From assembly GCA_027002265.1 (NCBI GenBank), contig JAMOTM010000035.1, forward strand, positions 1-35,188: 35,188 bases of DNA. Direction: 5' to 3'. Source of the DNA: Aquificota bacterium. GTDB taxonomy: Bacteria; Aquificota; Aquificia; Desulfurobacteriales; DQVG01. The number at the start of each line of letters is the position of its first letter. The stretch's first letter is position 1. The position numbers and the translations under genes are program-made. This document shows positions 1-35,188 of the stretch, one piece after another. The notes under the pieces were generated by a model. That model worked only from the letters and a program-made list of their open reading frames with translations. It was not told the DNA's origin and did no database searches.

Positions 1-172
1 TAATGGCCTCTTTTATTCTTGGTACTTTTAAATAAAAATCCCTTTCAATTTCCGAAGAAATTTTTAGAAGCTTTAAATCATCTTTATAAAGCTCTTTAAA
101 TTCTTTTTCTGAAATTTTTTTACATCCCTTTCCTTTATAACATGCAAAAGTTGTGCACTTATGGCATTTCAT
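1..172 (-). CDS. N-terminus of a Cys-rich putative metal-binding protein (DUF1847-like), truncated by window edge
   Basis: Only the first 57 codons are present; the gene runs off the left edge. The ATG at 172 follows an AAGGAG ribosome-binding site nine bases upstream. The protein starts MKCHKCTTFACYKGKGCKK, with cysteines at 3, 6, 11 and 17, followed by a charged helical stretch. This CxxC-x4-C-x5-C opening resembles the N-terminus of DUF1847 proteins, a family of unknown function assumed to bind metal. It is the last gene of the minus-strand cluster and lies 53 bases after the methyltransferase stop. The family call rests on the Cys spacing alone and is tentative. It is too short for the ORF track cut-off but the start site is convincing. 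Confidence 0.5.
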   Translation of the reverse strand, partial: MKCHKCTTFACYKGKGCKKISEKEFKELYKDDLKLLKISSEIERDFYLKVPRIKEAI

Positions 173-225
173 CTATTAAGGCTCCTTTTAGGGAGTAACA
201 AAATGTAAAAGATTTAGTAAGAGCT

Positions 226-900
226 TTACAGCTTCTTTAAAATTACAATCCACATAGCATCTACATTATCGTTAATTTTATCATGTGATATATTCTCTAT
301 TAAAGAACATACTTTCCATTTATTTGGATCAATTATATTCTTTATATCGTTTTCATCATAAAAACATACCCATCCTGTTCCTTTTAAGCTACCACTTTCA
401 ACATTTATAAAACTACTTTTCTTATTCTTGCTTTTTGTATAAGAAGTATGATGTTTAGAATAAGGAGTAAATAAAAAATATCCCCCGGGTTTTAAAATGC
501 GATGAATTTCATCTAAAGTTCTTTTCATATCTTTATAACTAATGTATGTAAGAGCAGATCTATCTATTATCAAGTCAAAAAAATTTTTTTCAAAGGGAAA
601 AGGTTTAGTAAAATCATGGAGTTTTAATTTTGCATTAACCCCAAATTCTTTTAAAAGCTTTTTCGCAAATTCTATAGCAATTTTGCTACCATCTATTCCA
701 TAAGCATCAAATCCCTCTTTTGCCAAAAACCATAAATGATTTCCAATACCACATCCTATATCTAAAACTTTTATGTCTTTTTTTGGTTTATTTTTTGGAG
801 CGTAACGAAAAACAAAAGATACAACAAAATCATAGGGGTACTTTGTTAGATGTTTACCTTCTTTTCTTAAATTATTCCAGATTTTAGTAAAATTCTCCAT
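226..900 (-). CDS. Class I SAM-dependent methyltransferase
   Basis: A 224-residue protein with a Rossmann-type methyltransferase fold. Motif I is VLDIGCGIGNH near residues 45-55, the acidic motif II end is YGIDGS near 68-73, motif IV is FFDLIIDRSALTYI near 107-120, and the post-motif region LKPGGYFLFTPYS follows. These place it in the Methyltransf_11/25 group. The substrate cannot be read. The start ATG has an AGAGGG site upstream. It follows the FemAB-like gene by 24 bases and so is probably co-transcribed with it and with the cytidylyltransferase fusion, which suggests a small-molecule or glycan substrate rather than DNA or RNA. That substrate idea is inference from neighbours only. Confidence 0.85.
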   Translation of the reverse strand: MENFTKIWNNLRKEGKHLTKYPYDFVVSFVFRYAPKNKPKKDIKVLDIGCGIGNHLWFLAKEGFDAYGIDGSKIAIEFAKKLLKEFGVNAKLKLHDFTKPFPFEKNFFDLIIDRSALTYISYKDMKRTLDEIHRILKPGGYFLFTPYSKHHTSYTKSKNKKSSFINVESGSLKGTGWVCFYDENDIKNIIDPNKWKVCSLIENISHDKINDNVDAMWIVILKKL

Positions 901-924
901 TATTATTTCCCTCTTGGTAGTTTG

Positions 925-1896
925 TTATCCCTTTTTTATCCAATAATAATTAAGTAGATTTCCTCCAAAACTAATTTTAAAAAATCCTCTTTTAGGACTA
1001 TTGACCCCTTCCCAATCAATAATTTTAATTTTTTTTACTTTAGCTAAATATAATATTGCATCCCAAAAATTAATTGTTCCCTTAAATCTTAGTTTAATAT
1101 CTTGATTCCCTGCTCCATATAAATAATAGGCTCTATTTCTATCCCATCCCCAAATAGTTATATATATTGGAATCTCCTTATAGTAGGAAATAAACATTTT
1201 GGCTTTCCCTTTTTCTACTAAAGTTTTTATTATGTTTTCTAGTAAGGTAAGTTCACCATCGCTAACTGTAATTCCTTGATTTTTCATCATATTTTTATAA
1301 AAATTAAGAAAGGTTTCTAACTTAAGTTCTGTTTTTGTTTTTACTTTACTTTTTCTTGCTTCTTTAATATTCCTTTTTCTTAATTCTAAAAGATTATGAA
1401 ATACCTTACTTTCAAATTCATTCTTATTTTGAAGATCTGAAATATTTAAGTAGCTAGTATATCTTATATATATCTTACATTTATCCCTTTCATTTGGAGA
1501 ATGATAGTTTAACCATAAATAAGGTCTTATATCTTTAATGAAAGGATGTAAAGCTAAGTCTATACTTTTAAAATTTGTTTCTAAGTAATCCACAAATGTA
1601 TTATGTATTTCATATTCATCAAGATTTCGTTTTACTTGTTTTTGAAAAAATATCCTATTACTTAATATTACTCCATTATGAATTACAAAAACGGGTCGAT
1701 AACATTTATTATTTTTCAAAGTAAAGGAAAAATAGGCTATTTTCTCATTACCTTTTAGAATGTAACCATAAATTTTTTCCTCTGTAAAATTGGATAAGAA
1801 ATCGGGATCGGAAAAAATAGTAAAGCATTTATTCTTTGAAGATTCCTCATACCAATTTTTTATGTTACTTTCGAGAACAACTCTAAATTTTCCCAC
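925..1896 (-). CDS. FemAB-like / GNAT-fold acyltransferase (Acetyltransf_6 type)
   Basis: A 323-residue protein of the FemAB/CelD-like group, which has two GNAT folds. The C-terminal half carries the typical run: AYYLYGAGNQD, then GTINFWDAILYLAKVKK, then IIDWEGVNSPKRGFFKISFGGNL, which is the usual signature of aminoacyl- or acyl-transfer enzymes related to FemX and to exopolysaccharide-linked acyltransferases. The basic stretch ELRKRNIKEARKSKVKTKTE near residue 170 is also a family hallmark. Translation starts at GTG with an AAGGAG site nine bases upstream; no better start was seen. It lies 31 bases after the cytidylyltransferase fusion. A role in modifying a peptidoglycan precursor or surface glycan is likely by family, but the acceptor is unknown. 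Confidence 0.7.
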   Translation of the reverse strand: MGKFRVVLESNIKNWYEESSKNKCFTIFSDPDFLSNFTEEKIYGYILKGNEKIAYFSFTLKNNKCYRPVFVIHNGVILSNRIFFQKQVKRNLDEYEIHNTFVDYLETNFKSIDLALHPFIKDIRPYLWLNYHSPNERDKCKIYIRYTSYLNISDLQNKNEFESKVFHNLLELRKRNIKEARKSKVKTKTELKLETFLNFYKNMMKNQGITVSDGELTLLENIIKTLVEKGKAKMFISYYKEIPIYITIWGWDRNRAYYLYGAGNQDIKLRFKGTINFWDAILYLAKVKKIKIIDWEGVNSPKRGFFKISFGGNLLNYYWIKKG

Positions 1897-1927
1897 TTTT
1901 CTTTTCTCCTTAAAAATTTTTTAATAT

Positions 1928-3760
1928 TTATTGCTCTATATTTATTAAAGCTCCTTTTATACAGGTATCGCCTTCTTTATTACTAAGATAATAGGTCATA
2001 AAAATTTTACTATTTAATACCTTTAAATCGCTATAAGCTCCGTCAAAAATATTTCCATAGTTATTTTTATAATAAATATCTATTAGATATCTCTTTTTAT
2101 CATAGGAGCTTAATACAGAAAGAGCTAAAAAGTAAGTATCTTCAAAAGGTAAATATCTATAGGAAAATAAAATATCGTTTTTATATTTTAAAGCCATAGG
2201 AGCTTGGGCTTCAAAAAATAATTTTTTCTTTTCAAAGGAAAGAAAATCTTTTGTAATAAATAAATAAATTCCATAAGGTTTATCATCTCTTCTTGTAAAA
2301 ATGTAAAACTTATCATCATATTTAACTATTGAGCTTTCATTAAATATACCCTCATCATCATTTATAAAACTATAATCAAAATTTTCAAAATCTCTTGTAA
2401 ATAAAAATATAGGGCGGGTTTTATTTTCCCCTTTTAAAGTTCCATAAGCTGGCAGGATATATCCAAATTTTTCATCATAGATAACTTTTCCATAAAATAT
2501 AATAAATTCTAAATCTTTTATTTTTATTTCTTTTCTGTCTTTAAAAATAGGACTGTCAGAAATGCTTAAAAAGGATATATGCTTTCCATTTATTACTTTT
2601 CTTGTTGCTAAAGTATATACGTTTTCTTTTGGATTTGAAAGAATTGCGTCAAGCTCATTTTCACTTTCAAAAGCTAAATTTTCTTTTATATTTAAAATAT
2701 CTTTTTCTTTTCCATCTAAAATAAGATCTAAAGGTATTTTTTTGTAAAATACTTTTCCACCTTTACCATGAATTTGAGTTTTATCTTTTATTCCTCTTCT
2801 AAAGTATAAAAATAAATTATCTTTATAGATTTCATAAGTAGGAAAAGCATCATATATATTTTCTTGATAAGGAGTTATATAAAAAACTTTTTCTTTAAAT
2901 TCTTTAATTCCAAAACCTTTTTTTTCTATTAAATCCTTAACTATTTTTTCCTTTTCTTTTATAAATGGCGGAATATAAATATAAAATGTTTTATCATAAA
3001 GACCTTTTTGATAAACATGGGCGTTTATATTTTTTAGCTCTGGCTTTTTTTCTAAAAGCTTTAAAATGTTTTTTAATGAATAAGCTTTTTTTTCTTTTTT
3101 TAGCTCTTCATAAACTTTATTATGAAACTCTAAATCTGAAGGAGTATCTATGGACATTCTATGAATAACCTTTTTTAAGTAATTTGGGGTTGGAAGAATA
3201 AGAGGTTTTAAAAATTTCCTAGCTTCCTCCTTGTATCTAAACACCGGAAATTGATGTTCCCTAAGTTCTTTAGTATCTGAATATTTATCTCCAATCTCCC
3301 AAACTTCCCTTTTACATACCATTATGCCTTCTAGTGAATTTTTCTCGTCAAAATATACAATATTCTTATCTTTAGAGATTTTTAAAGAAGTAATTAAACG
3401 CTCTAAAGCGTTTTTATCAAAACGAGGGCAATCTCCAGAAGCTAAAATACAAATATCTGCCTTATATTTTTTTGCAGCTTGGGTAAGTCTTCCTACTACA
3501 TCATCTATATCTCCTTTATAAAAAAATATTTCAATACTTTTTTTTGGTTTATACTTTTTCTTAAAATTTTTTAAAAATTCTTTTAGCTTTAGATTCTTTT
3601 CTTCATAAGGAACTGCTAAAACAATTTCGTCTATTTCATCTACTTCCAATAAGGAAAGTAAATTCCACTCTAGAAGAGTTTTATCTCCTATTTTTTTTAA
3701 ATGTTTCTCTGGAAGTCTAGAAGAAGAGAGTCTTACTGGAACGAAAGCTACTACTTTCAA
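1928..3760 (-). CDS. SpsF/CMP-KDO-type cytidylyltransferase fused to a sialidase-like beta-propeller domain
   Basis: 610 residues in two parts. Residues 1 to about 230 are a nucleotidyltransferase of the CTP_transf_3 (SpsF/KdsB/NeuA) group: VPVRLSSSRLPEKHLKKIGDK is the nucleotide-binding signature, followed by DEIVLAVP, then GDIDDVVGRLTQAA and ILASGDCPRFD, matching the SpsF pattern. The usual member ends here. Residues about 260-610 are a separate domain of repeated short beta-strand motifs, for example DDKFYIFTRRDDKPYGIYL then FITKDFLSFEKKKLFF then NDILFSYRYLP, resembling blades of sialidase- or GH43-like propellers. Catalytic residues were not assigned. The start is TTG preceded by AGGAGG. 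It heads a minus-strand cluster with acyl- and methyltransferases. The first domain is secure; the second is a fold-level guess. Confidence 0.65.
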   Translation of the reverse strand: MKVVAFVPVRLSSSRLPEKHLKKIGDKTLLEWNLLSLLEVDEIDEIVLAVPYEEKNLKLKEFLKNFKKKYKPKKSIEIFFYKGDIDDVVGRLTQAAKKYKADICILASGDCPRFDKNALERLITSLKISKDKNIVYFDEKNSLEGIMVCKREVWEIGDKYSDTKELREHQFPVFRYKEEARKFLKPLILPTPNYLKKVIHRMSIDTPSDLEFHNKVYEELKKEKKAYSLKNILKLLEKKPELKNINAHVYQKGLYDKTFYIYIPPFIKEKEKIVKDLIEKKGFGIKEFKEKVFYITPYQENIYDAFPTYEIYKDNLFLYFRRGIKDKTQIHGKGGKVFYKKIPLDLILDGKEKDILNIKENLAFESENELDAILSNPKENVYTLATRKVINGKHISFLSISDSPIFKDRKEIKIKDLEFIIFYGKVIYDEKFGYILPAYGTLKGENKTRPIFLFTRDFENFDYSFINDDEGIFNESSIVKYDDKFYIFTRRDDKPYGIYLFITKDFLSFEKKKLFFEAQAPMALKYKNDILFSYRYLPFEDTYFLALSVLSSYDKKRYLIDIYYKNNYGNIFDGAYSDLKVLNSKIFMTYYLSNKEGDTCIKGALINIEQ

Positions 3761-3947
3761 ATTTTCCTCCTAATACATTTGGGCCATGTTATAAATTTAT
3801 TTTAAAAATTTTATAAAATATTTTTAAGAATTATAATTGTAATTATAAAAGTTAGTAACTATTAAAAAAGACTTGAATTTTAATTATTTGGGTTAAAAAG
3901 ACTTACGTAGGAAGTTTAAAAAATATAGATATTAACAAAATAAAAAT

Positions 3948-3969
3948 AGGGGAGTAAAGCAACTCCCCT
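3948..3969 (-). terminator. Intrinsic terminator of the suc-kor operon
   Basis: Perfect 8-bp stem AGGGGAGT/ACTCCCCT with a six-base loop. Read on the minus strand it is followed by ATTTTTATTTT. It begins on the last base of the korC stop codon. Confidence 0.9.
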
Positions 3970-4544
3970 TAAAGAGCTTCCTTTGCCATTTTAAATCCTT
4001 CTTCTAAAGCTTTTTTATTTAAATCAACAAATCTTTCAGGAACTGAAGAAATAACAGCTTTTTCGAGAGCTTCTTTTGAAACTATATTTGTAATTTCCTG
4101 AAGAGCCGCAAGTGCAACTACATTCATAACTTGTCTTTTTCCAACAACTTCAGCTGCAACTTTTGCCATAGGAACTTCTATAACTTTGTATCTATCTCTA
4201 TCTAAATTATGTTTAACTAAATCCTTATCTAAAATTACATATGCTCCATCTTTAACATCTGCAAGTATATCTTTGTCACCACTTATAGAAGGAATTTTTA
4301 GTTTATCATAAGCTTCTTGAGATTGAATAATAATAGCATCAGCTTTAATAACTTTTGGAAAATCTATTTCCTCATTATCAATAATGCAGTCTCCTATAGA
4401 TACTCCTGTTCTCATTGCCGCTCCATATTTTGCAGTTTGAGTTGCATATTTTCCATCTTCAACTGCGGCCTTTGCTAAAATAACTGCGGCTGTAATAGAA
4501 CCTTGACCCGCAGTTCCAGTTATTCTTGTTTCAAAACGAGCCAT
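3969..4544 (-). CDS. korC: 2-oxoacid:ferredoxin oxidoreductase, gamma subunit (2-oxoglutarate type likely)
   Basis: 191 residues of the POR gamma family (PF01558), the subunit that completes the CoA/TPP active site. Its opening, ITGTAGQGSITAAVILAKAA, is the family glycine-rich signature, followed by YGAAMRTGVSIGDCIID, where other members have the RGG-type segment, and by MNVVALAALQEI. It is the last gene of the operon, 10 bases after korB, and a terminator overlaps its stop codon. The 2-oxoglutarate assignment rests on linkage to sucCD and on the KorDABC-type subunit layout; pyruvate or a branched-chain 2-oxoacid cannot be excluded from this subunit alone. Confidence 0.85.
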   Translation of the reverse strand: MARFETRITGTAGQGSITAAVILAKAAVEDGKYATQTAKYGAAMRTGVSIGDCIIDNEEIDFPKVIKADAIIIQSQEAYDKLKIPSISGDKDILADVKDGAYVILDKDLVKHNLDRDRYKVIEVPMAKVAAEVVGKRQVMNVVALAALQEITNIVSKEALEKAVISSVPERFVDLNKKALEEGFKMAKEAL

Positions 4545-4554
4545 TTTATCCTCC

Positions 4555-5400
4555 TTAGTTTTGGGAGAGTTTTTCTATAAGTTTTTCATACTTTTCACAA
4601 TATTCCTCTCTACTATCATCGTGGTAAAGAAGTCCAATAGGGAACTTACCTGCTTTTTTTTCTTCTGGAAGTTTATCCCAAGCTTTTATAGGAATAAAAT
4701 TAGTTTTTAAATAGTCATAAAGACCTTTTAAACCAAGTTTATTTTTTCTTCCGTAGTGAATTGGACAAGGAGATATAACTTCTATAAATGAAAGCCCTTT
4801 ATGTTTTATTCCCTTTTCTATTAAATCTATAAGTTGTTTATAGTGATATACTGTTGTTCTTGCAACAAAAGAAGCCCCTGCAGCTTTTGCAAGTTCACAA
4901 GTATCAAAATTTGGTTCAATAGAACCATAAGGTGCAGTTGTTGCAATTGCTCCTTCTGGGGTTGTAGGAGAAGCTTGTCCTCCCGTCATTCCATAAATAT
5001 TATTATTCATAAGTATCACCGTTATATCTATATTTCTTCTTGCTGCATGAATCCAATGGTTTCCACCAATAGCGGCACAATCTCCATCTCCAGTTACAGT
5101 AACTACAGTAAGCTCAGGATTTGCAAGTTTAACTCCAGTTGCGAAAGCTAAAGCTCTCCCGTGTGTAGTATGCAAAGTATTTGCATCTATATATCCTGGA
5201 AGTCTAGAAGAGCAACCAATTCCGGATACTACAGATAGTTTATTTTTATCTAACTTTAAGTTATAAAAAGCTTCAATTAAAGCTTTCATAACGATTCCAT
5301 GTCCACATCCTGGACACCAAATATGAGGAAGTTTATCAAGTCTTAAATAATCTAAATATGGCTTTTTTTCTTTTAATTCATATATATTCATATTAGCCAT
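4555..5400 (-). CDS. korB: 2-oxoacid:ferredoxin oxidoreductase, beta (TPP-binding) subunit
   Basis: 281 residues, the normal length for KorB-type beta subunits. WCPGCGHGIV near residue 28 and GIGCSS near 61 supply conserved cysteines of the subunit's iron-sulfur region. THGRALAFATGVKLANP and then GDGDCAAIGGNH, followed about 27 residues later by NNNIYGMTGGQASPTTP, form the thiamine diphosphate motif. It converts a 2-oxoacid plus CoA to acyl-CoA and CO2 while reducing ferredoxin, or runs in reverse. It lies between korD and korC with 10-11 base gaps. The ILMNNNIYGMTGGQ-SPTTP wording is typical of the 2-oxoglutarate branch, which agrees with the linked sucCD. Confidence 0.9.
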   Translation of the reverse strand: MANMNIYELKEKKPYLDYLRLDKLPHIWCPGCGHGIVMKALIEAFYNLKLDKNKLSVVSGIGCSSRLPGYIDANTLHTTHGRALAFATGVKLANPELTVVTVTGDGDCAAIGGNHWIHAARRNIDITVILMNNNIYGMTGGQASPTTPEGAIATTAPYGSIEPNFDTCELAKAAGASFVARTTVYHYKQLIDLIEKGIKHKGLSFIEVISPCPIHYGRKNKLGLKGLYDYLKTNFIPIKAWDKLPEEKKAGKFPIGLLYHDDSREEYCEKYEKLIEKLSQN

Positions 5401-5411
5401 TCTTTACCTCC

Positions 5412-5609
5412 TTAGTTATCAAGAATAAAAATTGCAAAATCTGGACACATCTCCTCACATTTTTTGCAACAAATGCATTCCTCAGGTTTTACTACTTTTA
5501 CTTTCCATAAAACTTTATCTACTTCCAAAACATTTTTTGGACAAAACATTACACAAAGTTCACATCCTTTACAAAATTCCTCATTTATAACAATTTTACA
5601 ATTTGGCAT
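5412..5609 (-). CDS. korD: 2-oxoacid:ferredoxin oxidoreductase, delta (2x[4Fe-4S] ferredoxin) subunit
   Basis: A 65-residue ferredoxin-like subunit. The first cluster motif is C13-x2-C16-x2-C19-x3-C23P and the second is C45-x2-C48-x2-C51-x3-C55P, so two [4Fe-4S] clusters are expected. It shuttles electrons between the TPP site in KorB and external ferredoxin. It sits between korA and korB with gaps of 14 and 11 bases, the layout of four-subunit KorDABC enzymes. Two further cysteines, C4 and C47, are not part of the canonical motifs. Confidence 0.93.
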   Translation of the reverse strand: MPNCKIVINEEFCKGCELCVMFCPKNVLEVDKVLWKVKVVKPEECICCKKCEEMCPDFAIFILDN

Positions 5610-5623
5610 TTAGAAACCTCCCC

Positions 5624-6760
5624 TTAAACTGTTAATGGAGAAAATTTGTCTAAAAATCTTAAAATTTCATCTGGATAAATAAGTTCTCCACAAGCTTTAT
5701 TAATTCTATGAACTTCACTTGCACCTTTAACAGCTCTTTCAACTTCTAAAACATATTGTCCCATATTCATTTCCGGAACTAAAACACATTTCATGTTTTT
5801 TGCAAGTTCATAAATTTTTTCTTCTGGAGAAGGCCAAAGAGTAATTGGTCTAAAAAGTCCTACTTTTATACCTTTTTTTCTTGCTTCTTTAATCGCATAT
5901 TTTGCACTTCGTGCCACAGAGCCATAAGCTACAATTAAGATATCTGCATCATCTAACATATATTCTTCATACTTTAAAAGCTCATCTTTATGTCTTAAAA
6001 CTTTTCTTTGAATTCTTTCCATAAATTCTTGAACAAGCTTTGGGTCCGTTGTTGGAAAACCATCGTATCCATGATGAAGTCCAGTTACATGAAAACGATA
6101 ACCTTCTCCAAAGTTCGGAATAGCTGGAACATCATCTTCTTCAGGTTTATAAGCTAAGTGCTTTTCTGGTGGCAAAGATGGTTTTTTTCTATTCCAAATT
6201 TCAACATTTTCTGGTTCAGCCAGTCTTTCTCTCATATGACCTATTGTCTCATCTATAAGTAAAATTACAGGTTGTCTAAGTCTTTCTGCCCAATTAAAAG
6301 CTCTTATAGTTTCTTCATAAACCTCTTGAACAGAAGAAGGAGAAAATACTATAGCTTGATAATCTCCATGGGTCCCCCAACGAGATTGCATTACATCTCC
6401 TTGAGCGGGTTGAGTTGGAAGTCCAGTAGAAGGCCCTTGTCTTTGCACATTAACAACTACCACTGGAGTTTCTGTCATATAAGCATAGCCTAAATTTTCT
6501 TGTTTCAAAGAAAATCCAGGTCCAGAAGTAGCTGTCATAGATTTAAGTCCAGCTAAAGATGCCCCAATTGCTGCTGCCATAGAACCTATTTCATCTTCCA
6601 TTTGAATAAACTTTCCACCAACTTTTGGAAGAAGCTCAGCCATTTTTTCTGCGATCTCAGAAGAAGGAGTAATTGGATATCCTGCATAAAATCTACATCC
6701 TGCTCTTATAGCTGCTTTTGCACAAGCATGATTACCAAATTCCAAATATACTTTTCCCAT
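5624..6760 (-). CDS. korA: 2-oxoacid:ferredoxin oxidoreductase, alpha subunit
   Basis: 378 residues, standard for stand-alone alpha subunits. The N-terminal pyrimidine-binding domain shows FYAGYPITPSSEIAEKMAELL and QMEDEIGSMAAAIGASLAG, then TATSGPGFSLKQE, all strongly conserved. STGLPTQPAQGDVMQSRWGTHGD follows and is typical of 2-oxoglutarate-type alphas. The C-terminal domain, DADILIVAYGSVARSAKYAI onwards, is the transketolase-C-like domain. It follows sucD by 16 bases. Together with KorB it forms the TPP-dependent active site. Confidence is high for the enzyme class and good for 2-oxoglutarate as substrate because of the linked succinyl-CoA ligase. Confidence 0.92.
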   Translation of the reverse strand: MGKVYLEFGNHACAKAAIRAGCRFYAGYPITPSSEIAEKMAELLPKVGGKFIQMEDEIGSMAAAIGASLAGLKSMTATSGPGFSLKQENLGYAYMTETPVVVVNVQRQGPSTGLPTQPAQGDVMQSRWGTHGDYQAIVFSPSSVQEVYEETIRAFNWAERLRQPVILLIDETIGHMRERLAEPENVEIWNRKKPSLPPEKHLAYKPEEDDVPAIPNFGEGYRFHVTGLHHGYDGFPTTDPKLVQEFMERIQRKVLRHKDELLKYEEYMLDDADILIVAYGSVARSAKYAIKEARKKGIKVGLFRPITLWPSPEEKIYELAKNMKCVLVPEMNMGQYVLEVERAVKGASEVHRINKACGELIYPDEILRFLDKFSPLTV

Positions 6761-6776
6761 GAGTTTTCCTCCTTGT

Positions 6777-7691
6777 TTAAATTATCCCATGCTCTTTTAA
6801 AGCTTTTTTAACCATTTCCCCAATTATATGGGGGGATTCACATACATAAGCTCCAGCTTCTCTTAAAGCTTCCATTTTACTTTTTGCGTCTCCTTTTCCT
6901 CCAGTAATAATAGCTCCAGCATGCCCCATTCTTCTTCCAGGAGGTGCTGTAACTCCAGCGATATAAGCGATAACAGGTTTTTTAACGTGTTTTTTTATAT
7001 ATTCTGCAGCTTCTTCTTCCATAGTTCCTCCAATTTCTCCAATAAGAACAATAGCCTTGGTTTCTGGATCTTCATTAAACATTTTTATAGCATCTAAATG
7101 AGTAGTTCCTGGAACCGGGTCTCCACCAATTCCAATAACGGTCGATTGTCCTATTCCTCTTTTAGTCATTTGGTAAGCAGCTTCATAAGTTAGTGTTCCT
7201 GAACGAGAAACCACTCCAACACATCCTTTTTTGAAAATATAACCCGGCATAATTCCCATCTTACATTCTTCCGGAGTTATTACTCCCGGACAATTTGGTC
7301 CTACGTATCTAAAATCTTTGTAACTTTCAAGTGCCCTTTTAACTTTAAGCATATCATTTACTGGAATACCCTCTGTGATACAAACTGCAAGTTTCAAACC
7401 TGCATTTGCAGCTTCTAGAATCGCATCTGCAGCTCCAAAGGGTGGAACAAAAATTAAGGAGGCGTCAGCTTGAGTTTCTTTTACAGCTTCTTCTACTGTA
7501 TTAAATACAGGAACTTTTACTACTTCTCCATTGGGACCTTCAAATTCTAAAACTTGTCCACCTTTCCCCGGGGTAACTCCAGCTACTATATTAGTTCCAT
7601 ACTTTATGCATTGAGCTGCATGAAAAGATCCCTCTTTCCCGGTTATACCTTGAACAATAACTTTTGTATTTTTATTTATAAGAACGCTCAT
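6777..7691 (-). CDS. sucD: Succinyl-CoA synthetase (succinate-CoA ligase), alpha subunit
   Basis: 304 residues. The N-terminal CoA-binding Rossmann domain carries [15 protein letters not shown] and [33 protein letters not shown] and [13 protein letters not shown] follow. The phosphohistidine loop is [18 protein letters not shown], with catalytic His257. The enzyme interconverts succinyl-CoA and succinate with NTP formation or use; it acts as a heterodimer or heterotetramer with SucC. It lies 11 bases after sucC and 16 before korA, so succinyl-CoA production and its use by the oxidoreductase are encoded on one transcript. Confidence 0.96.
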
Positions 7692-7702
7692 TTTATCCCT
7701 CC

Positions 7703-8938
7703 TTAATTTTTACTGGCAAGTTCTACAGCTTTTTTTGCTCCATCTAACATATCTTCTGCAGGAACTAAATTTTCTATTCCGCTATTTTCTAAAATCTTTT
7801 TTCCTTCTTCTACATTTGTTCCTTCAAGCCTTACTACAATTGGAACATTTGGTTTTACTTCTTTTGTTGCTTCAACAATACCTTGAGCTACTCTGTCACA
7901 ACGAACAATTCCTCCAAAGATGTTTACAAAAACAGCTTTTACATTTGGATCGGAAAGTAAAATTTTAAATGCAGCTGCAACTCTCTCAGCGTTAGCTCCT
8001 CCTCCAACATCTAAAAAGTTTGCCGGTTCTCCTCCACAATATTTAATGATATCCATAGTTGCCATAGCAAGTCCGGCTCCATTAACCATACATCCGATGT
8101 TCCCGTTTAAACGTACATAATTTAAATTCCATTTTTTAGCTTCAAGCTCAAGTGGATCTTCTTGAGTAGGATCATGAAGAGTTTCTATTTCTGGATGTCT
8201 AAAAAGGGCATTATCATCAAAATCTATTTTTGCATCTAAGCAAACAATGTCACCTTCTTTTGTGATAACAAGGGGATTAATTTCAACTAAAGAGGCATCT
8301 TTTTCCATGTATATTTTGTAAATCTTTACAAGTAAATCAAAGAATTTTTTCATTAAATTTTTATCAAGTCCTAGCTTAAAGAGGATCGGTCTTACCTTAT
8401 GAACTTCTAAAAAATTATTAAGTCCTAAAGCTGGATCAATGGCAGCTTTCATAATAGCTTCAGGTTTTTCTTTTGCAAGCTCTTCTATCTCCATACCACC
8501 TTCTGCAGAAATCATAAATACCGGACGCGAAATACTTCTATCTAAAGTTAAACCTACATAAATTTCCCTATCTATATTTACTCCTTCTTCTATTAAAACC
8601 TTATTTATAGGAAGTCCTTCTGGGTTTTGATAAGTTTTAAGCCTATTTCCAAGCATATTTTTTGTTATTTCAATAGCCTCTTCTAATGATTTTGCAAGTT
8701 TAACTCCACCTGCTTTTCCTCTTCCACCAGCATGAACTTGAGCTTTAATAACTACTAAATTTTTGTTTAAAGTATCCCAAACTTTTTTTACCGCATCTTC
8801 CAAAGAAGAAAAGATTTCATCTATATTGTCCCCAAAAACTCTATATCCATTATCTAAAAGCTCTATAACAAGACCTTTTGGAACTGGAATTCCATAGGAT
8901 TTAAAAATTTCCTTGGCCTGATACTCGTGGATTTTCAT
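7703..8938 (-). CDS. sucC: Succinyl-CoA synthetase (ADP/GDP-forming), beta subunit
   Basis: 411 residues, about 20 longer than the usual 385-390. The extra length lies before [17 protein letters not shown] (residues 65-81), between the start [20 protein letters not shown] and the ATP-grasp core. [21 protein letters not shown] and [17 protein letters not shown] are the expected nucleotide-binding and subunit-contact segments. It is the first gene of the suc-kor operon. Its ATG has a GGAGG site upstream. A probable promoter at 9028-9055 and a 16-bp palindrome at 8958-8973 lie in its 5' region. Confidence 0.95.
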
Positions 8939-8957
8939 TTACTATTCCTCCATTTGT

Positions 8958-8973
8958 ATTAATTTAAATTAAT
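8958..8973. promoter_or_regulatory. 16-bp perfect palindrome in the sucC 5' leader (possible operator)
   Basis: ATTAATTTAAATTAAT reads the same on both strands. It lies about 7 bases upstream of the sucC ribosome-binding site and downstream of the candidate promoter, a position suited to a repressor site. It is pure A+T, so chance in this background is a real possibility. Confidence 0.3.
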
Positions 8974-9027
8974 TTGAAAATTATTTTAACAAAAAATTTA
9001 CAATTTTTTTACATTTTAAGTATATCT

Positions 9028-9055
9028 ATCCTAGGATTTTATAAAAATAACACAA
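9028..9055 (-). promoter_or_regulatory. Candidate promoter of the suc-kor operon
   Basis: On the minus strand TTGTGT, a 16-base spacer and TAGGAT lie about 90-115 bases upstream of sucC. The -10 is part of a 10-bp palindrome ATCCTAGGAT at 9028-9037. The spacer length matches the clearer promoters in the window, but the hexamers are imperfect. Confidence 0.4.
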
Positions 9056-9158
9056 GTGGAAGATGGTGAGTAAGATTAAGAATATCAGACTGGAAATTAA
9101 AAAAAAGTATAAATTAATAAAATTTGACTACATTAATTTTAAATTTTCACTTTATTTT

Positions 9159-9587
9159 TTAAAAATTATTTTGTTTCATTTTATTATTCTGAAAATCTCG
9201 AACTACATGTCGAGTATCCTGACCTTCTATATATTTTTCAAGAAGTTGAGCAATAAGAGTGTATATATCTTCTATATTTACCGAAGAATTGCTTTCAAAC
9301 ATTTCTAAAACAGTTTTTGCAATTTCAGGAAGATACTTTTTTAGTTTTTCTTTTTTTTCTAAAAGAGTATAAAAAAGATGAGTATTTATTTTTTCAAAAT
9401 GCTGGGAAATTTTTATTTGTCCTAAAGTTATCTCCATTTTTAAATGTTGATTAAAAATTTGACTAGATTGCCTTTCCTGTTGAGTTAAAGAAATATCAAT
9501 TTCTACTTTATACTTTTCACTGGCAAAAGCTATTTTAATATCTCTTTTTGAATCAAGTTCCTTAACTTCTAAGCAGGAAATTATCAT
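9159..9587 (-). CDS. Uncharacterised protein at the end of the flagellar operon
   Basis: 142 residues, not recognised. The N-terminal 60 residues look like alternating beta strands (MIISCLEVKEL, IKIAFASEKYKVEIDISL, LKMEITLGQIKIS). The rest looks helical and charged, including LLEKKEKLKKYLPEIAKTVLEMFE. There is no signal peptide, membrane segment or cysteine cluster. The start is well supported by AAAGGAGG six bases before the ATG. It follows fliP by 13 bases, where fliQ is usually found, and is almost certainly co-transcribed with fliL-fliN-fliO-fliP. A role in flagellar assembly or gene regulation is inferred only from this position. No clear terminator follows it. Confidence 0.7.
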   Translation of the reverse strand: MIISCLEVKELDSKRDIKIAFASEKYKVEIDISLTQQERQSSQIFNQHLKMEITLGQIKISQHFEKINTHLFYTLLEKKEKLKKYLPEIAKTVLEMFESNSSVNIEDIYTLIAQLLEKYIEGQDTRHVVRDFQNNKMKQNNF

Positions 9588-9600
9588 TTTATACCTCCTT

Positions 9601-10269
9601 TTATTTATAAGTTTCTATTAAAGCTCTAATTAAGTACTCTAAGCCGTTAGATAAAACTAAAAGAAGAATTTTAAAGGGTAGGGATATCATCATAGGAGGT
9701 ATCATCATCATACCCATAGCCATAAGAATGGTAGCAACAATAACATCAATAACAAAAAAAGGTAAATAAATTAAAAAAACAATTTCCAAAGCTGTTCTTA
9801 TTTCACTTATCATATAAGCTGGAATTAAAACAAGCATAGGCACAGTATCTGGAGTTACAGTTTTAAGTTTAATATTAGCTATACTTAGAAATAAAGCCAA
9901 ATCATCTTTTCTTGTATTTCTAAGCATAAATTTTTTTAAAGGTTTTATACTTCTTTTTATAAACTCTACATCGTCTATTTTTTTCTCAAGATAAGGAGTT
10001 AAAGCATTTTTTTCTATATCATCTATAACTGGTTTCATAGTAAATAAAGTTAAAAAAAGAGAAAGAGAAATTATTACCGGAGTTGGAGGAACCTGAGGGA
10101 CTCCCATGGCTTGTCTAAGAAGGGATAGGACAATAACTATTCGTGTAAAACACGTTGTAGCTATTAAAAAAAAAGGAATAAACGTAAGAAATGTTAGAAA
10201 AAAAACTATTTTTAAATTAATATCTATTTTTCCAAAAGAGTTATATATTGTACTTAAATCTATAGGCAT
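9601..10269 (-). CDS. fliP: Flagellar type III export apparatus protein FliP
   Basis: 222 residues. The family signature is plain: CFTRIVIVLSLLRQAMGVPQVPPTPVIISLSLFLTLF near residues 43-79, followed by C-terminal hydrophobic segments ending in AMGMMMIPPMMISLPFKILLLVLSNG. FliP forms, with FliQ and FliR, the export gate in the flagellar basal body. The N-terminus is short compared with enterobacterial FliP and has a hydrophobic segment but no clear cleavage site. It begins immediately after the fliO stop codon, whose last bases abut it. fliQ and fliR do not follow; an unrelated 142-residue gene does. Confidence 0.95.
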   Translation of the reverse strand: MPIDLSTIYNSFGKIDINLKIVFFLTFLTFIPFFLIATTCFTRIVIVLSLLRQAMGVPQVPPTPVIISLSLFLTLFTMKPVIDDIEKNALTPYLEKKIDDVEFIKRSIKPLKKFMLRNTRKDDLALFLSIANIKLKTVTPDTVPMLVLIPAYMISEIRTALEIVFLIYLPFFVIDVIVATILMAMGMMMIPPMMISLPFKILLLVLSNGLEYLIRALIETYK

Positions 10270-10548
10270 TTAATTTTTTTCTCCATTATCCTTTTCAATT
10301 TTTTCTTTTTTTATTATATTAATTACATTTGCATTGAAAAGAATATAATATCTTTCTTTTTCTATCTTTAAAATTATAAGTTTTAAATCTTTATCAAAAT
10401 AAAAAATATTTTCCAGAAATATAGATCTTTTTTTTAATCTAAGGTGTTGAGATAAATTTAATGGTAAGTTTAATAAATTATCTTTAAAAAAAAGAAAAAA
10501 AAATAATATGAAAATAGATAATATGGAAAGAAGATATAAATTTTCCAT
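10270..10548 (-). CDS. fliO: Flagellar biosynthesis protein FliO-like
   Basis: 92 residues: one N-terminal membrane segment (YLLSILSIFILFFFLFF, residues 5-21) and a short basic cytoplasmic tail. FliO sequences are poorly conserved, and recognition rests on this layout and on position: it starts one base after the fliN stop and ends directly at fliP, the usual fliN-fliO-fliP order. The tail contains RSIFLENIFYFDKDLKLIILKIEKERYYILF, similar in pattern to the small beta domain of FliO. FliO assists assembly of the FliP-FliR export gate. Confidence 0.7.
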   Translation of the reverse strand: MENLYLLSILSIFILFFFLFFKDNLLNLPLNLSQHLRLKKRSIFLENIFYFDKDLKLIILKIEKERYYILFNANVINIIKKEKIEKDNGEKN

Positions 10549-10549
10549 A

Positions 10550-11023
10550 CTAATCTTTTCCAGGAATGTCTTTTAAAAATCTTTCTACTCGTATGTCTAT
10601 AAGTCGAACTCCAAAATTATCATTTATATTTACAAGTTCTCCTACTCCAAAAACTATATTTTTTAAAAATACTGGAACATAATCATCTAGTTTTCTATTA
10701 AAAGTTATAATTTCTCCAGGTTTTAAATTATAAATTTCTTCAAAGCGCATTTTTTTTCTATCTAACTCTACAAAAAATCTAAGTTTTACATCTTTTAAAA
10801 AAGAAAGTTCCTTTTCTAAATCTTCAATTTCCTTCCAGGTTAAGTTGTCTTCATCTATTTTTACTCTTTGATAGCTAGGCTGATCTTCTCCTTCTCCAGC
10901 CCCATCTTGAAGAATATTTTTAGATAAATTATTTTCCATTTTTTGCTTTTGTTCTATATTTTCCTTATTTTCACTTTTATTCTTATTATTTTCACTATTT
11001 TCCATATATGGCAAAACACCCAT
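10550..11023 (-). CDS. fliN: Flagellar motor switch protein FliN
   Basis: 157 residues. The C-terminal about 80 residues form the SpoA (surface presentation of antigens) domain of FliN: LRFFVELDRKKMRFEEIYNL, then LKPGEIITFNRKLDDYVPVFLKNI, then GVGELVNINDNFGVRLIDI. The N-terminal 55 residues are low-complexity, rich in Glu, Asn, Lys and Gln, and likely disordered. The chosen start has AGAGGG upstream; a second Met six codons later is possible. FliN is a C-ring component of the motor switch. It directly follows fliL; fliM, normally between fliL and fliN, is absent here. Confidence 0.88.
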   Translation of the reverse strand: MGVLPYMENSENNKNKSENKENIEQKQKMENNLSKNILQDGAGEGEDQPSYQRVKIDEDNLTWKEIEDLEKELSFLKDVKLRFFVELDRKKMRFEEIYNLKPGEIITFNRKLDDYVPVFLKNIVFGVGELVNINDNFGVRLIDIRVERFLKDIPGKD

Positions 11024-11063
11024 TTTTTCCCTCTAATTTAAGAAATATATTAAATAAGCTCTA

Positions 11064-11597
11064 CTAAGAGGATTGAATAATAAATTCAGTAAAGTATACA
11101 TTTCTAACTCCACCAGCAGGTAAAATTGCATTTACTCTTTTTAAAATTTCCTCTTTTAATTTTTCTTGACCTTCTGGGGTTTTAATTTCTGAAGATGTTT
11201 TAGAGCTTATTAAAGAAATAATAGCATCTTTTATTTCAGGTAATCTTTGTTCCACTTGTTGTTGAACTTTTTGGTTATCAAGTTCCAAAGTTATACTTAC
11301 TTTTAAAAATGTTGCCGCATCTTGATCTGCTAGATTAACAATTAAAGATCCTAAATTATACATAATGCCCGGCTTTTCTGCTTTTTTAATTTCCTCTTCT
11401 ATTTTTTTAAGCTCTTCCTTCTTTGCTTTTTCTACAGGATTTTCTTTTTTTGCAAAAAAAGTTTTATAGGCAAAAAGTCCGCCTACACCTAAGAGAATAA
11501 AAAGAGCTCCTAAAATAATAAAAAGTTTTCCTTTACCTTTAGCTTGCTCTTCTTTTTTCTCTTGGTTTTCTTGACCTTCTTTTTTTTCTTCAGCCAT
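11064..11597 (-). CDS. fliL: Flagellar basal body-associated protein FliL
   Basis: 178 residues from the chosen ATG, MAEEKKEGQ, which has AGGAAG five bases upstream; the reading frame stays open for six more codons upstream but without a better site. Domain order: a charged low-complexity cytoplasmic N-terminus (residues 1-22), one membrane helix (KLFIILGALFILLGVGGLFAY) and a periplasmic FliL domain with YNLGSLIVNLADQDAATFLKVSITLEL and a C-terminal VRNVYFTEFIIQSS. FliL stabilises the stator near MotB. A TATAAT-like -10 at 11640-11645, just after the flgE terminator, may start a separate fliL-fliN-fliO-fliP transcript. Confidence 0.9.
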   Translation of the reverse strand: MAEEKKEGQENQEKKEEQAKGKGKLFIILGALFILLGVGGLFAYKTFFAKKENPVEKAKKEELKKIEEEIKKAEKPGIMYNLGSLIVNLADQDAATFLKVSITLELDNQKVQQQVEQRLPEIKDAIISLISSKTSSEIKTPEGQEKLKEEILKRVNAILPAGGVRNVYFTEFIIQSS

Positions 11598-11699
11598 ACT
11601 TCTTCCTCGACAGTTCAAATTTTAAATAAAAAGAAAAATATTATAATAGATACACTATTTAAAATTTCGATAATATCAAAAAATTTTTTTAATTAAGAA

Positions 11700-11717
11700 A
11701 GGCCCCAAAAAGGGCCT
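11700..11717 (-). terminator. Intrinsic terminator of flgD-flgE
   Basis: A 6-bp perfect stem AGGCCC/GGGCCT with a six-base loop lies 20 bases after the flgE stop. On the minus strand it is followed by TTCTTAATTAAAAAAATTTT. It separates flgDE from the fliL group. Confidence 0.75.
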
Positions 11718-11736
11718 AGAAATTAACTTTTTTTAA

Positions 11737-13518
11737 TTATCTTTTGAGATTAATAAGCTCTAAAAGAACTTGATCTGAGGTAGAAATAACTCTTGCATTT
11801 GCCTGATAAGCTCTTTGAGCAACCATTAAGTTTATAAATTCTTGAGCTAAATCTACATTAGATGCTTCAAGCATTTGAGAACGAATTTTTGAAATAACTC
11901 CTCCTGGAACAATAACTGGAGTATAGGTTGGAGAAGAAGGTATATATAAAGTAGAACCTACTCTTCTAAGCATTTCGGTATCTTTAAACATAGCAAGTGC
12001 GATTCTAGCTATAGGAATAGTTAAACCATTTGTATAACTTCCACGAATAGAACCATCTTCCCCAACCGAAATATTCATTAAATCTCCTTTAGCGTTTCCA
12101 TCTTGATACCCAAAAAACATATAAGAAGATGCTAGTTGAGTTATTTTTGAAAAATCGAAATCAAATTGCATTTTTTCAGCACCAGTTTTTGGATCAAAAG
12201 GATTCATCCAATCTTTATCCAAAGATACTGTTCTTGTATTTTCTATATTAGAGCTTTTAAGCATTTTTCCATTACTATCTCTAAAAGTTAAAAGTTTAAA
12301 GTCTACACGTGTATTTGAAGAAACAAGCTCGGTTTTTGTAAATGTAATAATACCTTTAGCATAATCTATTTCTCCTACCGGCGCAGTTTTATCTAAAATC
12401 CAATTTGATGAATCTACAAGTTTATAAATATTTCCATGCCCATCATCTACAAATTTTTGATCTTTTATAGTTACAACTACGTGCCCTGGATCTAAAATAT
12501 ATCTAGAATCATTTGAATTATCTAAATTAAAATCTATTTTATTATTATTCGAGTCAAATTGAACATTTATTGTATTTGTATCGGTTATAAGTTCATATCC
12601 GCTGCCATCAGAAAACTTATAATATTTTAAGTTGGAAATAGAATTAGAAGTTTGGTCTACAGATAGAATATTTTTACTTGGAGAATCTTTATCTTTAAAT
12701 ACCACCGGTGCAGTATAATCTATATCCTCTAGTCTACCTTCATTATCAAAATATAAAATTAGCCCAGAAGAAAAACCTAAACTATCTTGATTGGGAACTT
12801 TAAATTCCAAAGTTTTCCCATCTATCATTAAATATGTATACCATGTATTTTGAGCAATATGCTCAAAATAAAACTCTAAAAGATGAGGATTTCCTAAAGA
12901 ATCATATACTGTTAAACTTTCAACTCTTGAATAGGCATTATTATCAGCTGGATTAAACTTTATGATTTCGTGTGTAGAATTATCTACCATAACTGGAGAA
13001 GATGCATCTAAATTGGAAGGTTCATTTAACTTTACTTTTGTAGTTGTATTTGGGTTCATAGAAAGAGGAATATTAATAGGTTTCATAGCTCCTATCATAT
13101 TTCCATTTTTATCTAATTTCCAACCTAGAACCTTTAAACCTTGCTGATTGATTAAATTTCCTTCTGGATCCAATCTAAATTCTCCATTTCTTGAGTAATA
13201 AGTTGTTTGTCCATCAGTTAAAATAAAAAGACCTTTTCCATCTATTGCTAAATCAGTAGATTTTCCAGTTTGCATAAATATTCCTTGAGTAAAATTTTTC
13301 ACTGTAGAAGATAAAACTTCTCCACCACCTATTTCAAAATTTACTGGGGTTCCGCCAGCTGTAAAAGATGTTATAGCTGATTGCAAAATATCTTCAAAAA
13401 TAGGAACTTCTGCTTTAAAACCTACGGTATTTACATTTGCAATATTATCTGAAATTATATTTAAGTATTTATTATTAGATGTAAGACCTGTATAGCCCAC
13501 ATAAAAAGAACCTATCAT
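11737..13518 (-). CDS. flgE: Flagellar hook protein FlgE
   Basis: 593 residues, at the long end for hook proteins. The N-terminus carries the rod/hook motif NNKYLNIISDNIANVNTVGFKAE, followed by the FlgE-type core: FTQGIFMQTGKSTDLAIDGKG, then TYYSRNGEFRLDPEGNLINQQG. The C-terminus has the coiled-coil partner segment ASNVDLAQEFINLMVAQRAYQANARVIS. The middle, residues about 190-440, is variable, as expected for surface-exposed hook domains. It follows flgD by 14 bases with a GGAGG site before the ATG, matching the need for FlgD as hook cap. A terminator follows. Confidence 0.96.
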   Translation of the reverse strand: MIGSFYVGYTGLTSNNKYLNIISDNIANVNTVGFKAEVPIFEDILQSAITSFTAGGTPVNFEIGGGEVLSSTVKNFTQGIFMQTGKSTDLAIDGKGLFILTDGQTTYYSRNGEFRLDPEGNLINQQGLKVLGWKLDKNGNMIGAMKPINIPLSMNPNTTTKVKLNEPSNLDASSPVMVDNSTHEIIKFNPADNNAYSRVESLTVYDSLGNPHLLEFYFEHIAQNTWYTYLMIDGKTLEFKVPNQDSLGFSSGLILYFDNEGRLEDIDYTAPVVFKDKDSPSKNILSVDQTSNSISNLKYYKFSDGSGYELITDTNTINVQFDSNNNKIDFNLDNSNDSRYILDPGHVVVTIKDQKFVDDGHGNIYKLVDSSNWILDKTAPVGEIDYAKGIITFTKTELVSSNTRVDFKLLTFRDSNGKMLKSSNIENTRTVSLDKDWMNPFDPKTGAEKMQFDFDFSKITQLASSYMFFGYQDGNAKGDLMNISVGEDGSIRGSYTNGLTIPIARIALAMFKDTEMLRRVGSTLYIPSSPTYTPVIVPGGVISKIRSQMLEASNVDLAQEFINLMVAQRAYQANARVISTSDQVLLELINLKR

Positions 13519-13532
13519 TTTTATTCCTCCAA

Positions 13533-14222
13533 CTAGGTTTCAATAGAAATAATATCATCTATAGTTATTGGTTCATTATTTACATAAATTTCAATATTAC
13601 CCTCTTCTTGATCTATATGAACTTTTTCTACAGTTCCATAGGAAATTAGAGCGATCTTGGAAGGATCTGTAACTATTTGCTTATTTTCATCTATGCCACT
13701 ATAGTTTACATATAAAACTTGACCTTCAGAAACCTTAGAAAGAGGAATTTTAAATTCATTTTCCCCATAGTTTACATTATCAAAAGTTCCGCTATATACA
13801 ATATTTCCATTAGAATCTGTAATTTGAAGATTAATTTTTTGAAGATAGGTATTTACTTTAAAATCTAAATCTACATAAGGACCATTACTATCTTTTTGAA
13901 CTTTTACATTATGTCCTACATACTCCACTTTCTTTCCTATGAAACTAGCGGCATTTAAAAAGTTAGTATATTTATAATAATTCATTAAACTTTGAACACT
14001 TTTATCAAATTTAACAAAAGTTTCCATTTGCTGAAGATTTACTAAATTGGTAATAAATTGATTAATATCTGTAGTATCTAAAGGGTCTTGGTATGTAAGC
14101 TGAGTTAAAAGAATTTTCATAAAATCTTCGTTGGAAAGTTTGCTTCTATCTATAATTCCATTTACAACTTTAGTTTCATCTTTATTATTAATCATTAAAT
14201 TTGAAATAGAGCTTATGTCCAT
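13533..14222 (-). CDS. flgD: Flagellar hook assembly (hook cap) protein FlgD
   Basis: 229 residues. The N-terminal signature is LSNEDFMKILLTQLTYQDPLDTTDINQFITNLVNLQQMETF, typical of FlgD. The rest fits the Tudor-like and Ig-like domains, with INLQITDSNGNIVYSGTF as the FlgD Ig segment. FlgD caps the growing hook and directs FlgE polymerisation. It heads the flgD-flgE transcript and is divergent from mfd across 112 bases. An extended -10 (TGATATAAT) is seen 34-42 bases upstream on its strand. Confidence 0.93.
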   Translation of the reverse strand: MDISSISNLMINNKDETKVVNGIIDRSKLSNEDFMKILLTQLTYQDPLDTTDINQFITNLVNLQQMETFVKFDKSVQSLMNYYKYTNFLNAASFIGKKVEYVGHNVKVQKDSNGPYVDLDFKVNTYLQKINLQITDSNGNIVYSGTFDNVNYGENEFKIPLSKVSEGQVLYVNYSGIDENKQIVTDPSKIALISYGTVEKVHIDQEEGNIEIYVNNEPITIDDIISIET

Positions 14223-14255
14223 ACCTTCATCCTCTTTATTTAGGGGTTTGTTTCA

Positions 14256-14264
14256 ATTATATCA
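14256..14264 (-). promoter_or_regulatory. Extended -10 promoter element upstream of flgD
   Basis: TGATATAAT on the minus strand, with a weak -35 (CTTATA) 17 bases further upstream. The inferred transcription start lies about 27 bases before the flgD ATG. Confidence 0.5.
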
Positions 14265-14334
14265 AATCTTTTTATCTTTATAAGAAGATTATAATTTTAT
14301 GTAGACAAAAAATGTATGCCAGGAGCATATTTTC

Positions 14335-17322
14335 ATGGAAAATGTTTTTGAAAGAAAAGTAAAGATTTTAAAAGGTAAGTTAAAAGAAAAAAGTAAAGTA
14401 AATATATATTCTCTGCCAGGCTCAAGTAAGGTTCTTTTAGGAAAATATTTCAAGGGACCTATTTTATTTTTATTAGACGATATTAAAAAAGCTAGTATTT
14501 TAAAGGAAGAAGGGGAAAATATTTTAAAAGCATTAAATATAGATAAAAAAGTTGTTTTTTTAAATCCCGAAAAAGATTATGAAAAGCTCTCAGCTTTAAA
14601 TGAAATTTTAGAAACACCTTTAGAAAAGTTGATTTTAATAACAACTCCTGAAGCTCTTTTAGAAGAATACATAGATGTTCTTAATTTACCTTCTTTAGAG
14701 TTAGAGAAAGGTAAAGAGTATGATTATGAAGATATAAAAAGAAAGCTTGTAGAGCTTGGATATAAATATGTAAAAGAAGATGCAGAGGAAGGGGAATTTT
14801 CCATTCTTGGAGACAGCATAGTTTTATATACTCCAGATGGTAAAAAAATTCTTTTATCATTTTTTGATAAGGAGCTTGAAACTATAAAACTTGATGAAAA
14901 AGAAATAGATAAAATTAAAATTTTTCCAAACTATCTTCGTCTTTTAAAGGAAAAAGAAAAAATATCTTTATTTGATATGCTGGATAATCCTTTAATTGTT
15001 GTTATAGAACCCTTAAAAGTTTTAAAGAAAATTCCTACTTTAAATTATCATATAGGTATATATGAACATAAAATAGAAAATGCTTTAGAATTTCCAGTTA
15101 AGCTTGGTCCTAAAATAGACAATTTTTCTCTTTTAGATTTAGAGAAATATAAAAATTATAAGATTTTTATAAGATACATTAATGAAAAAACTTATGAAAA
15201 ATTAAAAGATACTTTTCCAAAAAATACTATTTTCTCTTATGGCTTATCTTTAGGATCATTTATAGACGAAAGTCATAAAATCTTATTTTTATGTGAAGAT
15301 ACTTACAAGGATATTTTAAAAGAGAAAAAAAGTATTTCGGATTTAGAGATAGGAGATTACATTGTTCACAAAGATTTTGGAATTGGTATTTATAAAGGGG
15401 TAGTAAATAAAGAAATTGGTGGAAAAAATTTAGACTTTATCTTAATTGAATATGCTCAAGGTGATAAGCTTTATGTTCCATTTTTCCAGGTAGATAAACT
15501 TTATCCTTACACTGGTTTTCAAGCTCCAAAAATAGATAGACTTGGCTCTTCCTCTTGGCAAAATTTAAAGCGCCAAGTTACAGCTTCTTTAATAGAGTTT
15601 GCAAAAAAACTTTCTGAAAGTTATAAAAAAAGAAAAAGCGTTTTAGGATACTCTTTTAAATTGAGTAAAGATGAAGAAAAAATTTTAAAAGAGTTTGAAA
15701 AAAAGTTCCCTTATGAGGAAACTCCTGATCAAAAAAAAGCTATTTTGGAAGTATATAAGGATATGGATGAAAGTTATCCCATGAATCGTCTTTTGGTAGG
15801 GGATGTAGGATTTGGAAAAACCGAAGTTGCTATGAGAGCTGCTATGAAAGCGGTTTTAAAGGGTAAACAGGTTGCTATTATTGCTCCAACTACGGTTTTA
15901 GCCGAGCAGCATTATAGAAACTTTAAAGAACGTTTTAAAGATTTTCCAGTAAAAATAGAGCTTCTTTCTCGTTTCGTTCCCAGAAAAAAACAAAAGGAAA
16001 TTTTAGAAAAATTAAAAAATGGAAAAGTAGACATAATCATAGGAACTCATCGTCTTTTGCAAGATGATATTAAATTTAAAGATTTAGGTCTTTTAATAAT
16101 AGATGAGGAACACAAGTTTGGGGTGGCTGCCAAGGAAAAGCTAGCCTCTTTATATCCTCATATAGACATTTTATATATGAGTGCAACTCCTATTCCAAGA
16201 ACACTTTATATGGGACTTTCTGGATTTAGGGATATTTCTATTATAGAAACTCCGCCTAAAGGTAGACGGGGTGTAAAAACCTATGTATATAGATTTTCCG
16301 AAGATAAATTTTTAAAAGCAATAGAAAAAGAACTTAAAAGAGGTGGGCAAGTATTTATTGTATGCAATGATATAGATGTTTTACCGAAAATAAAAAAATT
16401 TTTAGAAGAACATTTTAAAGACAAAAAAATTGAAGTTTTACATGGTCAAATGAAAGCTTCCCAAATAGAGAAAATCATGCATGAATTTTTAGAAAAGAAA
16501 ATAGATATTTTAGTTTCTACAGTTATTATAGAAAGTGGGATTGATATTCCAAGTGCAAATACTCTAATTGTTTTAGATGCTCATAAAATGGGACTTTCTC
16601 AACTTTATCAGCTTAGAGGTAGAGTTGGAAGGGGGGATAAAAAAGGTTATGTGTATTTATTTATTCCTAAAAAAGAAAAGTTAAATTCTGAAAGCTTACA
16701 AAGACTTGAAGCTATAAAGGAAATGCCCGAACTTGGTGGTGGTTTAAAGCTTGCTTTAAAAGATTTAGAAATTAGAGGAGCTGGAACAGTCTTAGGTCCA
16801 AAGCAAAGTGGATTTATAAATAAACTTGGTTTGGATTTTTATATGGAGCTTTTTAGGGAAGTTCTAAACGAAGAAGAAGAAAAAGATGTAAATATAAATA
16901 TTCAAGCTGAAGCCTATATTCCAGAAAATTATATTTCTGATACTCAAGAAAGAATAGAAATTTATAGTGCTATATCCAAAGCAAAGGATGAAAAAAGTTT
17001 AAAAGAAATTCTAAATGAAATAGAAAAAAGCTATGGAAAACTTCCCGATCCAGTTATAAATACATTTAAAATTTTAGAAATAAAAAATTTAGCTAAAAAA
17101 CTTAAGATAAAAGATATAACCTTAACTCCAAATAAAACTCTTATAATTACTCCTTATAAAGATACAAATATAAACTCAGAGTATCTTGTAAAACTAGCTA
17201 AAGAAGGAGAAGTTCAAATTACTCCAGATGGAAAAATTTATAAAAAGAACATAAAAAGTTTAGAAGATATTACTTTATTTTTAAAAAAACTTTTAAAAAA
17301 TTCTTTGGAAAATATAAACTAA
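14335..17322 (+). CDS. mfd: Transcription-repair coupling factor Mfd
   Basis: 995 residues, about 150 shorter than E. coli Mfd, with the reduction in the N-terminal UvrB-like part. The RNA-polymerase-interacting (CarD-like) domain runs near residues 335-395: IGDYIVHKDFGIGIYKGVV and YVPFFQVDKLYPYTG. The translocase motor follows: Walker A GDVGFGKTEVAMRAA near 489-503, the DEEH box IIDEEHKFGV near 590, SATPIPRTLYMGLSG, and motif VI QLYQLRGRVGRGDKKGYVYLF. The C-terminal TRCF domain contains QAEAYIPENYISDTQERIEIY. Mfd removes stalled RNA polymerase and recruits UvrA. The ATG has AGGAG nine bases upstream. It leads an mfd-argC-lolC/E run. Confidence 0.97.
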   Translation: MENVFERKVKILKGKLKEKSKVNIYSLPGSSKVLLGKYFKGPILFLLDDIKKASILKEEGENILKALNIDKKVVFLNPEKDYEKLSALNEILETPLEKLILITTPEALLEEYIDVLNLPSLELEKGKEYDYEDIKRKLVELGYKYVKEDAEEGEFSILGDSIVLYTPDGKKILLSFFDKELETIKLDEKEIDKIKIFPNYLRLLKEKEKISLFDMLDNPLIVVIEPLKVLKKIPTLNYHIGIYEHKIENALEFPVKLGPKIDNFSLLDLEKYKNYKIFIRYINEKTYEKLKDTFPKNTIFSYGLSLGSFIDESHKILFLCEDTYKDILKEKKSISDLEIGDYIVHKDFGIGIYKGVVNKEIGGKNLDFILIEYAQGDKLYVPFFQVDKLYPYTGFQAPKIDRLGSSSWQNLKRQVTASLIEFAKKLSESYKKRKSVLGYSFKLSKDEEKILKEFEKKFPYEETPDQKKAILEVYKDMDESYPMNRLLVGDVGFGKTEVAMRAAMKAVLKGKQVAIIAPTTVLAEQHYRNFKERFKDFPVKIELLSRFVPRKKQKEILEKLKNGKVDIIIGTHRLLQDDIKFKDLGLLIIDEEHKFGVAAKEKLASLYPHIDILYMSATPIPRTLYMGLSGFRDISIIETPPKGRRGVKTYVYRFSEDKFLKAIEKELKRGGQVFIVCNDIDVLPKIKKFLEEHFKDKKIEVLHGQMKASQIEKIMHEFLEKKIDILVSTVIIESGIDIPSANTLIVLDAHKMGLSQLYQLRGRVGRGDKKGYVYLFIPKKEKLNSESLQRLEAIKEMPELGGGLKLALKDLEIRGAGTVLGPKQSGFINKLGLDFYMELFREVLNEEEEKDVNINIQAEAYIPENYISDTQERIEIYSAISKAKDEKSLKEILNEIEKSYGKLPDPVINTFKILEIKNLAKKLKIKDITLTPNKTLIITPYKDTNINSEYLVKLAKEGEVQITPDGKIYKKNIKSLEDITLFLKKLLKNSLENIN

Positions 17323-17334
17323 TTGGAGGGCAAA

Positions 17335-18300
17335 GTGAAAGTTGGAATTTTAGGAGCATCAGGATATACAGGTGAAGAGCTTATAAACTTGCTTTTAAAT
17401 AAAAAAGACGTAGAGCTTGTATATATTACTTCAAGAAGATACAAAGGAAAAACTTTAGGAGAAATTAATCCAAGGTTTAAAAATACTCGTTTTGAAAATC
17501 TAAAATTTGAAGAAGTAAATGAAGAAAAAATTTTAAATTGTGATTTAATATTTTCCTGTCTTCCTCACGGAGAAGCAAAAAATATCTTAGAAAAATATTT
17601 AGGAAAAATTTTTATTATTGATCTTTCCCAAGACTATAGAAAAGATGAAAGAGCTATTTATGGTCTTACAAATATTTATGATGTTTATACTAAACATCCT
17701 TTGAAAAGAAAATATGATGTAGAAAAGCTTAAAAAGTATAAGATAATTGCAAATCCCGGATGTTATCCTACCTCTATAATACTTCCTTTATATCCTCTTT
17801 TAAAGGCAAATTTAATAGAGAAAGATTTTATTATTTGTGATTCTAAATCTGGAACGTCGGGGGCTGGAAAAAGTTTAAAAGAAAATTTGCTATTTTGTGA
17901 GGTAAATGAAAACTTTTATTGTTATAAGCCAAAGGGACATAGACATGAAAGTGAAATAAAATATGTTTTAAATGTAAAAAATTTAAAATTTACGCCTCAT
18001 TTACTTCCTATAAATCGTGGGATTTTATCTACTATATATTTTAGATCTGAAGCTACTTTAAAAGATTTAATAGATCTTTTAAAAGATTTTTACAGAAATG
18101 ATGAAAATGTAAAAATAATTGATACTTATCCTCAGCTTAAATTTGTAAATTATACGAACGAGGCTCATATTTATGTGGATTATGATGAGGAAAATAAACT
18201 TTTTATCGTTTTAAGTGCAATAGATAATTTAATTAAAGGTGCTTCCGGTCAAGCGGTAGAAAACATGGAGATTTTAAAAAATTATCTTTTGAAAGGATAA
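17335..18300 (+). CDS. argC: N-acetyl-gamma-glutamyl-phosphate reductase
   Basis: 321 residues from the GTG at 17335. The longer frame from TTG at 17323 would place the GGAGG ribosome-binding site inside the gene, so the GTG is preferred. The NADP-binding N-terminus is VGILGASGYTGEELINLL. The catalytic cysteine is in ANPGCYPTSIILPLYPLL (Cys143). SKSGTSGAGKSLKENLLFCEVNENF and the KPKGHRHESEI segment, with the active-site His, follow. It catalyses the NADPH-dependent third step of arginine synthesis. The gene starts 12 bases after the mfd stop and so is probably co-transcribed, although the functions are unrelated. Confidence 0.96.
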   Translation: MKVGILGASGYTGEELINLLLNKKDVELVYITSRRYKGKTLGEINPRFKNTRFENLKFEEVNEEKILNCDLIFSCLPHGEAKNILEKYLGKIFIIDLSQDYRKDERAIYGLTNIYDVYTKHPLKRKYDVEKLKKYKIIANPGCYPTSIILPLYPLLKANLIEKDFIICDSKSGTSGAGKSLKENLLFCEVNENFYCYKPKGHRHESEIKYVLNVKNLKFTPHLLPINRGILSTIYFRSEATLKDLIDLLKDFYRNDENVKIIDTYPQLKFVNYTNEAHIYVDYDEENKLFIVLSAIDNLIKGASGQAVENMEILKNYLLKG

Positions 18301-18305
18301 AATAA

Positions 18306-19541
18306 GTGTTTAAGTTTGAAAAACAAGAGATAAAACTTGCTTTAAAGCTTGCTTTTAAATATTTTTTTTCTTTAAGAAGTTCTATTTTAAAACTTAATTT
18401 TACTTTATCAATTTTAGGAATTATTATAGGTAGTTTAGCTTTAATCTTATCTCAAGCTGTTATTAATGGTTTTGAAAAAGCTCTTTTAGAAAAATTAATA
18501 CGAGGAAATGGAGATTTAGTTTTTTTATTAGATATTCCTTATCAAAATATTAAGGCTTATGAAAAAGTTTTGGAAAAAGAAGAAAATATAAAGGCTGTGT
18601 CGCCTTATGTTTACTACCCGGTGATGTTAGAAAATCCTTATTTTAAAACGTATTCCGGAGCAATTTTAAGAGGAGTAGATGTAGAAAAAGAAAAAAAAGT
18701 GAGTAATTTTTATAAAAATTTAAAGTTTGGAACTTGGGATAGTTTAAAAAACATAGGTTATGGAATTTTTGGTTATACTCTTTTAAATAATCTTGGTGCT
18801 ACTTTAAATGATACTATAAAAGTTGTTTCCCCCATTGGAAAAAAAACTCCTTTTGGATATATCCCAAAGGTTGGGTATATAAGGGTTGGAGGGGCTTTTT
18901 CTTTAGGGCTTTATCAATTTGATAATAATTTTGTTTTAGTATCCTTAGAAACTTTAAACAAGGTTTTTGGAGTAAATAAAATAAATGGTTTTATTATAAA
19001 ACTTAAAGATTTTTCAAGATTAAAGGAAACTGAAGAAAAACTACGTCTTAAATTTCCAGAAGCTCAAGTTCAAAGTTGGATAGAAATAAATAAAAGTCTA
19101 TTTTCTTCTTTAAAGCTTGAAAAACTTGCTATGTTTTTTATTACTACTTTAATTTTGGTTGTAGCTTCTTTTAATATTATGTCTTTTTTAGTAAATAATA
19201 TTTTTTTAAGAGCAAAAGACATTGCTATTTTAAAAACCCTGGGAACAAAAAACTCCACTATAAAATACATGTTTCTTTTTCAAGGATTATTTATAGGAAT
19301 TATAGGAATTACTATAGGAAATATTTTGGGAATTACTATTTCATATGTTCTAGATAAGTATAAACTTATAAAACTTCCTCCTCAAAGCTATTTTATAGAT
19401 TATTTACCTTTTAAATTAAGTTTAAAAAGTTTAATTTGGATAAATTTGGTTACTTTCCTAATATGTATAATTTCTTCAAAAATTTCCTTAAGAAGACTTT
19501 CTGAACTTAGCATAACTGAAATTTTAAGAAATTATAGGTAG
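18306..19541 (+). CDS. LolC/LolE-like lipoprotein-releasing ABC transporter permease
   Basis: 411 residues with the MacB/FtsX-type layout: one N-terminal membrane segment (LSILGIIIGSLALILSQAVINGFEKALLEKL, about 27-57), a large periplasmic domain, then three C-terminal segments (FFITTLILVVASFNIMSFLV; FLFQGLFIGIIGITIGNILG; a last one near 377-393). The region AKDIAILKTLGTKNSTIKYMFLFQG is the coupling-helix segment conserved in LolC/E. It would release outer-membrane lipoproteins from the inner membrane with LolD and LolA. The GTG start lies six bases after the argC stop. No LolD ATPase is present nearby, so it may pair with one elsewhere or be a LolCE-type single permease. Confidence 0.85.
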   Translation: MFKFEKQEIKLALKLAFKYFFSLRSSILKLNFTLSILGIIIGSLALILSQAVINGFEKALLEKLIRGNGDLVFLLDIPYQNIKAYEKVLEKEENIKAVSPYVYYPVMLENPYFKTYSGAILRGVDVEKEKKVSNFYKNLKFGTWDSLKNIGYGIFGYTLLNNLGATLNDTIKVVSPIGKKTPFGYIPKVGYIRVGGAFSLGLYQFDNNFVLVSLETLNKVFGVNKINGFIIKLKDFSRLKETEEKLRLKFPEAQVQSWIEINKSLFSSLKLEKLAMFFITTLILVVASFNIMSFLVNNIFLRAKDIAILKTLGTKNSTIKYMFLFQGLFIGIIGITIGNILGITISYVLDKYKLIKLPPQSYFIDYLPFKLSLKSLIWINLVTFLICIISSKISLRRLSELSITEILRNYR

Positions 19542-19559
19542 ATTTTATGTAAATTTCTT

Positions 19560-19577
19560 AACTTTTCATAAGTTTTT
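19560..19577 (+). terminator. Weak possible terminator after the mfd-argC-lolC/E run
   Basis: AACTT/AAGTT five-bp stem with a five-base loop followed by a short T run. Marginal, but placed 18 bases after the permease stop and before cobB. Confidence 0.3.
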
Positions 19578-19678
19578 ATCTTTAGAACTCCTAGCATTTT
19601 TATTCTTTTTTAAAGATAATATAATTTGCTATATTAAACAATTTATAAAATTAATTATTTTTCATTGAGGCTAAAACT

Positions 19679-20404
19679 ATGAACTTATATAAAGATGCTG
19701 CAAATCTTTTAAAAGAAGCAAAAAATATTTTAGTTTTTACCGGAGCTGGAATTAGCGCAGAAAGTGGAATTCCAACTTTTCGAGGAAAAGATGGGCTTTG
19801 GAACAAATATAATCCACAAGAACTTGCAACTCTAGAAGCCTTTTTAAAAAATCCAAAACTTGTTTGGGAATGGTATGATTTTCGTAGAAAACTTATAAAA
19901 GAAGCTAAGCCTAACTTAGCTCATTTAACTTTGGCAAAATGGGAAAAAATATTACCTATAACTATTATTACTCAAAATGTAGATGAACTTCATCAAAGGG
20001 CAGGAAGCAAAAATGTTATAGAGCTTCATGGAAACATTTGGACTTTAAAGTGTTTAAGTTGCTCTTATCAAGAAAAAAATTATGAAGTTCCCCTAAAGAA
20101 AATTCCTCCTATTTGTCCAAAATGTCATGATTTACTTAGACCCGGAGTAGTTTGGTTCGGAGAAGCTTTACCAGAAGATGCCTTGAAAAAAGCTTTCGCC
20201 TTAGCTCAAAATGCTGATGTTTGTTTAGTTATTGGAACAAGCGGAGTTGTTTTTCCGGCAGCTCAAATTCCCTATATAGTAAAAGAAACTGGAGGAAAAG
20301 TAATAGAAATAAATTTAGAGCCTACGCCCATATCTGAAATTGCTGACATCTCTTTTTTTGAAAAAGCAAGCGAAGCGTTAAGAAAAATAGATAAATATTT
20401 ATAA
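19679..20404 (+). CDS. cobB: NAD-dependent protein deacylase (sirtuin, CobB type)
   Basis: 241 residues, typical of bacterial class III sirtuins. NAD-binding GAGISAESGIPTFRG is at residues 22-36, TQNVDELHQRAGS at 98-110, the catalytic His is H117 in IELHGNIW, and zinc is held by Cys125, Cys128, Cys146 and Cys149. Y66 and R69 in WEWYDFRRK match the Tyr-x-x-Arg pair that binds acidic acyl groups in CobB and SIRT5, so desuccinylation as well as deacetylation is likely. It removes acyl groups from lysines using NAD. Upstream, 19620-19635 holds overlapping -10-like hexamers (TATAAT, TATATT), but no clear -35. It is followed after 15 bases by a methyltransferase. Confidence 0.94.
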   Translation: MNLYKDAANLLKEAKNILVFTGAGISAESGIPTFRGKDGLWNKYNPQELATLEAFLKNPKLVWEWYDFRRKLIKEAKPNLAHLTLAKWEKILPITIITQNVDELHQRAGSKNVIELHGNIWTLKCLSCSYQEKNYEVPLKKIPPICPKCHDLLRPGVVWFGEALPEDALKKAFALAQNADVCLVIGTSGVVFPAAQIPYIVKETGGKVIEINLEPTPISEIADISFFEKASEALRKIDKYL

Positions 20405-20419
20405 ATTTGGAGTCAAATT

Positions 20420-21109
20420 TTGAATAATAAAAATCCTTTTGTAGGTAAAATCGCATTAAGTTACGACAAGTTTTTTGAATCTGATTACGGTAAGAAAATA
20501 TTTAATTTAGAAAAAGAATTGTTAATCAATTTTTTAAAAAAACTTTCTATTTCTTCCCTTCTAGAAATAGGATGTGGGACGGGAATTTGGTTAAAAGTTT
20601 TTGAAAAAGAGCTTAATATAAAAGTATTTGGAATAGATATTTCTTTAGATATGTTGAAAGTAGCTAAAGAAAAAGGTTTAAAAAATCTTATTTTGGGAGA
20701 TGCTAAAAATTTACCATTTAAAAATAATCTTTTTGATATAACAATGTTTATAACAAGCCTTGAATTTATAGAAAATAAGCCTAAAGCTTTATATGAAGCT
20801 ATGCGCGTTAGCAAAAAATATCTAGGCGTTGCTTATCTTAATTTATTTTCCTTATTATCCTTAGAAAGAAAAATCAAAACTTTTTTTAAAAATAGTGTCT
20901 ATAAATCTGCAAGTTTTCTTAGTTTTGGAAAAGTAAAAAACATTCTTGAAGCAGAAGCAAGAAAATTAGGAAAAAATTTAAAGTTGCTAAAAAGAGGAAG
21001 TACGCTTAATTTGGTAACTACTAAATATATAAATTTAAAACTTGAAAAATTAATAGGATATAACTCTCCTTTTGGGGCCTTTGAATTTCTTATTTTTGAG
21101 ATAAATTAA
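20420..21109 (+). CDS. Class I SAM-dependent methyltransferase
   Basis: 229 residues. Motif I is SSLLEIGCGTGIWLKVF near residues 44-60, followed by VFGIDISLDMLKVAKEKG, ILGDAKNLPFKNNLFDITMF and FIENKPKALYEAMRVSKKYLGV, the Methyltransf_11 pattern. Substrate unknown. Translation begins at TTG with GGAG eight bases upstream; no ATG gives a full motif set closer to this site. It is probably co-transcribed with cobB. It is not closely similar by eye to the other methyltransferase in the window. Confidence 0.83.
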   Translation: MNNKNPFVGKIALSYDKFFESDYGKKIFNLEKELLINFLKKLSISSLLEIGCGTGIWLKVFEKELNIKVFGIDISLDMLKVAKEKGLKNLILGDAKNLPFKNNLFDITMFITSLEFIENKPKALYEAMRVSKKYLGVAYLNLFSLLSLERKIKTFFKNSVYKSASFLSFGKVKNILEAEARKLGKNLKLLKRGSTLNLVTTKYINLKLEKLIGYNSPFGAFEFLIFEIN

Positions 21110-21111
21110 TG

Positions 21112-21136
21112 GGCTTGCCAGTTATACTGGCAAGCC
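21112..21136. terminator. Bidirectional intrinsic terminator
   Basis: Perfect 10-bp stem GGCTTGCCAG/CTGGCAAGCC with loop TTATA, followed by TTTAAATT on the plus strand and preceded by an A-rich run that serves the minus strand. It lies between the stops of two convergent genes. Confidence 0.92.
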
Positions 21137-21150
21137 TTTAAATTACTTTT

Positions 21151-21954
21151 TTATTTAGAAAAAAGCTCATCTGCTACTTTCTCAAAAGGTAAGTTTTGAG
21201 GCATTTTTCCAGCTTTAGCTGCTTTCTTAGCAGCTTTGACAAATTCTTCCTTAGTTTTATACTTTGAAAGCAATGTTTCTTTACTAGGAGCTGTTGTTCC
21301 ATGACATGAAGCACAATTTTTTTCCCAAAGAGAAGTACTTTCTTTTCTTGTGGTTTTAATATTTTCAACAAAAATAATAAAGCCTGTATTTGGATCTGTT
21401 AAAGTTGGAAAGTTTGCAAAAACAGGTCCTCTAAATATTAATTTTCCATCCTTATATATCTCAAGCCACAAAGCTGGATTTACAGGTTCTAAGCTTGCTA
21501 CAAAATAGGTTCCTTTATCTCCAACTTTTAAGTCCGGAATAACATAAATAAGTTTTACTTTATATCCGTTAACTTCTACTTCATCTCCTAAGTTTAAATC
21601 AGCTTTTTTTATAGGTTTTTGAGTTTGTTTATCTATAAATACAACTGTAGCTCCTGGATACGCTTTTATTACTTCTTCTGGCACTTGGGGATTAGGTTTT
21701 ATTCCAGATATAGCTTTCATCATACCGCCCATCATACCATGAGGATTCTCCATACCCATTCCTGCATGCGGATTTCCACTTATAGGTGGATGTCCGGGTG
21801 GTAGGTTTGGATTATTTTGGGGTTGTGGAGCGTTTTCTTCTACCAAAGGTTTAGGAGTCATAGCACTTTCTTTTTGGTTAGAAACCTCTTTTTTATTGAA
21901 ACATCCCATTAAAGCTAAAGATAAAGCGCCTATAAGAAATATACTTTTTTTCAT
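21151..21954 (-). CDS. Cytochrome c-domain lipoprotein with a DUF2155-like middle domain
   Basis: 267 residues. A signal sequence with lipobox LMGC (Cys18) marks a lipoprotein. Residues 20-90 are Pro-, Gly-, Met- and His-rich and probably unstructured (PPGHPPISGNPHAGMGMENPH). Residues about 90-200 resemble DUF2155: KLIYVIPDLKV, then PALWLEIYKDGKLIFRGPVFANFPTL. The C-terminus is a compact monohaem cytochrome c domain with CASCH (Cys214, Cys217, His218) and a likely Met251 axial ligand in AGKMPQNLPF. It presumably carries electrons at the periplasmic face. An ideal AAAGGAGG site precedes the ATG. It begins 11 bases after gyrB. The haem domain and lipobox are seen directly; the DUF2155 match is from memory. 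Confidence 0.8.
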   Translation of the reverse strand: MKKSIFLIGALSLALMGCFNKKEVSNQKESAMTPKPLVEENAPQPQNNPNLPPGHPPISGNPHAGMGMENPHGMMGGMMKAISGIKPNPQVPEEVIKAYPGATVVFIDKQTQKPIKKADLNLGDEVEVNGYKVKLIYVIPDLKVGDKGTYFVASLEPVNPALWLEIYKDGKLIFRGPVFANFPTLTDPNTGFIIFVENIKTTRKESTSLWEKNCASCHGTTAPSKETLLSKYKTKEEFVKAAKKAAKAGKMPQNLPFEKVADELFSK

Positions 21955-21965
21955 ATTATCCTCCT

Positions 21966-24383
21966 TTATATATCTAAGTTTTTAACTTTTTTTGCATACT
22001 GTTTTATAAATTCTCTTCTTGGTTCTACTTTGTCTCCCATTAAAATATTAAAAATCTCATCAGCTTCTACCGCATCTTCTAATGTTACAAGTTTTAAATT
22101 TCTAGTTTTAGGGTTCATAGTAGTTTCCCAAAGTTGGTCGGGATTCATCTCCCCAAGTCCCTTATATCTTTGAATATAAGTTCCTTTTCTTCCTACTTCC
22201 AAAGCAAAGTTATAAAGCTTTTCTAAATCTTCAAATTCTTTTATTTTTTCTTGATATTTAAGTTTATAAGGGGAATTTCCAAGTACATTTTTTATATCTT
22301 TTAAAAATTCTTTTGTTTTATTATAAATATCACTTTTTAATAAAATTTCGTCTAAAGTATAAGTATAAATTATAAATGGATTTTCTTTAAAAGTAAATTT
22401 TATTTTGTAAGAACCTAAATTTTCATCCAAAACTATTTTATAAGAGTATCTTTCTTTATTTTTTATATTTTCCAAAAGTTTCTCGGCAAGCTTTTTAGCA
22501 GTATCTTTTTCCAGAAGCTCAGTATAATCTACGTCAAGTTCTAAAAGTTTTAAGGCTAAATCTAAAAATTTATATTTTGCAATTACTTTAACATACTCTA
22601 AATAATTTCCAATTTCTGTAAGAAGTTTAAAAGTATCTTTTTCATTTAAAATTTTTCCATTTTTATCTATTAAAGAAAGCTCTTTTGAGGCAAATTCACA
22701 AATATATGTATTTAATTCCTTATCACTTAAAACGTAGGTTTCCCATTTTCCTTTTTTTAGCTTATAAAGAGGAGGCAAGGCTATATATACGTGTCCATTT
22801 TCAATTAAACCTGGGAAAAATCTAAAGAAAAAGGTTAAAAGAAGGGTTCTAATATGAGAACCGTCTATATCTGAATCCGTCATTATAATTATTTTGTTAT
22901 ATCTAAGTTTTGTAATATCAAAATCTTTACCAAATCCTGTTCCAAGAGCAGAAATTATAGATTTAATTTCCTCATTTTTCAAAACCTTATCTAAGGAAGC
23001 TTTTTCAACATTAATTATTTTCCCACGAATAGGTAAAATAGCCTGAAGACGTCTATTTCTTGCTTGTTTAGAAGAACCTGCGGCAGATTCTCCTTCTACT
23101 ATAAAAAGCTCAGTTTTTTTTGGATCTCTTTCTGAGCAATCCGCAAGTTTTCCCGGTAAGGATAAATCTTCTAAAGCACTTTTTCTTCTTGTAAGCTCTT
23201 TTGCTTTCTTTGCTGCTATTCTTGCTTTTGCGGCAAGAATAGCTTTATCTATTATTTTTTTTGCAATTTGAGGATGTTTTTGAAAATATTCTATAAGATA
23301 ATTGTAAACTATAGAATAAACTTCGTCTTTTACATAAGAATTTCCAAGTCTTGTTTTAGTTTGACCTTCAAACTGAGGATGCATAAGTTTTACAGATACA
23401 ACCGCAACAAGCCCTTCTCTTAAATCTTCCCCAGTTAAGGTAACACCTTTAACTTTTATATTATTATCTTTTATAAACTTTTGAAGAGCTTTAGTTAATG
23501 CTAATTTAAAGCCTGTAACGTGAGTTCCACCTTCTCTTGTATTTATATTATTTACAAAAGAATAAATAATTTCCTGATACGAGTTTGTATAGGAAAAGGC
23601 CACTTCTACTTGTATTTCATCATTTTTTTCCTCTATCTTTTTTTCTCCTTTTAAATAGACTGGTTCGCTAAATAAAGCCCCTTTGTTTTTGGCAAGCTTA
23701 TCTACAAATTCTTTAATACCATCTTTATAATAAAAAACAGCTTCTCTTGGAGGTTCCTCTCTTTCATCTTTAAGTTTTAAAGTTAATCCTGGATTTAAAA
23801 ATGCGAGTTCTCTTAATCTTGCGGCTAAATAATCCCAAGAAAACTCTACTTTTTCAAAAATTTCTTTATCAGGTTTAAAAGTTATTTTCGTTCCAGTTTT
23901 ATTTGTTTTTCCAATAATTTTTACAGGAGTAATGGGTTTTCCACGTCTATAGTCTTGTCTAAAAATTTTTCCTTCTCTATAAACTTCAACTGTGAGCCAT
24001 TCGGAAAGAGCATTTACTACAGAAAGACCTACCCCGTGAAGACCTCCAGAGAATTTATAAGCTTTTTTTGTAAACTTTCCTCCAGCGTGAAGACGTGTTA
24101 AAACAAGCTCCAAAGTAGATATTTTTTCTTCCGGATGAATACCTGTTGGAATCCCTCTTCCGTCATCTAAAACTGTAACAGAGTTATCTTTATGAATAAT
24201 AACTTCAATATTTTTACAAAAACCGGCTAAAGCTTCATCTACACTGTTATCAACAAGTTCAAATACTAAATGATGCAGTCCATAAAAAGAAGTATCTCCA
24301 ATATACATTCCAGGTCTTTCTCGAACAGCTTCTAAACCTTTTAATACTTTAATTGCACTTTCTTCGTAATTATTAACGGGCAT
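21966..24383 (-). CDS. gyrB: DNA gyrase subunit B
   Basis: 805 residues, the length of the Gram-negative form. The GHKL ATPase domain shows ELVDNSVDEALAG, LDDGRGIPTGIH and GGLHGVGLSVVNALS. The TOPRIM domain shows ELFIVEGESAAGSSKQARNR near residue 428 and TDSDIDGSHIRTLLL near 500. A roughly 170-residue insertion (about 545-720) precedes the C-terminal QRYKGLGEMNPDQLWETTMNP. It introduces negative supercoils with GyrA, which is not in the window. An extended -10 (TGGTATACT) lies 41-49 bases upstream. It is followed by the cytochrome lipoprotein in an unusual pairing. Confidence 0.98.
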   Translation of the reverse strand: MPVNNYEESAIKVLKGLEAVRERPGMYIGDTSFYGLHHLVFELVDNSVDEALAGFCKNIEVIIHKDNSVTVLDDGRGIPTGIHPEEKISTLELVLTRLHAGGKFTKKAYKFSGGLHGVGLSVVNALSEWLTVEVYREGKIFRQDYRRGKPITPVKIIGKTNKTGTKITFKPDKEIFEKVEFSWDYLAARLRELAFLNPGLTLKLKDEREEPPREAVFYYKDGIKEFVDKLAKNKGALFSEPVYLKGEKKIEEKNDEIQVEVAFSYTNSYQEIIYSFVNNINTREGGTHVTGFKLALTKALQKFIKDNNIKVKGVTLTGEDLREGLVAVVSVKLMHPQFEGQTKTRLGNSYVKDEVYSIVYNYLIEYFQKHPQIAKKIIDKAILAAKARIAAKKAKELTRRKSALEDLSLPGKLADCSERDPKKTELFIVEGESAAGSSKQARNRRLQAILPIRGKIINVEKASLDKVLKNEEIKSIISALGTGFGKDFDITKLRYNKIIIMTDSDIDGSHIRTLLLTFFFRFFPGLIENGHVYIALPPLYKLKKGKWETYVLSDKELNTYICEFASKELSLIDKNGKILNEKDTFKLLTEIGNYLEYVKVIAKYKFLDLALKLLELDVDYTELLEKDTAKKLAEKLLENIKNKERYSYKIVLDENLGSYKIKFTFKENPFIIYTYTLDEILLKSDIYNKTKEFLKDIKNVLGNSPYKLKYQEKIKEFEDLEKLYNFALEVGRKGTYIQRYKGLGEMNPDQLWETTMNPKTRNLKLVTLEDAVEADEIFNILMGDKVEPRREFIKQYAKKVKNLDI

Positions 24384-24423
24384 AACTTTCCCCCAAGATT
24401 AAGAATCTAAAAATCTTTGGCAT

Positions 24424-24432
24424 AGTATACCA
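24424..24432 (-). promoter_or_regulatory. Extended -10 promoter element upstream of gyrB
   Basis: TGGTATACT on the minus strand, with no clear -35 at the normal distance. Predicted transcript leader of about 35 bases. Confidence 0.45.
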
Positions 24433-24456
24433 AAAAGAAGGTCCTAGCTATTTCTC

Positions 24457-24465
24457 TGATATAAT
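24457..24465 (+). promoter_or_regulatory. Extended -10 promoter element upstream of the pilM-like gene
   Basis: TGATATAAT on the plus strand, 48-56 bases before the ATG. It is the same nine bases as the element before flgD and ribBA. The -35 position is poor. Confidence 0.5.
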
Positions 24466-24512
24466 TAAAAATTAAAAGCTTATAGACAAAAAAAATATGT
24501 AATGGGGCTTTT

Positions 24513-25733
24513 ATGTTAAAAAATATTATTAATTATCTCTTAGATAGAAAAATTACAAATTTCTCAATTTTAGATATAGGAAGTTATGCTTTAAAGTATG
24601 CAAAGGTAAAGATAAAAAATTCAAATTTCTATATAGAAGAGAAAAGAAAAGTTTCTACAAAAAGCATCTCTAAAGGATTAATTTTAGATGGAAAACTTTT
24701 TGAAGAAGAATTAAAATCACTTTTAGATATATCTAAAAAGGAATATATTTACATAATTTTTCCAAATTCAAATTTTTTAATAAAAGGCGAAGAAGAAGTA
24801 AATATTCCTTATGATCTTGGTTTTTTATCTTTAATAGAGAAAAATATTTTCAAAGATATTTATTTTAAGTATAAAGAAGATAAAGAATACTTTCTTCCTG
24901 AACTATATACTTCCCATCTTTGTCCGCATACATTCATCTTAGACAACCAAGAAGTAAAAAACATTTTAAATTTAACTGGGAGATTTATAGAAGTTAAAGC
25001 TTTTCCATTTTTTCTAAAAAAAAGTTATACTATTGAAACTTTAAAGAGTCTTTTAAAAAATAAGAAGATATTAAACTATACCTCTCAAGCCGTAATGCTA
25101 GCTGCAAGTTTCCTAAAGGAAAAGCAAGATTTTGAAAATAATAATTTAATAATATCTTTTTCTTCCAGTGGAACTGAAGGTATATTTTTAAAACAAGGTT
25201 TTTTAGCCTGGAGTTATTTTGATCCTAAATTTTCTATAAAGGCTATACTTAAAAAGCTATCAAAGTTTTTTGATTTACCTTATATTGAAGTTGAAAATTA
25301 TTTTGTAAAGGAAGGTATTAAAGTTTTAAGAAGGCAAAGCTATACTCTAAGAATTAATAGAAGATCTTTTAGAACCTACAAAATTATTAATGCTATTTTA
25401 ATTTTAATGAGAAATATTATAAAAAACTTTATATATCTTGTTTCAAAAAAAGGTTATAAAATCTCCAAAATTTACATTACAGGTTATCCTCTAAAATTTA
25501 GAGATTTTAAAGAGATTCTTTATGACAAAACTTTTTTAGGTTTGAGTTTAAAATTAAATCCCTGGGAGATGAAAGTAGATGATTTTGATTTTAAAACTAT
25601 ATATGCTTTTATAGATTATTTAAATTTAGTTTTAAAGAACAACTACCCTTTGGATATAAACTTAGAACCTTACGAAATTTTAAATATGGAAGAAGAATCT
25701 GAAAGTGCCCCACAGAAAGTGGGACACGTATAA
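24513..25733 (+). CDS. PilM-like actin-fold protein, degenerate
   Basis: 406 residues. The N-terminus follows PilM: ILDIGSYALKYAKVKIKNSNFYIEEKRKV as phosphate-1 motif, then GLILDGKLFEEELKSLLD, then YIYIIFPNSNFLIKGEEEVNIP. Around residue 210, NLIISFSSSGTEGIFLKQGFLAWS sits where PilM has its phosphate-2 strand, but the usual Asp and first Gly are missing. KIYITGYPLKFRDFKEIL near 322-339 fits the adenosine motif with a changed glycine pattern. PilM is the cytoplasmic platform of type IV pili and related secretion systems. No pilN, pilO or pilQ lies nearby, so function here is unproven. The last codons form a hairpin that may be a terminator. Confidence 0.5.
   Translation: MLKNIINYLLDRKITNFSILDIGSYALKYAKVKIKNSNFYIEEKRKVSTKSISKGLILDGKLFEEELKSLLDISKKEYIYIIFPNSNFLIKGEEEVNIPYDLGFLSLIEKNIFKDIYFKYKEDKEYFLPELYTSHLCPHTFILDNQEVKNILNLTGRFIEVKAFPFFLKKSYTIETLKSLLKNKKILNYTSQAVMLAASFLKEKQDFENNNLIISFSSSGTEGIFLKQGFLAWSYFDPKFSIKAILKKLSKFFDLPYIEVENYFVKEGIKVLRRQSYTLRINRRSFRTYKIINAILILMRNIIKNFIYLVSKKGYKISKIYITGYPLKFRDFKEILYDKTFLGLSLKLNPWEMKVDDFDFKTIYAFIDYLNLVLKNNYPLDINLEPYEILNMEEESESAPQKVGHV
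25705..25727. terminator. Hairpin inside the end of the pilM-like gene, between convergent genes
   Basis: GTGCCCCAC and GTGGGACAC form a nine-base stem with one mismatch and loop AGAAA. On the minus strand it lies just after the TehA-family stop and is followed by TTTCAGATTCTTCTT. It overlaps the last codons of the plus-strand gene. The T tract is interrupted on both sides. Confidence 0.5.
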
Positions 25734-25735
25734 AT

Positions 25736-26824
25736 TTATTCTGGAACACATATTTTCCTATTTAAAATAGCTTTTATGGTTTTATAAGCTACAACAAAAA
25801 TAACTATGGTAGTTATAGTTAAACTTATCCAGGAAAGTATATAAAAAAAGTTAGAAGTTTTTAAAACACCAAATATAAGTTCCGATTTAATAAGACCTTT
25901 ACTTTCGGCAACTTTGTTTAGATGATAATTAACTAAAGTTGCAATAGTAAAAGCATCTAAAGGAAAGGTGTAAGCCCACCAAGTAATGGAATAAGGAACT
26001 TTTGTAAAAAGTTTAATCATAAATACAAGCATAACGATAAAGAAAAATGCTACATCATATAAAAAATGAGCAAAAAAGTCTAAAGTAAGACTTGCTAAAA
26101 AATTTGGGCTTTGAGGTAAAAGTTTAAATATAGCCTCCTTTATTTTTACATAAGAAATAAATCCAACTGCTGGAGGAGCTATAAAAATAAATAAAGTAGG
26201 TATAAATTTTGATGGAAGTTGATGATGAAAAATTATTCTATATATGACTATGGTAAAAAGAACCACCCAGAAAAATATTCCCAAAGAAAAATAAAATTGG
26301 CTTAAAGTTACTCCGCCATATTTTACTCCCATTATAGGTACAATTACGTTTCCTACAATTGGGATAAACCAGGCTGGATTTGAATGATTGATTTGAATAT
26401 TATTTTCTATCCAAAATTTAATTACTCTTAAAGTAAAAAATAAATGTAAGGGAGCTGCAATATACCAAAAAACTTTAGATAAGCTTGGATTAATGTGAGA
26501 AAAAGCTATGGATAAAAGAAGCATAGATATACTTATAGCTGGGAAAAAGTTCATTCTAATAACATGATTCCATTCTTTTTTTACTTCCTCAGGATATTTT
26601 ATAAGTTTCAATAAATATAAAAATAAAAGCAAAAAGAAAATTCCCAAGCTTATATAACTTAAAAATATTCCAATACCTGAGGGTATATGCAAAATTTGAG
26701 ATGCTTTTTCAAAGGCAATTGCAAGTCCGGTTAATCCCATAGTTATCGCAAATAAGGGTATAGGAAAATATTTTAAACGTGGTTCATATTCTATTATCTT
26801 TTCTTCAGGAATATCGTTTTTCAT
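25736..26824 (-). CDS. TehA/SLAC1-family (TDT) transporter
   Basis: 362 residues with about ten hydrophobic segments. The start RLKYFPIPLFAITMGLTGLAIAFEKA is characteristic of the tellurite-resistance/dicarboxylate transporter family, which includes TehA, SLAC1 anion channels, Mae1 malate and Ssu1 sulfite transporters. PAWFIPIVGNVIVPIMGVKYG and AFFFIVMLVFMIKLFTKVPYSITWWAYTFPLDAFTIATL are also typical. It acts in the inner membrane; the anion cannot be predicted from sequence. It has its own strong promoter and is convergent with the pilM-like gene, their stops being two bases apart. Confidence 0.85.
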   Translation of the reverse strand: MKNDIPEEKIIEYEPRLKYFPIPLFAITMGLTGLAIAFEKASQILHIPSGIGIFLSYISLGIFFLLLFLYLLKLIKYPEEVKKEWNHVIRMNFFPAISISMLLLSIAFSHINPSLSKVFWYIAAPLHLFFTLRVIKFWIENNIQINHSNPAWFIPIVGNVIVPIMGVKYGGVTLSQFYFSLGIFFWVVLFTIVIYRIIFHHQLPSKFIPTLFIFIAPPAVGFISYVKIKEAIFKLLPQSPNFLASLTLDFFAHFLYDVAFFFIVMLVFMIKLFTKVPYSITWWAYTFPLDAFTIATLVNYHLNKVAESKGLIKSELIFGVLKTSNFFYILSWISLTITTIVIFVVAYKTIKAILNRKICVPE

Positions 26825-26862
26825 ATCTTCCTCCTTTTATTAAAGTATTATTATATTTTAAT

Positions 26863-26890
26863 ATATTATTACACATTTAAAATTTGTCAA
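26863..26890 (-). promoter_or_regulatory. Sigma-70-type promoter of the TehA-family gene
   Basis: Consensus -35 TTGACA, a 16-base spacer and TAATAT on the minus strand, with the gene start about 38 bases further on. The spacing and -10 are the same as for rnpB. Confidence 0.7.
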
Positions 26891-26940
26891 GAAATATTCT
26901 TTCCTAAAAGAATTTTGTTTTTAAAGTAGGAGGGTTTTTA

Positions 26941-26969
26941 TAAAAACTCTTTTATTTTTTTCCGAATAA
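26941..26969 (+). promoter_or_regulatory. Possible sigma-28 (FliA) promoter of the chemoreceptor gene
   Basis: TAAAAACT, 12 bases, then TCCGAATAA resembles TAAAGTTT-N11-GCCGATAA with the CCGA core kept and a one-base longer gap. It lies 54 bases before the chemoreceptor start. Confidence 0.4.
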
Positions 26970-27022
26970 ATATTAAAATAATTGTGGAAAATTTTTAAAA
27001 CATTTTAGTCAAGAGGTTGAAA

Positions 27023-29752
27023 ATGATATTAAAAAGTAAGGAAAGATTTAATTTCAATGTAAAAAAATTATCTATATCAGCAAGAATAATTTTATCCATA
27101 TTTGTTCCTTCTTTAATAAGCTTTTTTATTGCACTTATTCTTTTTTCTAAATCTATTCAAAGTGCAAAAAATAAAGTATTAAAAAATGAATATAAAAATT
27201 TAAAGTCAATAGTAAAAAGTTCCATAGATCAACGAAAAGATACCTTACTTGCTTCGTCTGTAGTTATATCTGATATGCCAACATTAAAGAAAGCATTAAA
27301 AACTTATAATCGAACCTTGATATATCCTGTGTTAAAAAGAACAATGCTTGATTTACGAAAAACAATAGGAGGATATATAAAAATTCATGTTCATACGGCA
27401 GATATTCATTCTTTCTTAAGGGTATGGAAGCCAAATAAATATGGGGATGATTTATCTAAATTTAGACATACTATAGTGTATTTAAAAAGAACTAAAAAAC
27501 CATTTTCTTGTTTTGAAGTTGGAAAAGAAGGGTTAGTTGTAAGAGGGCTAGCTCCTATTTTTGATGAAAATAATATTTATATAGGTTCCGTTGAAGTTAA
27601 AGATACCTTAGACTTTATTAATAAAAAAATTTCTGAACTTTCAGAAAAAACTACTTTAGTTGTATTTTTAAAAAAAGATTATTTAAAAATTGCAAAATCT
27701 TTGCGGGAAAAAAATCCTCCAATTATAGATGGTTTAGTTTTAATATCTAAATTAAATAATAATAATAAACTTCTTTTTGAAGATTTAAAGAAAGTTTTAA
27801 GTAAAAATGAAAAAGAAATAAAATCCAAAAACTACTTCTTAACGGATAATTATTTTGTAATTAAATATCCAATAAAAGATTTTAAAGGAGATATTGTAGG
27901 ATTAATATTTGTAGGAAAAGATAAAAATATAGTAGCTGCTGCTGTAAATGAAGCTAAAAAGACATTTATAAATCAAATAATAGTATTTGGTATAGCATCT
28001 ATAATAGTATTTGCTGCTGTAGTGCTAGCCGTAATATATGGCTTAAGAAAACCAATAGAAAAACTGCAAAAAGAAATAGATGAAATAATAAAAACAAAAG
28101 ATTTTTCAAAAAGAATATCAACCCAGGATTTACCTTATGAACTATCAAAAATAGGAAAAGCTATAAACAACCTTTTAGAAACTTTTGAAAATATAATAAA
28201 AGATATTACTAAATTAGCAAATTCTATCTCAGAAGGAAAATTAAATATAAAATTTGATGAAAATCTATATCAAGGGGATCTAGTAAAAATAAAACAAGCT
28301 TTAGAGGAAATTATTCACAGAATTAAATATATGACCTCTGAAATAGAAAAAATAGCAGCTAATTTAGCAGAAGGAAAATTAAAATTAGATTTGGATGAAT
28401 TTGCATTTAAGGGAGACTTTAGAAAACTTAAGGAGGAAATAGATAAAATATTAAATAACTTTAGAAAATTAGTAGAGGTTTTAAATCAAATAGCAAATGA
28501 TTTAAAAAATGCCGAGTTTAAGACATATGATGAAAGTTTATTACCCGGAGACTTAAAGATTATTGTTCAAAATATTAATGAAGCGACTTTAACTATCAGA
28601 GAAACTTTAGATAAATTAATAAAAATATTAGAAAGGGCAGATTTAAATCAAAGGATAGATACAAAAGCATTAAGAGGTCAGCTCAAACTAGTAGGAGAGG
28701 CTATAAATAAATTTACGATGAATTTAAGTAAAATAATAGAGGAAATAAACAATTTTATTAAAGAATTAGAGCTAGGTAATCTCAAAGCAAAATTAAACGA
28801 AAATATCTTTCCTGAAGGTTTATCAGATCTTAAAAACTCTCTTTTAGAAGTTCAAAAAACTCTTTTAATTATAAGAGATACCATTTTAAAAGCAGCAAAA
28901 GAATTATCTCGTGGAAATCTTAATGTAAAGATAGATGAAAATATTTTAAAGGGTGATTTAAAAGAAATAGCTGTAGCTTTAAATCAAGGTATAACATCTT
29001 TAAGAAATTCAATTGCTAGCTCTATAAAAACTCTAAAGGAAGCTGTATCTCTTTTAGAAGATAAAGTATCTGAACTTGAACTTGTAATGCAGAAAATACA
29101 GGAGCAAACTGAGGCAACTTCCGAAGCTTCAAGCAAAGTAGAAAAAGCGGCTAAAGATATAGAAAGATTATCTGATGAAATTTTAAAATTAAATGAGCTT
29201 TCTACTTCTACATTAAAAACTGTAAACGAGGCTCAAGCTGTAGTTGAAGATATTAAAAATCAGCTACAAAAAAGAACAAAAGAGCTTGCAAATATCGTAG
29301 AGGTAATTTTACAAATAGCAGAGCAAACCAATATGCTGGCTTTAAATGCTGCAATTGAGGCAGCACGAGCTGGGGAGCATGGTAGGGGCTTTGCAGTAGT
29401 AGCAGATGAGGTTAGAAAACTAGCTCAAAAGGTGGTATCAGCGACAGATCAAATTAAAGATACAATATCTAATTTAAATAAAGACATTCAAGTGAAGGTT
29501 ATAGAGAATATTACAAGTGCGTTTAAGAATATAAAAGATTCAATGGAAAACTTAGAAAAAATTGTGGAGCAAACATCTAAAGGGGCAAAAGGCAGTGCTA
29601 ATAAAATGAAAGATGTTGCTCAAATTATTAAAGCTCTTTCTGAGATGGCTCAAGAAAACTTATCTCAACTTGAAGATGTTGTAGAAGCTATTAAACGCGT
29701 TGCAGAAAGAATTAAAAAACTAGAAGAAAATCTTAAGAAATTTAAAATTTAA
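27023..29752 (+). CDS. Methyl-accepting chemotaxis protein with Cache sensor and poly-HAMP array
   Basis: 909 residues from the ATG at 27023, which has AGAGG upstream; an in-frame TTG two codons earlier is less likely. Layout: membrane helix (about 20-42); periplasmic double-Cache-like sensor with [20 protein letters not shown] near 113-132; second membrane helix (about 319-341); a canonical HAMP; then about six HAMP-like units of about 46 residues, each with an EGKL.../GNL...-type turn and a GDL or similar kink; then a cytoplasmic signalling domain with tip [35 protein letters not shown] near 766. It feeds CheA/CheW to steer flagella. No CheW-binding pentapeptide or CheR tether is seen at the end. 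Confidence 0.95.
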
Positions 29753-29758
29753 TTTTAA

Positions 29759-29784
29759 GCCGTCTCCATACCTTTGGGGACGGC
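29759..29784. terminator. Bidirectional terminator between the chemoreceptor and murJ
   Basis: GCCGTCTCC and GGGGACGGC form a nine-pair stem with one T-G pair and an eight-base loop, followed by CTTTATT. The two flanking genes converge here. Confidence 0.85.
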
Positions 29785-29798
29785 CTTTATTGAAACTC

Positions 29799-31358
29799 TT
29801 AAAGTTTTAAAATCTCCCTTATTTTCCTTTTTTCTAACAAATATCCTCCTAAAAAGTAAAGCATACTAAAGGTGCTGTATTCAAAAATAAATCTAAAATA
29901 TAAATTTTCTATAAATTTAGAGAAAATAAAAATTCCGTATCCACTTGCCAAAGAAAAAAAAAGTAGTTTGAAAAAGAAAATATAAAAATCTTTTGTAATG
30001 CTTAGATCATAGTCCTTTTTTACTTTTTTTATAAGAAAGAAAAATACAAGAGTATAAGTAATGGAAGTTGCAAAAGGTAAACCAAAAACGCCAAGGGGAA
30101 TAAGAAATACAAAAACATAATCAAAAAAAGTATTTAAACTTAAAGTAGCTAAACTTATGGGAATTAAAGCTTTAGGTGTTTCTTTTGCAAGATATATATT
30201 AAAAATAACTCTAGACAAAGTAGCAAATACAAGGCCAGGTAAACTTCCCAAAAGAGCTAAATAAGTAAAGTAGGCATCTTTTGATGAAAATTTTCCATGA
30301 GCAAAAAGTATTTTTATGGTATCTAATCCAAAATATGCAAAAAGAACTGCTGTGAATAAAATTAGAAAGTAACTTAAGATTAAAGTGTTTTCTATATCTT
30401 TTTTTAAAAACTTAACATCATGTTTTGCTATTTTTTCAGATAAGTCTTTTAAGGCTACTTTATTTATGGCAATGGTTACAAGTCCTATAGGTAAAAAAAG
30501 AAGTCGGAAAGAATAATATAAATATGAAATAGCTCCCTTTCCCAAAAAAGTTGCAAATATAGTATCTATAACAATTGAAATTTGTTTTAGAGCTCCAACT
30601 AAAAAAGAAAAAATAAAATTTTTTAGAACGAAAAAAACTTCTTTTAAAATTTGTTTTATATTTTCCTGATTAGGAATTTGCAAAAGGTTTTGTTTTAAAA
30701 ATTTATAGCCTACAAAAATAAGTTGAGATATAACTCCAATATAAACACCTAAAACTAAAGCTTTAATATCTAAGCTTTGATGAAAAAGTAAAACCCCTAC
30801 TATTATTCCTAAATTAAAAAAAACTGTAGATACTGAAAAGGTCCAAAAATCATTTAAAGCTTCTAAGCTTCCACCTAAAATAGCTATTAAGGATATAAAA
30901 AATATAAAAGGAAATAAAAGTTTTAAGTAGTAAGCTGCTTCTTTTATTAACTCTTCTTTATATCCCGGAGCTAAAAATTTTATAATGTAATACGTATTTT
31001 TTATAGCTATAAAAATTATAAATATTAAAATTAAGCTCCAAACAAATAGAAATAAAGTTAAAAAAGAGTAAGCTCTCTTTTTTTCTTGGGATAAAAGTTT
31101 TATAAACTTTGGTAAAAATACATTGGATAAAGCTCCTTCTGCAAATACATGTCTTAATGTATTTGGAATTTTAAAAGCTAGAAAGAAAATGTCTGTTTTT
31201 TGATTAGCTCCGAAATAGTAAGCTACTACTAAATCTCTTAAAAAACCAGAAATTCTAGAAAATAGAATACCTACAGAGGAAATAAACATAAATTTTGTAT
31301 TATTTCCAAGGCCATTTTTTATTTTTTCATTTATCTTTTTTATAGATCTAACCTTCAT
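29799..31358 (-). CDS. murJ: Lipid II flippase MurJ
   Basis: 519 residues with about 14 hydrophobic segments. The start region FISSVGILFSRISGFLRDLVVAYYFGANQKTDIFFLAFKIPNTLRHVFAEGALSNVFLPKF contains the MurJ/MviN signature of SRISGFLRD and the RHVFAEGALS loop with its functional Arg and Glu. It moves lipid II across the inner membrane for peptidoglycan synthesis. Its start codon overlaps the end of ribBA by 11 bases, so the two are translationally linked. It ends just before a terminator shared with the chemoreceptor. Confidence 0.95.
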   Translation of the reverse strand: MKVRSIKKINEKIKNGLGNNTKFMFISSVGILFSRISGFLRDLVVAYYFGANQKTDIFFLAFKIPNTLRHVFAEGALSNVFLPKFIKLLSQEKKRAYSFLTLFLFVWSLILIFIIFIAIKNTYYIIKFLAPGYKEELIKEAAYYLKLLFPFIFFISLIAILGGSLEALNDFWTFSVSTVFFNLGIIVGVLLFHQSLDIKALVLGVYIGVISQLIFVGYKFLKQNLLQIPNQENIKQILKEVFFVLKNFIFSFLVGALKQISIVIDTIFATFLGKGAISYLYYSFRLLFLPIGLVTIAINKVALKDLSEKIAKHDVKFLKKDIENTLILSYFLILFTAVLFAYFGLDTIKILFAHGKFSSKDAYFTYLALLGSLPGLVFATLSRVIFNIYLAKETPKALIPISLATLSLNTFFDYVFVFLIPLGVFGLPFATSITYTLVFFFLIKKVKKDYDLSITKDFYIFFFKLLFFSLASGYGIFIFSKFIENLYFRFIFEYSTFSMLYFLGGYLLEKRKIREILKL

Positions 31359-32646
31359 TTTTTAAACTATTTATAAGATGACCTAACTTTTTTTTCTTTG
31401 TTTCAAGATAATTTTTATTTTCTTCTCGAATACAGATTAAAGGTAATCTAGCTTTTACATTTATGCCACATAAAATAAGCTCTTTTATTTTGTTTGGATT
31501 ATTTGTTATTAATATAACAGATTTAGGTCCAAGATCCTTTAGAATATGACCTGCTACATAAAAGTTTCTTTCATCTGCTTTAAAACCAAGGGCTTTGTTG
31601 GCTTCTACTGTATCCAAACCTTGTTCTTGAAGAGCATAAGCCTTAATTTTATTTGTAAGTCCTATTCCTCTTCCTTCTTGATTTAAATATATTAAAATTC
31701 CCTTTCCATAACTACTTATCAATTTCATAGCCTCATGAAGTTGATTTTGACAATCACATTTGTATGAACCAAAAACATCTCCTGTAAGACAAGAAGAATG
31801 AACTCTAACTAAAACATCTTCTTCATTTTCTACATTCCCAAATACTAAAGCTACATGTTCTTTATTTGTTATTGGTTCTTTATATACTTTTATTTTCCAA
31901 GTTCCAAATTTATTCTTTATATGAGCCTCAGCTTCGCATTTAAGTAATTTTTGTGTATAAAAAACATATTTCTTTATTTCTTCTATACTTACAAGAGAGT
32001 AATTATATTTTTTTGCAAATTCTTCAGCTTCCTTTGAAGAGAGCATATTTCCATCATCTTTCATAATTTCACAAATAGCAGCCGCTCCTTTAAGATTTGC
32101 AAGCTTACATAGACATACACTGGCTTCTGTATGACCCTCTCGTTCTAAAAGAAGATTCTTTTTTGCTTTTAGGGGAATTATATGACCTGGCACTACAAAA
32201 TCTTCCTTTTTTACCCAAGGTTTTGTTACAAGATTTATAGTAATAGCTCTTTCTTTTGCAGAAATTCCGGTTTTTATTCCAAATCTTGGATGGGCGTCAA
32301 TTGCAAGTCCCATAGCAGTTTCTTTCGTATCCTGGGAAGTCTTTTTCATTAATTTAAAATCTAACTTTTCAAAAAGTTCATATTCTAAAGCCAAACATAA
32401 AAGTCCCCCACCTTGTTTAGCTAAAAGAACAATATGCTCGGGTTTTATTTTTTCGGCAGCAACTACAAAATCTACTTCATCTTCTCGTTCTTTTGAATCT
32501 AAAACTAAAATTGCTTTACCTTGTTTTAAATCAGAAATGGCTTTTTTAACTTTATCTAAAAAAGATAAATCTATTTTTTCTCTTATTTTTTTTACGCTTT
32601 CAAAATCTAGATTATTTAAAATATTATTAATATTATTTGATTGCAT
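31348..32646 (-). CDS. ribBA: Bifunctional 3,4-dihydroxy-2-butanone-4-phosphate synthase / GTP cyclohydrolase II
   Basis: 432 residues. The RibB half (about 30-230) has VLDSKEREDEVDFVVAAE (48-65), PGHIIPLKAKK, EREGHTEASVCLCKLA (169-184) and ICEIMKDDGNMLS. In the first motif Val58 stands where RibB normally has Gly (RE-N/D-EGD). The RibA half (about 235-425) has VRVHSSCLTGDVFGSYKCDC with zinc ligands Cys286, Cys297 and Cys299, then YLNQEGRGIGLTNKIKAYALQ and VEANKALGF. Both activities feed riboflavin synthesis. It has an AAGGAGG site and an extended -10 upstream, and it is followed by an overlapping murJ. Residues 1-28 are an N-terminal extension. Confidence 0.95.
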   Translation of the reverse strand: MQSNNINNILNNLDFESVKKIREKIDLSFLDKVKKAISDLKQGKAILVLDSKEREDEVDFVVAAEKIKPEHIVLLAKQGGGLLCLALEYELFEKLDFKLMKKTSQDTKETAMGLAIDAHPRFGIKTGISAKERAITINLVTKPWVKKEDFVVPGHIIPLKAKKNLLLEREGHTEASVCLCKLANLKGAAAICEIMKDDGNMLSSKEAEEFAKKYNYSLVSIEEIKKYVFYTQKLLKCEAEAHIKNKFGTWKIKVYKEPITNKEHVALVFGNVENEEDVLVRVHSSCLTGDVFGSYKCDCQNQLHEAMKLISSYGKGILIYLNQEGRGIGLTNKIKAYALQEQGLDTVEANKALGFKADERNFYVAGHILKDLGPKSVILITNNPNKIKELILCGINVKARLPLICIREENKNYLETKKKKLGHLINSLKNEG

Positions 32647-32681
32647 TTTAACCTCCTTTTGCTTTAAAGGAAAGGTTTTAA

Positions 32682-32690
32682 ATTATATCA
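32682..32690 (-). promoter_or_regulatory. Extended -10 promoter element upstream of ribBA
   Basis: TGATATAAT on the minus strand, 36-44 bases before the ribBA ATG. No FMN riboswitch fits in the remaining leader. The -35 position is weak. Confidence 0.5.
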
Positions 32691-32726
32691 AAGTTAATTT
32701 TTATAAAAATTAGGGGGACTCTAGTT

Positions 32727-34127
32727 TTGAAAATATTTTTAGATTTATTTGAAATAGATAATCAAGAAATAAAAGATAATTTAATAAAATTTATAGAAAC
32801 TTCTCAATTACCTTTTTATAAAATAAATGAAATTAATCATTTTAAAATTTTAGCCTATCCTTTTACTAGAATAATAAATAATTATTTTCAATTTACAGTT
32901 AAAATAGGTTATTTTTTTCCTTTGGATTTATTTGTGAAATTATATGGAAAGCTTTATACCCATTTTTTTATAAAATACTCTCCCGTAAAACTTATAAAAA
33001 AAAATAATTTTAAAGGAATAAATTTTTTTGCTTTTCATGAAGATAAAGTAATATATTTAGATGAAAAAGAAAAGAAAGAAGAAAATATTAATAATTTTTA
33101 TATTTCCTTTCCTTATTATTTTTTTAAAATTTTTTCCAAAATTTATCTTCCTCCCTATAAACCCTTTGTCAGTATAAAAAAAGAGCTTTTAAATATATTT
33201 TTAAAAAAATTTACAAATTTTGTTGGAAAATCAATAAAATTTCCAAGAGTTATGTTGAAAAATATAATCCTTCCTCCAGAATTAAATTGGGAGAAGCTGT
33301 ATCACTTAGTTTTATATAAAACTCCTTTGGTTCATCCTAAAGATGGTGAAATTTTTATAATTTATGACAAAAAGGAGAATTATGAAACTGCAAAGAATTT
33401 TCTCAATTTAATTTTAGAAAATAAGAAAATAAGCTTAAAAATAAAAAAAATAAAACTTAAGCCACTACTATTTGAAGATCCAAAGAGAGTTATAAAACTT
33501 ATAAGATCTTTAAATAAAGTATTTTTAAAAAATATATATTCTGTATTCCTAATTATTTTTGAGGATTTGGATATTTCAAAGTTCATAAAAAGCATAATTA
33601 AAGATGCAATTATTATAGATCCTTCTTATCTATCAATAGCAGATTTTAAATATAAAGTCCATAAAGCCTTAAATATTTTAAACTTACTTGGATTTCAGTT
33701 ATATTCTTTACCAGGATTAAGAAATTTTAAAAGAGTTATTAATATTATAGATTATCCAAAAAAATATCTTATAAATACATTTGAAGATGGAATTATAAAA
33801 GAGGCTTATTTCATAGAAAAAAGCGATAGAAATTTTTTGGATATATATAAAGATAGTATTTTTATACTTCCTTTTTCTCCGGAAAATGAAAATATAAGCT
33901 TTTTAAGATACTATCCAAGTAATTTACCAGACTTTTTCCCAAAAACTGTTGAAAGAGGATATGCTGTTTTTGAAGATTTTTTATTTAAATATTATTTTTC
34001 TTTTTGGAAGGAAAATAGTATAAGCTTTTCCTATGGAGATATAAACATTTTACCTTATATAGTAGAGGGTTTAATAAGTAACAATGCTATCTTGCCCTTA
34101 AGATATAAAAATATAGATACAAGATAG
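32727..34127 (+). CDS. Uncharacterised 466-residue protein
   Basis: Not recognised. It is rich in Lys, Ile, Phe, Asn and Tyr, with no signal peptide, no clear membrane helix, no Cys cluster and no Walker motif. Possible alpha/beta segments are EIFIIYDKKENYETAKNFLNLILENKKI (about 211-238), VFLIIFEDLDISKFIKSIIKDAIIIDPSYL (about 273-302) and RVINIIDYPKKYLINTFEDGIIKEAYFIE (about 335-363). Translation starts at TTG with GGGGGA upstream. It is divergent from ribBA and ends one base before the 3' end of the convergent RNase P RNA gene. The codon and base composition match its neighbours, so it looks resident rather than imported. No function is proposed. Confidence 0.75.
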   Translation: MKIFLDLFEIDNQEIKDNLIKFIETSQLPFYKINEINHFKILAYPFTRIINNYFQFTVKIGYFFPLDLFVKLYGKLYTHFFIKYSPVKLIKKNNFKGINFFAFHEDKVIYLDEKEKKEENINNFYISFPYYFFKIFSKIYLPPYKPFVSIKKELLNIFLKKFTNFVGKSIKFPRVMLKNIILPPELNWEKLYHLVLYKTPLVHPKDGEIFIIYDKKENYETAKNFLNLILENKKISLKIKKIKLKPLLFEDPKRVIKLIRSLNKVFLKNIYSVFLIIFEDLDISKFIKSIIKDAIIIDPSYLSIADFKYKVHKALNILNLLGFQLYSLPGLRNFKRVINIIDYPKKYLINTFEDGIIKEAYFIEKSDRNFLDIYKDSIFILPFSPENENISFLRYYPSNLPDFFPKTVERGYAVFEDFLFKYYFSFWKENSISFSYGDINILPYIVEGLISNNAILPLRYKNIDTR

Positions 34128-34128
34128 G

Positions 34129-34480
34129 GGGGAAGCAAGCTCGTAAGCCGGGTTCTGTTTTCCCTACCTATAAGGTAGGGTAGGTGGTCATTTATCTAAG
34201 CGGGCTACCCGGGGGCTAAAACGGGTCGGGCCAACCCTAACCCCCTTTTTGCCCTTGCTCCGGGAGGCGGTTACCTTGCCCCAAATCCTCGCGGATTTGG
34301 GCGGTGGGCTCTTACCCCACCGTTTCACCCTTACCCCTCTTTACGAGAGGCGGTCTGTTTTCTGTGGCCCTTGCGTGACCTTGCGGCCACCTGGCTTATC
34401 GCCAGCTCCCTGCCCTGTGGAGCCCGGACTTTCCTCCCGGGGATTATTTATCCCCGAGCGACCACCCGGCTTGCTTCCCC
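34129..34480 (-). ncRNA. rnpB: RNase P RNA (bacterial type A)
   Basis: Catalytic RNA that removes the 5' leader of tRNA precursors. Reading the minus strand, GGGGAAGCAAGC at the 5' end pairs with GCTTGCTTCCCC at the 3' end to form a 12-bp P1. GAGGAAAGTCCGGGCTCC (P4 and CR-I) follows, then GGGTGAAACGGTG (P10/P11 area) and AGAGCCCACCG, then AGATAAATGACCACC and the universal 3' segment ACAGAACCCGGCTTA. About 352 bases is normal. The G+C content is far above the surrounding DNA. A clear promoter lies just upstream. Its 3' end meets the stop of the convergent 466-residue gene with one base between them. Confidence 0.96.
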
Positions 34481-34487
34481 ATATAAA

Positions 34488-34515
34488 ATATTAGGAATTT
34501 AAAAATAAATATCAA
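34488..34515 (-). promoter_or_regulatory. Promoter of rnpB
   Basis: TTGATA, a 16-base spacer and TAATAT on the minus strand, then seven bases to the first G of the P1 helix, which fits initiation at 34480. Confidence 0.7.
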
Positions 34516-34536
34516 GTTAAATTTTCAAGAAAAGTT

Positions 34537-34545
34537 TGCTATAAT
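34537..34545 (+). promoter_or_regulatory. Extended -10 element with no assigned gene
   Basis: TGCTATAAT, a perfect extended -10, on the plus strand. The -35 position (TTAAAT) is weak. Transcription would start near 34552 and run towards the CRISPR array about 350 bases away. Confidence 0.45.
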
Positions 34546-34901
34546 AAATAAAAAGTAAGGTCTATCAGAGGTTGAATACGGATAATACCAAGGTAATACG
34601 AGATCGGAAATTAGTAAAAAGTGGAAATTTTTCCTTGAAAAGTATGTTCTAAGTATTGGAGGAAATTAGAAAATTGTTTCTATTAAATAATCAAAAATAA
34701 TTTTTAGTTGCTATTATTTTTATAGTAACGTAACTATTTGAGAGTGAATATATATTAAGTATTACGTATATATGTAAGATAAAATGAATAAATGCTAATA
34801 TTATTATTAACTACTATTTTCGCAACTTTAAGCCATTTTTTGCTTATATTCAAAAAATACAATACTTGTAACCATTATATCCCAATGGCTAGCTTACTTC
34901 C

Positions 34902-35096
34902 CTTGAAATGCCTGCTTTTCTAGGCGGGATTGCAACACACCGATAGGTATACCTCTTCCATTATCATAGACTGAGTAAATGAAATCTTGAAATGCCTGCT
35001 TTTCTAGGCGGGATTGCAACTTATAAAATATTAAATATTTGTTATTCCTATATACAATTTGGCTTGAAATGCCTGCTTTTCTAGACGGGATTGCAC
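34902..35096 (+). CRISPR. Short CRISPR array: three repeats, two spacers
   Basis: Repeats of 35 bases start CTTGAAATGCCTGC and end GGCGGGATTGCAAC, at 34902-34936, 34986-35020 and 35063-35096. The first two are identical; the third has a G-to-A change and a one-base loss at its end. Spacers are 49 bases (34937-34985) and 42 bases (35021-35062) and share no sequence. The 3' end ATTGCAAC resembles the ATTGAAAC crRNA handle of type I and III systems. Both this and the decayed last repeat suggest plus-strand transcription with the leader on the left. GCCT/AGGC within the repeat can form a short stem, broken in repeat 3. No cas gene is visible. Confidence 0.93.
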
Positions 35097-35131
35097 TAAG
35101 AAAGCTATTTATCTGTGTCTAAATCTTTACT

Positions 35132-35143
35132 TTGAACTGCCTG
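35132..35143 (+). repeat. Possible decayed fourth CRISPR repeat
   Basis: TTGAACTGCCTG matches the repeat start TTGAAATGCCTG at 11 of 12 bases. It lies about 35 bases after repeat 3, a spacer-like distance. The rest of the repeat is not recognisable. Confidence 0.35.
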
Positions 35144-35188
35144 AACACTTCTTGTTTTCTGTTAAAATTAAAAAACTCAGAATTTATT

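Follow-up and report, generated by a model that had tools for sequence, protein, structure and literature searches.

Our analysis revealed that a single gene in a 35,188-nucleotide stretch of an Aquificota bacterium genome (contig JAMOTM010000035.1; hereafter, the window) joins an SpsF-type cytidylyltransferase to a C-terminal beta-propeller that is predicted to have a sialidase-type fold (Table 1). We regard it as an even proposition that the product works in the cytosol as a two-domain enzyme, activating an acidic sugar (ulosonic, nonulosonic-acid-type) for a surface glycan. The sequence-only reading that drew attention to this gene gave its coordinates exactly but left the minus strand unstated, and the motifs it quoted (PVRLSSSRLPEKHLKKIGDK, GDIDDVVGRL, and ASGDCPRFD) are all present in the window protein as given. 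The fusion gene is genuine: a ribosome-binding-site-like AGGAGG precedes it, the same fusion occurs in G001, and purifying selection acts on both of its parts. Specifically, G001, the only other genome of the genus, encodes an uninterrupted 608-aa fusion that is 74% identical to the window protein and starts at the same position, with ATG. Codon comparison of the two genes gave a dN of 0.15, a dS of 1.24, and a dN/dS of 0.12 for the N-terminal part, and a dN of 0.19, a dS of 0.87, and a dN/dS of 0.22 for the propeller part; these low ratios indicate that the cytidylyltransferase and the propeller have both been kept by selection.

Table 1. Positions of the fusion gene, its parts, and the genes that follow it, numbered along the window.
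Feature	Positions	Strand	Details
Fusion gene, SpsF-type cytidylyltransferase and predicted sialidase-fold propeller	1928..3760	-	610 codons plus stop; same architecture in G001 (L004)
Shine-Dalgarno-like AGGAGG	3766..3771	-	5 nt before the TTG start of the fusion gene; read from sequence
Cytidylyltransferase domain (PF02348), residues 5-222	3095..3748	-	Pfam match; motifs kept in alignments
Linker, residues 246-300 (~55 residues)	2861..3025	-	Alignment with related cytidylyltransferases
Predicted sialidase-fold beta-propeller domain, residues 301-610	1931..2860	-	Model, fold search, stand-alone homologues
s-Asp-box pattern TRDFENF, residues 455-461	2378..2398	-	Pattern match
s-Asp-box pattern TKDFLSF, residues 503-509	2234..2254	-	Column with an s-Asp-box in 13/13 aligned family members
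Downstream gene, sub-threshold Acetyltransf_6 (FemAB/GNAT-like)	925..1896	-	31 bp from the fusion gene; E 0.0027, 18.3 bits, cut-off 22
Third gene, SAM-dependent methyltransferase	226..900	-	Identity to other methyltransferases: 35% (C55 cluster, L041) and 32% (L087)

The N-terminal domain belongs to the cytidylyltransferases of the SpsF/CMP-Kdo superfamily, as the sequence-only reading had proposed in assigning it to the SpsF/CMP-KDO-type nucleotidyltransferases, and its motifs are intact. Residues 5-222 match Pfam CTP_transf_3 (PF02348) with an E value of 2.7e-14 (53.9 bits, cut-off 22.6). Further, the domain contains the RxxSxRxPxK loop, the GDCP aspartate, and the DTPxD motif, residues to which we presume catalytic roles belong, and R10, S13, R15, P17, K19, D110, C111, P112, D205, and D209 were invariant in alignments of five and of seven sequences. 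Among solved structures, 6oew (3.9e-28) and CMP-Kdo synthetases come nearest to the cytidylyltransferase subfamily profile. At NCBIfam, the window protein falls outside the KdsB, PseF, and NeuA equivalogs: its best KdsB subfamily score was 42.3 bits, versus a cut-off of 193, no PseF match was listed for it, and the three subfamily members that were scanned lay under every KdsB and PseF cut-off. We infer that the domain makes a CMP-ulosonate from CTP and a free sugar acid.

Pfam gave no match to residues 246-610, even at an E value of 10, so the propeller claim was decided by a structure model and a fold search rather than by family search. These two analyses, which the sequence-only reading had suggested, were run on residues 281-610, and the predicted fold is a propeller. 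Specifically, the AlphaFold model, built with a 15-row alignment (L106 among the rows), is nearly all beta, with a pLDDT of 91.7 and a pTM of 0.91. The top two Foldseek matches were the putative neuraminidase/pseudaminidase structures 3h6j (E 4.2e-10) and 2w38 (E 1.9e-9) from P. aeruginosa, followed by NanH and trans-sialidases; viral attachment glycoproteins were also in the list and, like the trans-sialidases, share the fold and are uninformative on function. A second aligner gave Z scores of 33.6 for 5hx0_A (310 residues), 30.5 for NanH, 30.1 for 2w38, and 29.2 for the cytosolic human Neu2 (1vcu_B), and across the best 50 matches listed, Z ranged from 29.1 to 33.6, with sialidases aligned over 290-310 residues, along the whole length of the domain. 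The model thus predicts a sialidase-type propeller fold for the C-terminal domain. Where the earlier reading had left a choice between sialidase and GH43 propellers, the former fits better, as Foldseek TM scores were mostly 0.59-0.70 for sialidases but only 0.44-0.50 for GH43/GH32 chains, and GH43 (0.47-0.50) was rejected as the fold. Six blades are assigned because the match is full-length, not from a count of blades in the model.

Sequence comparisons of the propeller point the same way in part. The propeller family profile matches 5hx0 by sequence (E 1e-6), and the window protein contains three s-Asp-box patterns, under the motif definition given in an excerpt of PMC2716378, versus a shuffle mean of 0.74 (3.5% of 2000 shuffles reach three). 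Full Asp-boxes were found by pattern in 5 of 11 stand-alone propellers, and the window protein has none. No Pfam or NCBIfam sialidase profile scored above its cut-off, the best among the homologues being BNR_2 at 25.4 bits versus 31.4, and an NCBIfam scan of the whole window protein left the C-terminal part without a match. Searches with the C-terminal domain of PHROGs and, by sequence, of the PDB returned nothing usable, as did the L053 query, and the domain had no match in phage and plasmid records (tblastn) or in two scans of viral contigs.

Whether this fold retains a sialidase active site was considered across 13 propeller members, the most divergent of which is 24% identical to the window protein. 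Their alignment has 30 invariant residues, including R321, H331, E369, D371, N474, E475, R490, Y563, Y576, and D578, while R535 is kept in 12 of the 13. The reference was the GH33 sialidase PG0352, for which the part of PMC10553830 available to us describes Arg194 (RIP), Arg213, Asp219, Glu382, Arg398, Arg460, Tyr488, and Glu504. Mapping by motif and spacing from sequence, rather than by superposition, suggests R321 as the equivalent of Arg213, E475 of Glu382, R490 of Arg398, and R535 of Arg460, with 15 residues between E475 and R490 (16 in PG0352) and 45 between R490 and R535 (62 in PG0352). Tyr488 has two invariant candidate equivalents, namely, Y563, 28 residues beyond R535 (the PG0352 spacing), and Y576, within GAYSDL. 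The RIP-motif arginine is absent from all 13 members, which have Ala or Ser there (residue 305), and no conserved Asp stands at the GH33 acid/base spacing after R321 in these 13; H331, E369, and D371 are invariant candidates for the acid/base role. We take the GAYSDL context of Y576 to resemble the nucleophile context of Neu2, and with Y576 as nucleophile, the Glu supporting the RIP Arg would seem to have been lost too, Tyr590/Tyr591 being in its place, which would fit a joint loss with the RIP arginine. Given the loss of that arginine, although candidates for the Glu/Tyr pair and for two of the three GH33 arginines are present, the propeller is, to judge from these residues, no standard GH33 sialidase.

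The fusion appears to be confined to one genus. A full-length query against 151 genomes (its own and relatives) returned one other full-length match, in G001, and a scan of named genomes matched only DQVG01000026.1, which is the G001 contig and is identical after reverse complementation. Across 391 genomes, the fusion was seen in two, the window genome and G001, and nowhere else; none of 25 genomes from the G368 phylum had it. The earlier impression of an unfamiliar architecture was, within these searches, well founded, and no paper among the matches listed describes a cytidylyltransferase-propeller fusion. As separate genes, propellers are more widespread. A two-sequence profile of the C-terminal domain found two strong relatives in the 391 genomes, in G368 and G230, together with 10 further weak matches (E 0.003 to 0.5). 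G368 and G230 belong to one small order, in which 13 of 19 genomes have a propeller match, that of G407 (76% complete) being partial only and that of G406 split in two pieces; at G406 C39:48338-49272 (L091 region), this stand-alone gene is apparently broken, with internal stops. Five more distant matches (G149, G180, G227, G342, and G365; E 1e-12 to 3e-4), listed alongside four known ones, lie in open frames of 297-548 aa that contain no cytidylyltransferase and begin, by eye, like secreted or plain propeller proteins; L106, the row used in the model alignment, is one of the five. Separately, in f199 (G368, G391, and G392; L064, L082, and L083), the propeller lies directly behind a 222-aa protein that is metallopeptidase-like by eye; these three genomes have no sugar cluster beside the propeller and no high-scoring member of the cytidylyltransferase subfamily, which points to a use of the propeller without that partner.

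Within the order of G368, homologues of both parts of the window protein occur as two genes. The cytidylyltransferase subfamily profile (seven sequences) scored more than 300 bits in 11 of the 19 genomes, with the G403 gene found as two pieces on two contigs, and compared with the fusion, these enzymes either have an extended tail (318-339 aa) or, in G395, carry a PseG-like domain (511 aa). Both genes are present in nine genomes, and in six of these (G230, G394, G395, G402, G403, and G404), they lie less than 10 kb apart, overlapping by 4 bases in G403 and separated by 22 bases in G404; in G397, G405, and G406, they are on different contigs. Four genomes (G368, G391, G392, and G407) have the propeller without this cytidylyltransferase, two (G396 and G401) have the reverse, and four have neither, such that co-occurrence over the 19 genomes is not significant (Fisher p 0.32). 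A naive binomial for the six neighboring pairs among nine gives 3e-10, a value that treats related genomes as independent and on which we therefore do not rely.

In G394 and G395, the propeller gene lies in a biosynthetic cluster. In G394 (L089), the order is propeller, aldo-keto reductase, SDR, cytidylyltransferase, NeuB-type synthase (PF03102 E 2e-55), one more ORF, a PseG-like gene (84 bits, cut-off 154), two genes assigned by eye, the first ATP-grasp-like (unmatched in Pfam at 1e-5) and the second a methyltransferase, a transketolase N-terminal part (E 1e-50), and a transketolase C-terminal part (by eye). In G405 (L142), the cytidylyltransferase is followed by one ORF, NeuB, PseG-like, and ATP-grasp-like genes, and the propeller is found on a separate contig, while in G395 (L087), the propeller adjoins a NeuB-type gene, 6.3 kb from the 511-aa cytidylyltransferase-PseG-like fusion. 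The stretches read in G402, G403, and G404 contain the pair and no NeuB-type gene by motif. Two NeuB proteins that were scanned scored 178-183 bits against the N-acetylneuraminate synthase cut-off of 400 and 168-177 against the PseI cut-off of 340, so far below these equivalog cut-offs that the sugar is not predicted. As an observation in its own right, L089 9563-19999 and L142 7658-13049 share a divergent short NeuB-type synthase (290-299 aa) alongside PseG-like, ATP-grasp-like, and methyltransferase genes, and clusters of this type, which in L089 include the transketolase genes, possibly make an undescribed ulosonic acid.

Given that the same parts occur in other bacteria as separate, often neighboring genes, the two domains quite probably serve one ulosonate-building pathway. 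In such a pathway, the N-terminal domain would convert CTP and a free ulosonic acid to the CMP-ulosonate, and the propeller would bind that same sugar and act at or close to the anomeric carbon, with Glu475 and Tyr576 (or Tyr563) at the sugar and Arg490/Arg535 against the carboxylate. Its task could be to supply the right anomer, to hydrolyze conjugates that are wrong or have stalled, or to hand the sugar on, and a single chain would hold both active sites close to each other. Catalysis by the propeller itself is a tentative proposal, to which we give slightly less than even weight. In its fullest form, the proposal describes a CMP-ulosonate synthetase that carries its own sialidase-type domain and thereby edits, anomerizes, or transfers its own sugar in the cell, with the NeuB/PseG-like/transketolase clusters of the related order making an undescribed ulosonic acid; this combination is rather unlikely, and, if true, would mean that a sialidase fold was recruited from breakdown to biosynthesis.

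A credible alternative, if one that we consider somewhat doubtful, is that the propeller has no catalytic role and serves for sugar binding or as a scaffold, in which case it would hold the ulosonic acid, its CMP form, or an acceptor glycan, or else tether partner enzymes, leaving CMP transfer as the only chemistry. A common fold proves no function, and the loss of the RIP arginine in all 13 members, with no Asp at the canonical place, is possible for a lectin-like derivative. However, a mere scaffold would need none of the 30 residues that are invariant over the 13 sequences, GH33 Glu/Tyr candidates included, and the six-bladed propeller sialidase Amuc_1547 (GH181), as described in an excerpt of PMC12018670, is active despite missing one Arg and the Tyr. 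If the propeller is catalytic, it could conversely recycle sialic-type sugars as an ordinary GH33-like sialidase, with the fusion coupling release to CMP re-activation. The whole-length fold match to GH33 enzymes, among them a cytosolic one (Neu2), and the presence of Glu, two Arg, and Tyr candidates are in line with this reading, but we find it very improbable, given the absent RIP arginine, the lack of an Asp at the canonical spacing, and the failure of every Pfam sialidase model to reach its cut-off. Nor does hydropathy give a sign of export (the maximum 19-residue mean of the window protein is 1.12, i.e., no strongly hydrophobic stretch), and the stand-alone copies in G394 and G395 sit in biosynthetic clusters.

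Those same clusters bear on the reading that the N-terminal domain activates a non-ulosonic sugar, or that the propeller serves an unrelated step, with the fusion reflecting operon proximity only. The KdsB and PseF scores of the three scanned members would allow it, as would the f199 genomes and some of f100, where no sugar cluster lies beside the propeller, and to our knowledge, transketolase genes such as those in L089 are not known from nonulosonate clusters. Against this, a NeuB-type gene follows the cytidylyltransferase directly in L089 and after one ORF in L142, and stands beside the propeller in L087. Further, an excerpt of PMC7371886 describes a Vibrio pseudaminic-acid cluster without NeuA in which an SpsF-like domain is fused to an aldo-keto reductase and followed by a dehydrogenase gene, and in which the SpsF-like domain is proposed as a stand-in for the missing NeuA; this set, as far as that excerpt describes it, parallels the gene set of G394. 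We consider a non-ulosonic sugar or an unrelated step improbable.

Sialidase-fold proteins have mostly been studied as removers of sialic-type sugars, while here, the fold is joined to the kind of enzyme that activates such sugars, and split versions lie beside NeuB-type genes in two genomes (G394 and G395). An unannotated propeller family thereby becomes a testable candidate step of ulosonic-acid biosynthesis, with a concrete two-domain protein at hand. A precedent of sorts is the bifunctional NeuA, in which a CMP-sialic acid synthetase is joined to a domain acting on the same sugar; that domain is a sialate O-acetylesterase there and, as proposed, a propeller here. The window domain resembles the bacterial sialidases 2w38, 3h6j, C. 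perfringens NanH (8ub5), and Dfer_1899 (5hx0) in predicted fold (Z 30-34), Asp-box-type motifs, and the spacing of its candidate GH33 Glu and Arg, yet it differs from them in being fused to a nucleotidyltransferase, in showing no sign of export, and in having the RIP arginine replaced, at 13-18% identity. Relative to SpsF-type cytidylyltransferases (nearest solved, 6oew) and their known fusions, the family, the motifs, and the habit of fusing to a pathway enzyme are alike; the partner in the Vibrio fusion is an aldo-keto reductase, according to the excerpt of PMC7371886, whereas here it is a sialidase-fold propeller, fused only within one genus among the genomes searched.

The evolutionary histories of the two halves fit each other, with G395 near both, although both trees carry long-branch warnings. 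Among 46 cytidylyltransferase domains, the window N-terminal half joins G001 (100/100) and then the CTP-SpsG (PseG-like) fusions of G016 and G395 (100/95); G016 has such a fusion and no propeller match. Among 15 propellers, the C-terminal half belongs to a six-member set (99/100) that also contains the G395 propeller and three from f199, being nearer to the latter with weak support (80/67). The beginning of the linker lines up both with the tail that ends stand-alone cytidylyltransferases and with the opening of the PseG/SpsG-like domain of CTP-SpsG fusions. The simplest history would start from a G395-like cluster, with loss of the PseG-like part and attachment of the propeller. Separately, L012 1489-3528 (+) and eight other loci encode SpsF-type cytidylyltransferases fused to a class-III aminotransferase (677-688 aa; Aminotran_3 E 8.4e-50, for L012 only), and these nine sequences form one clade (100/100).

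The fusion gene has no NeuB gene near it in the window, and its own genome, of 1.4 Mb, carries three NeuB-type genes (L040 on C74, L041 on C55, and L042 on C20). Those of C74 and C55 score over the N-acetylneuraminate synthase cut-off and that of C20 over the PseI cut-off. In this assembly, which is 95% complete, a limit on any cytidylyltransferase count, PF02348 matches above the cut-off were found besides the window gene only on C20 (KdsB-like by eye) and C74 (PseF-like, 179.7 bits, cut-off 205.7). With three synthases and few cytidylyltransferases, the window enzyme may serve a second NeuB-type synthase. The C55 gene lies in a cluster with NeuC, PseB-like, and PseC-like genes, and the C74 gene is in a similar cluster by eye; a PseG-like match on C55 fell under its cut-off. 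A continuation of the window contig into the C55 cluster was not supported, as they share no end sequence (longest common stretch, 9 bases, equal to that of a control end). In G001, flgK (FlgK_D1 E 1e-35) follows the fusion gene on the same strand after 60 bases, and the window carries fliP, flgE-like, and flgD genes ~6-10 kb from the fusion gene; a link to flagellin glycosylation is a lead, not a result. Elsewhere in this genome, contig C71 (L067 4875-6995, minus strand) has a 706-aa ORF that combines a GlmU-like part (NTP_transferase, hexapeptide repeats) with indole-3-glycerol phosphate synthase (IGPS E 1.1e-48), which oddly brings together the synthesis of a cell-wall precursor and that of tryptophan.
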